Source: Okeania sp. KiyG1
GTDB lineage: Bacteria > Cyanobacteriota > Cyanobacteriia > Cyanobacteriales > Microcoleaceae
Assembly: GCF_014132355.1 (NCBI RefSeq)
Contig: NZ_BLZO01000026.1
Coordinates: 1-62,122, forward strand
Reading direction: 5' to 3'
DNA: 62,122 nt
The notes under the pieces are model-generated. The model was not told where the DNA came from, did not search any database, and worked only from the letters and a program-made list of their open reading frames with translations. A program made the position numbers and the translations under genes. Positions 1-62,122 of this stretch are shown in pieces; positions within the stretch are counted from its first letter, which is position 1, and every line of letters starts with the position of its first letter.

Positions 1-2432
1 AGAGTGCAGTTAATAATGAAATTGCCGATCAAAGCGATGGTTTCTTTGCTGTAGCAATACCAGCACCTATAACTATTACCAGTCCTAATGGTGGTGAAAA
101 TCTGAGATTAGGACAAGTATACGAAATTACTTGGGATGACAATATTGAGGGGAATGTCACTATAGAATTGCATGGGGAAGAGCAAAAAAGACAGTCTGAA
201 GAAGACCCTGGGTTTTATAGTGAACTCCCATATCCAATTGTAATTGCCAGCGATATTCCTAGCAATGGTAGTTACACTTGGGATCTGAATCATTGGGATA
301 CAACGGCGCCAATAGAAGACGACAATTTTAAAATTAAAATTCGCAGCGTTGATGGCGAATTTGAAGATGAAAGCGACGACTTTTTTAACATTATATACGA
401 CCCCGATAAATACATCCAAGTTCTTTCTCCAAATGGTGGCGAAACTCTAGCTCAGGGAAGCACGGTCGATATTTCATGGACTCATAATATTGATGATGGA
501 GATTCTCCCACTCAATCGGTTGAGATTCAATTGGTGAACGAGGAGGGTAGTTTAATACAGACTATTGGATTAACTGCCGCTAACGATTATAGCGATAGTT
601 GGGAAGTCCCTACTTACTTGAATGGAGGTAAGGGAGGAAAATATAAAGTTGATGTTAGGGGTTTTGGGAATTATGTAACGACGCGGGATACTAGCGATGA
701 CTTCTTTACCATAGCACCAAGAGATTACCTCAATATCACTGATTCTATAGTAGGAGTTTATGAAGTTGGCGATAAAATTGACATCGAATGGGAAGATAAT
801 CTGGATGGAAATGTGGTCATAGAGTTGTATGATAATGTTGGTGTTGAACTAAAGCAAACTATTACTGACTCTACTCCTAGCGATGGTCTCTATACCTGGG
901 AGGTGCCCAATAATTTACAAGAGGACTTTTATCGTATTAAGGTTCGCAGTCTAGACGGTAAACTTGCCGATGAAACTACGGTTTTCTCAGTAGATGGATT
1001 TGGCTCTCATATTAGTAGTGCTATTTTCAAAGGCGGTCCTCTCGCCCAGAGCATTGTTGAAAATTGGAGTGATACAGATTGGAACGCAGCGACAAATGCT
1101 CCTGTTAGCGTCTGGGAACATATTGAAAAAGGCGGTCAAACTGCATGGCAAGCTATAGGAGACGACACCTCTCCTCTGGGTGTCATCCAAGTTTTAGGGA
1201 ATGAAATTTCTGAAGGCGGTAAAACAGCTTGGGAGGCGATCGCTGCTGGTGGCAACACAGCCTGGCAGGCATTAGGGAAAGGTGGTTTCACCACGGGCAA
1301 AGCTTTAGACCTATTCCAAAATCATCACCCCAAAGGAGAAACTGCCTGGGCAACTATTGCCGCTGGTGGAGACGACGCCTGGGAAGCTCTTAATAAAGGC
1401 GGTTTGAATGCGTGGAAAGCTTTAAATCATGTTACAAAACCTCGGTTTTCTTTTGGTAGTCCCTCTTGGTCGAATCGATGGAAAGGTTCAAAACCTACAG
1501 GTTGGGATGCCATTACCCGTTTGGGACAAAATTGGGTAGATAATGCTTGGGATACTCTTAAAGACGAGGGAATCAAGGCATGGAATAATTTGAGTGAAAA
1601 TCCGACTACCTGGTTAGTTGATGATATTTTGAGCGATGTAGAAGCATTTAATTTCCCAAATACAAATAACGAACTATTGAAAAAATCCGTTCCAGGAATC
1701 AGTTACGATCCTGATGCTATGGAAGTTGGCGTGCGCATACCTGAAGCTGTTTTACGGCAGACGATAGAGACTTTACCAGAGCAAGAAGACCTGAGTAAGT
1801 ATGAAAGAACTTACATCAATAACTTTCAATACAAAGGAATCAATCCTTCAACTAGGGAAGTAGTTATGGAATTCAGAAGTAGGTATCACAAGTTAATAGA
1901 CAACCCGACAAGTTTCACTAATCCTTTCACCGGTAATAAAGTAACTCCCATAGGTGGAGAAATCGTAACTTTATATGACAATGCAGCTAATGTAACAATG
2001 GGATTAAATTTAGAAATAGTCGATCAAAATTTAAAAGCCAACGCCAGACCCAAAAAAGTCAATGCTGATTGGGCAAGCGGGTTATTAGGTATTGTCCAAA
2101 GTGGCTTTGATGTAGTTTCTGGCTTCTCTAGTTGGTTATTTACTGGAGAATTTATTCCGCTTACAGACGTTGTTACAACTGTCATTCCTGCGGCTTTTGA
2201 AGTTGTGCCTGAATTGAAAGAACTCACAGATGTCGGTCAATATACAGATGCCTTAGACACAATTAGCGACTTGAATAAGAAGAACTTCCTTCAAGCAGAT
2301 CGCACTGATTACGACCAATATGGAGTGTGGGTGAAATTCAAGTTAGACAAATCCAAGTTTGATGATTGGTTCGAGGATGAAATTAACGATTTTCTGGGAA
2401 TTGACGAGAAAGTAAAAGAACTATTTAAGTGA
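1..2432 (+). CDS. Large secreted protein with Kre9/KNH-like repeats (5' end outside window)
   Basis: The frame is open from base 3 with no stop or convincing start, so the gene begins upstream of the window; a TTG at 168 is internal. At least four N-terminal modules of about 90-100 residues carry a 'SPNGGE' opening, 'I.W' cores and 'VEIQL/VIELY' strands. This is the pattern of the Ser-Thr-rich GPI-anchored/Kre9-KNH beta-sandwich family (PF10342), common in large bacterial surface proteins. Then come degenerate short repeats built on 'GG..AW.A(I/L)' (about bases 1070-1430), Trp-rich and possibly amphipathic. The C-terminal 300 residues match nothing I recognise. Stop TGA is at 2430. Function unknown; an extracellular adhesive or structural role is inference from the module type. 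Confidence 0.8.
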   Translation, partial: SAVNNEIADQSDGFFAVAIPAPITITSPNGGENLRLGQVYEITWDDNIEGNVTIELHGEEQKRQSEEDPGFYSELPYPIVIASDIPSNGSYTWDLNHWDTTAPIEDDNFKIKIRSVDGEFEDESDDFFNIIYDPDKYIQVLSPNGGETLAQGSTVDISWTHNIDDGDSPTQSVEIQLVNEEGSLIQTIGLTAANDYSDSWEVPTYLNGGKGGKYKVDVRGFGNYVTTRDTSDDFFTIAPRDYLNITDSIVGVYEVGDKIDIEWEDNLDGNVVIELYDNVGVELKQTITDSTPSDGLYTWEVPNNLQEDFYRIKVRSLDGKLADETTVFSVDGFGSHISSAIFKGGPLAQSIVENWSDTDWNAATNAPVSVWEHIEKGGQTAWQAIGDDTSPLGVIQVLGNEISEGGKTAWEAIAAGGNTAWQALGKGGFTTGKALDLFQNHHPKGETAWATIAAGGDDAWEALNKGGLNAWKALNHVTKPRFSFGSPSWSNRWKGSKPTGWDAITRLGQNWVDNAWDTLKDEGIKAWNNLSENPTTWLVDDILSDVEAFNFPNTNNELLKKSVPGISYDPDAMEVGVRIPEAVLRQTIETLPEQEDLSKYERTYINNFQYKGINPSTREVVMEFRSRYHKLIDNPTSFTNPFTGNKVTPIGGEIVTLYDNAANVTMGLNLEIVDQNLKANARPKKVNADWASGLLGIVQSGFDVVSGFSSWLFTGEFIPLTDVVTTVIPAAFEVVPELKELTDVGQYTDALDTISDLNKKNFLQADRTDYDQYGVWVKFKLDKSKFDDWFEDEINDFLGIDEKVKELFK

Positions 2433-2892
2433 TTCTCTGATAACAAAAGTTTCCCACTGAACAGGTAAGATGCCTTTTGTGCAGCATTTATTCCTATAGC
2501 AGACATTTTGCCTGTTTCTGGAGTCAGAGCGATCGCCTTTTTATTGTCTGGTAGATTTGAAAATACAGTAGTTTTCATTTTGGGACAGCGTTAGCGGAGC
2601 GTTACGCACCGAAAAATTTAGGATAGGCGGTGCGTTATATCATGTCCGCTGGCTTCGGAGTGATATAATATCAAATCCGGTAGCATCGGTGTAATTAGAT
2701 GGGGGGATGGGGGATGGGGGGATGGGGGATGGGGACCCACCCCTAACCCCTCCCTGGAGGGGAATGTGGGGGGATGGGGACCCACCCCTAACCCCTCCCT
2801 GGAGGGGAAGTCAGGAGTCAGGAGCCATAATGAATAGCTTTAATACCATTTTTTAGGGCTTAAATTATCTTTTTCTCTCAAATAGAAATCTA
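2433..2892. other. Gene-free stretch with repeat debris and a short coding remnant
   Basis: Bases 2469-2594, in the frame of the upstream gene but after two stops, read as about 41 hydrophobic residues (core IPIADILPVSGVRAIAFLL), possibly a leftover C-terminal exon-like fragment of another gene. The rest is GC-rich direct repeats (ACCCACCCCTAACCCCTCCC, twice) and end fragments of the TATCAAATCCG element family (2638-2690). No intact gene seen. Confidence 0.4.
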
Positions 2893-2948
2893 CTATAAAT
2901 TATTTTTATCCCTCTTACTATTCGTAACATTCTTTTTGAAAATTGGTA
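2810..2948 (-). mobile_element. Partial MITE of the TACCAATTTGA family inside the DUF29 gene
   Basis: Read on the minus strand, 2948 down to about 2810 matches the element at 55415-55610 almost base for base (terminal TACCAATTTTC, then AAAAAGAATGTTACGAATAG, then the AAAAATGGTATTAAAGC block and GACTCCTGACTCC). The terminal TACC is preceded by TTA, the target triplet seen at the other copies. The far inverted repeat is missing, replaced by other repeats. Confidence 0.65.
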
Positions 2949-3165
2949 TAACATACATTCGTTTCAGAATATGAGTAAGCAGTACTGTTAATCGACTATT
3001 CAATTCTCGACGTTCACTTCTGCCCAAAGTTTCAATTTCCTCAATCAGGTTTTCCCAGTCTAAATTTTCTATATCTTTATCTTTTAGTTTAGCAGCAGTA
3101 TCCTCACACCACGCCAGAAAGTCGCGTTCGTATAAAGTATCTATTTTTGGCAATTTATTACTCAT
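2893..3165 (-). pseudogene. DUF29 family protein, 3' end replaced by a MITE
   Basis: Residues 1-71 match the cyanobacterial DUF29 family: 'LYERDFLAWCEDTAAKLK', 'LDWENLIEEIETLGRSERREL' split over helices, 'LTVLLTHILKRMY'. DUF29 proteins are normally about 140-150 residues; this one stops at 90. The last 19 residues (from IPIFKKN) are translated from the TACCAATTTGA-family element ending at 2948, so the C-terminal half of the domain is lost and I do not see it downstream. DUF29 has no established biochemical function. The start ATG at 3165 has no strong ribosome site. Treated as a truncated gene rather than an intact small protein. Confidence 0.7.
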
Positions 3166-3193
3166 ATTTTACATCTTTATTGATTATGTTTTA

Positions 3194-3372
3194 TATCATG
3201 TCCGTTTATATCGTTTGTGTAAACCCAAGGGTGAATATCTACAGGAAATAATGGTTTTTTTCTTGCGAGGGTAGCCTTTCTTCCTCTTCCTTCTTCCCTC
3301 TTCCCTCTTCCTTCTTCCCTCTTCCCTCTTCCTTACCTTTGCTATACAAGACCGATGCTACCGGACATGATA
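3194..3372. mobile_element. MITE of the TATCATGTCCG family with TTA target duplication
   Basis: Ends are TATCATGTCCG... and ...CCGGACATGATA, inverted repeats. The element is flanked by TTA at 3191-3193 and 3373-3375. The interior holds a polypyrimidine heptamer tract (CTTCCCT-type repeats, 3280-3340). No coding capacity. Confidence 0.7.
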
Positions 3373-3904
3373 TTAGACTCAAATTATGCTAAGTTTTTAC
3401 TGAAAAATTAATCTACTCAAACCTTTTAATATTTGCAAAACATTCCACAAATCATTATGAAGGCGACACATAGAAAACAAATCTGACTCACTATAAATAA
3501 GTTTTTCCTGTTTAATTAACTTCAAAAAAATAAAATCCGTACCATTAGTCACAAAGCCATAATCAGGCTTTTATAAATTAGGACTTCCCAACATATAAGC
3601 TAGTGCTTGTGGAATCCAAACTTCCAGAGAATAAGCAGTTTTTTTGCCTCAATTACTAACACCCAAAATTCAGGAGTAAAAACTAAAAGGTCTAGGCTAC
3701 CAGTAATAATTGTTGCCTCATCTTCCGAGCTAATTTTCACCTCCTTTTCAGCAGTAATAAAAAAAGGATAGCGATAAAAACCCGCCCACTTCAACAATGG
3801 AGATAAAACTACTAATTTCACAACAGGTTCTAACAATGGATATTGAGATAAATGCAAATATTCCTCTTTGACTTCATCCATAGCAGCCATTTCTAAATCT
3901 GTCA

Positions 3905-4270
3905 TATCAAATCCGTTTAATTCGGCACTTCAATAATTGATAATTGATAATGGATAATTGATAATTACCTCTCCCTAAAAGGAAGAGGATTGAATCAAAG
4001 GAAAATTTTTTCTTGTTTCTCCTTAAAAGGAGAGGCTTTAAACCTTAATTATTCGGTAAAAAATGTTCCATCTTCAACGATTACCAAATATTTCTCCCCT
4101 CCAGGGAGGGGTTAGGGGTGGGTCCCCATCCCCCATCCTCCCATATTCCCCTCCAGGGAGGGGTTAGGGGTGGGTCCCCATCCCCACATTCCCCTCCAGG
4201 GAGGGGTTAGGGTGGGTCCCCCATCTCCCCATCTCCCCATCTAATTACACCGATGCTACCGGATTTGATA
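3905..4270. mobile_element. MITE of the TATCAAATCCG family with TCA target duplication
   Basis: Terminal inverted repeats are TATCAAATCCG at 3905 and CGGATTTGATA ending at 4270. The direct repeat TCA occurs at 3902-3904 and 4271-4273. The interior contains an ATTGATA-type heptamer tract, a TTATTCGGTAA segment and GGGGTTAGGGGTGGGT direct repeats. It interrupts the restriction-like gene between codons for Leu and Thr. Confidence 0.8.
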
Positions 4271-4311
4271 TCAGTTCCGGCAAATTTTCTTGCCATTCCT
4301 GAAAAAATTCT

Positions 4312-4691
4312 GTAAGCATTTCCTCCGGAATGCTGCGCAAACAGCCGTCAGCTAGCCTCCTGTGGTCGGAACTGCGGACTTCAGCTAGCCTCCTGTGGTC
4401 GGAACTGCGGACTTCAGCTATTGCTTTTCCTGTGGCTTTAAAGCTGTATTAATTGAGCTAGAATTAATCTTACTACAAAAGTTGTTAAAGTCTATATTCA
4501 TTTAAACTATGTCCTTAAAAGCAGGGTCTTATTGCCCTCGAGCTGACTACTAATAGCTGTTAGCTCCGCATTCCGCAGGAAATACTTACGAAAATATAGT
4601 ATAAGTTAAACGAATTTTTACTTCATTCTTTAAAAAGCTGACAGCTGACCGCTAATAGCTGTTTGCGCAGCATTCCGCAGGAAATGCTTAC
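4312..4691. mobile_element. IS66-like MITE, 380 bp, with 8-bp target duplication AAAATTCT
   Basis: Ends are GTAAGCATTTCC at 4312 and GGAAATGCTTAC ending at 4691. The perfect 8-bp direct repeat AAAATTCT lies at 4304-4311 and 4692-4699. GTAAGC ends and 8-bp duplications are features I associate with the IS66 family. The interior shares about 100 bp, inverted, with the copy at 22373-22582 (TATTAATTGAGCTAGAATTA). It also holds a 33-bp tandem duplication (TCAGCTAGCCTCCTGTGGTC, near 4346 and 4380) and an internal end-like sequence at 4540-4589, as if two copies were nested. Confidence 0.8.
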
Positions 4692-4817
4692 AAAATTCTC
4701 CATCGTCAGTCCGTTCTAAACCAAACTTTAACTTTAAACCCAAAAAGTTAATTGTTTGAGTTTGAACAGTTTCAACCATGAATTTTTAGTCCTCACAAAT
4801 TTTGCTGATAACTGAAT

Positions 4818-5009
4818 TTAACTTGGTTCTGGAATTGTAATATCTATAAGAACACAAAAGTACTCCAAAGTCAGGATACCAGCCTTTTTATCAACTACAA
4901 AACACCGATTTTCCAGCCAAGACAAACCGATTAAAATCTCTGGTATTCCATCACCAACAACAACAGGAACCTTTATTTTTTTGACAGTCAAAAATTGCCG
5001 TTCCCTCAT
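4818..5009 (-). CDS. Small protein resembling the C-terminal part of a clan AA (retropepsin-like) protease
   Basis: Sixty-three residues: 'PVVVGDG.PEILIGLSWLENRCFVVDKKAGILTL' (motif spread over residues 15-49) resembles the second half of single-domain cyanobacterial aspartyl proteases, where 'ILIG..WL' precedes the last strands. The catalytic DTG motif is absent, so the piece cannot be a complete protease. It lies 21 bases downstream of the HEAT protein on the same strand, in the same frame as that gene after its stop. It may be a decayed gene or an unrelated small ORF. Confidence 0.4.
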   Translation of the reverse strand: MRERQFLTVKKIKVPVVVGDGIPEILIGLSWLENRCFVVDKKAGILTLEYFCVLIDITIPEPS

Positions 5010-5030
5010 AAATATCGAAAGGTAAGAGAA

Positions 5031-6872
5031 TCATTGTATTCCTTGCAAGGCATCTATTTTAGCTTTGATGTCTTCATCTTGGAGATTGTCGTAGTGTCTC
5101 TGAAGTAAGGCAATATCTTCTGGTTGCCAATTCACATTTTTAAGCACTTTATTAATCTGTGCTTTCAATTCAGAACGCAAGTCCCTTACTTGTTCTAATT
5201 CTATAGATTCGCTTTCTTCCCAAGCATCAGCAAAAATCTCTAAAACTTTTTTGCCCTCTTCCCTACTAACAGATTGTTCCTCGCCAAAATTATCTATTAG
5301 ATCGGGATATCGTTTTGGTGAACCCAACCATTGAATTAAGGTAATCGTATCAGATTCTCCTCCACTGGTAAAGTAAGCGAGAAAACGAAGTCCTGCTTTT
5401 TGATCTCTGTTTGTATGAGTTGCATTCAAAATTTGTAAAATCTGCTGAGTATTAAATTTGCCCATCTGACCTAGTGCTTTTGCTGTTGCTTCACGAACCT
5501 CCGAATCTTCATCCATCAACAAATCCAACAATTGGGGAATCAATTGTTTAGCCTCCGACCCCAAATTACCCACTGCCAATGCTGCTGCTCTACGGACATC
5601 AGAATCTTCATCGCTCAACAACTGTTGCAACTGAGGAATCAATTGTTTAGCCTCCGACCCCAAATTACCCACTGCCGTTGCTGCTGCTCTACGGACATCC
5701 GAATCTTCATCGCTCAACAACTGCTGAAACTGAGGAATCAATTGTTTAGCCTCCCATCCCAGGTTACCCACTGCTCTTGCTGTGGCAGCACGGACACGCC
5801 CATCTTTATCTTCAAACAACTGCTGCAATTGGGGAATAAATTCTTGAGCAGTCTCGGACTCCATCTCACCCACAGCCCATGCTGCCGATCTGCGGACATC
5901 CGAATCTTCATCGCTGAACAACTGCTCCAACTGAGGAATCAATTCTTTAGCCTCCCATCCCATCTCACTCACTACTCTTACTACAGCAGCACGGACACGC
6001 CAATTTTTATCCTTCAACAACTGCTGCAACTGGGGAATAAATTCTTTGGCCTCCCATCCCATCTCACCCACTGCTGTTACTGCTGCGTAACGGATATTTG
6101 AATTTTTCTCCCTCAATAACTGCTGCAACTGGGGAATAAATTCTTTGGCCTCCCATCCCATCTCACCCACTGCTGTTACTGCTGCGTAACGGATATTCGA
6201 ACTTTCATCGCTCAACAACTGCTGCAACTGGGGAATCAATTCTTTAGCCTCCGACACCAAATTACCCACTGCTATTGCTGCTGCACGACGGACATCCGAA
6301 TTTTCATCGCTCAACAACTGCTGCAACTGGGGAATAAATTGTTTAGCCTCTGACCCCAGATTACCCACTGCTGTTACTGCTGCAGCACGGACACGCCAAT
6401 ATTTATTGGTCAACAACTGCTGCAACTGTGGAATCAATTCTTGAGCTTCCGACTCCAGATTACCCACTGCTCTTGCTGCTGCCATAACGACACGCCAATT
6501 TTCATCCCTGAACAACTGTAGCAACTGGGGAATAAATTGTTTAGCCTCTGACCCCAGATTACCCACTGCTGTTACTGCTGCAGCACGGACTTCCGAATCT
6601 TCATTCTTCAACAATTTTCCAATTTGTTCTACCCGCTCTGAGGGTATCTCAACAGGAGACTTAAGGTCATACTCAGACATTTTCTTCATGGCCTCACCCC
6701 AAACATCAGGGTCAGAATCATCCAACGACGCCAAGGTTCCCTGTAGTTGCCAGTCTTCGGGTGGTGACTTTTCAGAAGCTTGAACATGACCCAAATTTAC
6801 TGCCAATAACGCCACCAATAACAGCAGGAAAAAACGCCATTTACGAAGAAAGGAGTTGGAGAGTTTCATCAT
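5031..6872 (-). CDS. Exported HEAT-repeat protein
   Basis: The protein has 613 residues. The N-terminus (FLRKWRFFLLLLVALLAV, cleavage likely after VQA near residue 32) is a signal peptide, so the protein should act in the periplasm or outside. Residues about 85-480 hold twelve near-identical HEAT units of 33 residues ('IPQLQQLLSDEDSDVRRAAA' then '.AVGNLGSEAKQL'), a tandem 99-bp DNA repeat. The two-helix unit with the Asp-Val-Arg turn is typical of PBS-lyase-type HEAT repeats, which bind proteins. The remaining 130 residues are helical and acidic. The high identity between units indicates recent internal expansion. ATG 6872 and the next ATG (6869) are both possible starts. Binding partner unknown. 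Confidence 0.85.
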   Translation of the reverse strand: MMKLSNSFLRKWRFFLLLLVALLAVNLGHVQASEKSPPEDWQLQGTLASLDDSDPDVWGEAMKKMSEYDLKSPVEIPSERVEQIGKLLKNEDSEVRAAAVTAVGNLGSEAKQFIPQLLQLFRDENWRVVMAAARAVGNLESEAQELIPQLQQLLTNKYWRVRAAAVTAVGNLGSEAKQFIPQLQQLLSDENSDVRRAAAIAVGNLVSEAKELIPQLQQLLSDESSNIRYAAVTAVGEMGWEAKEFIPQLQQLLREKNSNIRYAAVTAVGEMGWEAKEFIPQLQQLLKDKNWRVRAAVVRVVSEMGWEAKELIPQLEQLFSDEDSDVRRSAAWAVGEMESETAQEFIPQLQQLFEDKDGRVRAATARAVGNLGWEAKQLIPQFQQLLSDEDSDVRRAAATAVGNLGSEAKQLIPQLQQLLSDEDSDVRRAAALAVGNLGSEAKQLIPQLLDLLMDEDSEVREATAKALGQMGKFNTQQILQILNATHTNRDQKAGLRFLAYFTSGGESDTITLIQWLGSPKRYPDLIDNFGEEQSVSREEGKKVLEIFADAWEESESIELEQVRDLRSELKAQINKVLKNVNWQPEDIALLQRHYDNLQDEDIKAKIDALQGIQ

Positions 6873-6969
6873 TTTAAAATTGAAATATAGAAAGCAGCAA
6901 ATTACTCAATTAAGTTTACACAATTAAATTGAGCCGGAACAAAAAATTAAGAAAGAATTTAGGCGTTGG

Positions 6970-7078
6970 TAATTAGATGGGGAGTAGGGGAGTAGGGGAG
7001 TAGGAGAGCTTGAGAAATATTTGGTAATGGTTGAAGATGGAACATTTTTTACGTGCCGAATTAAACGGATTTGATATT
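6970..7078. mobile_element. Partial element of the TATCAAATCCG family
   Basis: The right end CGGATTTGATA (ending about 7075) is followed by TTA. The interior matches 3905-4270 in reverse orientation (GTAATTAGATGGGGAG, and GGTTGAAGATGGAACATTTT). The left terminal repeat is degraded. Confidence 0.5.
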
Positions 7079-7091
7079 ATTTAGGTAATTT

Positions 7092-10000
7092 CAAATTGGA
7101 CAATAGTTATTTTTATTTATATACAGTCACAGTCAAGCGATAGAACATCCGTTCCGCGAGAGCGATCGCTCAGTTGAGGGAGATTGATGTTTGATTTATC
7201 TATTGTCCAATAGTTATTTTTATTTAGATACAGTCACAGTCAAGCGATAGAACATCCGTTCCGCGAGAGCGATCGCTCAGTTGAGGGAGATTGATGTTTG
7301 ATTTATCTATTGCCCAATAGTTATTTTTATTTAGATACAGTCACAGTCAAGCGATAGAACATCCGTTCCGCGAGAGCGATCGCTCAGTTGAGGGAAATGG
7401 ATGTTTGATTTAACTATTGTCCAATAGTTATGTTGAGTTTAGATACAGTCACAGGAAGCGATCGCTGAGTTTCGACAGATGGATGTTTGATTTAACTATT
7501 GTCCAATAGTTATGTTGAGTTTAGATACAGTCACAGGAAGCGATCGCTCAGTTGAGGGAGATTGATGTTTGATTTATCTATTGTCCAATAGTTATTTTTA
7601 TTTATATACAGTCACAGGAAGCGATCGCTGAGTTTCGACAGATGGATGTTTGATTTAACTATTGTCCAATAGTTATTTTTATTTATATACAGTCACAGGA
7701 AGCGATCGCTGAGTTTCGACAGATGGATGTTTGATTTAACTATTGTCCAATAGTTATTTTTATTTATATACAGTCACAGGAAGCGATCGCTGAGTTTCGA
7801 CAGATGGATGTTTGATTTAACTATTGTCCAATAGTTATGTTGAGTTTAGATACAGTCACAGGAAGCGATCGCTCAGTTGAGGGAAATGGATGTTTGATTT
7901 AACTATTGTCCAATAGTTATTTTTATTTATATACAGTCACAGGAAGCGATCGCTGAGTTTCGACAGATGGATGTTTGATTTAACTATTGTCCAATAGTTA
8001 TGTTGAGTTTAGATACAGTCACAGTCAAGCGATCGCTCAGTTGAGGGAGATGGATGTTTGATTTATCTATTGTCCAATAGTTATATTTATTTTAGATACA
8101 GTCACAGTCAAGCGATAGAACATCCGTTCCGCGAGAGCGATCGCTCAGTTGAGGGAGATGGATGTTTGATTTATCTATTGTCCAATAGTTATATTTATTT
8201 TAGATACAGTCACAGTCAAGCGATAGAACATCCGTTCCGCGAGAGCGATCGCTCAGTTGAGGGAGATGGATGTTTGATTTATCTATTGTCCAATAGTTAT
8301 ATTTATTTTAGATACAGTCACAGTCAAGCGATCGCTTTCGGGGGATTAAGTAGTCGTGTAAAAATAACTTAAACAGTTTTTTTAATGGAAGCTATATTTC
8401 ACAATTTATCCCAGATAAAATTTGTACAACTTATTCTTACATGGCTCCTAATGTTTGATTTATCTATTGTCCAATAGTTATTTTTATTTATATACAGTCA
8501 CAGGAAGCGATCGCTCACTTTTGGGAGATGGATGTTTGATTTAACTATTGTCCAATAGTTATTTTTATTTATATACAGTCACAGGAAGCGATCGCTCACT
8601 TTTGGGAGATGGATGTTTGATTTATCTATTGTCCAATAGTTATTTTTATTTATATACAGTCACAGGAAGCGATCGCTCACTTTTGGGAGATGGATGTTTG
8701 ATTTATCTATTGTCCAATAGTTATTTTTATTTATATACAGTCACAGGAAGCGATCGCTCACTTTTGGGAGATGGATGTTTGATTTAACTATTGTCCAATA
8801 GTTATTTTTATTTATATACAGTCACAGTCAAGCGATCGCTTTCGGGGGATTGATGTTTGATTTATCTATTGGACAATAGTTATCTTGAGTTTAGATATAG
8901 TCACAGGAAGCGATCGCTTTCGGGGGATTAATGTTTGATTTATCTATTGGACAATAGTTATTTTTATTTATATACAGTCACAGGAAGCGATCACTGAGTT
9001 TCGACAGATGGATGTTTGATTTAACTATTGTCCAATAGTTATTTTTATTTATATACAGTCACAGTCAAGCGATCGCTTTCGGGGGATTAATGTTTGATTT
9101 ATCTATTGGACAATAGTTATTTTTATTTATATACAGTCAGAGGAAGCGCTCACTTTTGGGAGATGGATGTTTGATTTATCTATTGGACAATAGTTATTTT
9201 TATTTATATACAGTCAGAGGAAGCGCTCACTTTTGGGAGATGGATGTTTGATTTATCTATTGGACAATAGTTATTTTTATTTATATACAGTCAGAGGAAG
9301 CGCTCACTTTTGGGAGATGGATGTTTGATTTATCTATTGGACAATAGTTATTTTTATTTATATACAGTCAGAGGAAGCGATCGCTTTTGGGAGATGGATG
9401 TTTGATTTATTTATTGGACAATAGTTATTTTTATTTATATACAGTCAGAGGAAGCGATCGCTTTCGGGGGATTGATGTTTGATTTATTTATTGGACAATA
9501 GTTATTTTTATTTATATACAGTCAGAGGAAGCGATCGCTCACTTTTGGGAGATGGATGTTTGATTTATTTATTGGACAATAGTTATTTTTATTTATATAC
9601 AGTCAGAGGAAGCGATCGCTTTTGGGAGATGGATGTTTGATTTATCTATTGGACAATAGTTATTTTTATTTATATACAGTCAGAGGAAGCGATCGCTTTT
9701 GGGAGATGGATGTTTGATTTATCTATTGGACAATAGTTATTTTTATTTATATACAGTCAGAGGAAGCGATCGCTTTCGGGGGATTAATGTTTGATTTATC
9801 TATTGGACAATAGTTATTTTTATTTATATACAGTCAGAGGAAGCGATCGCTCACTTTTGGGAGATGGATGTTTGATTTATTTATTGGACAATAGTTATTT
9901 TTATTTATATACAGTCAGAGGAAGCGATCGCTTTCGGGGGATTAATGTTTGATTTATTTATTGGACAATAGTTATTTTTATTTATATACAGTCAGAGGAA

Positions 10001-10494
10001 GCGATCGCTCACTTTTGGGAGATGGATGTTTGATTTATTTATTGGACAATAGTTATTTTTATTTATATACAGTCAGAGGAAGCGATCGCTCACTTTTGGG
10101 AGATGGATGTTTGATTTATCTATTGGACAATAGTTATTTTTATTTATATACAGTCAGAGGAAGATTGATGTTTGATTTATTTATTGGACAATAGTTATTT
10201 TTATTTATATACAGTCAGAGTCAAGCGATCGCTCACTTTTGGGAGATTAATGTTTGATTTATTTATTGTCCAATAGTTATTTTTATTTATATACAGTCAC
10301 AGTCAAGCGATAGAACATCCGTTCCGCGAGAGCGATCGCTCACTTTTGGGAGATGGATGTTTGATTTATCTATTGTCCAATAGTTATATTTATTTTAGAT
10401 ACAGTCACAGTCAAGCGATAGAACATCCGTTCCGCGAGAGCGATCGCTCACTTTTGGGAGATGGATGTTTGATTTATCTATTGTCCAATAGTTA
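7092..10494. repeat. Large tandem array: about 40 units of ~80 bp with a dyad and HIP1 site
   Basis: Each unit has four parts in order: a dyad CTATTG-NN-CAATAG, TTATTTTTATTTATATACAG, TCACAGGAAGCGATCGCT (HIP1), and TTTGGGAGATGGATGTTTGA leading to the next dyad. Dyads are spaced mostly 76-83 bp, or about 108 bp where a 27-bp insert (AGAACATCCGTTCCGCGAGA) precedes HIP1. Two sequence groups occur: TC-centred dyads with CAGTCACAG, and GA-centred dyads with CAGTCAGAG (mainly about 8860-10200). A 110-bp unique stretch interrupts the array at about 8345-8455. Some units are multiples of three, which leaves open frames with repeated peptides. These look incidental: no start or ribosome site pattern and no codon bias. 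There are no unique spacers, so it is not CRISPR. Function unknown. Confidence 0.95.
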
Positions 10495-10672
10495 CAGCAG
10501 TTTCCGCGCATTATGAAGTACATATCGGGAGTCTAGTCGCAGCTATATACTTTCATGCAACAAAGTCGCTGACAACTATAGTTATTCTGAATAAGACTGG
10601 AACACTTTTTCGGCTGAAACTCTTTCAAGGCAAGAAACCCTTGTCTCAATCTTAACTAGAATGACTATAAAT

Positions 10673-12883
10673 TTAAGAGTTCAAAAAATCTAAATGATTC
10701 CCATGTTTTGCTCGTAAAGAAGCTACAGAACCTTGCAATTCTAACTTACCATGATCCAATAAAATAATCCATTCAGCCCGACTAATTACCCTTGGTCTAT
10801 GACTAATAAAAATTGTTGTTTTACCCCGTCGATGCAACAATAAATTCTCCAAAACTTCTGCCTCACTCACAGGGTCTAAACCAGAAGTTGATTCATCCAA
10901 AATTAACACAGGTGGATCATTAACCATAGCTCTTGCTATTGCCAAACGTTGTCTTTGTCCGCCAGAAATATTTGCTCCAAATTCTCCTAAAACTGTTTGA
11001 TACTTATCAGGTAAACGACTAATAAATTCATCTGCTCCAGAAATTTGACAAGCTTTAACGATTTGTTCAAAAGTTACTCCAGGTACAGCTAATTGAAAAT
11101 TTTCAATAATCGAACGACTCCAGAAATGAGCATCTTGAGGAACTAAAGCTACCTGTTTTCTAAAAGAATCTATATCTAAATCTTGCAGATTATAAATCCC
11201 AACCTGAATATTACCAGACTGCACGGGATATAAACCAGCAATTAATTTTGCCAAGGTACTTTTACCACAACCAGATTCCCCAATTAAAGCGATAGATTTA
11301 CCACCAGGAAATTTCACAGAGAAATTTTCTAATAAATCAATTCTACCAGCGTAGTGAAAACTAATATTGGAGCAAATAATATCGGCTTTAGGACTAATTT
11401 TCACATCGGGTTTTTGATGATTTTTATCTACTTCTGGTGGATAATCAATTACTTCAGAAAGTCGTTTAGTAGCAGTCTGAACTCTGGTTAATTCATCCAT
11501 CAATCCTACCAAAGTAGTAACCAAAGTTGATACATATTGATTCATAGTAATAAAAGCCAATAACTGACCAATACTTAATTCTTGAGCAATGACTAAATTA
11601 CTGCCAAACCACAAGAGAAAAATATTAGCAATATTACTAACTAAACCCGAAAAAGTATCATTCACAATCCCAATTTGAGTAGTTCTAAAACTCAAATTAG
11701 CCAACTTACCAAATCTGCCTTGAAATTCCTCCCAAAATTGAGGAGAGCTAGAGGTAGTTTTCAGAGTCATTGCTCCCTTGAAAGTCTCTACTAAGACACC
11801 CTGGTTTTCTGCCTCTAAAGCAAATAAACTCCTAGTTTTTTGCTGTAATATAGGCAACAAAGCAATAGTTGATAAAGTCATAATTACCGCCATAAAAACA
11901 GCAACTATACTCAGGGAAAAACTGTAAATACACATCACAGTCAAAGAAACCAAAGCAATAAAAAATTGACTGGGCAAACTGACAATTACTTGAGAAACCA
12001 ATTGATTAATTTCTTTAATATCTGTCAACCTACTAACAATTTCACCGCTGCGTCGTGTCTCATAATACTTTAATGGTAAACTTAGAATTTTTCGCCCAAA
12101 TTCCATCACTAACCCTAATTCCAAACGTTGGGCAAAATGAGCAATCATATTAGATTGAACCAATTCCAAACAACTGCTAAAAACATTCATCACAATCACA
12201 GCAATTACCACACTGGTAAGTAACTGAAAATCGCCTCTAACTAGCACATCATCAGTCAGAATTTGCACCAAAAAAGGAGAAGCAATAGAAAGCAAACCTA
12301 AAACAATATTCAGTAGAAAAACTTGAATAATAATTTGCCGATAATACCAAACCCGTCTGAGCAATCTACTAATATTACTAACTTTTTCATCAGCTTCAGA
12401 AAAGAAGCGTTTGGCATCTGGTTCTACTAATAAACAAACCCAATCTCCCCAGGCTTCAGCTAATTCTTTTTTTGATAAAAAACGAACTCCAAGAGCAGGG
12501 TCAGCAATGATATATTTATCTCCTTGTTTGCCATACAAAACCACCCAATGATAGCCTTGCCAATGGATAATTGCAGGTAAAGGGGCACTTTCAATTTGGT
12601 CTAAAATTCCTGGATTTGCTTTGACAGACCTAGCATTAAAACCAATAGTATCTGCACCTTGTTTTAAACCTAATAATGTAGTTCCTTGTTGATTAGTACC
12701 GATAGTTTCTCTAATACGATTTATTGTTAAATTACGACCATGATATTTAGCAATAGAAGCCAAACAAGCTGCCCCACAATCTTCTTCACTTTGCTGGAGA
12801 ATTAATGGATATTTATTAACATTATTTATTTCGCGATCGCTAGATGCTTTTGGTAATATTGGTACTGGTACTATATCTAACAT
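10673..12883 (-). CDS. Peptidase C39-containing ABC exporter (bacteriocin/RiPP type)
   Basis: 736 residues in the PCAT order. An N-terminal C39 cysteine protease has catalytic Cys36 in 'EEDCGAACL', His112 in 'GYHWVVLYG' and Asp128 in 'IIADPALG'. A six-helix ABC membrane domain follows (about 170-460). The C-terminal ATPase has Walker A 'GESGCGKST' (about 534), signature 'ISGGQRQRL' (about 636), Walker B 'VLILDES' (about 657) and switch His in 'FISHRP' (about 692). All key residues are intact. Such proteins cleave leader peptides after Gly-Gly and export the core. The gene lies 228 bp downstream of a double-glycine precursor on the same strand, separated by a terminator-like hairpin, so partial read-through or its own promoter is likely. 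No modifying enzyme or membrane-fusion partner is seen in the window. Confidence 0.95.
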   Translation of the reverse strand: MLDIVPVPILPKASSDREINNVNKYPLILQQSEEDCGAACLASIAKYHGRNLTINRIRETIGTNQQGTTLLGLKQGADTIGFNARSVKANPGILDQIESAPLPAIIHWQGYHWVVLYGKQGDKYIIADPALGVRFLSKKELAEAWGDWVCLLVEPDAKRFFSEADEKVSNISRLLRRVWYYRQIIIQVFLLNIVLGLLSIASPFLVQILTDDVLVRGDFQLLTSVVIAVIVMNVFSSCLELVQSNMIAHFAQRLELGLVMEFGRKILSLPLKYYETRRSGEIVSRLTDIKEINQLVSQVIVSLPSQFFIALVSLTVMCIYSFSLSIVAVFMAVIMTLSTIALLPILQQKTRSLFALEAENQGVLVETFKGAMTLKTTSSSPQFWEEFQGRFGKLANLSFRTTQIGIVNDTFSGLVSNIANIFLLWFGSNLVIAQELSIGQLLAFITMNQYVSTLVTTLVGLMDELTRVQTATKRLSEVIDYPPEVDKNHQKPDVKISPKADIICSNISFHYAGRIDLLENFSVKFPGGKSIALIGESGCGKSTLAKLIAGLYPVQSGNIQVGIYNLQDLDIDSFRKQVALVPQDAHFWSRSIIENFQLAVPGVTFEQIVKACQISGADEFISRLPDKYQTVLGEFGANISGGQRQRLAIARAMVNDPPVLILDESTSGLDPVSEAEVLENLLLHRRGKTTIFISHRPRVISRAEWIILLDHGKLELQGSVASLRAKHGNHLDFLNS

Positions 12884-12971
12884 AATGACTTAAATTAAAA
12901 ATTAAAAATAACTATACTGATGATTTATTTCATCCCAAATAACTACTTCTGTTGACTAGGGAGCAAATCAG

Positions 12972-12999
12972 AAAAAAGCACCCATAAAACTATGGATGC
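12972..12999 (-). terminator. Rho-independent-type terminator between precursor and exporter
   Basis: On the minus strand, GCATCCATA-GTTT-TATGGGTGC forms a 9-bp stem with one mismatch, followed directly by six T (plus-strand coordinates 12972-12977 are A). It lies 113 bp after the precursor stop and 89 bp before the exporter start, and could attenuate the operon to give more precursor than exporter message. Confidence 0.65.
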
Positions 13000-13111
13000 C
13001 TCATTTGATTAAGTATTAATCAAAGTTATAATTCCACCATTACCGAATAATTAATAACTAAATAATTCTGGTTTGTAATTATCAATTATCAATTATCCAT
13101 TATCAATTAAT

Positions 13112-13348
13112 TTAGTAGCAACCACCACGACGATATCCACCATAACCATAGCCATAGCTACTACGACGGTAACCATAGCTTACAGAACGACTGTATCCAT
13201 ACCCGTCATGGTAGTAGCGAGGGCGACCGTAGCCATAATATACAGAGCGACCGCGACGGTAACCATCACAACCACAACCACCATTAATAGTAGCAGATTC
13301 TTCAGTGGAAATATCGGAAAATAGTTCGTTGTTTTGAGTGTCTTGCAT
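13112..13348 (-). CDS. Double-glycine leader peptide with Gly/Tyr/Arg-rich core
   Basis: 78 residues. The leader (1-24) ends ELFSDISTEESATINGG, a classic acidic/hydrophobic double-glycine leader as cut by C39 exporters. The predicted 54-residue core starts CGCDGYRRGRSVYYGYG and ends YRRGGCY. By count it has 15 Tyr, 14 Gly and 10 Arg, with Cys only near its two ends (core positions 1, 3 and 53). The core is basic and low-complexity, unlike lanthipeptide or microviridin cores, with YGY/YRR motifs repeated. The neighbouring PCAT exporter is the obvious processing and export machine. Possible roles (antimicrobial, matrix or cell-surface peptide) are inference. Terminal Cys could form a disulfide. 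Start ATG 13348 is preceded by a weak GAG. Confidence 0.8.
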   Translation of the reverse strand: MQDTQNNELFSDISTEESATINGGCGCDGYRRGRSVYYGYGRPRYYHDGYGYSRSVSYGYRRSSYGYGYGGYRRGGCY

Positions 13349-13596
13349 GATTTTTTTCTCAGAGTTAATTAGATCGACAAGCTAGTATAAATTTATGTTC
13401 ATTTATTTAACTATCTTGTGATGTATAGTCTATTCTTCTTGAAGTGAAATGCAGCTTCAGGATATTTTTTGAATTTCTGTATATCAGTTTTTGTTGGGCT
13501 GTAGTTTGTTTACTATTGTAGGTGAAAAAATAATGCTAAAATTAAAATAAAATTTGGCAAATTTTCTGGATAACAATATGGAGAATGGTATTTTTT

Positions 13597-13818
13597 ATGA
13601 AACCTAATTTTGAAGAAATGACTAAAGCTGAATTAAAAGCTTACGTTTTAGAACACCGAGACGATATCGAAGCAATTCGATTTCTTTTTCGTATTCCACC
13701 AGGAGTGGAAGTTAAACGATATCCTCCTGTTTGTACTGAAGAAGGTGTAGCAATTCCAGAAAATATCCGCATTATGGAAGAGGCAATTCAAGAGAGGGTG
13801 GCGCAAGATAATGGTTAG
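13597..13818 (+). CDS. DUF6887-like small protein
   Basis: Starting at the ATG at 13597 (an in-frame upstream ATG at 13585 would add only MVFF), the 73-residue protein opens MKPNFEEMTKAELKAYVLEH, the conserved start of a small cyanobacterial family I recall as DUF6887. An acidic middle and 'IPENIRIMEEAIQERV' follow. Family members are often paired with a second small protein (DUF6888); no such partner is visible here. Function unknown; the small size and pairing habit suggest a TA- or regulator-like module, but this is inference. Confidence 0.65.
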   Translation: MKPNFEEMTKAELKAYVLEHRDDIEAIRFLFRIPPGVEVKRYPPVCTEEGVAIPENIRIMEEAIQERVAQDNG

Positions 13819-13847
13819 AGCGATCGCTAAATTTTCTGGAGTTAGAT

Positions 13848-13962
13848 GTAGGTTGGGTTGAGGCAACGTTAGCGCCAGCTTATCTGAAAGATAAACTCAA
13901 CACTATTTAAACCCAACACTATCTTGCTTTGTTGGGTTGCGCTACCGCTTAACCCAACCTAC
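13848..13962. repeat. Palindromic GTAGGTTGGGTT repeat element
   Basis: Begins GTAGGTTGGGTTGAG and ends CTTAACCCAACCTAC, an imperfect inverted repeat of 115 bp. The same unit is multiplied at 16331-16712 and partly present at 35159-35195. Confidence 0.7.
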
Positions 13963-14047
13963 GTTTTATTTTCTGCCAATATTACCATCAAAATTTAGCC
14001 TTTCATGAAGCTCCTATATTTGCTTATACAGCAGTTTTTATTTCAGT

Positions 14048-14100
14048 AAACCCCTTGTAGAGACTTTCTCTGAAACATCCCTACAAGGGTTTGGGTTTTT
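14048..14100 (+). terminator. Terminator-like hairpin
   Basis: AAACCCCTTGTAG pairs with CTACAAGGGTTT (one bulged C) across a ~21-nt loop, followed by GGGTTTTT. It is about 230 bp downstream of the DUF6887-like gene, on its strand. The stretch 14101-14310 shows no gene I can support. Confidence 0.55.
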
Positions 14101-14310
14101 ACTGTGTAGTTCACCTACTCTGAAAAATGCTGGAAACCGTTATATTACACTTACTCAAATCCGAAAGTTGCCAGGTAAGGTAAGGGTTATTGAAAGTAAT
14201 CTACCCGAAGCTTGTTGTTGAGCTGGCTTCTGTGAGAATCACCTACCGTAGTCTGTAAGCTTATTCTCAACAGCAGGGTTGAACCTTTTGAAACTAAAGC
14301 TACTTATCTA

Positions 14311-16014
14311 TTAAAAGAAGCCTTCAGGTGCAGGAGTATCGAAGTATCCATTAGGCACGAATAAAATTTCACCTCCCATCATTTCTTCTTGAATATTCAA
14401 GGGGATAGAAGTTCCTTCTTCTATTACGAACAACTGTTTTCCAGGCTCAATAACTTCAGGAAGTAAGAAGTTATCTGCAAGAGCTGCTTCTTCTTGTTTA
14501 GCTAATTCATCGCTAATATATCCTTGAATTTCGGATAAAGCTCCTTGCAAGTCTGTTGTCGTCACGGTTTCTAACGCCGGTCCTTGGACTCCAAGCTCGG
14601 AGAGAGAACCACCAGCTTCTAAATGCTCAATTTGTTGAATCAGATTCGCTTCGGCCTCTCTCAAACGTGTGAGCGGGTCAGTAATTTCAGAGTCGGTTTC
14701 TGTTTCAGAACCGTCTTCTTGTGCCTGAAAACTTTCTTCATAATTCCCCAAGTCATCACTATAAGAGTCAATGGAAGAAGGCTCTACAAATTCAAAGGAA
14801 GATAGCAACGGAGTTAGATCGTTGATATATTCACCGTTACCCACTAAAGTTGTATATCCTTCGGATGTAGAATCACCAATTAGAAGATCGTTACCCTGCT
14901 GTTTGAACTCTAGAAAGAAGGGAGTATTTGGCTCCTCAAAGAAACCTTCAGGCGCAGGAGTATCGAAGTATCCATTAGGCACGAATAAAATTTCACCTCC
15001 CATCATTTCTTCTTGAATATTCAAGGGGATAGAAGTTCCTTCTTCTATTACGAATACCTGTTTTTCAGGTTCAAGAACTTCAGGAAGTAAGAAGTTATCT
15101 GCAACAACTGCTTCTTCCTGTCTCGCTAACTCATCGCTAATATATCCTTGAATTTCGGATAAAGCTCCTTGCAAGTCTGTTGTCGTCACGGTTTCTAACG
15201 CCGGTCCTTGGACTCCAAGCTCGGAGAGAGAACCACCAGCTTCTAAATGCTCAATTTGTTGAATCAGATTCGCTTCGGCCTCTCTCAAACGTGTGAGCGG
15301 GTCAGTAATTTCAGAGTCGGTTTCTGTTTCAGAACCGTCTTCTTGTGCCTGAAAACTTTCTTCATAATTCCCCAAGTCATCACTATAAGAGTCAATGGAA
15401 GAAGGCTCTACAAATTCAAAGGAAGATAGCAACGGAGTTAGATCGTTGATATATTCACCGTTACCCACTAAAGTTGTATATCCTTCGGATATAGAATCAC
15501 CAATTAGAAGATCGTTACCCTGCTGTTTGAACTCTAGAAAGAAGGGAGTATTTGGCTCCTCAAATAAAGGAGTATTTGGCTCCTCAGAAAAGGTAAAATT
15601 ATTTCTAGGAAATCCTCCCCGAATCCTCCTTATTCGATCGCCCTCAGAGGAATTGAAATCGACAAAAGAATCAGTTCCACCGCTTTCTATACGACGATTG
15701 GAAACAAATGTATCTGCACCACTTCCCCCATATAATAAGTCTATTCCCGCACTGCCACTAAGATAATCGTTACCATTATCCCCATACAATGTATCGTTTC
15801 CATCACCTCCAAAGAGGCTATCGTTTTCTTTTCCACCATACATAACATCTGAAGCATCCTCTCCTCGGAGACGATCTGCTTGTCGGCCTCCTGAAATCAA
15901 ATCTCCCCCTCCGCTCCCTTCGAGCGTATCGAAACCATCGAACCCATAAATTTGATCGTTAAATGGGGTTCCTGTTAGAAAATCATTGCCACTTGTTCCA
16001 TTGATAACTGCCAT
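14311..16014 (-). CDS. RTX (hemolysin-type calcium-binding) secreted protein with internal duplication
   Basis: The start is taken at ATG 16014 (MAVINGTSGNDFLTG), which has GAGG seven bases upstream; an upstream in-frame TTG at 16020 adds two residues. Residues about 1-110 hold RTX nonapeptides of the GGxGxDxUx type ('GGDGNDTLYGDNGNDYL', 'LYGGSGADTF') that bind calcium and mark type I secretion substrates. The rest is two tandem copies of a 208-residue acidic module, each starting EEPNTPFFLEFKQQGNDLL and ending YFDTPAPEGFF, with a predicted helical/coiled middle ('LTRLREAEANLIQQIEHLEA'). The copies differ at only a handful of residues (for example LARQEEAVV/LAKQEEAAL). Secretion by an unlinked type I system is likely. 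The module's function is unknown. Confidence 0.85.
   Translation of the reverse strand: MAVINGTSGNDFLTGTPFNDQIYGFDGFDTLEGSGGGDLISGGRQADRLRGEDASDVMYGGKENDSLFGGDGNDTLYGDNGNDYLSGSAGIDLLYGGSGADTFVSNRRIESGGTDSFVDFNSSEGDRIRRIRGGFPRNNFTFSEEPNTPLFEEPNTPFFLEFKQQGNDLLIGDSISEGYTTLVGNGEYINDLTPLLSSFEFVEPSSIDSYSDDLGNYEESFQAQEDGSETETDSEITDPLTRLREAEANLIQQIEHLEAGGSLSELGVQGPALETVTTTDLQGALSEIQGYISDELARQEEAVVADNFLLPEVLEPEKQVFVIEEGTSIPLNIQEEMMGGEILFVPNGYFDTPAPEGFFEEPNTPFFLEFKQQGNDLLIGDSTSEGYTTLVGNGEYINDLTPLLSSFEFVEPSSIDSYSDDLGNYEESFQAQEDGSETETDSEITDPLTRLREAEANLIQQIEHLEAGGSLSELGVQGPALETVTTTDLQGALSEIQGYISDELAKQEEAALADNFLLPEVIEPGKQLFVIEEGTSIPLNIQEEMMGGEILFVPNGYFDTPAPEGFF
14314..15561. repeat. Exact-length tandem duplication, 2 x 624 bp
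   Basis: 14314-14937 and 14938-15561 are direct copies with only scattered substitutions and no indels. The junction preserves the reading frame of the RTX gene (624 = 3 x 208). Low divergence indicates a recent event, or gene conversion. Confidence 0.9.
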
Positions 16015-16330
16015 AATCAAACCTCAGACTAAACATCAGGATTTATCGGAATAGATTAACTTATATTATTCAATTCCGATACATTCACTATACCAAATAA
16101 ATTAAATAATTAAATTATAAACTATATTTATTTTTTTATTAAATATAATTTTTTATTTTGTATACTCAGATAGGTGAAATATATATACAAATTTAAGTAA
16201 AATATATGTACATACAAGTTTAAATTAATTTTTTCAAAAATTAATTTGATATTTTCCGGTTTATATATCAATAATTATTGAATATATATATATAAATTTT
16301 TTTATCTTATCAATAATTTTTGTTATTTTT
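16015..16330. other. AT-rich gene-free leader region
   Basis: A strongly AT-rich stretch (TATATATA tracts around 16180 and 16285) upstream of the RTX gene. It probably contains the RTX promoter, but no -35/-10 pair stands out enough to assign. No ORF. Confidence 0.4.
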
Positions 16331-16712
16331 GTAGGTTGGGTTGAGCGAAGGGAAACCCAACATAATGTGTTTTTGTATGATTTATCCTACGGATAAGCTC
16401 TGCTGACACTTTGTTGTACTTAACCTACTTATTATCTTAATTATCTTGGTTTGTTGGGTTGTGCTGTCGCTTAACCCAACCTACTTCTTATTATCTTGGT
16501 TTTTGTTGGGTTGTGCTGTCGCTTAACCCAACCTACTTGTTACCTTATTTTGGTTTTTGTTGGGTTGAGGTCACGTTAGCGCCAGCTTATCCGTTAGGAT
16601 AAACCCAACATTATCTTGATTTTTGTTGGGTTGTGCTTCGTTCTACCCAACCTACTTGTTATGTTAATTATCTGGGTTTTTGTTGGGTTTCACTTCGTTC
16701 TACCCAACCTAC
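16331..16712. repeat. Cluster of tandem GTAGGTTGGGTT palindromic units
   Basis: Four or five successive units share the TTGTTGGGTTGTGCTGTCGC / TTAACCCAACCTACT arrangement and are bounded by GTAGGTTGGGTT at 16331 and ACCCAACCTAC at 16712. The right-hand unit supplies the last seven codons (SRLGRTK) and stop of the chlH-like gene. Confidence 0.75.
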
Positions 16713-19700
16713 TCACACCTTCAATTTTCTCATCTGCTACCTCATACAACTCCCGCAACTTCTGCAACTTCTCTTCATCTGCTTGCCAAAAACCGCGTCC
16801 GTTCGCTTCCAACATCCGCCCAATAATATTCCGAAACGCTTCGGGGTTTGCCTCCCGTAATTTCTGCGCCATCTCTGCATCCAAAGCATAAGTCTCGGCG
16901 GCACCGTCATAAACCCAATTATCGGCAAAATTAGCTGTACCACCCCAACCTATCAACGCTGTCATCCGTTGGGAAATCTCGTAAGCTCCGCCACTACCTT
17001 GATTTGCCATTGCTTCTGCCCATTTTGGATTCAATAATTTTGTGCGATATTCCATCCGCAACAAGTCTTCTAATTTTCGGGGGGTGGTATCTTTGGAGAA
17101 ACTTTCGACGAAACTAGCATTTACTTTTTTACCTCGTTGTTTTTCTGCTGCCAATTTTAACCCACCAGTATTAGCATAATATTCCTGAATGTCTGTCAAA
17201 CCATATTCTACCGAGTCAATTTCCTGGACTATGCGATCGCAACCTTTCAACAACTCCTGCAAAATTTCTGGTCGTGCTTGACCTTTGTCCTGACGACCGT
17301 AACTAAAGACATTTCGTCCTTGCCAAGTATCGCCTAACTCATCTGCTGACTCCCAGTTACCATCGACAACTCGGTCGTTTACCAAGGAACCAAAATCACC
17401 AGCGGGATTGGAAAATAACCGTGCCGAAACATTTTCTATACCTTGCGCTTGCAATGCTAAAGCGTGTTTGCGGATAAAATTTTGTTCTACGGGTTCGTCT
17501 GCGGTTGCTGCTCGTTGGAATAGATCGTCTAATAATTCAATAATATTCACAAAACTATCGCGGAAAATTCCTGATAAATTTCCTAAAATATCAATGCGGG
17601 GATGACCGACTTCAGCTAAAGTTTTTAATTCATAACGAACGATTCGACCCGTACCTTCTTTTACTGGTTCAGCACCTACTAATTCTAATAAAATTCCGAT
17701 TGATTCGCCACGGGTTTTAATAGCATCTAAACCCCATAACATTACTGCTACAGTTTCGGGATAATTATTATTTTCTTCCAGATGTTGATTAATAATTTTC
17801 TTGGCAATTTCTCGCCCTCTTTCATAAGCAGCAGGAGAAGGCATTCGATAGGGGTCTAAAGCATGAATATTTCGACCAGTTGGTAAAACTCCCGGACCAT
17901 CTCTTAATAAATCTCCTCCTGGAGCAGCAGGAATATATTCTCCATTTAATCCCCGCAAAAGATTGGTAAGTTCGTCAGTATTTTGCATCAATAAATCCCG
18001 AATATTTACCACACTTTGCATAACATAATCATCTGTATATCCGTGCCCCAAATCCGAGTCTAGCTTATCAGCATTTTGCACCAACAAATTCCGCATATTT
18101 CCCACATTTTTATTAACTCTATCATCCGTACATCCGTGCCCCAAATCCGAGTCTAGCCCTGCAATTTCTTCCCCAAAATAAGCATCCAAATAAGATTTTA
18201 ATTCCTCCTGATTCGGCACTTCTCCCAAAGTATGCAAACCAGAAGAAAATAACCTTTGCTCCAAAACCTGCAAATATTCGTAAACTTCCACAAAATAGGG
18301 ATTAACCACATCCGAACTAAACATCCGCGCATTTTCCGGGGTAAATTCAATCCCTAAATTTTTGCCATATTCAAACGGACAATCGGAATTTAAACCAGTA
18401 TCAATAATTTTCTTAAAAATCGGTTCCCGCAACCCCGAATTTTTCTGTGTGTCTTCCCGATATTCAGAAATTAACTCTCGCAAACTGACTAATTCTTTAT
18501 ATAAACCAGCTCGACCATAAGGAGGAATATTATGAGAAATTAAAACTCCATAACCCCGACGTTTTGCCAACATAGATTCGGAAGGATTATTAGCAGCATA
18601 TATATATAGATGTGGCATATTTCCTAACAGAATGTCCGACCAAGAATAACCAGTATTTCCCAAAGGAGAACCGGGCAACCATTCCACAGTTCCGTGCATT
18701 CCAAAGTGAACAACTGCATCAGCTTGAAATTCATTTTGGAGCCATTTATAAAAAGCAGCATATTGGGGATGGGGTGTTAAATCTCGTTCAAACATTAAGC
18801 GCATTGGGTCGCCAGAAATTCCCAGGGGTGGTTGTACTCCTAGCCAAATATTTCCTAATTTAATTCCGCCAATATGGAAATTTTCTCCATCGGTTTTTAT
18901 ACCCGTGCGGGTGAGATTTCCCCATTGTTTTTCCATGCGAGTTGTTGATAGATAACCTAGCCATTTTTCTAGGGTTTTAATATTAACTTGGTTGTTATCC
19001 CCCCTGGTTCCGGGAAGGTCTTGGTTTCGATCCCCCCTCATTCCCCCCTTGGGAAGGGGGGAGGAAGAAGAGGAGTTGGTTTTATCCTTGTTAAAAGGGG
19101 AGGAAGAAGAGGAAGAAGAATAAATTTCGTCTGCTTCTTTAATTTGACGGATAAGTTCTTCCCCATCTTCGGGAATTTCCCCAACGTTGTAACCTTCTTC
19201 TTTTAGAGCGTGGAGGAATTTCAGGAGAGAACGCGGCACATTTAATAAAGCTGCTGTACCTGTGGCACCATAACCGGGAGGAAAACCATAGAGAATAACA
19301 GCTATTTTTCTTTCTGCGGGCGCTTTATGACGGAGTTTAATCCAATTTTTCACCCTACCCGTGAGACGTTTCACTCTTTCGGGAATTAAATAAATATCTT
19401 CTCCCACTAAACCACCCAGGGGAACGGGGTCGATCGCTCCATCTAATTCTGGCAGTGCATATAAAACTACACTTTGCAAACCTCCCACACCTTGGCGCGT
19501 CCAAGAATGAATATCTTGAATAAGTAGGGGTGCTGCGACAAAATAAGGTACATTTTTGGCAGTGAGAATGCGTTGGGAAACTTCCACTTGTCGTCCTGCT
19601 TCCATCGAACCCGCAGGACCCCCCACTAAGGGAAAACCAATAGTTGAAACGACTGCATCAACTTTTACTGCTTCCGGAGAAAGGGAAAGTATTGGTTTAA

Positions 19701-20792
19701 CAGAATCATACTTTTGATTTTTGAGTTTTGATTTTAAATCTAGTGAGGGCGAATGCCATTCGCCCCTACATATCTCGTTTTCAAGGTTAATTTGCGTAAG
19801 TTCTGTTTCAGGAGAATCTAACTTTTGAATTTTATCTAACTTTTGCCTTTTGACTTTTGACTTTTGACTTTCATGCCTTTTGACTTTTGACTTTTGACTT
19901 TCATACCTTCTGACTTCTGACTTTTGACTTTCAAAAGCGCTGGTCATCCAGTCTCTGACGGCGACATGACCTTCGACTCCGTTGATAAATACAGGTAGAG
20001 GTGTTAAACCTGCTGCTTCAAATTTGCGGATAAGTTGGGGAATGTATGGTTGTTTGGTAATGACGTGTTTGCGGTAGAGCAAAATTCCAACAACGGGAGT
20101 AGAGGAAGTTTGCTTCTGTTGGCGATACCATTCCAGATATTTTTTTGGGAGACTCAAAATAACCCTGGTAGTCTGGATGCAGTAAACCCATATTGGGAGT
20201 TTCCACAGGTGGGGGGTATTTCCCCAACTTTTAAATCTAAATATTTTTCTGCCAAAACCCAACACATAGCAGCCACATTTTCTGTACCACCAGCATTCCA
20301 ATAACCGTAAATTATCAACCAGTTGCGCAGGTCTTGCACTTTTTTCACTGGTACAAACTTGAGTAACTTCGGACCTGTTTTCAGGAAGCTGATATAACCC
20401 GCAAGTTTGTCTTCCTCTCTCCCGCTGGAAAATTTGCTGAGAATAAATTTGACTGGTTTTGGCATTCCTTTCGGTTGGTCACCAATAATAAATTTTCCCA
20501 ATTTTGTTAACGCCATTAATTCTAGCGCTGACTCAAAAACGAGACGGATGGGAATATTTTCTACTCTTTCGCGCAACCATAAAACTTGGTCGTAGTCAAA
20601 AAGCAGACTGCCGAAAAAAACATCAGCATTTTCCAGAGCAGTAGCGACAGTTTCCGGTTGTTGAGAAAGGGCGCGATCGCTAAATACTTGGATATCTAAA
20701 TCTGGACATTGGGAAGTTGCCATTTGAGCTGCTTGACGGTATAAACCAGTGTTAAAAGATTCAAAACCTGCGATTAAGACAATACGTTTCAT
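16690..20792 (-). CDS. chlH: Magnesium chelatase subunit H paralogue (two homopolymer frameshifts)
   Basis: The protein begins MKRIVLIAGFESFNTGLYRQ at 20792, the N-terminus of the shorter cyanobacterial ChlH paralogue. It continues after two +1 shifts: a six-C run near 20205 (…VGEIPP to PPVETPNMGLLHPDYQGYF) and a seven-A run near 20140 (…SPKK to KYLEWYRQQ). Core motifs are intact: 'GGPAGSMEAGRQ', 'VVLYALPELDGAIDPVPLGG', 'LYGFPPGYGATGTAALLNVP', 'VVHFGMHGTVEWLPGSPLGN', 'AANNPSESMLAKRRGYG'. ChlH binds protoporphyrin IX and takes Mg from the ChlI/ChlD motor; chlD lies at 47663. Oddities are heptamer-coded ESQKSKVKR repeats, a CRGEWHSPSLD piece from an intergenic repeat, a poly-Ser/'PFNKDKTN' block, a 32-residue tandem duplication (LDSDLGHG...), and a C-terminus ending in a palindromic repeat. 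Pseudogene or assembly error cannot be separated here. Confidence 0.85.
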
Positions 20793-21104
20793 GGCCTGAT
20801 GTTAATAAAAGTTCCTATACTATATAGGGTAACTAAAAAAGACTAATTATTGTCGCTATGTTTTAGGATTGCTATATTATTGTTATAAGTTATAAGTGAT
20901 GTTTTTTATAGCAATTCCCACAGTTATGAGATACATTTACGATCCCCCTAAATCCCCCTTAGAAAGGGGGACTTTTTGTTAGCTCCTCCCTTTTTAAGCG
21001 GTTCCCCCCTTATTAAGGGGGGTTAGGGGGGATATAAAAGTGTGCCTCATAGATTAAAGAACTGCGATATTTGCCTTTAACAATATTGTAAATCTACATA
21101 AAAA
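20793..21104. repeat. Intergenic palindromic C/G-run element
   Basis: 20935-21055 holds the paired runs GATCCCCCTAAATCCCCCTT / AAGGGGGG...GGGGGGAT with AGCTCCTCCCTTTTTAAGCGG between. The same unit is multiplied at 25430-26200 and present near 36430 and 36700. No gene is seen. The chlH promoter should lie in 20793-20900 but no clear boxes are assigned. Confidence 0.6.
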
Positions 21105-21107
21105 ATG

Positions 21108-21416
21108 ATGATTACTATTAATTTAAAACCGGAAATTGAAGCTCAGATTAGAGAAAAAGCTAACTCACAAGACTTATCAGTTGAAAAATATATTGAAAGT
21201 TTAATAGAAAAATAAATTATTGATGTTCGAGGCGATCGGCAATCTGAAATGTCTATTGACGAGTGGGAAAACAAATTATTTAAGTTCATTAATTCTTCTA
21301 TTAATTCTCGTCTCTCTCCTCTACCGAATGAATCTATTAGTAGGGAAAATACAGCGGATTCCACTTTGTTAGGTACATCCATCGCGGGCAAGATTCCCGC
21401 ACTTGCATTCATTTAA
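21108..21416 (+). pseudogene. Antitoxin-like small protein with internal stop and foreign 3' end
   Basis: ATG 21108 (or 21105) opens MITINLKPEIEAQIREKANS-QDLSVEKYIES, typical of ribbon-helix-helix-like VapB-type cyanobacterial antitoxins. A TAA at 21213 follows LIEK. In the same frame the sequence continues EWENKLFKFINSSIN, then LPNESISREN, which matches the acidic toxin-binding tail of such antitoxins. From about 21350 the sequence (ATCGCGGGCAAGATTCCCGC) is repeat-like. No toxin follows, so the locus looks dead. Confidence 0.5.
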
Positions 21417-21689
21417 TTGTTAATATCTGCACTTCATGTACTTGGAATCTGCTGTATTTATACAAGGGAAGATGAAAATTTATGACTTACAAGAATTTAA
21501 CCTCTGACTTCTGACTTCAGCTATATCTCTGCTCATAAATTACCGAAAAACTGTGGTCTAAATCCTCCCCTTTTAAGGGGATAAAAAAAGATAATTCTGT
21601 ATTTTATTGCCTCTTGTTTTAGCGAGAGGTACTGATAACTAATAACTGTTAACGCAGTTCCTCCGGAGGAGGCTAACTGATAACTGAAA

Positions 21690-22011
21690 TTACTTGCGCT
21701 GTCTTAAGAATTTCCTGGCGACGAATCCAATTTTCACTATTTTAAATAGATTATTTTACGACAATATCCACTTCTCGCCCTATGCTATTTTCTAATTTAT
21801 GCTTAATTTTAGCAATAGTTAATAATCCCTGGCGAGCATTGGGTGCAAAGCGAATGAGAATATCAATATCACTATCGGCGTGAAAGCGAGCGCTTAAAAC
21901 TGACCCAAATCAAGCCATTTATGTAATATTCCAACGTTGACAAAATAGAGCTATTTTTTCTGTTGATATGCCCAAACGTTTTTGTAATTTAGGGTTTAAC
22001 TTTACTAGCAT
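21690..22011 (-). pseudogene. MntA-type nucleotidyltransferase remnant
   Basis: Minus strand from ATG 22011: MLVKLNPKLQKRLGISTEK..., then NIT-stop-MA-stop-FGSVLSARF, then DSDIDILIRFAPNARQGLL and LENSIGREVDIVVK. The GS-V and DSDID pattern is the catalytic core of MNT-family nucleotidyltransferases (antitoxin of HEPN/MNT modules). Stops fall at 21919-21921 and 21910-21912 within the 'LFGS' motif, and again after VVK. Past these the family tail NSENWIRRQEILKTAQVI is still readable to about 21690, where a TTTCAGTTATCAG repeat takes over. No HEPN toxin gene is seen. Confidence 0.65.
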
Positions 22012-22071
22012 ATATATTTCAAAATAACTAATAGGTAGATAGAATTTATGCTATTATTAAATAATATATTA

Positions 22072-22276
22072 AGAGGATATCTGAAAAGTTTTTTGATACT
22101 GAATTTTGCCCCCTAGACCCCCTACTTTATTTTGCTCCCCTAGCCCCCCAACTTTATTTTGCCCCCTAGCCCCCAACTTTGGGGGGAACAAGAGTAAATT
22201 TGCTTGCTCTAGTCCCCCAAAATTGGGGTATTTAGGGGGCTTTGATGTAGCAAATGGGACTTTTCAGATAACCTCT
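22072..22276. mobile_element. MITE with AGAGG-TATCTGAAAAGT inverted ends
   Basis: The left end AGAGGATATCTGAAAAGT and right end ACTTTTCAGATAACCTCT match at 17 of 18 bases when inverted. The interior is runs of C and G (CCCCCTAGCCCCC...GGGGG). A second copy is at 43914-44056. No clear target duplication. Confidence 0.7.
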
Positions 22277-22313
22277 AAATATATAATTTATAACTCTTAA
22301 TCAATCAGAAAAT

Positions 22314-22755
22314 ATGTCTAGTTTTTATAGATTAAAAGCTAATCAACTTGACCATAACTTCCTAGAAACACTGTAAGCATTCAGCTATTAGCAGTCAGCT
22401 CGAGCGCGATAAGACCCTGCTTTTAAGGACAGAGTTAAAATGAATATAGACTTTAACGACTCTTATAGTAAGATTAATTCTAGCTCAATTAATACAGCTT
22501 TAAAGCCACACGAAAAGCAATAACTGATAAGCTGATAACGCAGTTCCTCCGATAGGAGGCTAGCTGACGGCTGAATGCTTACGAAACACTTAAAGCAAAA
22601 TTTGGAGATAAAGAAATTGAAATTATTGTTTCTGAAGTTGACGAAAAACTTACTTATTTAAAAGTAAAACTAACAAAAATAGGCTGTTAAATGCAGTTAA
22701 AAATGTAGAGCGTAAAACCAATTTAATTGAAGTATCACTAGAGGAAATCGAGTGA
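22314..22755 (+). pseudogene. Antitoxin gene interrupted by an IS66-like MITE
   Basis: ATG 22314 encodes MSSFYRLKANQLDHNFLETL. Removing the element 22373-22582 and one GAAACACT copy restores KAKFGDKEIEIIVSEVDEK in frame. After KIG a shift is needed to read LLNAVKNVERKTNLIEVSL-EEIE and the TGA at 22753, which overlaps the next gene's GTG. The layout (small acidic protein overlapping a YoeB-like start) marks it as the antitoxin of a Txe/YoeB pair. Confidence 0.6.
22373..22582. mobile_element. IS66-like MITE, 210 bp, with perfect 8-bp target duplication GAAACACT
   Basis: Ends are GTAAGCATTCAGC at 22373 and its exact inverse GCTGAATGCTTAC? (read as GGCTGAATGCTTAC) ending at 22582. GAAACACT is repeated at 22365-22372 and 22583-22590. 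The core (TTAATTCTAGCTCAATTAAT) is shared, inverted, with 4312-4691. No coding capacity. The ends and 8-bp duplication fit mobilisation by an IS66-type transposase located elsewhere. Confidence 0.85.
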
Positions 22756-22859
22756 GTAAAAGAATTGTCTTTGAGGCTTCTACTTTTTCAGATTTTACTG
22801 AGTGGATTAAAATTGATAAAAAAAATCATCAGATGTCGTATTGTTTGGAAATCGCTTGA
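22752..22859 (+). pseudogene. Txe/YoeB-like toxin, N-terminal remnant
   Basis: GTG 22752, overlapping the antitoxin stop, encodes SKRIVFEASTFSDFTEWIKI-DKKN, the start of YoeB-family RelE-fold RNases. The frame then breaks down, and the catalytic C-terminal half (Glu/Arg/His region) is missing. Confidence 0.6.
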
Positions 22860-22989
22860 ATTTGTTTGATTTGAATGGCACTAATTTTTCCAATTGTTCA
22901 TAGTTTTCAATTTTATATTTTTATCGGCGATCGTTCGCTTTAATTTGAAGGCTTATTTAATTTTAGGAGATAGATATCTTAGGGAAAAT

Positions 22990-23604
22990 TCAACCATCAT
23001 ATTCTACCAATAAAGCAATACCTGTAGATATTTTATTCATAATTTCACTAGAGCAAACACCGATTTTTTTGACTAATCTTCGCAAATCCATTCCTCTTAT
23101 TTGCAATATATCGACAGTAGAAACCTTAGTTAAATTATTTTCTAAATCTGCTTCTATTTTGATATGCCAACTATCATTTTCAAAATAGTCTTTCCAATCA
23201 GTTATCGGTGCAATTAACGTAAGCATTCAGCTATTAGCATTTCTTACGGAATGCTCCGCAAACAGCTATCAGCTTTTATTTGAATCAAGCAAAGACTAAG
23301 GTTAGCTGACAGAAATATTTCATTTCCTGCGGAATGCTACGCAAACATATTTCACTTCTTGACTACTAATTCCTTATTCCAAGATAATGAGTTAATAATT
23401 CATAGCTGATAGCTGTTAACGCAGTTCCTCTGAAAGAGGCTAGCTGAAGGCTGAATGCTTACCAACTAACTTAATTGGTAATCTCCCAATTCCATCAGAA
23501 CTAATGATAATAGCCGGACGAATTTTTCTAATTTCCGATCCAATCGTTGGGTCAAAATTTGTTAGCCAAATATCTCCACGTTTAGGTAAATTATCATTGC
23601 TCAT
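22990..23604 (-). pseudogene. mazF: mazF-type toxin split by an IS66-like MITE
   Basis: From ATG 23604: MSNDNLPKRGDIWLTNFDPT, then GSEIRKIRPAIIISSDGIGR and LPIKLV. The element 23219-23462 lies here, flanked by imperfect 8-bp repeats (plus strand CAATTAAC / CAACTAAC). Excision rejoins LPIKLV to APITDWKDYFENDSWHIKI and the tail VDILQIRGMDLRRLVKKIG to the stop at 22990. This is the full MazF/PemK fold, about 110 aa, with the RG-D and T-D/S residues expected in the catalytic groove. The 5' end overlaps the antitoxin stop by 11 bases. The split gene cannot make active toxin. Confidence 0.8.
23219..23462. mobile_element. IS66-like MITE, 244 bp, inside mazF
   Basis: Ends are GTAAGCATTCAGC and GCTGAATGCTTAC, a perfect 13-bp inverted repeat. 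Flanks are CAATTAAC (23211-23218) and CAACTAAC (23463-23470), an 8-bp duplication with one mismatch. The interior (TTTATTTGAATCAAGCAAAG) differs from the other copies, so the family shares ends rather than interiors. Confidence 0.85.
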
Positions 23605-23860
23605 CTAGTTCATCCCAAGTTTGTAATTCTTGCCATTCTCCCTCTTGCTGATAATGTTCTAACATTTTTTCAGCTTGCTTTGCTAGAATTTTTCGTCTTT
23701 CTTCTAATGGTAATTTCATTAAATAACTGACATCTGTTTCATCTTTTTTTTGGAGGTAAGTCAAGAAATCTAGGGCTATTTGTAGTCGTTATGGGGAAAG
23801 ATTTACTAACTTTTCTTTAACAATTTCAAGGATTGTAGGATATGTTGATTTTAATGACAT
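23594..23860 (-). pseudogene. Antitoxin partner of the split mazF, with nonsense codon
   Basis: ATG 23860: MSLKSTYPTILEIVKEKLVN-LSP, then TAA (23789-23791), then RLQIALDFLTYLQKKDETDV, LPLEERRKILAKQAEKML and QEGEWQELQTWDELDEQ. The acidic, Trp-rich tail is typical of small cyanobacterial antitoxins encoded just upstream of MazF. One base change (GAA to TAA) would explain the stop. The 11-base overlap with mazF shows they formed an operon. Confidence 0.65.
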
Positions 23861-24029
23861 TTTGGCATCTCTCATTTTTAATTCACGATTAGGATAATTT
23901 TATCTTATCATTCCCACACTTTTACAAATTCAACCCACCTACTTAGCTACCTATAAAGTTATAATAACTAAAATAGTAGAACTATTATCCGTCAATCCTT
24001 TATTCCTAAATTATTCAAGTCAAAATATA

Positions 24030-25301
24030 ATGATAAATCCGAAAAATCCTTTTACTGTAGGTAAAACAGTTCCCCCAGAACGTTTTGTAGGACGCAAGTA
24101 TGAAATTAATAGCACTTTTGCTCAAATAGCTAATGGTGGTCATGTGGCAATTTGGGGTGGTTCAGGTATGGGTAAATCATCTTTGCTAGAGTATTTAAAG
24201 TCTCCTGAAGTTTGGCAGAAACGTGGCTTCGATCCATCTCAAGTTGTTATTGTTTATTTCCGTTGTTTAAGTATCGAACCTTTCCTACCTTCTAAATTTT
24301 GGCGAGAAATTCTCAATTTGTTAGCTGAAAAGTTTCAAAAAGATGATTCTTTCTATTCAGAAATTAATACATTATTGGCTAAACCAGAAGTAAATAAAGA
24401 TGATTTTCGCCAAGTATTAAGACTAATAGGAGAACAAAATAAACACTTAGTTTTGCTGGTGGATGATTATCATGTTGTTATGCACCAAAACTCTCAATAT
24501 CAAGCAGAAAATATAGAGGAATTTTTAGGTGAATGTCGTAGTTTAGTCCATTATTCAGAGGAGAGTAAATATCTGTCAATGATTGTTACTTCATTGCGAC
24601 GTTTGAATGACATAGGTCCTACTCTAACACCAGGAAAATCTCCTTGGTATAACCATTATTTGTTTATACCACTTAAGCCATTTACGGAGCAGGAAGTAGT
24701 AAATGTTTTAAGTGGACTGCCAATGACACCTGAGTTACGAGATGGGATTCGACAAATAGCTGATAGTAACCCTACTTTATTACAAAATGCCGGATTTATT
24801 TTGTACAATAAATTACAATCTGAGGAACCCCGGGATGTTAAGACATTTGCTAAAGATTTTTTAGCAGCAACGGAACATTTTTTTCAGGATATATGGCAGC
24901 TTTCAACTGAAGAAGAAAAAGCTATTTTAATGCTTATTGCTTTATCAAGTTTAAAAGGTCGTTTGCCACGAACAAAGAAGCGTTATGACTTGGGTAATAT
25001 TGATATAATTTTTAGTCAAAAAGAGCAAGAATTAAATGATTTAGAGGAACGTGGCATAATTCTCTCTCATAAAACTGAGGATAAAACAATTTACTCTTTT
25101 GCTTCATCTTTGATGGAATGGTGGGTAATTCAGAAAATTAAAAATAGTAATGATGAAGAACTTAAAAACCGTGAGAAAACATTTCTAAATCTGATGAATC
25201 ATAAGCAATTAGAGAGAATTAAAAAAGTGATTCGAGTTTTGTGGGAAAATAGAGAGGATGTAACATCTGTAGTAGAATGGATTTATGAGCTAGTTTTATA
25301 G
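24030..25301 (+). CDS. STAND/AAA-type NTPase, single module
   Basis: 423 residues. It opens NPKNPFTVGKTVPPERFVGR (the 'F.GR' box of STAND-like ATPases). Walker A is 'GGSGMGKSS' at 43-51 and Walker B 'LVLLVDDYH' at about 142-150. A sensor-like Arg pair lies in 'TSLRRLND', and an 'ADSNPTLLQNAGFIL' helix corresponds to the GxP motif region. The C-terminal ~130 residues look like a winged-helix plus helical tail ('RGIILSHK..', 'LMEWWVIQKI'). The protein is paralogous along its whole length to the C-terminal half of the gene at 26245-29069. Likely a switch that binds and hydrolyses ATP; ligand and target unknown. It is first of three related genes on this strand, separated from the next by a 940-bp repeat array, so co-transcription is uncertain. 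Confidence 0.8.
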   Translation: MINPKNPFTVGKTVPPERFVGRKYEINSTFAQIANGGHVAIWGGSGMGKSSLLEYLKSPEVWQKRGFDPSQVVIVYFRCLSIEPFLPSKFWREILNLLAEKFQKDDSFYSEINTLLAKPEVNKDDFRQVLRLIGEQNKHLVLLVDDYHVVMHQNSQYQAENIEEFLGECRSLVHYSEESKYLSMIVTSLRRLNDIGPTLTPGKSPWYNHYLFIPLKPFTEQEVVNVLSGLPMTPELRDGIRQIADSNPTLLQNAGFILYNKLQSEEPRDVKTFAKDFLAATEHFFQDIWQLSTEEEKAILMLIALSSLKGRLPRTKKRYDLGNIDIIFSQKEQELNDLEERGIILSHKTEDKTIYSFASSLMEWWVIQKIKNSNDEELKNREKTFLNLMNHKQLERIKKVIRVLWENREDVTSVVEWIYELVL

Positions 25302-25397
25302 AGAAAAACTTTTAGGGTGCGTATTTACGGCTAAAATTTAGACTGTAAAAGGTATTTAACAATCTGCCGTAACGCACCATTTTAGTTGTGTAGGTTT

Positions 25398-26205
25398 AAT
25401 ATAGCAGTTCTTTAGTCTACAAGGTACAGTTTTAGATCCCCCCTAACCCCCCTTAATAAGGGGGGAACTGCTTAAAAAGGGGGGAGCTAACAAAAAGTAT
25501 CCCTTTTTTAAACTATGCTTGATCGACATCTTTAATTAACATAAAACTCGCTCAAACACAGAGGTACAGTTTTAGATCCCCCCTAACCCCCCTTAATAAG
25601 GGGGGAACCGCTTAAAAAGGGGGGAGCTAACAAAAAGTATCCCTTTTTTAAACTATGCTTGATCCCCTAACCCCCTTAATAAGGGGGGAACCATAAAAAG
25701 GGGAGGTTTCACTCGTTCTCCTTAAAAAGGGGGATAATTTTAGATCCCCCCTAACCCCCCTTAATAAGGGGGGAACCACTTAAAAAGGGGGGAGGTTTCA
25801 CTCGTTCTCCTTAAAAAGGGGGATAATTTTAGATCCCCCCTAACCCCCTTAATAAGGGGAACCATTAAAAAGGGGGAGGTTTCACTCGTTCTCAAACACA
25901 GAGGTACAGTTTTAGATCCTCCTAACCCCCTTAATAAGGGGGAACTGCTTAAAAGGGGGAAGCTAACAAAAAGTATCCCTTTTTAAACTATGCTTGATCG
26001 ACATCTTTAATTAACATAAAACTCGCTCAAACACAGAGGTACAGTTTTAGATCCCCCCTAACCCCCCTTAATAAGGGGGGAACTGCTTAAAAAGGGGGGA
26101 GCCAACAAAAAGTATCTTTTTTTAAACTATGGTCGATCAACATCTTTATTAACATAAAAAAAATCCCCCTTAAAAAGGGGGATTTAGGGGATCGTAAATG
26201 TATTT
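25398..26205. repeat. Array of palindromic C/G-run units between NTPase genes
   Basis: Five to six units are built from GATCCCCCCTAACCCCCCTT, AATAAGGGGGGAAC, AAAAAGGGGGGAGCTAACAA and AAACTATGCTTGATCGACAT. Two near-complete direct copies start at about 25425 and 25563, with shortened ones at 25740, 25835, 25905 and 26040. Each unit can form long hairpins. The remaining sequence 25302-25397 and 26206-26244 holds no gene. Confidence 0.8.
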
Positions 26206-26244
26206 CATTAAGAAATGCTATAGGCTAATTTCAAATTAATTAAT

Positions 26245-29069
26245 ATGATACTTTCAGCTAATCGGAAAAATCCCTACATCATTGGTCGTCCAATTTATGA
26301 AAAGGAATTATTTTTTGGTAGAGACAATCTGTTTAACTTTATTAATGCTAACTTGAACAATGGTGCAAAAATTATCTTGTTACAGGGTCAACGAAGAATA
26401 GGTAAGTCATCTGTTTTATCTCAAATTCCTAATTTTGTGGGAGGAGATAAGTTTGTTTTTGTTGACTTCGACCTTCAAGATAAAGCTAAGTTAACTCTTG
26501 CAGAAGTCTTGGAGAAATTAGCTACAGAAATAATTATCAAACTTAAGCTGAAACAAGATAATATAAAGCTCCCTTTAAAGACAGATTTAGAAGCAAATAC
26601 TGAATTTTTTTCAGGAATTTTTTTACCTCAAGTATTTCAAAATTTAGGTGACAAAAACTTAGTGTTGTTACTGGATGAATTTGATGTTTTGAGCGATTAT
26701 AATCCTGCATCAGCAATAGAACATTTTTTCCCCTACTTACAGTCTATTATTTCAAATCATCAGCAACTTTTTATTATTCCAGTTGTAGGAAGACGACTGG
26801 ATGAGATGGAGTACTTACTCAATTTATTTCGGAGAGCGCCCAATCAAGAAATTGGTTTGTTGGATAAAAAAAGTGCTACCCAGTTGATTACTAAACCTGC
26901 TGAAGGAGTACTGGAATATGGAGAGGATGCGATCGCAGCCATATTAGAACTTTCAGCAGGCCATCCCTATTTTACCCAAGTAATCTGTTTTCAAATTTTC
27001 CAGCAAGCAGAAGCAGAAGATAATTGGGAGGTGAAGAGTGCAGATGTGGATAATATTATTGTAGATAGAGCAATTGAAAGTGCTGAAGGTGGGTTGACAT
27101 GGTTTCGGGATGGACTGCCAATTCCGGAGCAAGTGATATTCTCAGCAGCAGCAGAAGCTCAAAGGATAGCAATAAAATCTGCTGAAGTTGTGCAGGAACC
27201 ATTGACACTCTTGAAAGAATATGGAGTTGTTCCTACAGAATCTCTGTTTCAAGCAGCAGATCGATTAGTTGAATGGGGTTTCTTAGATAAGGTAGAGAGT
27301 TCAGAGTTACCTGGAGAGAAGGTTCCTAGATATAAAGTGAAAATTGAATTAGTTCGTCGTTGGCTATTGAAACGATATTCTGTGAGAGGAGAAATACAGG
27401 AACTGGAGAATCTGAGTTCAGAAGCTAATCGCATTTATAATAAATTAGTGACAGACTTGCGACAAAAATCAGTTACGCTGACGGATGTCATTGCTCGTTG
27501 CAAGAAGGTTTTGAAAATCAACCCCAACCATTTCCAGGCTTTATTTGAGTTGGCAAAGACATATCTAAAGGTTGAAGACTTTAGTAAAGCAGCCGAATTT
27601 TACCAACGAGGGTATAAAGTTAATCCAATATGGGCTGAGGATGGGTTAGTGAAATCGCTTTTAGGTTACGGGCAAAAATTGATGGAGGAAAGAAAGCGGG
27701 GAATAGCTAAGGAACAGTTTGAAGAAGTATTAAATCTCGATCCTGATAACGCATTAGCACAGGAGATATTGACAGAAATTGAGCAATCTACAAAGATAAA
27801 GATAAAGAGAAATCCTTTCACTGTGGGTCAACCAATTGCTCCAGAACATTTTGTGGGGCGGGAAAATTTAATTGCAATAGCATTTGACCAAATATACAAC
27901 CGTAGCAATTTAGCTATTTGGGGTGGCCCTGGTATGGGAAAAACTTCTTTCCTTAACCTGCTAACATCTCATCATGTCTGGGAGTCGCAAGATTTAGATC
28001 CATCCAAAGCGGTAATTGTCTACCTAAATTGCCTAGAAATTAAACAGTTTACACCCGCTAACTTCTGGCGAAAAATTATTAATTTAATTAGAGAAAAACT
28101 AAAGATGATACTATTCTACAACCTATAATTCGAGAGTTACTAAAAAAGCCCAAACTAACTAAAGATGACCTGCGCCTTGTGTTGAAAAAATTAGGTAAGC
28201 AAAACAAATTTTTAGTGCTACTTTTAGATGATTATCATGCAACTTTTAACTCCCATTCTCAGTATACCGAAACTGACGTAGAAGTATTTTTAAGTGAGTG
28301 TAGAAACTTAGCCTATCACTCCTCAGAAAGAAAGTATTTATCAATGATTGTAACTTCATTGCGACGCCTGAATGAAACTGGTCCTAGTCTGACACCAGAA
28401 AAATCTCCTTGGTATAATCATTACGCATTTCAACAATTAAAACCACTGAATCAAAATGAAGTAGATATTTTGTTTAGTGCGATAGAAATGACACCAGCAC
28501 TGCGGGATGGAATTCAAGAAATTGCTGGTGGAAATCCAGCTTTACTACAAAATGCCGGGTTTATTTTGCACAACAAAAGACGCTCTGGAGAGACTATTAA
28601 TGCTGAGATATTTGCTCAAGATTTTGTCGCAGCAACAGAGCATTTTTTTCAAGATACATGGCAAGTTGCCAATGAATTAGAGCAGACATTGTTAATGTTA
28701 CTTGCATTATCTAAATTAGCAGATCGCGTGCAAAATAAACGATATGATTTAGGCGACCTTAGTATTATTTTTAGCCAGAAAGAACGAGATTTGATTGACT
28801 TAGAACAACGGGGAGTGATTAAAATAAGTACAGAACAAGAAAATACAGTTTATTTATTTTATTCGAGAATTATGGAGTGGTGGATAATTAGAGAAATTGA
28901 AAATTCTAATCCAGAAACACTTAAACAGAGAGAGAAAGTATTTCTCAATTTGATGACCCATCAACAAGCAGAAAAAGTAACAAATGCGATCGAGTATTTG
29001 TCAGAAAATAAAGAAGCTGTAAAATCTATAGTGAAATGGGTGGGTAAGCTAGCAAGATGGTTGGAATAA
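26245..29069 (+). CDS. Double NTPase-TPR protein (one-base frameshift near 28102)
   Basis: N-terminal ATPase_2/AAA-type module: 'NPYIIGRP', 'FFGRDNLF', Walker A 'GQRRIGKSS' (48-56), Walker B 'LVLLLDEFDVL', 'VVGRRLDEM' and 'AGHPYFTQVICFQ'. Two or three TPR units follow (about 415-515: 'INPNHFQALFELAKTYLKVE', 'NLDPDNALAQEIL'). A second complete NTPase with 'FVGR' and 'GGPGMGKTS' (about 557-565) is homologous to the preceding gene. The frame breaks at EKLK; adding one A to the AAA at 28101-28103 restores KDDTILQPIIRELLKKPK and runs to the stop at 29069, giving about 941 residues. It therefore looks like a fusion of the two neighbouring gene types: module 1 matches the N-terminus of the next gene, module 2 the previous gene. 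Confidence 0.8.
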
Positions 29070-29162
29070 TTTTTATAGTTCCTTAATTTAGATATTGAAA
29101 AAATTATTTTACTGTTAGTTTGCACAGTAAAAATATAATTCCTACAAAAACTAATAATTAAT

Positions 29163-32100
29163 ATGAAATCTGTAATAAATAAGCGAAATCCTTATATTAT
29201 TGGTCGTTCTATTGATGAACCAGAATTGTTTTTCGGCCGAGAAAGTCTGTTTCGTTTTATTGAAGATAATTTGACTAATAATCAACAAGTTATTCTGCTG
29301 CATGGTCAAAGACGTATTGGTAAATCTTCTGTACTACAGCAAATTTGTCAACAGGTAAACTTGGATAATAAATTTGTTTTTGTCCTGTCAGATTTTCAAG
29401 ATAAAAGCCAATGGTCTTTCCATGAAATTATCCATAAACTTGCTGAAGAAATTTTTGAGCATCTGGGAATATCTACAAATTATTTAGCTTCAATTCAAGA
29501 TTTAGAAAAAGACGCAGATAAATTCAGTCAATTATTAAATCCGATATTCCAGAAGTTGGGTAATAGAAATTTAGTATTATTATTGGATGAATTCGATGTG
29601 TTAAACAGTGAGAATAATGACTCAGGATTTGAAGATTTCTTTCGATACTTAAGGCAAATTGTATCTCAGGAGAAGCAACTTTTTATTATTCCAGTTGTGG
29701 GAAGGCGACTAAGTGATATGCCGAAGCTACTGAAATTGTTTAAGGGTGCCCCTCATCTGGGAATAGGATTGCTAGACATATTCAGTACCCAAAGGTTGAT
29801 TACAAAACCTGTGCGAGGATTTCTGCAATACAATGATAGAGCAATAAACGAAATTATCAGACTTTCAGCAGGCCATCCCTACTTTACACAAGCTATATGC
29901 TACGCTCTGTTTGCGCAAGCACGGGAAAAGGAAAAAGGTGAGATTTTAGTGAGTGATTTAGGCAGAGTTATAGACAATGCTATGGAGTTGAGTGAAGCAG
30001 GGCTAGTTTGGTTTCGGGAAGGATTACTGATTCCAGAAAGAGTAGTATTCTCAGCAGCAGCAGTAGCTCAAGAGAAAGTTACGCAAAAAATGTCATCCCC
30101 AGAAGACCCTCTAAAGCTGCTAACAAGTATTGGAGTTAATATAGAGCAATTATGTCAAGCACAACAAAATTTGATTGACAATGATTTTTTAGATGCAGAT
30201 GGTCATAGAGTTACAATTGAGTTTGTTCGTCGCTGGTTGGTCAAATATTACCCGCTACAGTCAGAGATATGGGAACTTGAGAAACTCGATCCAGAAGCTA
30301 ATGATTACTATGAAAAAGCTAATATATGGAGGAACCGAGGGAATATAGATGATGAGTTATACCACTATCGTAAAGCTCTGGAACTTAATCCTAACCATTT
30401 TAGTGCTTTATTCCGCTTGGCTGAAGCATATCGAAAAAATCAAAAATTTCAGGAATCATTAGAACTGTACGATCGAGCTTACAGAATTAATCCACAACGT
30501 GCGAAAGAGGGATACATAGAATCATTGCTTGGTTATGGCGATCATTTTTTCCAAAACTATCGTTTACTTGAGAGAAATTTCAGCTTAGTTAAAAGGCTCT
30601 ATGAAAAAGTATTAGAAATTGAGCCTAAGAATACAGAAGTTCTAGAGAAACTTGAACTCCTGAAAACTAAGGGAAAATATATAAGTATTCCAGTTTATCA
30701 CGGTAAAAAGCTGGAGCAAATTCCAATTCGTTTGGTGATTTTAACAGCAGTTTTTGCAGTTCCTATGCTAATTGGAATAGGAATATTTTTGGGATTAAAA
30801 CTTCAAGCATTTCCAGATTATCCAACCGGAAAATTAGACTTAGATAAGCAAATAAGAGAAAGATTTAGCAGTGGGGAGCAAACACTATTTGATCTGGCTA
30901 ATAACGAAGTTTATAATGCTCAATTTTTAAGTTGTAATCAACACTTTAAAAAGAAGAATTACGATGAAGCAGCTAATTGTTTTCAAGAACTTGTCAATGC
31001 TAATCGTAACGAACCAGAACCATTGATTTACTATAACAATTCTCTGGCTCGTATGGAGCATAAGCCTGATAATCCTCTGACAATAGCTGTAGTTGTACCA
31101 GTGCTTCAGAATAGTCAAAGAGCTAAAGCAATTTTGCGAGGCGTTGCTCAGGCACAAAATGAATATAACCAAAATAAATACCAAAATAACTACTTCTCAT
31201 CAAATATGAGGTTACTGGAAATTGTTATTGCCAATGATAGTAATGATAAAAAAGTTTCTCCCAAAGTAGCTCAAGGGATAGTCATAAATCCAGACATTTT
31301 AGGAGTAATAGGGCATAATTCCAGTAATGCTACTCAGGCGGCACTAGAAGTATATGAAAAAGAAAAACTAGCAGTTATTTCTTCTACTAGCACAAGCACA
31401 GAATTGGAAAGTGACACTTTTTTTAGAACAGTGATTGATAACTCTGTACTAAGTAAAAGGTTAGCTGAATATGTCAAATCTTTACCTATAGAAAATATTG
31501 TGATTTTTTATAATAGACAAAGTTCATTTAGTAAAAGTCTAAAGGGATTTTTTGATTTTCACTTAAACAATTTGAAGCCTAGCATACAGGTTAAGAGTAT
31601 AGATTTGAAACAACCATTTTTTGATATCAATAAAGAAGTTAAAGTCGCGGCAGATAACCAAGTTAACGTTGCTATGCTCTTTTCTGATTTAAGCACAATT
31701 GATTTAGCAGTTGAGATTGCTACTGCTAATTATAAATTATCAGAAAACCGAAGATTAAAATTATTTGCTGGCGATACTCTTTATAATTGCGATACTCTAG
31801 ACAAGGGAAAGCAAGCAATTCAAGGTTTGATTTTGGCAGTACCGTGGTTTAAAGGATTACCTACAGCAAAACCATTTTTAGATCGAGCAAAAGCTCAGTG
31901 GGGAGGAGAGGTTGGTTGGCGTACTGCTACCAGTTATGATGCAACTAAGGCTTTTATTGATGCTTTATCTAATTCTGGCGATAATCCCACCAGGTCTACA
32001 GTTTTGGAAAAACTTAAAGAAGTAAATCTTCCAGCTAATGAAACCTCTGGACAAAATCTTAGATTTAATCCAAAAGGTGAACCTACTGGTCAAGCAATTC

Positions 32101-32168
32101 TTGTTGAAGTTGTTGAATCTCCAAATCCAGCTTGCTCTAATTTAGATTTTCGTCTGCTAGAAGAATAG
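29163..32168 (+). CDS. NTPase-TPR-transmembrane-periplasmic binding protein fusion
   Basis: 1001 residues. The cytoplasmic part is an ATPase_2-type module ('FFGRESLF', Walker A 'GQRRIGKSS' about 47-55, Walker B 'LVLLLDEFDVL', 'AGHPYFTQAICYA') followed by TPR units (about 390-500, 'LNPNHFSALFRLAEAYRKN'). One hydrophobic helix lies near 523-545 ('LVILTAVFAVPMLIGIGIF'). Beyond it come a TPR-like segment and a type-1 periplasmic-binding-fold receptor of the Peripla_BP_6 class (about 640-1000: 'LTIAVVVPVLQNSQRAKAIL', 'GVIGHNSSNATQAALEVY', 'LAVISSTSTST', 'TSYDATKAFIDAL'). That fold binds amino acids, amides or urea in ABC importers; here it is tethered to an ATPase switch rather than a permease. 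Inference: a transmembrane receptor that signals ligand binding to a STAND-like ATPase. Confidence 0.85.
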   Translation: MKSVINKRNPYIIGRSIDEPELFFGRESLFRFIEDNLTNNQQVILLHGQRRIGKSSVLQQICQQVNLDNKFVFVLSDFQDKSQWSFHEIIHKLAEEIFEHLGISTNYLASIQDLEKDADKFSQLLNPIFQKLGNRNLVLLLDEFDVLNSENNDSGFEDFFRYLRQIVSQEKQLFIIPVVGRRLSDMPKLLKLFKGAPHLGIGLLDIFSTQRLITKPVRGFLQYNDRAINEIIRLSAGHPYFTQAICYALFAQAREKEKGEILVSDLGRVIDNAMELSEAGLVWFREGLLIPERVVFSAAAVAQEKVTQKMSSPEDPLKLLTSIGVNIEQLCQAQQNLIDNDFLDADGHRVTIEFVRRWLVKYYPLQSEIWELEKLDPEANDYYEKANIWRNRGNIDDELYHYRKALELNPNHFSALFRLAEAYRKNQKFQESLELYDRAYRINPQRAKEGYIESLLGYGDHFFQNYRLLERNFSLVKRLYEKVLEIEPKNTEVLEKLELLKTKGKYISIPVYHGKKLEQIPIRLVILTAVFAVPMLIGIGIFLGLKLQAFPDYPTGKLDLDKQIRERFSSGEQTLFDLANNEVYNAQFLSCNQHFKKKNYDEAANCFQELVNANRNEPEPLIYYNNSLARMEHKPDNPLTIAVVVPVLQNSQRAKAILRGVAQAQNEYNQNKYQNNYFSSNMRLLEIVIANDSNDKKVSPKVAQGIVINPDILGVIGHNSSNATQAALEVYEKEKLAVISSTSTSTELESDTFFRTVIDNSVLSKRLAEYVKSLPIENIVIFYNRQSSFSKSLKGFFDFHLNNLKPSIQVKSIDLKQPFFDINKEVKVAADNQVNVAMLFSDLSTIDLAVEIATANYKLSENRRLKLFAGDTLYNCDTLDKGKQAIQGLILAVPWFKGLPTAKPFLDRAKAQWGGEVGWRTATSYDATKAFIDALSNSGDNPTRSTVLEKLKEVNLPANETSGQNLRFNPKGEPTGQAILVEVVESPNPACSNLDFRLLEE

Positions 32169-32212
32169 TATATTGATAATTTCTGTGGGATAATTGATTT
32201 GATTTTTTTTTA

Positions 32213-34023
32213 TTGGAAAAGGTAAATATTAAATTGGCAATTATAATTAACACTATAAAAACTCTAAAAACAAATAAATTCAACTATTTCCTACTAAGCA
32301 TCTCCATTTTAATAGGTACTATTCTCCGCTACAATTTTTGGGCAGACAAACCTGCTGACTCCATAGAAATATCCACTTTAGGTTACAGTCTCGGTCATAA
32401 CTTTCTTGACATCCCCCTAGATAAAGTCATCACTTGGCAACAACTCCTCTCACCCCTGCGCTTCGACGCAACAATTCCCTACAGCGATGTCATTCACAAC
32501 CTAATGACTGAAAGCACTCATCCCCCTCTATATTTTCTGCTGACTCATTTTTGGCTAAAAATATTTACCCAAGATGGAGAAATAGTATCATTAGTAGTAG
32601 GGCGATCGCTCAGTGCTTTGTTTGGTGTATTAGCTATTCCGGCAATATTTGCCCTTGGTTGTTTTGCCTTTCGTTCTCAGATAGTGGGGCAAATAGCTGC
32701 TGCACTGATGGCGGTATCTCCCTACGGCATTTATATTGCTCAAGAAGCTCGTCATTATACCCTAACTATTCTCTGGATAATGATTTCTCTAGCTTTTCTC
32801 ATTCAAGCAATACGTTGTATTCAGCAGCAAAAAAAATTACCTTTATGGTTAGGAGGTTTCTGGATAATAATTAATAGTTTAGGCATTGCCACCCACTACT
32901 TTTTTGCATTAACCCTCGCTGCGGAAGGTTTAGTTATGGGTTGGTTTTTGCTCAGGGATATCAAACAATTTTCTCAACGTTATTGGTGTCACATTTATAT
33001 AGTTGGGTTGGGGAGTTTGGTAGGTTGTTTGGTGTGGTTGCCAGCAGTGACAGGTATTTCCAGCAATGACTTGACGAGTTGGATCGATACCAGTTATGAC
33101 CTAGATGAAATATGGCAACCTATTTTGCGTTTATTTGTCTGGGGAATAACAATGATATTTATGTTGCCAGTGGAGGGAACAAATACTTTTATTAGCATCC
33201 TTTCTGGCGTAACAATGTTGTTAGTTTTAGTCTGGATTTTTCCTGGTTTATGGAGGGGATGGAAAAGAGCGTTCGCGGAGCGTGGCGTCAGCTATATCGC
33301 TTCTCCATTAGCAGGTCTTTCTATTCAGATATTAGGAGCATTTTTAGGGTTTGCCATCCTCCTATTTTTATTTGTAATTTATGGTTTAGGAAAAGACATA
33401 TCTTTAGTTGCTCGTTATGGCTTTGTTTATTTTCCTGTAGTTTTATTGTTGTTGGCTTCAAGTATGGCTAGTTGTTGGCAAAATAATATTGAGGATAAAA
33501 AAACAAGAAGCAAATTGTTTAAAAATATTCCTAATTTTTTCAGAGCAACAGGCAAAAAAGTAGTTGTCATAATATTAGTAATGGGATTATGTGGAGCCTT
33601 AAGTGTAGTTACAAATTATGCTTATCAAAAATCACGACGAGCCGATTTATTAGCCCAAGTCATTCAAACCAAATCTCAAGCTCCAATATTGATTGCTATG
33701 AGTTATAAAACTCACTCAGAAATTCGTGCTTTAATGGCTATTGGTTTATATTTTCAAAGTTTGGAAAAAAGACTAATTTATCAACAGAAACATTAGAATT
33801 TATTCTGGCAAAAAAACAAGAAAATTCAGCATTATTACCAGATTCAACAATTGCTAAAATCTTGACAGAAAAAACCAGACCTCTAGACTTATGGACAGTG
33901 AATTTAGAAGTAAATGAAAATGATTTAGAGAAATTCAACTGTTGGGAAAATCCCGATAATTTACCAAAAGTTAATTATAGTTATGAACTATATAATTGTA
34001 GTTCAACAATGAATAATGAATAA
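32213..34023 (+). CDS. GT39-like multispan glycosyltransferase (frameshift near 33768)
   Basis: About 12 hydrophobic segments follow an N-terminal 'IGTILRYNF' helix. An acidic, His-containing first loop ('MTESTHPPLYFLLTHFWLKI') and 'SPYGIYIAQEARHYTLTIL' are hallmarks of PMT_2/GT39-like enzymes that use polyprenyl-phosphate sugars on the outer face of the membrane. A six-A run at 33765-33770 is one A short. Restoring it continues as TNLSTETLEFILAKKQENSA and ends at 34023 (about 603 aa), a soluble tail common in the cyanobacterial members. No ATG is available; TTG 32213 is the earliest in-frame start after a TGA. Substrate unknown. It is 44 bp behind the receptor gene, so it may be co-transcribed. 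Confidence 0.75.
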
Positions 34024-34422
34024 TGAATAATGAATAATTACCTCTCCTTGAAAGAAGAGGATTGACAAATTCATGAAAATTTTTCTTCTCTTGGTCGATT
34101 GGATATGGCGAGGAGACCCGCTCTTATCAGAGCCGCTGCGAATTGCGCCATCCCATCCTACGGAATGCTCCGCAAACGACCGCTTATTATCCCCTTAAAA
34201 GGGGAGGCTTTAAACCACAATTTTTCGGTAAAATAAGAAAGGCAGAAGGCAGAGTGCAGAGTGCAGAGGGCAGAGGGCAGAAGACAGAAGGGGAGAGGTT
34301 TTAGAGCTACTTTACTTTTTGTTAAATACTGAGTTTTTTTCGTCTCAACCAAATGAAACATTATTGACTAAATTGATGAATTGTGATATGGATGAATAAT
34401 ATAAATAAGTAGCGATCGCTAA
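34024..34422. other. Gene-free stretch with TTACCGAA-type palindromic element
   Basis: 34035-34240 is the inverse of the element at 56775-57045 (TAATTACCTCTCCTTGAAAG ... CCACAATTTTTCGGTAAA) and includes GGTCGATTGGATATGGCGAG. It is followed by heptamer-like GGCAGAG repeats (34240-34290). No coding sequence. Confidence 0.5.
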
Positions 34423-34742
34423 AATGCGTATTATCAGTCGGAGGATGCTGAGAATATACTGGGAAAAACATTCTAATGCTAAACCTGGACTTTTACTATG
34501 ATATAATAGAGTATAATAGAGTATCAGATGCAGAGTTTCAAAATTTTAATGATTTACGGCAAATCTTTCCTTCAGCAGACTTAGTTGGCAATTTTACCGT
34601 CTTCAACATTGGAGGAAATAATTATCGACTCATCACTTACATTGATTACGAATACAAAATAATTTTTATCCGCGCCGTACTAACGCACTCCGAATACGAT
34701 CAGGAAAATTGGAAAAATGACGACTGGTTTCAAAACTCCTAA
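34423..34742 (+). pseudogene. higB: HigB-type RNase toxin with 10-bp duplication near the N-terminus
   Basis: ATG 34423 gives MRIISRRMLRIYWEKHSNAK-PGLLL, the normal HigB start, then TGA. The sequence TATAATAGAG is tandemly duplicated at about 34501-34520, throwing the rest out of frame. The conserved body FNDLRQIFPSADLVGNFTVF, NIGGNNYRLIT and 'VLTHSEYDQENW' is intact. It can also be read from ATG 34476 with a changed N-terminus (88 aa). Removing one 10-bp copy leaves a single TGA where HigB has Trp. The toxin is therefore probably inactive or altered. It overlaps higA by 26 bases. Confidence 0.75.
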
Positions 34743-35130
34743 CAATTATTATATAGACTTAATTACCACATTTCCCCCTCGCCCCATAACTAATGAAACT
34801 GAATTAATTGCTACTCAAAATCGGATTAATTCTATTTTAGACAAAGGTTCCCTGACAAAAGACGACCGCGACTATCTAAAAATTTTAGGAATGTTAGTCT
34901 ATGAATATGAAGAAGAACACGAAGAAATTCCTACTATTTGTGGTGTCGAACTCCTGAAAGCTTTATTAGAAGAATCTCAACTTTCTCCTCAAGATTTAGT
35001 TCCTATTTTAGGCAATGAATTTATCGTATTAGAAGTATTGAATGGTAAATGTCAACTTTCAGAACATCAAATTCAAGAACTAGCTAATTTCTTCCAGATT
35101 TCTCCATCTTTATTGACAAATATTGCCTAA
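34717..35130 (+). CDS. higA: HigA-type antitoxin with HTH domain
   Basis: 137 residues. The N-terminal half has the family pattern 'ELIATQNRINSILDKGSLT', 'DDRDYLKILGMLVYEYEEEH' and acidic 'EEIPTICGVELL'. The C-terminal half is an XRE-type helix-turn-helix ('SQLSPQDLVPILGNEFIVLE', 'LSEHQIQELANFFQISPSLL'). It neutralises HigB and represses the operon in characterised systems. The start at 34717 lies inside higB, as usual for higBA. The antitoxin appears intact although its toxin is damaged, a common end state of TA decay. Confidence 0.85.
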   Translation: MTTGFKTPNNYYIDLITTFPPRPITNETELIATQNRINSILDKGSLTKDDRDYLKILGMLVYEYEEEHEEIPTICGVELLKALLEESQLSPQDLVPILGNEFIVLEVLNGKCQLSEHQIQELANFFQISPSLLTNIA

Positions 35131-35199
35131 GTCCTGAAATCTATAAAGTTACAATACTGTAGGTTGGGTTAAGCGCACTTGGCAACCCAACAGATACCT

Positions 35200-35440
35200 A
35201 GGGTTTGCTGATTAAATCTAAAAGCACTGATATATAAAAGTTTTAGCCTTTTTGGAGCGAAAAAAAGTGCCAACTTTTCAGCTTGAGTTACCAAAAAGTT
35301 AAGACAAAAGACAGACAAGCACAGAAAGATACAGGCACAATTATTCCTCTCTACTTTCTCTTTCTCCCCACCCTCCCCACACTTCCCACACTTCCCACAC
35401 TTTCCACACTCCCCACACTCTGCTTTTTTCAGCAAGCCGT
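35200..35440. mobile_element. Element with AGGGTTTGCTGA inverted ends
   Basis: Begins AGGGTTTGCTGATTAAATCT and ends TTTTTCAGCAAGCCGT. It matches the ends of 61882-62070 and a right-end fragment at 47041-47066. The interior has a polypyrimidine tract of CCACACTTCC-type heptamers. It is preceded by a partial GTAGGTTGGGTT repeat (35159-35195). Confidence 0.6.
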
Positions 35441-35469
35441 AATTTATAAACATTCAACCAGACATGATA

Positions 35470-36069
35470 TTACTCTATTTCTGTCGGTGGTATTTCTGTA
35501 TTATTTCTCTGCCTCAACTTTCGATGCAAAGTTTTGACCCCTGATAATAATAACCCAATTACTACAAATACAAGGAAAGCTGCGAACACTGGTACAGAAA
35601 TCGCCAAAATTGACAACACCGAGGAACTTAATAACTCCATAGTGGAAACTCCAGGATTTGCAAATCCTCCGGTGAGACTTGTAGATGCTAATCTGGTAAC
35701 ATCTGTTAAACCTTGCACTGTTCCCGCAGCACCCCCTCCCACCACCGCAGCGATCGTCCACTGTAGCATTGGACTCATCTCAGTTACAAATGAACTTGTG
35801 ATGATTGTACCTGCAATGACTGCTGTTGGAGTAGCAACAATATCTAGTAGTTCATCTACCCAAGGAATATAGTAAGCTGCAACTTCTAAAAATGCACCAA
35901 CTCCGAAAGCTATTGTTGCTTGTGGGGTACCCATCCAGGCAAAATCAGAAGAAAGTTGTAAATTTCCTGACTGTGCTGCAATACTCATGACTAAAGGAGG
36001 TACAAATATCCGAAAACCACAAGCTGCACTTAAACCTACACCTAGACAAATACCTAATAAAGTTTCCAT
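35470..36069 (-). CDS. DUF4126 family membrane protein
   Basis: 199 residues with five to six hydrophobic helices. 'GICLGVGLSAACGFRIFVPP' at the N-terminus, 'AYYIPWVDELLDIVATPTAV' and 'GGGAAGTVQGLTDVTRLAST' match DUF4126. The Gly-rich helices resemble small channel or transport proteins, but no function is established for the family. Start ATG 36069 begins the conserved N-terminus directly. It stands alone, convergent with higBA across a repeat element. Confidence 0.85.
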   Translation of the reverse strand: METLLGICLGVGLSAACGFRIFVPPLVMSIAAQSGNLQLSSDFAWMGTPQATIAFGVGAFLEVAAYYIPWVDELLDIVATPTAVIAGTIITSSFVTEMSPMLQWTIAAVVGGGAAGTVQGLTDVTRLASTSLTGGFANPGVSTMELLSSSVLSILAISVPVFAAFLVFVVIGLLLSGVKTLHRKLRQRNNTEIPPTEIE

Positions 36070-36241
36070 AATTTTATTCCTAATTTTTCCTCATAAAAAC
36101 TGTTAATTTTGCTGGTGACTATTTAATAATTATTCATTACTTCAATCTTTTATCTGCCGATTGCCGATGTATAAATATATATTATCAAGATTGACAAATT
36201 ATCTTTTAATGTTAATGTTTAAAAATGGTTTTAAACTAAAT

Positions 36242-36332
36242 CAGGACTTACGCAAATTGACTGTTAAACCACCATCTGTAGGGGCGAATGGCATTCGCCC
36301 TCACTGGATTTAGTGTCTCTGCGTAAGTCCTG
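36242..36332. mobile_element. MITE of the CAGGACTTACGCA family, 91 bp
   Basis: Ends are CAGGACTTACGCA and its inverse TGCGTAAGTCCTG. It is flanked by CTAAAT at 36236-36241 and 36333-36338. The interior holds GTAGGGGCGAATGGCATTCG, the same piece found inside chlH (about 19740-19770). Confidence 0.75.
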
Positions 36333-36338
36333 CTAAAT

Positions 36339-37405
36339 AAAAATACCGCACTATTCAAGATGGTCAGGTACAGTTTTATCGCAGAAGGAAGAAGGCTATA
36401 GCATTTCTCATAAAGATGAGGTACATTTACGATCCCCCGCGCATCCCCCTTAAAAAGGGCAGGGTCTATTTATTGTCACGAGAGAAAAAAGAAGTAGGGG
36501 AGTGGGGGAGTGAGGGAGTAGGGGATGGGGGAGCATTTGTCAATTCATCGTCACGCTTAGAAAAATTGTATCCTTTGAAATTTTGAAATTTTGTGCATCT
36601 TGCTAGTGAGTTAACCAAAAATATACAGTTGTAAATATTCTAGGCGCGACAATGAATTAGCCCTGCTTTAAAAAGGGGGACCCGTGAAACCTCCCCCCTT
36701 TTTCAGCGGTTCCCCCCTTATTAAGCTATCCCTTACCCATAACTCCTGAAACCCTTGTGGGAGGGTGGGGAGGATGGGGAGGATGGGGAGGATGGGGAGG
36801 AGCGGGAGGAAGAATCTTGTCTACAGTTATCAAAAAAACGTATTTTTCAATACATTTTTCTCCCGAAAAAGACGAACTAAGACTTACCCATAACTTGTCA
36901 ATTTAGTCAAGTTTTATGTTAAGAAATATGTGGGTAAAGCATAGCCCAGGAGGGGAGGGGAAGTAGGGGATTTGAGCTTCTCTCCAAAAATATTGCGCCT
37001 TAAAAGGCGGGGTTGCGCGACCCATATTATCTTGATAAAGATAATATTAAGAATTTAAAAATAAAAATTGACATAAAAAAATAAATATGGTATAAAATAC
37101 TTTATAAATTCATCAAGCTCTTTGATGATAGTGATAGGCATGATTAAGCGCGATCGCTAATTGTCTTAGATCGGGCAAAAGTTTTGCTTGACGCAGTTCC
37201 GACCATAGGAGGCTAACTGATAACTGAAATGACTTGAATCTTTGAATAACTAGAGAAAAATAAACAATCATTCTCAAAAACTACAACTATATAATTAGAA
37301 AACACAAAAAAATGTTTCTTATAAATTTAGCAAACTCAAAAAAATAGAAATAATAACGCTTTTAATCGCAATATATTAAAGACTCAACATATTAGCGTAA
37401 ATTAA
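36339..37405. other. Gene-free stretch with palindromic repeats
   Basis: Contains C/G-run palindromes (36430-36460; 36665-36725), GGGGAGGAT and GGGGAGTA tracts, a GCGATCGC site near 37151 and a fragment GACGCAGTTCCGACCATAGG shared with the IS66-like elements. No ORF that I can support. Confidence 0.4.
37068..37096 (+). promoter_or_regulatory. Sigma-70-type promoter candidate
   Basis: TTGACA (37068-37073), 17 bp, TATAAA (37091-37096). A hairpin TCATCAA-GCTCT-TTGATGA follows at about 37108-37126, so the transcript would start with a stem-loop. It lies about 330 bp upstream of the sigma-factor gene and could drive it or a separate small RNA. Confidence 0.45.
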
Positions 37406-37423
37406 TTGTGGAGACAGACAATC

Positions 37424-38901
37424 GTGATAGGGCATTCATTAGAAATAGACGATCTAAAAAAAGTTAATAGCCCGAAAAAAATAGTAGCCTTGTTTAACAA
37501 ACTTGGCTATAATTTACAACTGGAAAATTTAGAGATTGAAGAACTAGAGTTACCCGTTTCTTACAGTGCATCTATTGATAATCTTTACAGAATTAATAGC
37601 AATGAAGAAGATAATTTAGAAATATTTTTGTTTGAATTGCTACAAAAAGAATTTAAAACACACCGTAGACTTCAAGACAAAATAATAACTATTTCCCAAA
37701 ATCTTCCTCAAAGCAAAAAAAAAAATTACTAATTTGTACAAACAACTACCATCAGTTAGTAATAGTTGCTCTTCAGACAATCAAAAATATAAATATCAAA
37801 ATTAAATGGTGGTTAATTGACTGTAAAAATCCTACTTATTATGATACTTACTGGCTAGAAAATATAACCATAAATAATTGGGAATATACAGAAGAATTTA
37901 TAAATAAAGAGCCTACTAAAAGTAGCTACGACCAAGATATAGAACCACCAACCGCAACATTTACTCAAGACTCCATTCAACTTTATCACAAAGAAATTAA
38001 TAAAATACCTCGCTTGCGTCCTGAGGAAGAAATTAGTTTAGCTCATCAAATTGATGAATTATTAGCTTTAGAACAAATTCGTGAAAATTTAGAGAAAAAA
38101 CTCCAGCGATCGCCTAATGAAACAGAATGGGCGACAGCTGTCAAAATGAGTATACCAGAATTGCGCGACCGCCTCCAACAAGGTAGACAAGCCAAAAATC
38201 AAATGGTGACAGCTAACCTGCGACTGGTGACATCAATTGCCAAACGATATCAAAACCGTGGACTAGACTTCCAAGATTTAATTCAAGAAGGTAGTTTAGG
38301 ATTAATTCGTGCTACAGAAAAATTTGACCATACAAAAGGCTATAAATTTTCTACTTATGGTATTTGGTGGATTAGACAAGCTATTACTAGAGCTATTTGT
38401 GACTATTCTCGCATCATTCGCTTGCCAGTTTATCTCTATGAAACCATTTCCCAAATTAAAAAAACAGTTAGACAGATGTCAATGGAACGTTCTCTGTTAA
38501 CTGCAGAAGAAGTCGCTACACGCATGGAAATGACAACAGAGAAATTACGATTTATTGTAGAATGCGCTCAAGAAACGTTATCTTTAGATAACCCTATAGA
38601 CAAAGGAGAAAATACCATCTATCAGGAAGCGATCGAGTTTGATGGGGAAACACCAGCAAAATATGTCTTTGAAAATTGCCTACAAGAAGACGTAGAAACT
38701 GTTCTCAACACTTTAACTGAACGGGAAAGAAATGTGTTACGAATGCGATTTGGTTTGGATGATGGTCAAGAAAAAACCCTGAAGGACATTGGCGATACTT
38801 TTAATTTAACGAGAGAAAGAATTAGACAAATAGAGGCAAAGGCATTAAAAAAGTTGGAAGACCCAAAACGTAATCGTATTTTGAGGGAATATCTTCGTTA
38901 G
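37424..38901 (+). CDS. RpoD-like sigma factor with N-terminal extension (A-run frameshift at ~37720)
   Basis: The C-terminal 300 residues are a complete group 2-like sigma-70: region 1.2 'DSIQLYHKEINKIPRLRPEE', 2.3-2.4 'YKFSTYGIWWIRQAITRAI', 4.1 'LTERERNVLRMRFGLDDGQ' and 4.2 'LKDIGDTFNLTRERIRQIEA'. Upstream, the frame stays open from 'LLICTNNYHQLVIVALQTIK'. An 11-A run at 37714-37724 separates it from a 100-residue ORF (IVALFNKLGYNLQLENLEIE...); one extra A joins them into about 492 residues. The extension (about 190 aa) reminds me of the N-terminal domain of cyanobacterial type IIG restriction-modification-like proteins, with low certainty. Start GTG 37424 has GGAGA nine bases upstream; TTG 37406 is an alternative. 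Transcriptional slippage on A11 could also restore the frame. Confidence 0.75.
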
Positions 38902-39039
38902 AAAATAATGCGCTGCCGCTACGCGGAAGTCAAAAGTCAAAAGTTAAAAGTCAAAATTATTGATTTGTAATTGTTTTAGGATTTTGTCACTGGTCAGTTA
39001 TTTCCGCCATCCTGCAACAGTAATATCATGTCCGGATGA

Positions 39040-39234
39040 TTATTTTTGCTCGGGATGGTTTATTTTATCTGTCTGAGATGACTTTGTAGTATTTTGTTCA
39101 GTTTCATTAGGTTGACTAGATTTCATTAAACCAGAACCATGCCACAGAAAACTGACAATCATTATTTTAGTTAATGCATTTAATTGCTCTAACTTTTCTT
39201 TGTTCATTGGTTGATTTATATTATTAGCTTGCAT
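39040..39234 (-). CDS. Hypothetical small protein
   Basis: 64 residues, polar with one hydrophobic patch (LTKIMIVSFLWHGSGLM). It ends next to a TATCATGTCCGG element end, so the C-terminus may be trimmed. No family recognised and no clear ribosome site. It may not be expressed. Confidence 0.3.
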   Translation of the reverse strand: MQANNINQPMNKEKLEQLNALTKIMIVSFLWHGSGLMKSSQPNETEQNTTKSSQTDKINHPEQK

Positions 39235-39733
39235 GAATTTTGAGTCGATATTTATTTTTTATAAACATTAACAAATCTTTCAACAGATATACTGATGAAT
39301 CCGGTGAGGGTAATTACTTAATTTAGAAAATTGATTATGTAGCGTTCGGCTTTACTACTTAAGCATTTCGGCGCACTTTGACATAATTAATTAAAGAAGC
39401 ACTCAGCAATCAGTAGGATAGAACTCCGTTCCGCTCCGCGGACATAAAACACGGAGCGCCGAAACATTTTTTTTGTGCCCTCATTTGCGGAGCATTCCGT
39501 CAGGAAAGGGGATTTTAACCCAAGCGCTGAATGCTAAAAGCTGATAGCTAGTTAACTACTATATTCTGCTTCAATATTAATACATAAATTTTAGGATTAG
39601 TATAAAAGTTACAATTATATTTTTCCGTATTTTTACTGAAATAACTGTGATTTATATTCTTGATTTAATGTGACTTATACTATAGATATTGTGTGATTTA
39701 AAACACAATATAAATTTTATCTAAAAGGTCATT

Positions 39734-39816
39734 TCAGTTATCAGTTATCAGTTATCAGTTATCAGTTATCAGTTATCAGTTATCAGTTATCAGTTATCAG
39801 TTATCAGTTATCAGTT
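39734..39816. repeat. Heptanucleotide tandem repeat, TCAGTTA x 11
   Basis: Eleven perfect TCAGTTA copies (39734-39810) and a twelfth ending G. This is the STRR type known from filamentous cyanobacteria. The same heptamer is at 43263-43295, 50093-50102 and 59397-59448, and others of length seven occur throughout. Confidence 0.9.
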
Positions 39817-40282
39817 GTCAAAAAAATTTATAAATTAATATCAAATTCACCGAACAATTTATAGCAATTTTCTGCAGAGTTTTGTAGAAAATATTCACAG
39901 CATTATAGTATTAGATAACAGGAGTAAAAATTTCATGATTTTATCTATGAATTTGAAGAAGGTTTTAGGTGGTAGGTTGTAGGTTGTAGGTTAATTATTT
40001 AGTGGTAGGTTAAAATTTTTGACAAATATTGTACAAGTTGATAGATATCAAAATAAGTAAGTAGTCAGTATTTAGAAGAAAGTAAAGAAGAAAAATACTC
40101 TAACCTAGACTGTGGTGAGAAAACATCTTCGCACGATCAATAGTGAGGAATTAAATTCATAAATATCTTTCTTCCTTGTTCCTTCTTCCTTGTTCCTTCT
40201 TCCTTGTTCCTTCTTTATTGTTCCTTCTTCCTTGTTCCTTCTTTCTTCTTCCTTCTTCCTTCTTCCTTCTTCCTTCCTAATA

Positions 40283-41014
40283 TTAAGAAGCAAAATATTT
40301 ACCATATAAATCTGGATATCTTTCTTTTATCCAACCACCTAATCCTTTTCTTGGGTCTCCCTCAAGTTGACGTTCAAGAGCAGCAATAATACCCTCATCC
40401 ATCACCTCATCTATTAAATCAAAAATAAAGATATTACAATCTTCTCCTCGTCTAGATTGAAATTTATTAGCATTCAAATCAATTCCTAAATAAAAATCTA
40501 TTGCTCCCTCTGTCTCAATATCACTACCTACACCAATCATTAAAATTTTAATCTCATCTTGACTATTGATATTAGAACAAGTTTTTCCAATAACATTAAT
40601 AAATTCTTTATTATCATCAATTTGACCATCAGTATAAATAATTATAAAAGCACCTTTATCATCAGTTCTATTAGAAAACCACTGAGATAATGCCTCATTT
40701 AAAGTAGGGGCAATGTAAGTCGCACCACCAGGTTTATTTTCTTTAAAAGCAGCTTGTACTTGAGCAGCATCTCTGAGATAAATAGTTTTTGTTGGTTGTT
40801 GATTTCGATTGAAAAAATATAAAGTTACCTCATCACAAATTATGCCATAATCATCATCTTGTTCGGAGAGAATTTCAAATACATGACCTTGTACAGTTTC
40901 TTGAAGATATTGCCAACGATTTTTGTTTCCTGTAGTCGAATCAGATATTGTCATGGAACCACTACGGTCTATCAAAATAAAAACATCACGATTGTAAATT
41001 TGTGGAATTGGCAT
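40283..41014 (-). CDS. VWA-domain protein (TerY-like)
   Basis: The start is placed at ATG 41014 because AAAGGAGG (plus 41020-41027) lies five bases upstream. A longer frame to 41146 adds a hydrophobic 44 residues without a site. The 243-residue protein opens MPIPQIYNRDVFILIDRSGSM: DxSxS of the MIDAS metal site at residues 16-20, with the Thr in 'PGGATYIAP' and the Asp in 'IIIYTDGQIDD' completing it. The C-terminus ends with 'GGWIKERYPDLYGKYF'. Such VWA proteins act as adaptors in chelatase-like or stress/tellurite-type complexes; no AAA+ partner is adjacent, so the role is unknown. Confidence 0.8.
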   Translation of the reverse strand: MPIPQIYNRDVFILIDRSGSMTISDSTTGNKNRWQYLQETVQGHVFEILSEQDDDYGIICDEVTLYFFNRNQQPTKTIYLRDAAQVQAAFKENKPGGATYIAPTLNEALSQWFSNRTDDKGAFIIIYTDGQIDDNKEFINVIGKTCSNINSQDEIKILMIGVGSDIETEGAIDFYLGIDLNANKFQSRRGEDCNIFIFDLIDEVMDEGIIAALERQLEGDPRKGLGGWIKERYPDLYGKYFAS

Positions 41015-41019
41015 ATTTT

Positions 41020-41027
41020 CCTCCTTT
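41020..41027 (-). promoter_or_regulatory. Strong Shine-Dalgarno deciding the VWA start
   Basis: Minus-strand AAAGGAGG five bases before ATG 41014, the best ribosome site in the window. Confidence 0.75.
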
Positions 41028-41548
41028 GGTAAGATTAATTCAGCAGGTTTTTGATAGCTTATATTTTTGCAGATATATCTACATATTTCTAAGATTTTAC
41101 CAAACTTTGCCACTATAAAAGATATCAGTAAATTAATTTGTTTCATCCTACGTTAATTAAAATTAACAAAACTCAAAAAGGAAGTAAAATAGACCGCAGT
41201 TGTTGAGAAAAATATCATAGAAAAGAGGAAAAGTCTTTAGTTTTTTTGACTCTAGTCATATAATAATACCCTGTTAAATATTTATATCATGTCCGGATAA
41301 TTAGTGATAAAAAAACTTTCTCCTTCTTCTCCTGTTCTTGTTCTTCCTTCTTTCTTCTTCCTTCTTCTTTCTTCCCTCCTGACTCCTGACTTCCCCTCCC
41401 TCCACGGTCGGGGTTAGGGGTGGGTTGGGAACTGTTACCGAAAAATTGTGGTCTAATATAGAATCCTGTTATATAGTATATTTTGGTAATTCTATAATTA
41501 CTTCAACATTTAATCTCCCCCATTCCCCCACTCCCCACTATACAATAA

Positions 41549-41759
41549 TACCAATTTGATAAGTGTTTGTTACAAATAGTAGGGACGTTGCATAAGGGCG
41601 TCCGTACGAAAGGAGGAAGAAGGAAGAAGGAAGAAGGAGGAAATATCGAAAAAAAGGTAAAAAAAATAGAGATAACTATCTAAAATGAACGAGAGTCATT
41701 ATTTTTAAGCATATCTTATCTAGAGGCACTGTTTATAGCATTCTTTTTTCAAATTGGTA
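41549..41759. mobile_element. MITE of the TACCAATTTGA family, 211 bp, TAA duplication
   Basis: Ends are TACCAATTTGATAAGTG and its imperfect inverse ending CAAATTGGTA; the imperfect inverted repeat extends about 33 bp. TAA occurs at 41546-41548 and 41760-41762. The interior has AAGGAAG heptamers and CGTTGCATAAGGGCGTCCGT. It is nearly identical to 56490-56699. The rest of 41015-41900 is repeat fragments with no gene. Confidence 0.85.
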
Positions 41760-41900
41760 TAACTATTCAACCGGATTTCTATATAAAGCCTCCCTTTTTA
41801 AAGGGATAAAACAAATAGACTATTCCTTATGTCAAACCTCCTTATTGCAGAGGTGCTGATAACTGATAACTGATAACTGATAACTGATAACTGAGATGAA

Positions 41901-43265
41901 CTACATCCAGTTCAACTCCATTAAAAAATTAGCAATTCTGTGAGCTGCACCCGGTTGACCCATTCTCTGAACCCCATTTTTAGCAATTAATTGTAGTCGG
42001 TCTGGATCGTTCAACAAAGACTTAACTGCATCTGCAACTTCTCTGGGGTGCCTGACCAAAATTACAGAAATTCCTAAAAGGCGACTTTGAGCTTCCGCAA
42101 AAGCAGATGTGAATTGAGGACCATTGCCAGGAATAGCGATCGCTGGTTTCCCCAGACCAACAAATTGTTCCGTAGCAGTACCTGCCATCGCAATAGCTAA
42201 ATTTCCCCGATGCACAAATTCAGGAAAAGCTTGTCGGTCTAAAATCATACTAGCATTTTTATTCTGAGAAGTTAATTTGACAGGAAACTGAATATTTCCC
42301 TCTCCAAAAAAAAAGGTTGGTACAGGACGATCGACTGGCAGTTGTAAAATACTGTTTTGAGTATCAGTTCTCATCTCTCGTTCAGTCTGCCAATGATAAG
42401 ACTGAAGCAGTGTAATAAAAGGTTCTAAACTTAAATTAGGAGCGATCGCCCCCAGAAACAAAAACTTTTGCTGTGGAAAAGTTTCGAGCAACCCTACAAC
42501 CGCTTGAATAATAATTTCCCAATTTGCATGAGCTTCAGGAGAACGAGATCCAGGTAATAAAGTAATAGTCACTTGGTTCTGCATTCCTAGCATTTCTGCA
42601 TCAGAGCGGTCTCTTGACAGCAGAGAATTTTCTAACTCTACACCATCCATCATGGGGTTTCCCAGATAATAAGAGCGAATTGACTTTTTTCTGAGTATTT
42701 TTGCTGTTAGAGCGTCTCTAGCAAGTACCGCTCTACACTTACTCCTACTCATTAACCAACATTCCCAAGGAAAGTAAACCGACTTTGACCAATGCTGAAA
42801 ACTTTCTACCCAAGAATTAGAGGCAAGTTTCCCAGTTTCATCTCGAATCAAATATTCTGATTTAGCAGTTCCTAAAAAAGCATAAGGTACTCCACTCAAC
42901 CAAGCAAATAATAAAGGTACAATATCGCCAACTGCAAAGATAACTACTTGATGACCTAATTGAATTTCGGAACTTACCCAATATTTTAATGCTTTGAGTT
43001 GAGTAAAGGTCATTTTTAATAAACCACCTTTGACATCTTGCCATAACTGCTGTCCATCCATATAGATAAACCCCCCAGAAGGCATTTTTTGTCGGGGACC
43101 AATAATTGAGAGACGAGGTATTTTGGTATAAGCGCATCCTTCCCCAACTATAGGCAAGGCAGCAAGACTAGGAGGAAGAGGATATTTTTGTAGTTCTTGT
43201 ACAATTTGAACTGCGATCGCATCTTCCCCATGACCATTACTAAGGCAAAGTATCTTCAAAGTCAT
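41901..43265 (-). CDS. LpxB-related (lipid-A-disaccharide synthase-like) protein
   Basis: 454 residues. N-terminal 'LKILCLSNGHGEDAIAVQIV' and 'GEGCAYTKIPRLSIIGPRQK' mark the cyanobacterial LpxB-related group (TIGR03492). The C-terminal half has the UDP-sugar-binding GT-B features: 'ITLLPGSRSPEAHANWEIII', 'AMAGTATEQFVGLGKPAIAI' and 'GNGPQFTSAFAEAQSRLLG'. The length and both Rossmann-like halves are complete. The precise donor and acceptor in cyanobacteria are unproven, as many lack classical lipid A. Start ATG 43265 sits at the edge of a TCAGTTA heptamer repeat, so upstream signals are embedded in repeat DNA. Confidence 0.85.
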   Translation of the reverse strand: MTLKILCLSNGHGEDAIAVQIVQELQKYPLPPSLAALPIVGEGCAYTKIPRLSIIGPRQKMPSGGFIYMDGQQLWQDVKGGLLKMTFTQLKALKYWVSSEIQLGHQVVIFAVGDIVPLLFAWLSGVPYAFLGTAKSEYLIRDETGKLASNSWVESFQHWSKSVYFPWECWLMSRSKCRAVLARDALTAKILRKKSIRSYYLGNPMMDGVELENSLLSRDRSDAEMLGMQNQVTITLLPGSRSPEAHANWEIIIQAVVGLLETFPQQKFLFLGAIAPNLSLEPFITLLQSYHWQTEREMRTDTQNSILQLPVDRPVPTFFFGEGNIQFPVKLTSQNKNASMILDRQAFPEFVHRGNLAIAMAGTATEQFVGLGKPAIAIPGNGPQFTSAFAEAQSRLLGISVILVRHPREVADAVKSLLNDPDRLQLIAKNGVQRMGQPGAAHRIANFLMELNWM

Positions 43266-43458
43266 TTCAGTTATCAGTTATCAGTTATCAGTTAGCCTCC
43301 TATCGGAGGAACTGCGTTAACAGTACCTCTAGTTAAAGTCAGAGGCTTAAAATATTGAACTTTATTTTTTTCATCCCCTTGAAAGGGCGAGACCTTATTT
43401 TTTGGTCATAATTAAAATTCGGTAATAGGGAACAGGGAATAGTTAATATTAACAAGTA

Positions 43459-43569
43459 CAGGACTTACACAAAACATGAAATTATACACCGTTTGTAGGG
43501 GCGTTACGAAGTATGCGAAGCAAACGGCCGTTCGCCCCTACCAGATATAGTGGTTCTGCGTAAGTCCTG
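43459..43569. mobile_element. MITE of the CAGGACTTACGCA family, 111 bp, AAGTA duplication
   Basis: Ends are CAGGACTTACACA and TGCGTAAGTCCTG. The 5-bp direct repeat AAGTA is at 43454-43458 and 43570-43574. A further left-end fragment (GGGATTACGCAAATTGACTA) is near 43706. Confidence 0.75.
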
Positions 43570-43913
43570 AAGTAGTTCAAACAATCCAAAATACAAAATT
43601 ATTAACAGAACTTACCCATCACCAACGCCTAAAATTCAAACTAATAGTTCGTAATTGAAGCACCCTGAGAAGTAGTAGAAGTGAGGATACTATTTAGCAT
43701 ATCTCAGGGATTACGCAAATTGACTATTAAACCACCATCTGTAGGGGCGTTAACGATAGTTATGCGAAGCAAATGGCATTGGCTAACGCCAAGCTACGCT
43801 TTACACGCGGAGCGTTAACGGAGTTATGCGGTAGCAAAACGCCCTCACTCGATAACGGGCAAATATCAGGAACGGGCAAGATGCCCATTCCACAAAACTA
43901 TTAAGAGGATATC

Positions 43914-44056
43914 TGAAAAGTTTTTTGATACTGAATTTTGCCCCCCTAGCCCCCCAACTTTGGGGGGAACAAGAATAATTTGCTTTTAAAAGTCCCCCAA
44001 TTTTGGGGGATTTAGGGGGCTTGGATGTAGCAAATGGTACTTCTCAGACAACCTCT
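43914..44056. mobile_element. MITE with AGAGG-TATCTGAAAAGT ends, second copy
   Basis: The left end AGAGGATATCTGAAAAGT matches the 22072-22276 copy exactly, and the interior runs (CCCCCAACTTTGGGGGGAAC) are shared. The right end is ACTTCTCAGACAACCTCT. It lies 120 bp before the kinase gene. Confidence 0.7.
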
Positions 44057-44176
44057 AAAATCATTCCGCATTTATGCAACGCCAAAACTTTAGTCAAGAT
44101 GTTCCATGGAATGTCCCTACTACTAAAATAAAAACTGCTGTAATTCACTAAGACAAAGAGAAATGGGGAAATAAAA

Positions 44177-46003
44177 ATGAATATATTAAGAAACTTACAA
44201 AATGGCAAATATACATTAGAACAAGAATTAGGAAGGGGAGGTTTTGGTATTACTATCAAGGCTACTCATAATTATTTAGGACAACCCGTAGTTATTAAGA
44301 CTCTCAATGAGTCTTTATGTCAACATCCTAACTTTGAGGAATTTCAAAAGAAGTTTCAGGATGAGGCAAGAAGACTCGCTTTGTGTGTCCATCCTAATAT
44401 TGTCAGAGTCAGTGATTTTTTTGTGGAAGATGGTCAACCTTACATGGTGATGGACTATATTCCGGGTAAAACTTTAGCAGAAGTTGTATCTGGTGGACAA
44501 CCTCTACCAGAGGCGATCGCCGTGCATTATATTCGTCAGGTAGGCAATGCTTTGATAGTAGTGCATCAAAATAATTTGCTCCACCGAGATGTTAAACCCC
44601 AAAATATTATGCTACGTCGGGATACTGAGGATGTCATCTTAATTGACTTTGGTATTGCCCGGGAATTTATTGCTGGTAAAACTCAGGTTCACACTAATTT
44701 GGTTTCTGATGGTTATGCTCCTCCAGAACAGTATTTTGTTCAAGGAAAACGTACCGCAGCAACAGATGTATATGGTTTAGCTGCGACTCTCTATACTTTA
44801 TTAACAGCACGACTGCCAATACCAGCGATGAGGAGATCCCAACAAGAAATGGCTACTCCTAGGGAATTACAGCCTCAACTTAGTCCTACTGTTAATCAAG
44901 CAGTGCTAAAAGGTATGGCAATGGATATTCAACACCGACCTGCAACTGTGGAGGAATGGCTAAAACAGTTATCAAATTCTAGCACAACTGATTTACATTC
45001 AACTATTCAGGTTGTACCTCAACAGCATCTAGGTCATAATGTGGGAAGTGGAAAAACTGCTACTACAAATATTCCTCCTACACAAAGACCTAAAGGAATA
45101 TTGATGTGGGGTATACCCGGAGCGATCGCTACTCTAACAGTAGGAACATTAGCAGCAATATTGTTAAATTCTCAGCCCCCTGACACACCACCTATAGTTC
45201 AAACTCCTGCACCATCTCCCACCGTTAGACCATCAGATATTGCTCAAACTCCTATATCAAAACCAACTGCACCTCCTACACCATCTCCAAAGTCTAATGA
45301 TACGGAGCAATTGCCCAATTTTACTCCTACCCCATCACCATCTCCACCTCCAACCCCCACTGCTGTTCCTCCTATAGTTAGACCAACCCCTACTCCTTCA
45401 CCTCCAGTAGAAAAACCTACACCCATACCACCTACGGTTGAGCCAACCCCAACTCCAACTCCAACTCCAATTCCAACTCCAACTCCAACTCCGGTGCAAC
45501 CTCCCGAAGATTCAGTTCCTGACATACCTATAGATTTAATATTGCCAGATAATATTCCTTCCGATCCTATTGATAATTCTACTATTAGGGATCTGCCGAT
45601 TATTCGTGGCTTACCTCCAGGCACCTTAGAAAGTAAAGTAATAGAATTATTGGGAAAACCTACAAAAGTTAAAGAGCGTGGCTATTGGCCGAATACTAGG
45701 GTTGCGATTTATGATTTACTTCCTAATAAAGTTAGTTTAGGTTATCTATATGATCGGGACTCTAGTCGCTTGCGACAAACTGAGTTGTCTGTAGCAGATG
45801 GTGTAGATGGCCTAATGGTAAGATTAGCTTTTGCAAATATGTTGAATTTGAGAATTACTCCAGAAATTGAACAAGGACTGCAAGATGTGCGAAACCGTAA
45901 AATTAATCGCTACGAGTTTAAAACAGGTAATCTTGAAGGTCTAATTGAGCGTAGTAGGAATGATCTTGTCTATATTGGTGTGTGGGAAGATGATTTACAT
46001 TAA
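44177..46003 (+). CDS. Transmembrane Ser/Thr protein kinase
   Basis: 608 residues. A Hanks-type kinase fills 1-270: Gly loop '[12 protein letters not shown]', Lys in 'VVIKTL' (about 42), catalytic 'HRDVKPQN' (about 136-143), 'LIDFGIA' (Mg Asp about 155) and 'GYAPPEQY' (activation loop end). All catalytic residues are present. One membrane helix lies near 310-332 ('[20 protein letters not shown]'). A 130-residue extracytoplasmic linker of Pro-Thr repeats ('[10 protein letters not shown]') follows, then a C-terminal domain of about 135 residues ('[20 protein letters not shown]', '[20 protein letters not shown]') with an SmpA/OmlA-like feel, found on several cyanobacterial kinases. The likely role is sensing outside the membrane and phosphorylating inside. 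Substrate unknown. Confidence 0.9.
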
Positions 46004-46207
46004 GAGGGAGTAGGGAGTAGGGGAGATTGAAGTAATTATTAGACATCTGGTAAAAATCAAAAATAAAATCAATTATTATCCATATATCATCAATTATTCC
46101 CCCCTGTTCTCTGTTCTCTGTTCCCTGTTCCCTGTTCCCTCTTTTCTAGAGATATCTAAATGACTCCTGAATTCTAAATTCTAAATTCTAAATTCTAAAT
46201 TCAAAAG

Positions 46208-46236
46208 TTGTCATAATGAAAATAATTGTGTAAGAT
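46208..46236 (+). promoter_or_regulatory. ssrA promoter candidate
   Basis: TTGTCA (46208-46213), 17 bp, TAAGAT (46231-46236). This predicts a start a few bases before the mature tmRNA 5' end at 46251. Confidence 0.6.
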
Positions 46237-46250
46237 AAAAACAATAACAC

Positions 46251-46642
46251 GGGGCATTAACGGTTTCGACAGGGTGGTGAAATCTACTTTGTGATTCAGG
46301 TCGAGAGTGAGTCTTCTCTCGCAAATACCGGGCTCAAAAAATAATAAGTGCAAACAACATTGTACCTTTTGCTCGTAAGCAAGTAGCTGTAGCTTAATTG
46401 CGAAAACACCTCTTATAGGTTCGAGCGTCTGTGATTTGACTCCGTTAAGGATTGCAGACTTAACCCCAACGGATGCACTGGTAAACTGCCTCTGGTCAGC
46501 TGCTGGTTAAGACTTTACTAGAGAATCCCGCCATCCGGGATAATGGATGGTCCCGGCTCTGAGGGTTAACAAGAGCTAAACCTGTGAATGAGCGAAGAGT
46601 AAATAGCCATTTTGGACATGGGTTCAACTCCCATATGCTCCA
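46251..46642 (+). ncRNA. ssrA: tmRNA (ssrA)
   Basis: The 5' GGGGCATTAACGG pairs with the 3' ATGCTCC (7-bp acceptor stem with one G-T), followed by discriminator A and no encoded CCA. The T-arm GGACATGGGTTCAACTCCCA is present. The tag reading frame GCA AAC AAC ... TAA (46350-46397) encodes ANNIVPFARKQVAVA, clearly of the cyanobacterial ANNIV type. With SmpB it rescues stalled ribosomes and tags peptides for proteolysis. It is one-piece, not permuted. Upstream is a promoter-like pair; downstream is an AAGGAAG heptamer tract (46652-46697). Confidence 0.95.
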
Positions 46643-47082
46643 TTTATTAAAGAAGGAAGAAGGAAGAAGGAAGAAGGAAGAAGGAAGAAGGAAGAAGGAA
46701 GAAGGGAAAATTATAGATGGATAGTTTTTCACACCTCACTCCATCTCTAAAAGCCTCAAATAATTTTAAGCATCGTGTAGACGGTGGGTTATTAAACCCG
46801 CCATAGAAAAGATAACAATTATCCTAAAGCCGTTTTTTGCCTTTTGAGCATAAAGCGGTTTTTTTAAAGGGCATTTGTAATATTATGTCCCTTGGAGCGC
46901 GTTTGTGTAAACCAAAGCATGAATATGTCATGACTTACGCATAACCACTAAGTAGGCAGAATAATTCAGGGACAAATATATCCGACTACTTCCTCACTAA
47001 ATTCTATCCTCCGCTCCTCCTAACTACTCCCCTACTTCTTAAAAAGACTTTTTCAGCAAACCCTACTAATCTAAAAAATAAA
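46643..47082. other. Gene-free stretch after ssrA
   Basis: Holds the AAGGAAG heptamers, a hairpin GGTGGGTT-ATTA-AACCCGCC (46783-46802), a direct repeat TAAAGC(C)G..TTTTTT (46825-46865) that may help end transcription, and a right end TTTTTCAGCAAACCCT (47048-47063) of the AGGGTTTGCTGA family. Confidence 0.45.
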
Positions 47083-47170
47083 AGCCCCTTTGTCTATATT
47101 GACCAAGGGACAAATAACTATCAGGGTGCATCTACTAAACGTAGTATAACACCCATAAGGGGCAAAACCC
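47083..47170 (-). ncRNA. Candidate small RNA, copy 1 of a tandem pair
   Basis: On the minus strand the sequence has a hairpin CTACGTTTAGTAG, then a strong stem GTCCCTTGGTC-AATATA-GACAAAGGGGC (10 of 11 pairs, including a G-T) running into TTTTATTTTTT. That fits a ~90-nt transcript with its own terminator. About 67 bases are identical in the second copy 173 bp away. No ORF. The strand is chosen by the T-run; identity unknown to me. Confidence 0.5.
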
Positions 47171-47255
47171 ACTATTTGAATAATTTAAAAAAAATATCAT
47201 AAATCTAATAAAACATAAGTTTCATTAAAGTAAGCACCCATATCATCAAAAAAAA

Positions 47256-47348
47256 AGCCCCTTTGTCTATATTGACCAAGGGACAAATAACTATCAGGGT
47301 GCATCTACTAAACGTAGTATAACGCCATTAAGGGGTTAAACCCCTCAT
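47256..47348 (-). ncRNA. Candidate small RNA, copy 2 of a tandem pair
   Basis: The same GCCCCTTTGTCTATATTGAC ... ACTAAACGTAGTATAAC block as copy 1. The terminator stem is followed by nine T on the minus strand, better than in copy 1. The 5' portion differs slightly (AACCCCTTAATGGCGTT) and forms AAGGGG/CCCCT pairing. Conservation of stems and T-run in both copies supports a structured RNA. Confidence 0.5.
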
Positions 47349-47662
47349 TTAAATATTTTTATTTATTATGATACATATAAGTATTAATAATATTTATTTA
47401 AAGTTTCTTTGCAAGAGTAAAAAAATAAAATGTACAGCTATATATTTTAATTAAAGTGTAACTTTAAAATAAGAATACATAGAACCCTTACAGTGCTGTT
47501 CAGATTGATAAACCACATCGTCATAACCAAAACCCTGTAAGGGCCAATGCCATTTGCTAACGTAGAGCTGCCGCTTTATATGTTGCGGAGCAAAACGCCC
47601 CTACTGACTTCTGACTTCGTTAATTTGATATCCTAAAAACCAAGAGTCAAACTATTTAAACT

Positions 47663-49687
47663 ATGCCTGTAGTAAACCCTCCCGCCATCATCAACTTTCC
47701 TCTAGCTGCTGTAGTCGGACAAGAGGCAATAAAATTCGCTCTATTGTTAGCTGCCGTCGATCCGGGATTAGGAGGAGTTGCCATTGCTGGCCGTCGTGGT
47801 ACTGCCAAATCGGTAATGGCCAGAGCGCTACATTCACTCCTACCTCCCATTGAAATTGTTCAAGGGTCCATTAGTAACTGTAATCCTAACTATCCCGAAG
47901 AATGGGACAACCAACTATTAGAGCAGTATGGCGACCCCACATCAGTAGAAATTCCCACTGAAGTTATACCCGCACCTTTTATTCAAGTTCCTCTAGGAGT
48001 AACAGAGGATAGATTATTAGGTTCGGTAGATGTAGAAAAATCAGTCAAACAAGGAGAAACAGTTTTTCAACCAGGATTATTAGCATCAGCTCACCGAGGA
48101 GTATTATATGTAGACGAAATTAATCTGCTGGACGACAATATTGCCAATTTATTACTCACAGTCTTAACAGAAGGACGAAATCAAATAGAACGAGAAGGCA
48201 TCAGCTTTCAACATCCTTGTAAACCTCTATTTATCGCTACCTATAATCCAGAAGAAGGCCCACTACGAGAACATTTGCTAGATAGAATAGCGATCGCCCT
48301 CTCAGCAGATATGATTTTAGGTTTAGACCAACGAGTGGAGGCAGTAGAACAAGCTTTAGCTTATGCTAAATCTCCCCAAGCTTTTCTCGAACAATATGCA
48401 GAAGATATAGATAATCTCAAAACTCAGATTCTTTTGGCCAGGGAATGGATAAAAGATGTCACCATTACTAACGAACAAATCCAATACTTAGTAGAAGAAG
48501 CAATTCGTGGAGGCGTCCAAGGACATAGGGCAGAACTTTTTGCCGTGCGAGTGGCCAAAGCATCAGCAGCACTGGATGGACGGACAACAATTAATGCGGA
48601 TGACTTGCGTCGGGCCGTGGAGTTAGTTATTGTGCCACGGGCAACAATAGTGCCAACTCCTCCAGAAGAGGAGCAACAACCGCCACCTCCACCGCCACCG
48701 CCACCAGAAGACCAGTCTCAAGATGAGCAAGAGGAGGATGAGGATGAGGATGAGGAAAACCCGGAACCTCCAGAGGAAGAAGAGGCTAGTATTCCGGAAG
48801 AATTTTTGTTTGACCCGGAGGGAGTGGTGCTGGATGATAGTGTGCTGATGTTTGCTCAAACAGCAAACCGTCAAGGTAAGTCTGGTAGTCGGAGTGTGAT
48901 TTTTTCTGAAGACCGGGGGCGTTATGTGAAGCCAATGTTGCCGAAGGGTCAGGTGCGACGTATTGCGGTTGATGCGACTTTGCGAGCTGCTGCTCCTTAT
49001 CAGAAGTCTCGCCGCGAACGTCAGCCAAATCGTCAAGTGATTGTGGAACCTATTGATATGCGGGCAAAGCGTTTGGCAAGAAAGGCAGGTGCTTTGGTGG
49101 TGTTTGTGGTTGATGCTTCGGGTTCGATGGCGTTAAATAGGATGCAGTCTGCGAAGGGAGCGGTGATGCAGTTGTTGACGGAAGCTTATCAGAGTCGCGA
49201 CCAGGTGTCGTTGATTCCTTTTCGGGGGGAACAAGCGGAGGTGTTGTTACCGCCTACTCGTTCGATAACTACAGCACGACGACGTTTGGAAAAGATGCCT
49301 TGTGGTGGGGGTTCGCCTTTGGCCCATGGTTTGACTCAGGCGGTGAGAGTGGGTGTGAATGCCAAGCAGTCTGGTGATGTTGGGCAGGTGGTAATTGTGG
49401 CTATTACGGATGGAAGGGGTAATATTCCGTTGGCGCGTTCGTTGGGTGAGCCAATATTGGATGATGAGAAACCGAATATTAAGGAGGAGTTGTTGGAAAT
49501 TGCTAGTAAAGTTCGGGGTTTGGGGATTCAGTTATTGATGATTGATACTGAGAATAAGTTTGTTTCGACTGGGTTTGCAAAGGAGTTGGCGAAGCAAGCG
49601 GGGGGTAAGTATTATCATTTACCCAAGGCGACAGAACAAGCGATCGCTGCTATGACTCAGAATGCTCTCAAGGATGCTATTGGTTAA
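47663..49687 (+). CDS. chlD: Magnesium chelatase subunit D
   Basis: 674 residues. The N-terminal AAA+ domain is related to ChlI: '[20 protein letters not shown]', Walker A-like 'GRRGTAKS' (43-50), Walker B '[11 protein letters not shown]' (about 146-156) and '[20 protein letters not shown]'. A Pro-rich then acidic linker follows (about 333-375, '[12 protein letters not shown]', '[16 protein letters not shown]'). The C-terminal VWA/integrin-I domain has MIDAS 'VVDASGSMA' (about 481) and 'ITDGRGN'. ChlD forms the double-hexamer motor with ChlI that drives Mg insertion by ChlH in chlorophyll synthesis. It is complete and intact. A GUN4-domain protein follows downstream on the same strand, and a ChlH paralogue lies 27 kb away. 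Confidence 0.95.
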
Positions 49688-49801
49688 AAGGGAGTGTGGG
49701 AGTGGGGGAGTGGGGGAGTAGGGGAGTAGGGGAGTAGGGGGGATGGAGGCAAATTTCAACCTTTTTCTCCTATTCTATCACACACCGTATCTTTACTTTT
49801 G

Positions 49802-50050
49802 TAGGACTTACGCACCTCAACGTATTTCGGTCATTGCGATCGATAGGAAAGCAATTTCGGCGTTGCTGAATTGAAGTATGAATGCGCGATTGTTTGGTTC
49901 TGCTCAAGCCCCCTAAATCCCACAAAATTGGGGGACTTTTAGAGTTTTATTCCCCCCAAAATTGGGGGGTTAGGGGGGCTTGCATCATACCCAGAATCAG
50001 CAACTCCGCAATTTCAAGTCCTAGTTTTTATACCTCATGCGTAAGTCCTG
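49802..50050. mobile_element. MITE of the CAGGACTTACGCA family, TTTTG duplication, carrying a nested element
   Basis: Ends are TAGGACTTACGCA and TGCGTAAGTCCTG. TTTTG occurs at 49797-49801 and 50051-50055. Another element (49859-50007) sits inside. Confidence 0.75.
49859..50007. mobile_element. MITE with GGCGTTGCTGAAT ends and 8-bp duplication GCAATTTC
   Basis: Ends are GGCGTTGCTGAATTG and AATCAGCAACTCC. There is a perfect 8-bp repeat GCAATTTC at 49851-49858 and 50008-50015. It is nested in 49802-50050, so it is the younger insertion. The interior has CCCCCTAAATCCC...GGGGG runs. Confidence 0.85.
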
Positions 50051-50321
50051 TTTTGTTGTTAAACAGCCTCTTAATTTCACTCCTGGTCATTTCAGTTATC
50101 AGTTGTGAAAAATCATGTATATACGTTTGAGAAAAGTTACCTACAAGGGTTAGAAAAAAGATTTATTTATTTGCTGGATATGTCTATACCTCTAATCTGA
50201 AATATTTACTGTCTATAATAATAAAAATTAAACCACTTCTATAACAATTAATAACTGATAACTAAAATGACCTACCTACATCCATAAATAGGAGAGAAAT
50301 TATGTATAATAATTATAATAT

Positions 50322-50416
50322 CAGGAATTACGCATTAGGTACGAAAAATTAGGATTTGAGATTGCTTCCGGTGTCGATCGCTTCGGAGGAAAATAGGTTG
50401 TACTGCGTAAGTCCTA
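50322..50416. mobile_element. MITE of the CAGGACTTACGCA family, AATAT duplication
   Basis: Ends are CAGGAATTACGCA and TGCGTAAGTCCTA. AATAT occurs at 50317-50321 and 50417-50421. It ends 28 bp before the next gene, so it contributes to its 5' leader. The rest of 49688-50444 is heptamer and repeat DNA without a gene. Confidence 0.7.
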
Positions 50417-50444
50417 AATATATATACAAGCTTTAAAAAAATTA

Positions 50445-53335
50445 ATGAATATTTTAGGTAAAAATTGCCATATTCCTACAGAAAATCTTCAACTGAGTGA
50501 ACGTATCACTATTACTCAAGGTGATATTATTTCTCAGCAAGTAGAGGCAATTGTTAATCCAACTAACAATAATCTCCGTAGTTACGGACTATGTACCAAA
50601 ATTCATCAAGCAGCAGGAGAAGCACTCACAAGTACAACCAGACAAATAGAATGGCTCGATACCAGTGAAGCTAAAATCACTAAAGGCTATCAACTCCAGG
50701 CTTCGTACATCATTCATACCTGTGCCCCAGTTTGGGATAAAACTAATAGTCAAACCTCTAGTCAACAATTAGCTCAATGTTATCGCAACTGTCTGGAGGT
50801 AGCAGCAGAAAATCAAATTCATAGTCTCGCTTTTCCCTGTATAAGCACAGGAATGCGTGGGTTTCCCAGAGATTGGGCGGCAAAAATAGCCATGACAGAA
50901 GTGGTGAAATTTTTGCAACACAACTCTCTCCCCTGGAAAATAATTTTTGTCTGTCGCGAGTCAAATGATTACGAAAAATATCAAGCAAACCTACCAACTG
51001 ATATAACTTCTCCCACTTCCTCCGAACAAACTAAAGCTCAAATTGCCAAAAGTTTAGTTGCTCAAATTGAATGTCAGCGTAGAGTCGCTATTATTGGCAG
51101 TACTTCCTTTTGGGGTGTGACTACGGAGGCAATATGCAAAGCTACTGGTAGACAACTGGCAACATTAGAAAATTTAGCTCTGTTGACGGGTGGAGTTATG
51201 GGTGTACCCGAAGCAGTATCCCTGAGTTTCTGGCGAGAGCGTCAACAACAAAATAAATTAGCCCCAGTTTACCATATTCAACCTGTTGGATTTGAACCGT
51301 GGGAATATGGTGTAAATTTGTATGCAGGCAAAACCTTATCTGAGCGCCGAGAAATTCTGGCTCAGATGGCATCAATATATATACTTATTGAAGGTGGGCC
51401 TGGAGCTAAACAGGAGGCTGAAATTGGAATGGCAGCAGGTGCGGTGGTGATTCCGGTGGGAGTAACGGGAGGTTTTGCTAAGGAACTTTATCAAAAAATG
51501 TCTCGCCCTTACTATATACCTTCCCAGTTGTGGCAAAAATTGGGGGAAGGCTATATTTCATCGGAAAATGTGGCAGAAGCGATCGCTCAAATTATTGAAA
51601 AAATTTGGCAACGTCCCAAAGATGTCATGTTTAAACCTGAAAAAAAATCTGTAACCGATCTAGAATTGCGATCGGCATTAGGGGTTAACTATAGGAAGTT
51701 GCGAGATTTATTAGCAGCATCTCAATGGCAAAAAGCAGACTGGGAAACTTTCCGCTTGTTTTGTGAAATTGCCCTGAGAGTAGAAGTACACAAAGGTGTT
51801 CAGGAAATTCGGGAAATTTTAAAGACAATTAACAAAAATACTCAAGTAGATAGATTTCGCGAACTCACTGACTTGCTGCAACATTACCAGACAATGTTTC
51901 ACAGTATTTATCAACAGGAGTTTCCCTCTTGTTCACTTTATGGTTATCTTCCTGGTTGTCTCAATTGGAAATTTATTAATAAACTGCCTTTACTAGATTT
52001 ACAAACAATTGATTTACTTTGGATGGTATATTCTGATGGGCATTTTGGTTTCAGCGTGCAGGAAAGAATTTGGCAAACATTATTTACTCAGGATGAGGCA
52101 AAGGTAGAGGAAAATTTTATCAGTTGTGTAGGTCGTGGTTATTCTCAAGGTGGAGATGCTTATCAGGAGGGTAAAAATTTTACCCTGAATTCTCCAGAGG
52201 GGTTGTTACCTTGGCTCAACTGGTATGATAGTGAGGGTAATCTTCATGGTATAGAATGTGATGGGAAGTTACGTTATTTGACTGGTGGGTTTGCTCAGAA
52301 GGGTTTAATTAGCAAGCTATGGCAAGAGAGAATTAGGAAAAGGTTGGAAGTGGGAGATAATGATTTTTCTAATTGCGTGCTAAGTGGTTTGAATTTGCAG
52401 GGTTTGAATTTTCAAGGTGCTAATCTTAGGGGTGCCGATCTACAGAATGCTAACTGTGAGGGAGCGTTGTTTGCTGAAGCGGATCTTAGAGGTGCTAATT
52501 TAGTAGGAGCGAAATTTTCAGTGGGAGCTTTGCAAGAGGCAGTTATTGACTGGAGTGATGCGTGCAGTCGTCAATGGTTGAAATCTTATACTATTCTAAT
52601 TGTTGATGATTCTATTATCGTTCGTAAACTTTTGAGTACGACTTTTAGGAATGCTGGTTATCAGGTAGAAATTGCTAGAAATGGAGTAGAAGCTTGGGAA
52701 AAATTACAAAATAATTTACAGGTTGACTTGATTTTATTAGATATAGAAATGCCGAGAATGGATGGTTATGAACTAACTAAAAAATCAGAAATGATTCTAA
52801 GTTGAAAAATATATTAATCGCTATTTTGACTAATCGTGCTATAGCTAGAAATAAGCAGAAAAAAATTCAGGAAGAATTTAATTATTGTTGTTATTTGAAC
52901 AAACCTTGTACTGAGGAAAAAGTGTTAGAAGCTGTCAATAATATTTTGAACAGATATGTGAAGCTTAAGACTATTCTAATTGTGGATGATTCTATTACTG
53001 TTCGCGAACTTTTGAGTATGACTTTTATCAAAGCTGGCTATCAAGTAGAAGTAGCAAAAGATGGGTTAGAAGCTTGGGAAAAATTACAAAATAATTTACA
53101 GGTTGATTTGATTTCATTAAATATGGAAATGCCAAGAATGGGCGGTCAAGAGTTAGCTTTGAAAATTAGACAAGATTCTAAGTTACAAAATTTACCAATA
53201 ATGTTTATGACTTCTCGTGGTGCATCCAGAATGGGCGTACCAATTGAAAAATTAGTTAACAATTGTGCTTATATGACAAAACCTTATGTTGAAGAAAAGG
53301 TATTAGATACTGTAAAAAGTTTATTGAAGAAATAA
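50445..53335 (+). CDS. Macro-SLOG-GUN4-pentapeptide-REC-REC protein (frameshift near 52781)
   Basis: After adding one A to the six-A run at 52779-52784 the reading unit is about 963 residues. Modules in order: (1) Macro/ADP-ribose domain, about 20-175 ('ITQGDIISQQVEAIVNPTNN', 'AFPCISTGMRGFP'). (2) SLOG/LOG-like Rossmann domain, about 205-375 ('RVAIIGSTSFWG', 'LLTGGVMGVPEAV', 'ILIEGGPGAKQEAEIGMAAG'). (3) GUN4, about 400-610 ('GVNYRKLRDLLAASQWQKAD', 'LLDLQTIDLLWMVYSDGHFG', 'FSVQERIWQTL'), the tetrapyrrole-binding ChlH-activating fold. (4) Pentapeptide repeats, about 635-690 ('LNFQGANLRGADLQNANCEG'). (5) REC1 with acceptor Asp in 'LLDIEMPRMDG'. (6) REC2 with Asn there ('SLNMEMPRMGG'), probably not phosphorylated. 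No membrane segment. It follows chlD on the same strand. Function unknown; linking nucleotide/ADP-ribose sensing to tetrapyrrole control is inference. Confidence 0.85.
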
Positions 53336-53455
53336 GAAGAAGGAGTCAGGAGTCAGTAGGGGCGAATCGCGATTCGCCCGTACAGGAGTCAGGAGGCGAG
53401 GAAGGAAGAGAACTGAGAAATATTTGGCAATGACGCTCAGGTGGAACTGTTTTTA

Positions 53456-53624
53456 TACCAAATTTAAAAAAGAATGTTACAAATAAACTGGCTAGTAAAT
53501 AATTAATAATTAATAATTAATAATTAATAACTAACAATTAATAATTTACCGCGCCACCTACCACCTACCACCTAACACCTAACACCTAGAAAGTTATTTG
53601 TAGCAAATATTTATCAATTTGGTA
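53456..53624. mobile_element. MITE of the TACCAATTTGA family, 169 bp, TTA duplication
   Basis: Ends are TACCAAATTTAAAAAAGAAT and ATTTATCAATTTGGTA. TTA occurs at 53453-53455 and 53625-53627. The interior is AATTAAT and CACCTAC heptamer-like tracts. Another left end (TACCAATTTTCAGAAGG) begins at 53628. The rest of 53336-53814 is CTCCCCACTCC-type repeats leading right up to the protease start. Confidence 0.85.
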
Positions 53625-53814
53625 TTATACCAATTTTCAGAAGGAGTTAGTAGTTATATAGAATTTAGTTAATATAGTATATGTTGATAATTTCTTAAAT
53701 TACTTCAATCTCCCCCGCTCCCTACTCCCCTACTCCCCTACTCCCCGCTCCCTACTCCCCACTCCCCCACTCCCCCACTCCCCACTCCCCACTCCCTACT
53801 CCCTATTCCCTATT

Positions 53815-55311
53815 ATGAAACTTTTACTAAATTATTTCACAATTATAATCAGCTTATTTTCCCTGCAAAACTTAGCTTTAGCAGAAACAAATACTCTAGA
53901 AAATCAACCTCAAAAACCTCCGTCAGCCAAAATATTTCCTACTAATTTTCAGCCAGAAACACCATATCAAAAATTAGCAGAAGCAGACCGACTTTATTTA
54001 GCAGGAGAAAAAACAGCAGCAGAAAAACTTTACCGAGAAGTAAAAGAACCATTTTCTGAAGATATTGAAGCTAAAATTAATCGCCCTCAAGCAATTTATG
54101 AACCTACAGAATTACCAGTAACAGCTCAAGTTTATTGGCGACAAGTACAAGAAGGATTAGCTAAAAATCTAGAGACTCAAATATTTATAGCTTTAGAACT
54201 ATTAGTCAAAGAATATCCTGAATTTATTCCAGCTCATATTAAATTTGCAGAAGTATTAAAAGCTGATGAACAAACAGAATTATCCTTAGAAATATTACAT
54301 CAAGCAGCTAGTTTATATCCCAACGAACCAGAATTAATGAAAGCTCAAATTACTGCCCTAGCAAATGAAAAAAAATGGTTAGAAGCAACTTTATCTGCCC
54401 AACAATTTGCTTTGATGAATCCCGAACATTCCCAAGTAGATGAATTTAATCAATTAGCAGAAACCCATAGAAAAAAATTTCAATCCCAGCTCAAATCACA
54501 ATTAAGAGGAAATACAATTGCTAATGTTGTTACTGGCGCTTTAGGAGTAGCTCTTACTGGCAATCCATTTGCTGCTCTGAATGCTGTTCAAACAACAGCA
54601 TTAATGCTCCGAGGAGAATCAAAAATTGGCAAAAGTTTAGCAAAATATGCCACTAAAAGTTTACCTATGGTTGAAGATGAAACAATTCTTGAATATGTTA
54701 ATACTATAGGAAAAAAACTTGCAAAAATGACTGGTAGAAACGACTTTGAATATCAGTTTTATATAATCAATGATGAAAATCTTAATGCTTTTGCTTTACC
54801 AGGTGGGCAAATATTTATTAATTTAGGAGCAATAGTTAAAACAAATTCTGAAGCAGAATTAGCAGGTTTACTTGCTCATGAATTAGCTCATACTGTATTA
54901 TCTCATGGATTTCAGTTAATGTCTGAAGGTAATTTAATTAGTAGTGTTACTCAATATATTCCTTATGCGGGCGGTGTAGTTAGTAATTTAATTGTACTTA
55001 ACTATAGTCGAGAAATGGAACGTCAAGCAGATGTATTAGGAACACGAATTTTAGTATCAGCAGATTATGCAGCAGATGGGGTAAGAAATTTGATGAAGAC
55101 TCTGAATAAAGACACAGAAGATAGAGGTATTATTGCTTGGTTATCCACTCATCCAGAGACGGCAGAAAGAGTACGTTATTTAGAAGAGTTAATTGTTAAT
55201 AGTGGTTATAATCGTTATGCTTACGAAGGAGTAGTATATCATGGCAAAATTAAGGCAAAAGCTAAAGCATTATTAGTAGAAAAGAAAAAGGATTTTCAGA
55301 AATATAGATAA
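53815..55311 (+). CDS. M48-family metalloprotease with TPR-like N-terminal region (BepA/Loi-type)
   Basis: 498 residues with a signal peptide ('LLNYFTIIISLFSLQNLALA', cleavage near residue 23). Residues about 50-220 form helical TPR-like repeats ('YQKLAEADRLYLAGEKTAAE', 'FIPAHIKFAEVLKADEQTEL'). The peptidase domain has zinc motif 'LLAHELAHTVLSH' (His355, Glu356, His359), third ligand region 'REMERQADVLG' (about 400-410) and 'LSTHPETAERVRYL' at the active-site end. A hydrophobic stretch (about 240-275) precedes the catalytic domain. The arrangement suggests periplasmic or envelope quality control, as for BepA/YfgC, although there the TPR follows the protease. It is intact and stands alone. Its promoter must lie within repeat DNA. 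Confidence 0.9.
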   Translation: MKLLLNYFTIIISLFSLQNLALAETNTLENQPQKPPSAKIFPTNFQPETPYQKLAEADRLYLAGEKTAAEKLYREVKEPFSEDIEAKINRPQAIYEPTELPVTAQVYWRQVQEGLAKNLETQIFIALELLVKEYPEFIPAHIKFAEVLKADEQTELSLEILHQAASLYPNEPELMKAQITALANEKKWLEATLSAQQFALMNPEHSQVDEFNQLAETHRKKFQSQLKSQLRGNTIANVVTGALGVALTGNPFAALNAVQTTALMLRGESKIGKSLAKYATKSLPMVEDETILEYVNTIGKKLAKMTGRNDFEYQFYIINDENLNAFALPGGQIFINLGAIVKTNSEAELAGLLAHELAHTVLSHGFQLMSEGNLISSVTQYIPYAGGVVSNLIVLNYSREMERQADVLGTRILVSADYAADGVRNLMKTLNKDTEDRGIIAWLSTHPETAERVRYLEELIVNSGYNRYAYEGVVYHGKIKAKAKALLVEKKKDFQKYR

Positions 55312-55414
55312 GGAATAAGGAATAGGGAATAGTAAAATTTATCAAAATAATATGGATCTAAAACCCTGCCTTTTAAGGCGCAATATTTTTGGAGAGTTGC
55401 TCAAATCCCTGTTA

Positions 55415-55610
55415 TACCAATTTGAAAAAAGAATGTTACGAATAGTAAGAGCCATAAAAAATTTTGACAGGAGATGTTTCTTTGACAAAAAAGATAATTT
55501 ACGCCCTAAAAAATGGTATTAAAGCCATTCCCATACGACTCCTGACTCCTGACTCCTAACTCCTAAGAAATACCTTAGATATTTGTAGCAAACATTGTAT
55601 CAATTTGGTA
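55415..55610. mobile_element. MITE of the TACCAATTTGA family, 196 bp, TTA duplication
   Basis: Ends are TACCAATTTGAAAAAAGAAT and TGTATCAATTTGGTA. TTA occurs at 55412-55414 and 55611-55613. The interior includes AAAATGGTATTAAAGCC and a GACTCCT heptamer array, and is shared with the copy in the DUF29 gene. Bases 55611-55986 hold further heptamer tracts (TGACTTC, ATTCCCT at 55930-55980) and no gene. Confidence 0.85.
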
Positions 55611-55986
55611 TTACAAAAATAACTTCTGACTTCTGACTTGTGACTTCTGACTTCGTTAAGGTAGTCCTGCTCGCCTAATAGTACACAGGAAAAAGGAATA
55701 CTTGGCATGGGAGCAAGATGCTCCCACTGTTCTCGTAATATTCTTTTTTCATGCATGGTATTATCCACAAATTATCAATTATTTCTCTCTGTTCCCTGCT
55801 CCCTATTCCCCCTTTTCTGGAGATATTTATATATAGCTATAGCAAAGAATGGGTTGGTTAGGACATAGACTGGTAATAAACTGTAAGACAGGGAAATATT
55901 TTTCCCACTTTTGCCTGTTGCCTGTTGCCTGTTGCCTATTCCCTATTCCCTATTCCCTATTCCCTATTCCCTATTCCCTAATATAA

Positions 55987-56385
55987 TTAATTTGACTTAC
56001 CATCACTACCTAAATATTCTCGGTAGGAGCAAATTTTATCTCCTCTCACATCAAAAGAAACTGCTACTCGATTTTTATAAGCTTTTCCCCACATTGGGCC
56101 TTCATCCCGAAATTCAAATACTACTGTTGTTTTGTTGCTAGTAATATTGTCTAAAGAAGTAATTAAAAGTCCTTCACTATAAGCTTCAGAAACATACTGA
56201 AAAAATTCTCTAGCGCGGTCTTTTCCTTTGTTTAAACCATGAAATTTTCCTACGGGAAACCAAAAGGTAAAGTCATCAGTAAGCATATCCAAAAATGCTT
56301 CCCATTCTCCAGTTGCTAAACCATGAGTAAATTTATCAAATGCTTTTTTAGCAACGGTAATTGTATTTATTTCTGTTTGAGTCAT
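55987..56385 (-). CDS. NTF2-like/SnoaL-type protein
   Basis: 132 residues: 'AKKAFDKFTHGLATGEWEAF', 'LDMLTDDFTFWFPVGKFHGL', 'RAREFFQYVSEAY', 'TTVVFEFRDEGPMWGKAY' and 'VRGDKICSYREYL'. This is the cone-shaped NTF2-like fold (nuclear transport factor 2 family), one domain, full length. Members include polyketide cyclases, isomerases and small-molecule binders. The few polar residues in the pocket do not decide a reaction. Isolated gene, with ATG 56385 followed directly by the conserved helix. Confidence 0.8.
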   Translation of the reverse strand: MTQTEINTITVAKKAFDKFTHGLATGEWEAFLDMLTDDFTFWFPVGKFHGLNKGKDRAREFFQYVSEAYSEGLLITSLDNITSNKTTVVFEFRDEGPMWGKAYKNRVAVSFDVRGDKICSYREYLGSDGKSN

Positions 56386-56489
56386 TTTTACAAATTCATT
56401 TAGAGGTTGTTTCTAAACAAAAGATTAACATAGGGTATGTGACGGTATGCTTATATAATGTATCTTTAGAATACCAAAAATTATTCTTA

Positions 56490-56699
56490 TACCAATTTGA
56501 TAAGTGTTTGTTACAAATAGTAGGGACGTTGCATAAGGGCGTCCGTACGAAAGAAGGAAGAAGGAAGAAGGAAAAAGAAGGAAATATTTTAAAAAGGTAA
56601 AAACGATATAAATAACTATCTAAAATCCACGATGGTCACTATTTTTAAGAATATCTGATAGAGTGGCACTTTTCATAGCATTCTTTTTTCAAATTGGTA
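56490..56699. mobile_element. MITE of the TACCAATTTGA family, 210 bp, TTA duplication
   Basis: Nearly identical to 41549-41759 in ends and interior (GTTGCATAAGGGCGTCCGTA, TAACTATCTAAAAT). TTA occurs at 56487-56489 and 56700-56702. Confidence 0.85.
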
Positions 56700-56774
56700 T
56701 TACACAATATTTTTAGCAATTATTTGTATGAAGTAAAGATATCTTGTTCGTTATTTCCCTAGGATATACGGAGA

Positions 56775-57075
56775 TTTTACCGAATAATTAATAATTAATA
56801 ATTAATAATTAATAATTAAATAATTCGCGCCTTGAAGCCTCCCCTTTTAAGGGGAAAAAAGCGGTCGTTTTGCTTCGCAACATGTAAAGCGTAGCTTCCC
56901 GAAGGGTGGGATGGCGTTTTGCTCCGCAACATATAAAGCGGAGCGGCTCTGTCAAGAGCGGGTCCCCTCGCCATATCCAATCGACCAAGAGAAGAAATAA
57001 TATTTCCTGATATTCAATCCTCTCGGTTTTAACCAGAGGTAATTATCCATTATCCATTATCCATTATCCATTAAT
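56775..57075. repeat. TTACCGAA-type palindromic element with heptamer tracts
   Basis: Starts TTTACCGAATAATTAATAAT and includes GCCTCCCCTTTTAAGGGG, GGGTGGGATGGCGTTTTGCT and CGACCAAGAGAAGAAATAAT. It ends in ATTATCC heptamers. Related pieces are at 3955-4066, 21538-21690, 34035-34240, 43310-43432, 59546-59700 and 60006-60150. Confidence 0.6.
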
Positions 57076-57091
57076 GAAACAATCTAATTTT

Positions 57092-57616
57092 TTAAAATAC
57101 TTTATAAATAACTGCCCCTGTTTCGGGGTGATTTTCCATTTCCAATAAACCCTCTTTATATAAACTTTTTAACAGTTCTTTCATTTCTGATACTGTTTTA
57201 TTTGTAGCAATAATACAATCTGCTATTGAAATTCCATCTGAATTTTCCTTAGCTAGTTGAAGAATAATTTGTGTATCTGATTTTGGGGGATTAGTCTCTA
57301 ACATTCTCACTATTTGTTCTTGGGGAAAGTAGTTATATATATCCCCAGAATCTAATTGTTTCTTGAAATTTTTGAGATTTTTCTGTTCTACCATTCCAGG
57401 AATAAAGAAGACATCAAAAAATTGACCAATCCCTAATAAACCCGCAGTAGCTAACCATAAACTACCAGTTACATATTTTCCAGAATAAAATCTATGTAAC
57501 CCACAAATACCTAAGAAACCAGAACACCATAAAAGGTAAGCCATACCTGTATTTTTAGTTTCATATATTTTGGGATTATTAATAATTTTAGATTTGTTCA
57601 TTTTTTTACTCACCAT
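57092..57616 (-). CDS. TM2-domain protein with C-terminal winged-helix-like region
   Basis: 174 residues. The TM2 motif (two helices joined by a short turn) is clear: 'AYLLWCSGFLGICGLHRFYS' then 'GKYVTGSLWLATAGLLGIGQ' and 'FFDVFFIPGMVEQKN'. Residues about 110-174 resemble a small winged helix ('DGISIADCIIATNKTVSEMK', 'LLKSLYKEGLLEMENHPETG'). This combination recurs in cyanobacteria and its function is unknown. ATG 57601 (MNKSK) has GGTGAG seven bases upstream and may be the true start; ATG 57616 adds five residues. Confidence 0.8.
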   Translation of the reverse strand: MVSKKMNKSKIINNPKIYETKNTGMAYLLWCSGFLGICGLHRFYSGKYVTGSLWLATAGLLGIGQFFDVFFIPGMVEQKNLKNFKKQLDSGDIYNYFPQEQIVRMLETNPPKSDTQIILQLAKENSDGISIADCIIATNKTVSEMKELLKSLYKEGLLEMENHPETGAVIYKVF

Positions 57617-57651
57617 CTAAATAAACAACCTTATACAAACTTTATATCTGA

Positions 57652-58172
57652 CTCAATTACAGAATTCTTACACTATATAAAACTTCACCCAATTAGAAGA
57701 ATAAACCTGAAATTTTTATTTCAGGACTTACGCACGGACACTATATTGAGTGAGGGCGCCATTCGGAGCTTTGCGCTAGCAAATGCCATTTCCTAAGGTC
57801 ATGCTCCGCAAACGCCCCTACATATGGCGTTTTCAAGGTGAATTTGCGTAAGTCCTGATTTTTTTCAATTACAGAATTCTCACACTATAGAACCCCTGAG
57901 TGGATCTTTGGACGCGGTATGTGCTTTTGGCTTCCCTCCTCAGTCTGAGCGAGCAAGTGGAAATTCAGGAATGAGAATGGGGAGAAAGCAGATGAGACCC
58001 CGCATCGCCCAATAGCAAACCTGGTAGCTTCCCTTGCAGGTAGAAAAATACTCTCATCTCCCCATCTCCCTATCTCCCCATCCCCCCATCCCCCATCTCC
58101 TTTTTAAATAGATACCAAATGGGTTCTATAGAAAACTTCACCGAATTAGAAGAATAAACCTGAAATTTTTAT
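57652..58172. repeat. 70-bp direct repeat, one copy opened by a GAACCC-ended insert
   Basis: 57652-57720 (ATTACAGAATTCTTACACTA through ACCTGAAATTTTTATT) recurs in two halves at about 57868-57893 and 58124-58172. The halves are separated by about 230 bp bounded by CTATAGAACCC and GGGTTCTATAG, an inserted element with TATA target. Between the two copies lies the CAGGACTTACGCA element at 57722-57857. Confidence 0.6.
57722..57857. mobile_element. MITE of the CAGGACTTACGCA family, 136 bp
   Basis: Ends are CAGGACTTACGCA and TGCGTAAGTCCTG, a perfect 13-bp inverted repeat. The interior has GTGAGGGCGCCATTCGGAGC and CGCCCCTACATATGGCG. The target duplication is unclear in the T-rich flanks. Confidence 0.75.
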
Positions 58173-58291
58173 CTTTTTCTTTTGGGTTTAATACCCAGCC
58201 GTCAATTACGGTGTTTACAATTGGTTGGGGTTTGACTCCCCATCCACTTCTTCCTTCTTCCTTCTTCCTTCTTCCTTCTTCCTTCTTCAAT

Positions 58292-59377
58292 TTAAATATA
58301 ACGAACTAAACTAGAATCTATATCTTCTATCTTAGCACAGCCACTTAATGCCATTGCCACATCTAATTCATCACACAATAACTCCAACAAATGATGTACC
58401 CCTGCTTTTCCATTCACTGCTAGTCCCCACAAAACCGGACGCCCAATTAAAACAGCTTTTGCTCCTAATGCTAATGCTTTGAGAATATCTGTACCCCTGC
58501 GTATACCTCCATCCATCAGCACATCAACTTGATGTCCCACTGCTGCAACTACTTCTGGGAGAGCATCAAGAGTGGCGATCGCTCCATCTAACTGCCTACC
58601 TCCATGATTAGAAACAATAATTCCTTTTGCCCCATGTTCCACAGCTCGAATGGCATCATCTCCCCGCAAAATTCCTTTAACTACTACAGGTAATGATGTT
58701 AATGACTGCAACCAGTCTATGTCTCCCCAGGTAAGAGCTGGATCTAGTTGATTAGCAAAATAAGTAAATAACCCAGACTCATTTTCTGTTTGAGGAATTT
58801 CTAAATTTGCCATCGACGTTAAATTAGCTAATTCCATGTCAGATGGTAAAGTAAACTTATTTCGGCGATCGCGTTCTCTTCTCCCCAAAATTGGCGCATC
58901 AACTGTCAAACACAATGCTTGATAACCTGCAGCTTCAGCTCTTTCTACTAAAGCACGAGTTAGAGCGCGGTCGCGATGTACATAGAGTTGAAACCAAAAA
59001 TTTTTTGCCACATTTGAAGCTAGTGCCACATCTTCTAAACTTTTAGTGGACATGGTACTTAATATCATTATTGTACCTAAATCTGCTGCGACTCTTGCTG
59101 TTGCTAATTCTCCTTCTGGATATGCTAAACATTGAAAGGCCATAGGGGCAATTAAAATTGGCATTTTAATATACTGTCCCAGGATTTTTGTAGTTAAATT
59201 TCGCTGGCTAACATTTACTAACATTCGAGGTCGTAATTTATATCGTTCATAAGCAGTACGGTTATCTTGCAAAGTAATTTCATCCCATGCGCCACTAGCA
59301 TAATAATCTAGTGCCATTTGAGATAAATTTTGTGTTGCCAAAGATTCATACTCGAAAATATTAATTGGTTTGTTCAT
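58292..59377 (-). CDS. FMN-dependent alpha-hydroxyacid oxidase (lactate/glycolate oxidase type)
   Basis: 361 residues in the TIM-barrel flavoprotein family: 'IFEYESLATQNLSQMALDYY', 'GAWDEITLQDNR', FMN contacts 'PILIAPMAFQCLAYPEGELA', 'STMSTKSLEDVA' and 'FQLYVHRDRA', active-site His258 in 'VSNHGGRQLDGA', and phosphate-binding 'DGGIRRGTDILKALALGAKA' and 'IGRPVLWGLA'. It oxidises L-2-hydroxyacids with O2. In N2-fixing cyanobacteria related enzymes act as L-lactate oxidases, in photorespiration-oriented lineages as glycolate oxidase. The substrate cannot be fixed from sequence alone here. Complete, single gene. Start ATG 59377 is next to a TCAGTTA heptamer array. Confidence 0.9.
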   Translation of the reverse strand: MNKPINIFEYESLATQNLSQMALDYYASGAWDEITLQDNRTAYERYKLRPRMLVNVSQRNLTTKILGQYIKMPILIAPMAFQCLAYPEGELATARVAADLGTIMILSTMSTKSLEDVALASNVAKNFWFQLYVHRDRALTRALVERAEAAGYQALCLTVDAPILGRRERDRRNKFTLPSDMELANLTSMANLEIPQTENESGLFTYFANQLDPALTWGDIDWLQSLTSLPVVVKGILRGDDAIRAVEHGAKGIIVSNHGGRQLDGAIATLDALPEVVAAVGHQVDVLMDGGIRRGTDILKALALGAKAVLIGRPVLWGLAVNGKAGVHHLLELLCDELDVAMALSGCAKIEDIDSSLVRYI

Positions 59378-60243
59378 TATTGTTGGTAATTGGTCATTTC
59401 AGTTATCAGTTATCAGTTATCAGTTATCAGTTATCAGTTATCAGTTAGCCTCCTCCGGAGGAACTGCGTTAACAGTACTTCTGTAATAAGGAGGCTTGAA
59501 ATTTGGAATATTCTCTTTTCTCTTACTCCCTTCCCGCTAGAAGATTACCGAATAATTAATAATTAATAATTAATAATTAAATAATTCGCGCCTTGAAGCC
59601 TCCCCTTTTAAGGGGAAATAAAGAAATAATATTTCCTTATATTCAATCAAGGACGGTTTTAACCAGAGGTAATTATCAATTATCCATTATCCATTATCAA
59701 TTAATGAACTAGCAAAATTAGGCTATAAACTATATGCTGCAAGGATTTACTGATTAGAATTTTGCACCTGGAAGGGAGTAGTCGAGAGATGGCGAGTTTT
59801 CTTCACCATCTCTCGACCGCTTTTTATCTCCTTAAAAGCAGAGGCTTTAGACCAGAATTTTTCGGTAATGATTAAATGATAATTTTCAACAGTTTAAATA
59901 GTGCTTGTTAGTTTGATGCTGTAGAGGATAAAAATTTGTCTAGCATCTAATAAAAAAAAGGCTGTTTTGCAGAAATTGAACGCGAATACTCACTACTAAA
60001 TTTCGTCATTTCAGTTATCAGTTAGCCTCCTATAATCGGAACTAAGAAAGTCATTACCTCTTACTTCAACTAGAGGTTTTAAATCTAGAATATTCTCTTT
60101 TTTATCCCCTTAAAAGGGGAGATTATTGACCATAATTTTTCGGTCATAACTAATTATCAAAATATTATAAATTTTGGATAAAAATTAATTTGTATTGTAT
60201 CATAAATATTGTTTTATTTAGAGTGTATTGCTTATTCAACATT
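59378..60243. other. Gene-free stretch of heptamer and palindromic repeats
   Basis: TCAGTTA heptamers (59397-59448), two or three TTACCGAA-type elements (59450-59545; 59546-59700; 60006-60150) and a hairpin GATGGCGAG...CCATCTCTCGAC (59780-59818). No gene. Confidence 0.5.
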
Positions 60244-60660
60244 ATGGTCAATTTGAATACTAACGATCGTCTGAAGCGAGATATACTAACAAATTCTCAA
60301 GTAATTGCTGTTGTGGGTCATTCCGATAAACCAATTCGTACTAGCTATCAAATAGCTAGATTTTTACGAGAGGTAGGTTATAAAGTTTATCCTGTTAATC
60401 CAGTAGTTAAAGAAATTGATGGTCAACCTAGTTATCCTGCTTTAACAGATATTCCTGAACCTGTGGATATTGTTAATGTTTTCCGCAGTTCCGAATATTT
60501 ACCAGAAATAGTAGAATCAGCGATCGCTATCCATGCCAAAACTATTTGGACTCAGCTAGACGTTAAAGATTGGCAGTCAGCAAATAAAGCATTAGATGCA
60601 GGTTTAAATTTAGCAATGGATGTTTGTATTAAAGTTGAGTATTTGCGACTTCTTGGCTAA
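60244..60660 (+). CDS. CoA-binding domain protein (YccU-like)
   Basis: The start is placed at ATG 60244 (MVNLNTNDRLKRDILTNSQV), where homology begins; the frame runs up to a TTG at 60190 through unrelated sequence. 138 residues with a Rossmann fold: 'VIAVVGHSDKPIRTSYQIAR', 'YKVYPVNPVVKEIDGQPSYP', 'PVDIVNVFRSSEYLPEIV' and 'MDVCIKVEYLRLL'. This matches CoA_binding_2 proteins, single-domain relatives of succinyl-CoA synthetase alpha. They bind CoA or acyl-CoA; a specific reaction is not known. Complete. Confidence 0.85.
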   Translation: MVNLNTNDRLKRDILTNSQVIAVVGHSDKPIRTSYQIARFLREVGYKVYPVNPVVKEIDGQPSYPALTDIPEPVDIVNVFRSSEYLPEIVESAIAIHAKTIWTQLDVKDWQSANKALDAGLNLAMDVCIKVEYLRLLG

Positions 60661-60763
60661 TAATTTGCCGATCTTTATCTAGTGCAAGATGGCGAAAATA
60701 ACTGGTTACAAAATCCTCAAACAATTACAAATCAAAAATGATTGACTTTTAAATGCATGACTT

Positions 60764-61489
60764 TTAACTTCCGCGTAGCGGCATTAATCTTTTGCCCAGA
60801 AAAAGTAAAAATCCATAGGCAACTAAATTTTCACCAATTAGTTCAAACAATTCTTCAAAAGCAATGCGAACTTTTTCAATAAAACTCATTAAAAAATCTT
60901 GTGTAAATAATAAACTGAACAAAGGTTGAGCAATATCTTTAAAAATTTCAGCTCCAAATCCTCCAATAGCAAAAATCAACATTCCTAGTAGTGCTAAAAA
61001 AGTTTCTCGACGATAGGAACGCCACAAGAATTTTAAGTCTGAGTAAAAGACAATCAAAGGCATAATAAAAATAACTATATATATTTGCAGCCAACCACGT
61101 TCCCCCAACCAAGGAAGCCAGTTTTTTAGTTGTAGATGAATTTTAAATACTGCATCAATAGCACCATAAATTAGGAGCAGAGCAAAGGTTAATTTAAACC
61201 AATGAGAAGGGGGAATTTGAGAATGCCATTCTTTGAAAAGTAATATCAAAGGTATCAATCCAATTATCAATAAATTTAATGCTTGTAAGAGAGAAGAAAT
61301 AGTCATTTGACCGTTCATGTCAAATAGGGGATATGATTTACCACTAACCAAGATACTGCCAAGATAAATTAGAACTAATAAAAATTCAAAAATAATGAAG
61401 AAAACCAGCAGAAAATTTAGAGTTTTTTGGTATGGCAATATAGCTTTCCCTAGGCTACGCCAACTCTGAAAATTGTTAAGGTCGAGCAT
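60764..61489 (-). CDS. Hypothetical multispan membrane protein
   Basis: 241 residues with about six hydrophobic segments ('LNFLLVFFIIFEFLLVLIYL', 'LLQALNLLIIGLIPLILLF', 'FKLTFALLLIYGAIDAVF', 'IYIVIFIMPLIVFY', 'LLGMLIFAIGGFGAEIF', 'NLVAYGFLLFLGKRL'). An amphipathic acidic loop 'KVRIAFEELFELIGE' precedes the last helix. No family recognised. The final MPLRGS and stop overlap a repeat-like CCGCGTAGCGGCATT, so the C-terminus may have been trimmed by repeat insertion. Confidence 0.65.
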   Translation of the reverse strand: MLDLNNFQSWRSLGKAILPYQKTLNFLLVFFIIFEFLLVLIYLGSILVSGKSYPLFDMNGQMTISSLLQALNLLIIGLIPLILLFKEWHSQIPPSHWFKLTFALLLIYGAIDAVFKIHLQLKNWLPWLGERGWLQIYIVIFIMPLIVFYSDLKFLWRSYRRETFLALLGMLIFAIGGFGAEIFKDIAQPLFSLLFTQDFLMSFIEKVRIAFEELFELIGENLVAYGFLLFLGKRLMPLRGS

Positions 61490-61528
61490 TATGATTAAAC
61501 TGTTCGGTATTTAAACTATAGCAATATG

Positions 61529-61711
61529 GGCGTTGCTGAATTGAAGTATGAATGTGCGATTGTTTGGTTATGCTCAAGCCACAGCGCATCCCCCGTTCAA
61601 CAAAAAGCGCAGCAACATCTGGCTTCCCCCTTTTCAAGGGGGACTTTTAGAGTTTTATTCCCCCCAATTTTGGGGGGCTAGGGGGGCCAAATCATACCAA
61701 TCAGCAACGTC
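61529..61711. mobile_element. MITE with GGCGTTGCTGAAT ends and 8-bp duplication GCAATATG
   Basis: Ends are GGCGTTGCTGAATTG and AATCAGCAACGTC. There is a perfect 8-bp repeat GCAATATG at 61521-61528 and 61712-61719. It shares TGCGATTGTTTGGTT and TTTTAGAGTTTTATTCCCCC with the copy nested at 49859. Confidence 0.9.
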
Positions 61712-61881
61712 GCAATATGATTTTAGAGCATTGCTGAATTAAGGTATGAAAGTAGGTTTATAGGGAATAGGAAATAGGGAATAGTTAATATTAACAAGTA
61801 GTTCAAACCATCCAAAATACAAAATCCAAAATATAAAATTATCGGCATTGCTGAAGCGCGTGTATGATATTAATCTTAATT

Positions 61882-62070
61882 AGGGCTTGCTGATTAAATC
61901 TCAAAGCATTTATAGATAAAGGTTGTAGCCTTTTTAGCTCTGGAAAAAGTACCTAGTTTTTAGCTCTTTATGCTCAAAAAGTCAGCATTTTGGGCAGGAG
62001 AGTAGCCCAAAAATTACTCCCCTACTCCCCTACTCCCCTACTCCTTAAAAAAGACTTTTTCAGCAAACCC
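61882..62070. mobile_element. Element with AGGGCTTGCTGA inverted ends
   Basis: Begins AGGGCTTGCTGATTAAATCT and ends ACTTTTTCAGCAAACCC. TAATT occurs at 61877-61881 and 62071-62075. The interior has CCCTACT heptamers. The remaining bases to 62122 are GGAGTCAGGAGG-type repeat. Confidence 0.7.
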
Positions 62071-62122
62071 TAATTATTTAGGAGTCAGGAGGGAAGAAAT
62101 AAGAGGAAAGAGTAGTAGAAGA

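Follow-up and report, generated by a model that had tools for sequence, protein, structure and literature searches.

A cyanobacterial fusion of macro, SLOG, GUN4, pentapeptide and receiver domains appears to integrate stress or defence signals rather than to regulate chlorophyll

In the 62,122-nucleotide stretch of Okeania sp. KiyG1 DNA that we analysed (the window), one gene joins a macro domain, a SLOG domain, a GUN4 domain, pentapeptide repeats and receiver (REC) domains, and represents a new architecture built from known parts (Table 1). The architecture is conserved in related genomes and is under purifying selection, whereas the residues linked to porphyrin binding in GUN4, the catalytic Asp of the macro domain and the phospho-acceptor Asp of the second receiver are lost. 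The protein appears to serve the integration of stress or defence signals, not the regulation of chlorophyll. More specifically, we tentatively propose, at somewhat less than even chances, that it integrates signals in response to ADP-ribose or nucleotides, has its receivers as output and belongs to the stress/conflict type of cyanobacterial proteins.

Table 1. Positions in the window of the parts of the fusion gene and of two neighbouring genes.
Feature	Position	Strand	Basis or remark
First frame of the fusion gene, 786 residues: macro-SLOG-GUN4-pentapeptide-REC1 (cut)	50445..52805	+	
Macro core, residues 37-149	50553..50891	+	Pfam
Predicted SLOG, LDcluster4/STALD type, residues 213-386	51081..51602	+	Pfam
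GUN4, part one	51672..51824	+	
Insertion within GUN4, about 45-55 residues, missing from G286	51825..51959	+	
GUN4, part two; N592 aligns with N211 of SynGUN4 and D595 with R214	51960..52223	+	
Pentapeptide repeats, residues 641-692	52365..52520	+	Pfam
REC1, part one; phospho-acceptor Asp is residue 766	52593..52784	+	
Frame break in REC1, approximate site	52785..52805	+	1-base length difference from three single-frame orthologs
Second frame: remainder of REC1, up to about 52960, then REC2	52802..53335	+	
REC2; Asn replaces the phospho-acceptor Asp (LISLNMEMP)	52973..53314	+	
chlD-like gene	47663..49687	+	Pfam Mg_chelatase, AAA lid, VWA; name chlD from the earlier note
M48 peptidase gene downstream; the second genus has it as a neighbour too	53815..55311	+	

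All Pfam matches of the first-frame protein exceed the Pfam cut-offs, including those of the macro, SLOG and GUN4 domains that a profile scan was expected to detect. The macro domain (residues 37-149) gave an E of 2.6e-32 and 111.7 bits against a cut-off of 22, GUN4 an E of 2.8e-24 and 86.3 bits against a cut-off of 29.2, with the match in two stretches, and the pentapeptide repeats an E of 3.3e-14. SLOG cluster4 (residues 213-348, E 1.9e-7) and STALD (residues 297-386, E 2.7e-7) scored 31.2 bits against a cut-off of 26.3 and 30.7 bits against a cut-off of 24, respectively, and with E values of about 1e-7 the assignment of this part to SLOG is modest. REC1 is partial in the first frame (residues 717-780, E 5.3e-16, profile positions 1-63 of 111), and the second-frame protein gave a further REC match (E 1.4e-19). 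These matches, together with the orthologs described below, bear out the set and order of domains that the earlier note had read from the window, and its coordinates for the gene fit both frames. Its description of the gene as one reading unit has to be corrected, considering that two frames are present in the window and that the break lies inside REC1, whereas a single open frame is found in the orthologous loci L120, L121 and L122. The REC1 and REC2 motifs lie 380 nt apart in the window, against 381 nt in each of these three loci, and this spacing, one base shorter, places the frame break inside the REC1 of the window copy. The one-base break could be a sequencing error.

The macro-SLOG part was found in 7 of 62 family genomes: four of the six of the window's genus (the window's own genome, G000, and G041, G042 and G043) and three of the seven of a second genus (G056, G057 and G058). 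The search for homologues with the same domain order thus returned single-frame orthologs in three same-genus genomes, whose proteins of 963, 979 and 978 residues read macro-SLOG-GUN4-pentapeptide-REC-REC, and forms with one REC in the other genus, where the G057 and G058 proteins have 845 residues; in the G056 copy the macro part is broken. A distant genome (G286) encodes an 890-residue SLOG-GUN4-pentapeptide-REC protein without macro, which, like the orthologs, gave a SLOG profile match. Since the same domain order occurs in independent assemblies, the possibility that separate genes were joined by an assembly error is ruled out.

The values of dN/dS (Nei-Gojobori) were 0.04-0.35 for the macro, SLOG, GUN4 and pentapeptide parts (seven pairs each) and higher, 0.23-0.61, for the receivers. 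The window copy itself, compared with its three same-genus orthologs, gave 0.04-0.35 over the four N-terminal domains. This range speaks against the view that the gene of this strain is a decaying remnant with little current function, as does the single frame of the three orthologs, from which the window copy differs by the one base mentioned above. The frame break inside REC1 favours decay, and so does the state of a second macro-GUN4 gene, coding for an STK-GUN4-GUN4-macro protein, which is intact in G043 (907 residues; L128:5303-8026), frame-broken in the window's genome (C151, L126), in G056 and in G058, and reduced to the macro tail in G040 and G041. On balance, we regard decay of the fusion gene as unlikely.

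A SLOG profile search across the order (389 genomes) matched 16 genomes, namely the seven with the fusion, G286, G001, G603, G337 and five distant ones. The traces in G603 and G337 look like remnants and were excluded from the architecture count. G001 carries a lone 205-residue SLOG, 21 bp from a divergent NUDIX hydrolase gene (L129:1235-2434). Three of the five weaker distant matches were scanned (L147, L148 and L149) and all are TIR-SLOG proteins; the others are in G391 and G673. With the STALD profile, seven matches were obtained in 60 relatives, every one of them the fusion. A single-sequence SLOG query of 386 phylum genomes had found six and was superseded by the profile search. The whole-protein scan of genome contigs matched receiver-domain patterns and zero orthologs, a local tblastn of residues 1-705 against these 80 receiver-pattern loci found nothing, and 59 pattern matches of the SLOG in viral contigs included no relatives. 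The simplest history is that a SLOG-GUN4-pentapeptide-REC core gained the macro domain and later the second REC. The GUN4 tree, in which branches are long and 17 of the 25 inner ones stay open, does not prove this history and could not tell whether the GUN4 domains of G286 and the window have a common origin.

The SLOG profile found its top PDB matches in the SLOG of BcThsA (7uxs, E 3e-4) and in TM1055 (1rcu, E 1.2e-3). The ThsA SLOG recognises a variant cyclic ADP-ribose made by TIR, according to the available text of PMC9503650, and its STALD pocket residues are S288, F357, R371 and E403 (PMC7272460, available text). Residues S219, R301 and E324 of the fusion are invariant in all six aligned SLOGs, and HMMER puts ThsA Glu403 on the invariant E324; the counterparts of S288 and R371 were placed by order alone, and that of the aromatic F357 is unsure. 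The single-sequence AlphaFold2 model of the SLOG was of low quality (pLDDT 51.5) and matched no known fold at E <=0.001, so that neither the model nor the fold search is used here. PADLOC matches to PD-T4-6 and ThsA were taken as shared domains, not as whole systems.

The spacing of R301 and E324 resembles that of the Arg and the PGGxGTxxE Glu which we take to be those of LOG enzymes, and this fit suggests a different role, in which the SLOG would be an enzyme (a nucleotide N-glycosidase or phosphoribohydrolase) and the protein would clear or process ADP-ribose derivatives instead of sensing them. Such processing is how viral SLOG-macro fusions are read in the available text of PMC9503650, and the NUDIX gene beside the lone SLOG of G001 points the same way. 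However, the PGG motif is altered to EGGPGAKQE in the fusion, the Pfam and PDB matches (LDcluster4/STALD and ThsA) include a sensor, the macro domain is without its catalytic Asp, and the REC and pentapeptide parts suggest signalling, so that we consider an enzymatic SLOG improbable.

The closest PDB relatives of the macro domain are MACROD2 and MACROD1. Loop 2 (STGxxGFP) is mostly retained, as is the GDI Asp, the glycines of loop 1 are gone, and Cys50 occupies the position of the Asp that, within the GGVDxAIH loop, is catalytic in MacroD. This Cys is present in all seven copies of the fusion, window included, and the macro domain is therefore probably a reader; a reader or altered-ligand domain is likelier, on residue grounds, than a hydrolase. 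Macro domains linked to GUN4 are not the only ones without the Asp. Among 21 other macro loci shown, 16 retain GGGGVDGAIH, and the remaining five comprise the GUN4-linked L119 and L154, the vWA-macro L118 and L155 and the TerB-macro L109; the two vWA-macro proteins are also without the Asp. The latter three loci are in other cyanobacteria (L109:1447-3357, L118:214-1977 and L155:1477-3237).

The phospho-acceptor Asp is present in REC1 (LLDIEMP), while REC2 has Asn at this position in the window, G041, G042 and G043. The double receiver of the earlier note is therefore correct for the genus, but its second member has this Asn and the second genus has one REC. No histidine kinase match was found in the eight neighbouring ORFs of the window that were scanned (44177-61489), which include STK, chlD-like AAA/VWA, M48, SnoaL, TM2, FMN_dh and CoA-binding proteins and were also considered for the gene set of a vWA-MoxR (VMAP-type) ternary conflict system. 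For the receivers of conflict proteins, a role as nucleotide-responsive switches that operate in the absence of a histidine kinase has been proposed (PMC8195603, available text). The downstream M48 gene is common to the window and L123, with a fragment in L124.

The GUN4 domain of the fusion, a partial sequence match to 1y6i, was aligned with GUN4 of Synechocystis. The Phe at the F196 position is absent, Asp stands at the R214 position and N211 is kept. F196 and R214 matter for porphyrin binding in Synechocystis, and mutation of the same residues in Arabidopsis GUN4 lowers porphyrin binding (available text of PMC8967248 for both), whereas the Asn of Chlamydomonas GUN4 that matches N211 is required for bilin and not for porphyrin binding (PMC10156173, available text). 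The window's genome has 27 GUN4 stretches, which we counted as 26 domains in 25 genes, and a separate gene (C118) encodes a canonical GUN4 in which both F196 and R214 are conserved. Among the 26 aligned domains, that of C118 is the only one with Phe in the F196 column and the only one whose N-x-L-R loop is complete. In the R214 column the other domains show Arg in two cases (one with Leu) and gaps in five, and because of these gaps the alignment of the loop is not firm.

These residues bear on whether the domain might still be a tetrapyrrole sensor, perhaps for bilin or heme, that allosterically gates a nucleotide-signalling or conflict protein. Sensing of this kind was proposed for cyanobacterial GUN4 fusions in general in 2020 (PMC7159879, available text), and retention of N211 in both the window protein and G057 is consistent with it, given the bilin role of the matching Asn (PMC10156173, available text). 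That a single domain out of 26 combines the F196-column Phe with the whole loop, while the window domain keeps the Asn only, makes us judge a sensor quite unlikely here, and with one domain in 26 of this genome keeping both residues in our alignment the general proposal that fused GUN4 is a tetrapyrrole sensor is itself called into question.

The earlier note placed the gene after chlD and suggested that it could be coupled to chlorophyll synthesis. The order is correct in the window, but a gap of 757 bp separates the two genes. chlD adjoins the fusion in all three other same-genus loci (L120, L121 and L122), with gaps of 757-1859 bp across loci. It is not beside the gene in L123, L124, L125, L146 and L129, of which L123, L125 and L129 are shorter than 9 kb, so that a chlD may lie beyond their ends; L124 of G057 and L146 of G286 span 20 kb and show no chlD near the gene. 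An operon with chlD is therefore rejected on the basis of gap and synteny, and the chlD-like neighbour is probably not functionally linked to the fusion. We consider it very improbable that GUN4 allows the fusion to link ADP-ribose or nucleotide signals and phosphorelay input with Mg chelatase and chlorophyll synthesis, since, against the GUN4 profile match, the retained N211 position and the chlD-like gene upstream in one genus, both porphyrin residues are changed, a canonical GUN4 is present elsewhere in the genome, chlD is distant or absent, and it is M48, not chlD, that is a neighbour in the second genus too. What survives of the earlier proposal is the apparent link to nucleotide or ADP-ribose signalling, with the SLOG closest in the PDB to ThsA and the macro domain MacroD-like.

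The company of GUN4 elsewhere in the genome was also considered. Of 20 other GUN4 genes scanned, four code for GUN4 alone and 16 carry further domains: STK in five, caspase in three, trypsin-like in three (one under the Pfam cut-off), and a double TIR, NB-ARC/AAA, NACHT, KAP and DUF1822 in one each. Fusions of GUN4 to kinases, caspases, trypsin and TIR are reported, with the tetrapyrrole sensor proposal, in the available text of PMC7159879, and the set found here resembles what accompanies the proteins of conflict and regulated death in multicellular cyanobacteria according to the parts available of PMC7159879 and PMC8195603. A gene set at L127:3573-13679 comprises an iSTAND gene, an AAA gene and a gene for a 2377-residue protein with five FGE-sulfatase domains, a vWA (CoxE) match below the cut-off and a macro domain that retains the Asp; these genes resemble the ternary conflict systems reported in PMC7159879 (available text), here with a macro domain.

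Linkage of macro and GUN4 is rare. The macro profile matched in 69 of 386 phylum genomes, and the linkage occurs in at least two of them (G000 and G284). In the window's genome this profile detected two macro domains (C26 and C151), both GUN4-linked, that of C151 lying in the next frame, and a second macro profile added a 39-residue fragment at C154. Further loci of the STK-GUN4-GUN4-macro gene, a decaying kinase-macro family, are L132, L223, L222 and L225. An STK-GUN4-macro protein is encoded at L154 in Oscillatoriaceae cyanobacterium M33_DOE_052, with the same DNA in G284, and has LC at the MacroD VD, as in the window protein.

The genome has four TIR_2 matches, two of them within one TIR-TIR-GUN4 protein of 616 residues (L172:2000-3850, C91). 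The double TIR-GUN4 of G043 has 476 residues (L219:3812-5242), and an additional TIR gene adjoins it. Among 62 genomes, a full-length ortholog of the TIR-TIR-GUN4 protein is found in G043 only, that is, in just one other of the seven genomes that bear the fusion; a fixed partnership is thus not supported, and neither is a role of this protein as a dedicated TIR signal maker for the fusion.

As for the signal integrator that we prefer, its ligands, the reader role of the macro domain, its output and its physiological setting are what we infer from the domains and residues described above. The protein would presumably be located in the cytosol. The STALD-like SLOG would bind a nucleotide of the ADP-ribose kind, and the macro domain would recognise ADP-ribose, or a group that carries it, and leave it uncleaved. 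Ligand binding might then alter, by means of the GUN4-like module and the pentapeptide rod, how the C-terminal receiver or receivers are presented to partners; REC1 may contribute a phosphorylation input, and REC2 would be a pseudo-receiver. For the GUN4-like module, service as an adaptor, either structural or for the binding of partners, or a change of ligand is more likely than porphyrin sensing. The setting would probably be a stress or conflict network that uses the many other GUN4 fusions of the same cyanobacterium. As a more speculative extension, to which we give little chance, GUN4-like modules without a porphyrin site could be the shared adaptor of a cyanobacterial ADP-ribose second-messenger network, in which TIR-TIR-GUN4 makes the signals, macro-SLOG-GUN4-REC reads them and relays them to receiver-domain partners, and STK-GUN4-macro answers by phosphorylation. 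If true, such a network would connect NAD metabolism to two-component-like signalling in bacteria.

The earlier note knew of no described protein joining these domains, and we did not find the exact combination in the available main text of PMC7159879, PMC8195603, PMC9503650 and PMC2176072; nor does the same text hold the pairing that makes the fusion of interest, a putative ADP-ribose-type sensor pair (macro and STALD-like SLOG) with receivers in one chain. With the canonical GUN4 that activates Mg chelatase, the fusion shares the GUN4 fold, but its domain is without the porphyrin residues, contains an insertion and is part of a multidomain chain. Other cyanobacterial GUN4 fusions, many of them in one genome, likewise combine a GUN4 without the canonical porphyrin residues with a signalling module; macro-SLOG-GUN4-REC is not among the combinations named in the available text of PMC7159879 and PMC2176072. 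The STK-GUN4-GUN4-macro (L128) and STK-GUN4-macro (L154) proteins also join a macro domain that has lost the catalytic Asp to GUN4, but with a kinase instead of SLOG and REC and in the reverse order. The SLOG of ThsA (Thoeris) and those of TIR-SLOG proteins are of the same STALD/LDcluster4 type, with the Glu403 position kept in the fusion and the Ser and Arg plausibly so, whereas the fusion is without Sir2 or TIR and has macro, GUN4 and REC instead. Finally, the viral macro-SLOG fusions, as far as the available text of PMC9503650 describes them, also have both domains in one protein within the NAD-ADPr network, from which the present fusion differs in being bacterial, in the macro domain without the catalytic Asp and in the addition of GUN4, pentapeptide repeats and REC.
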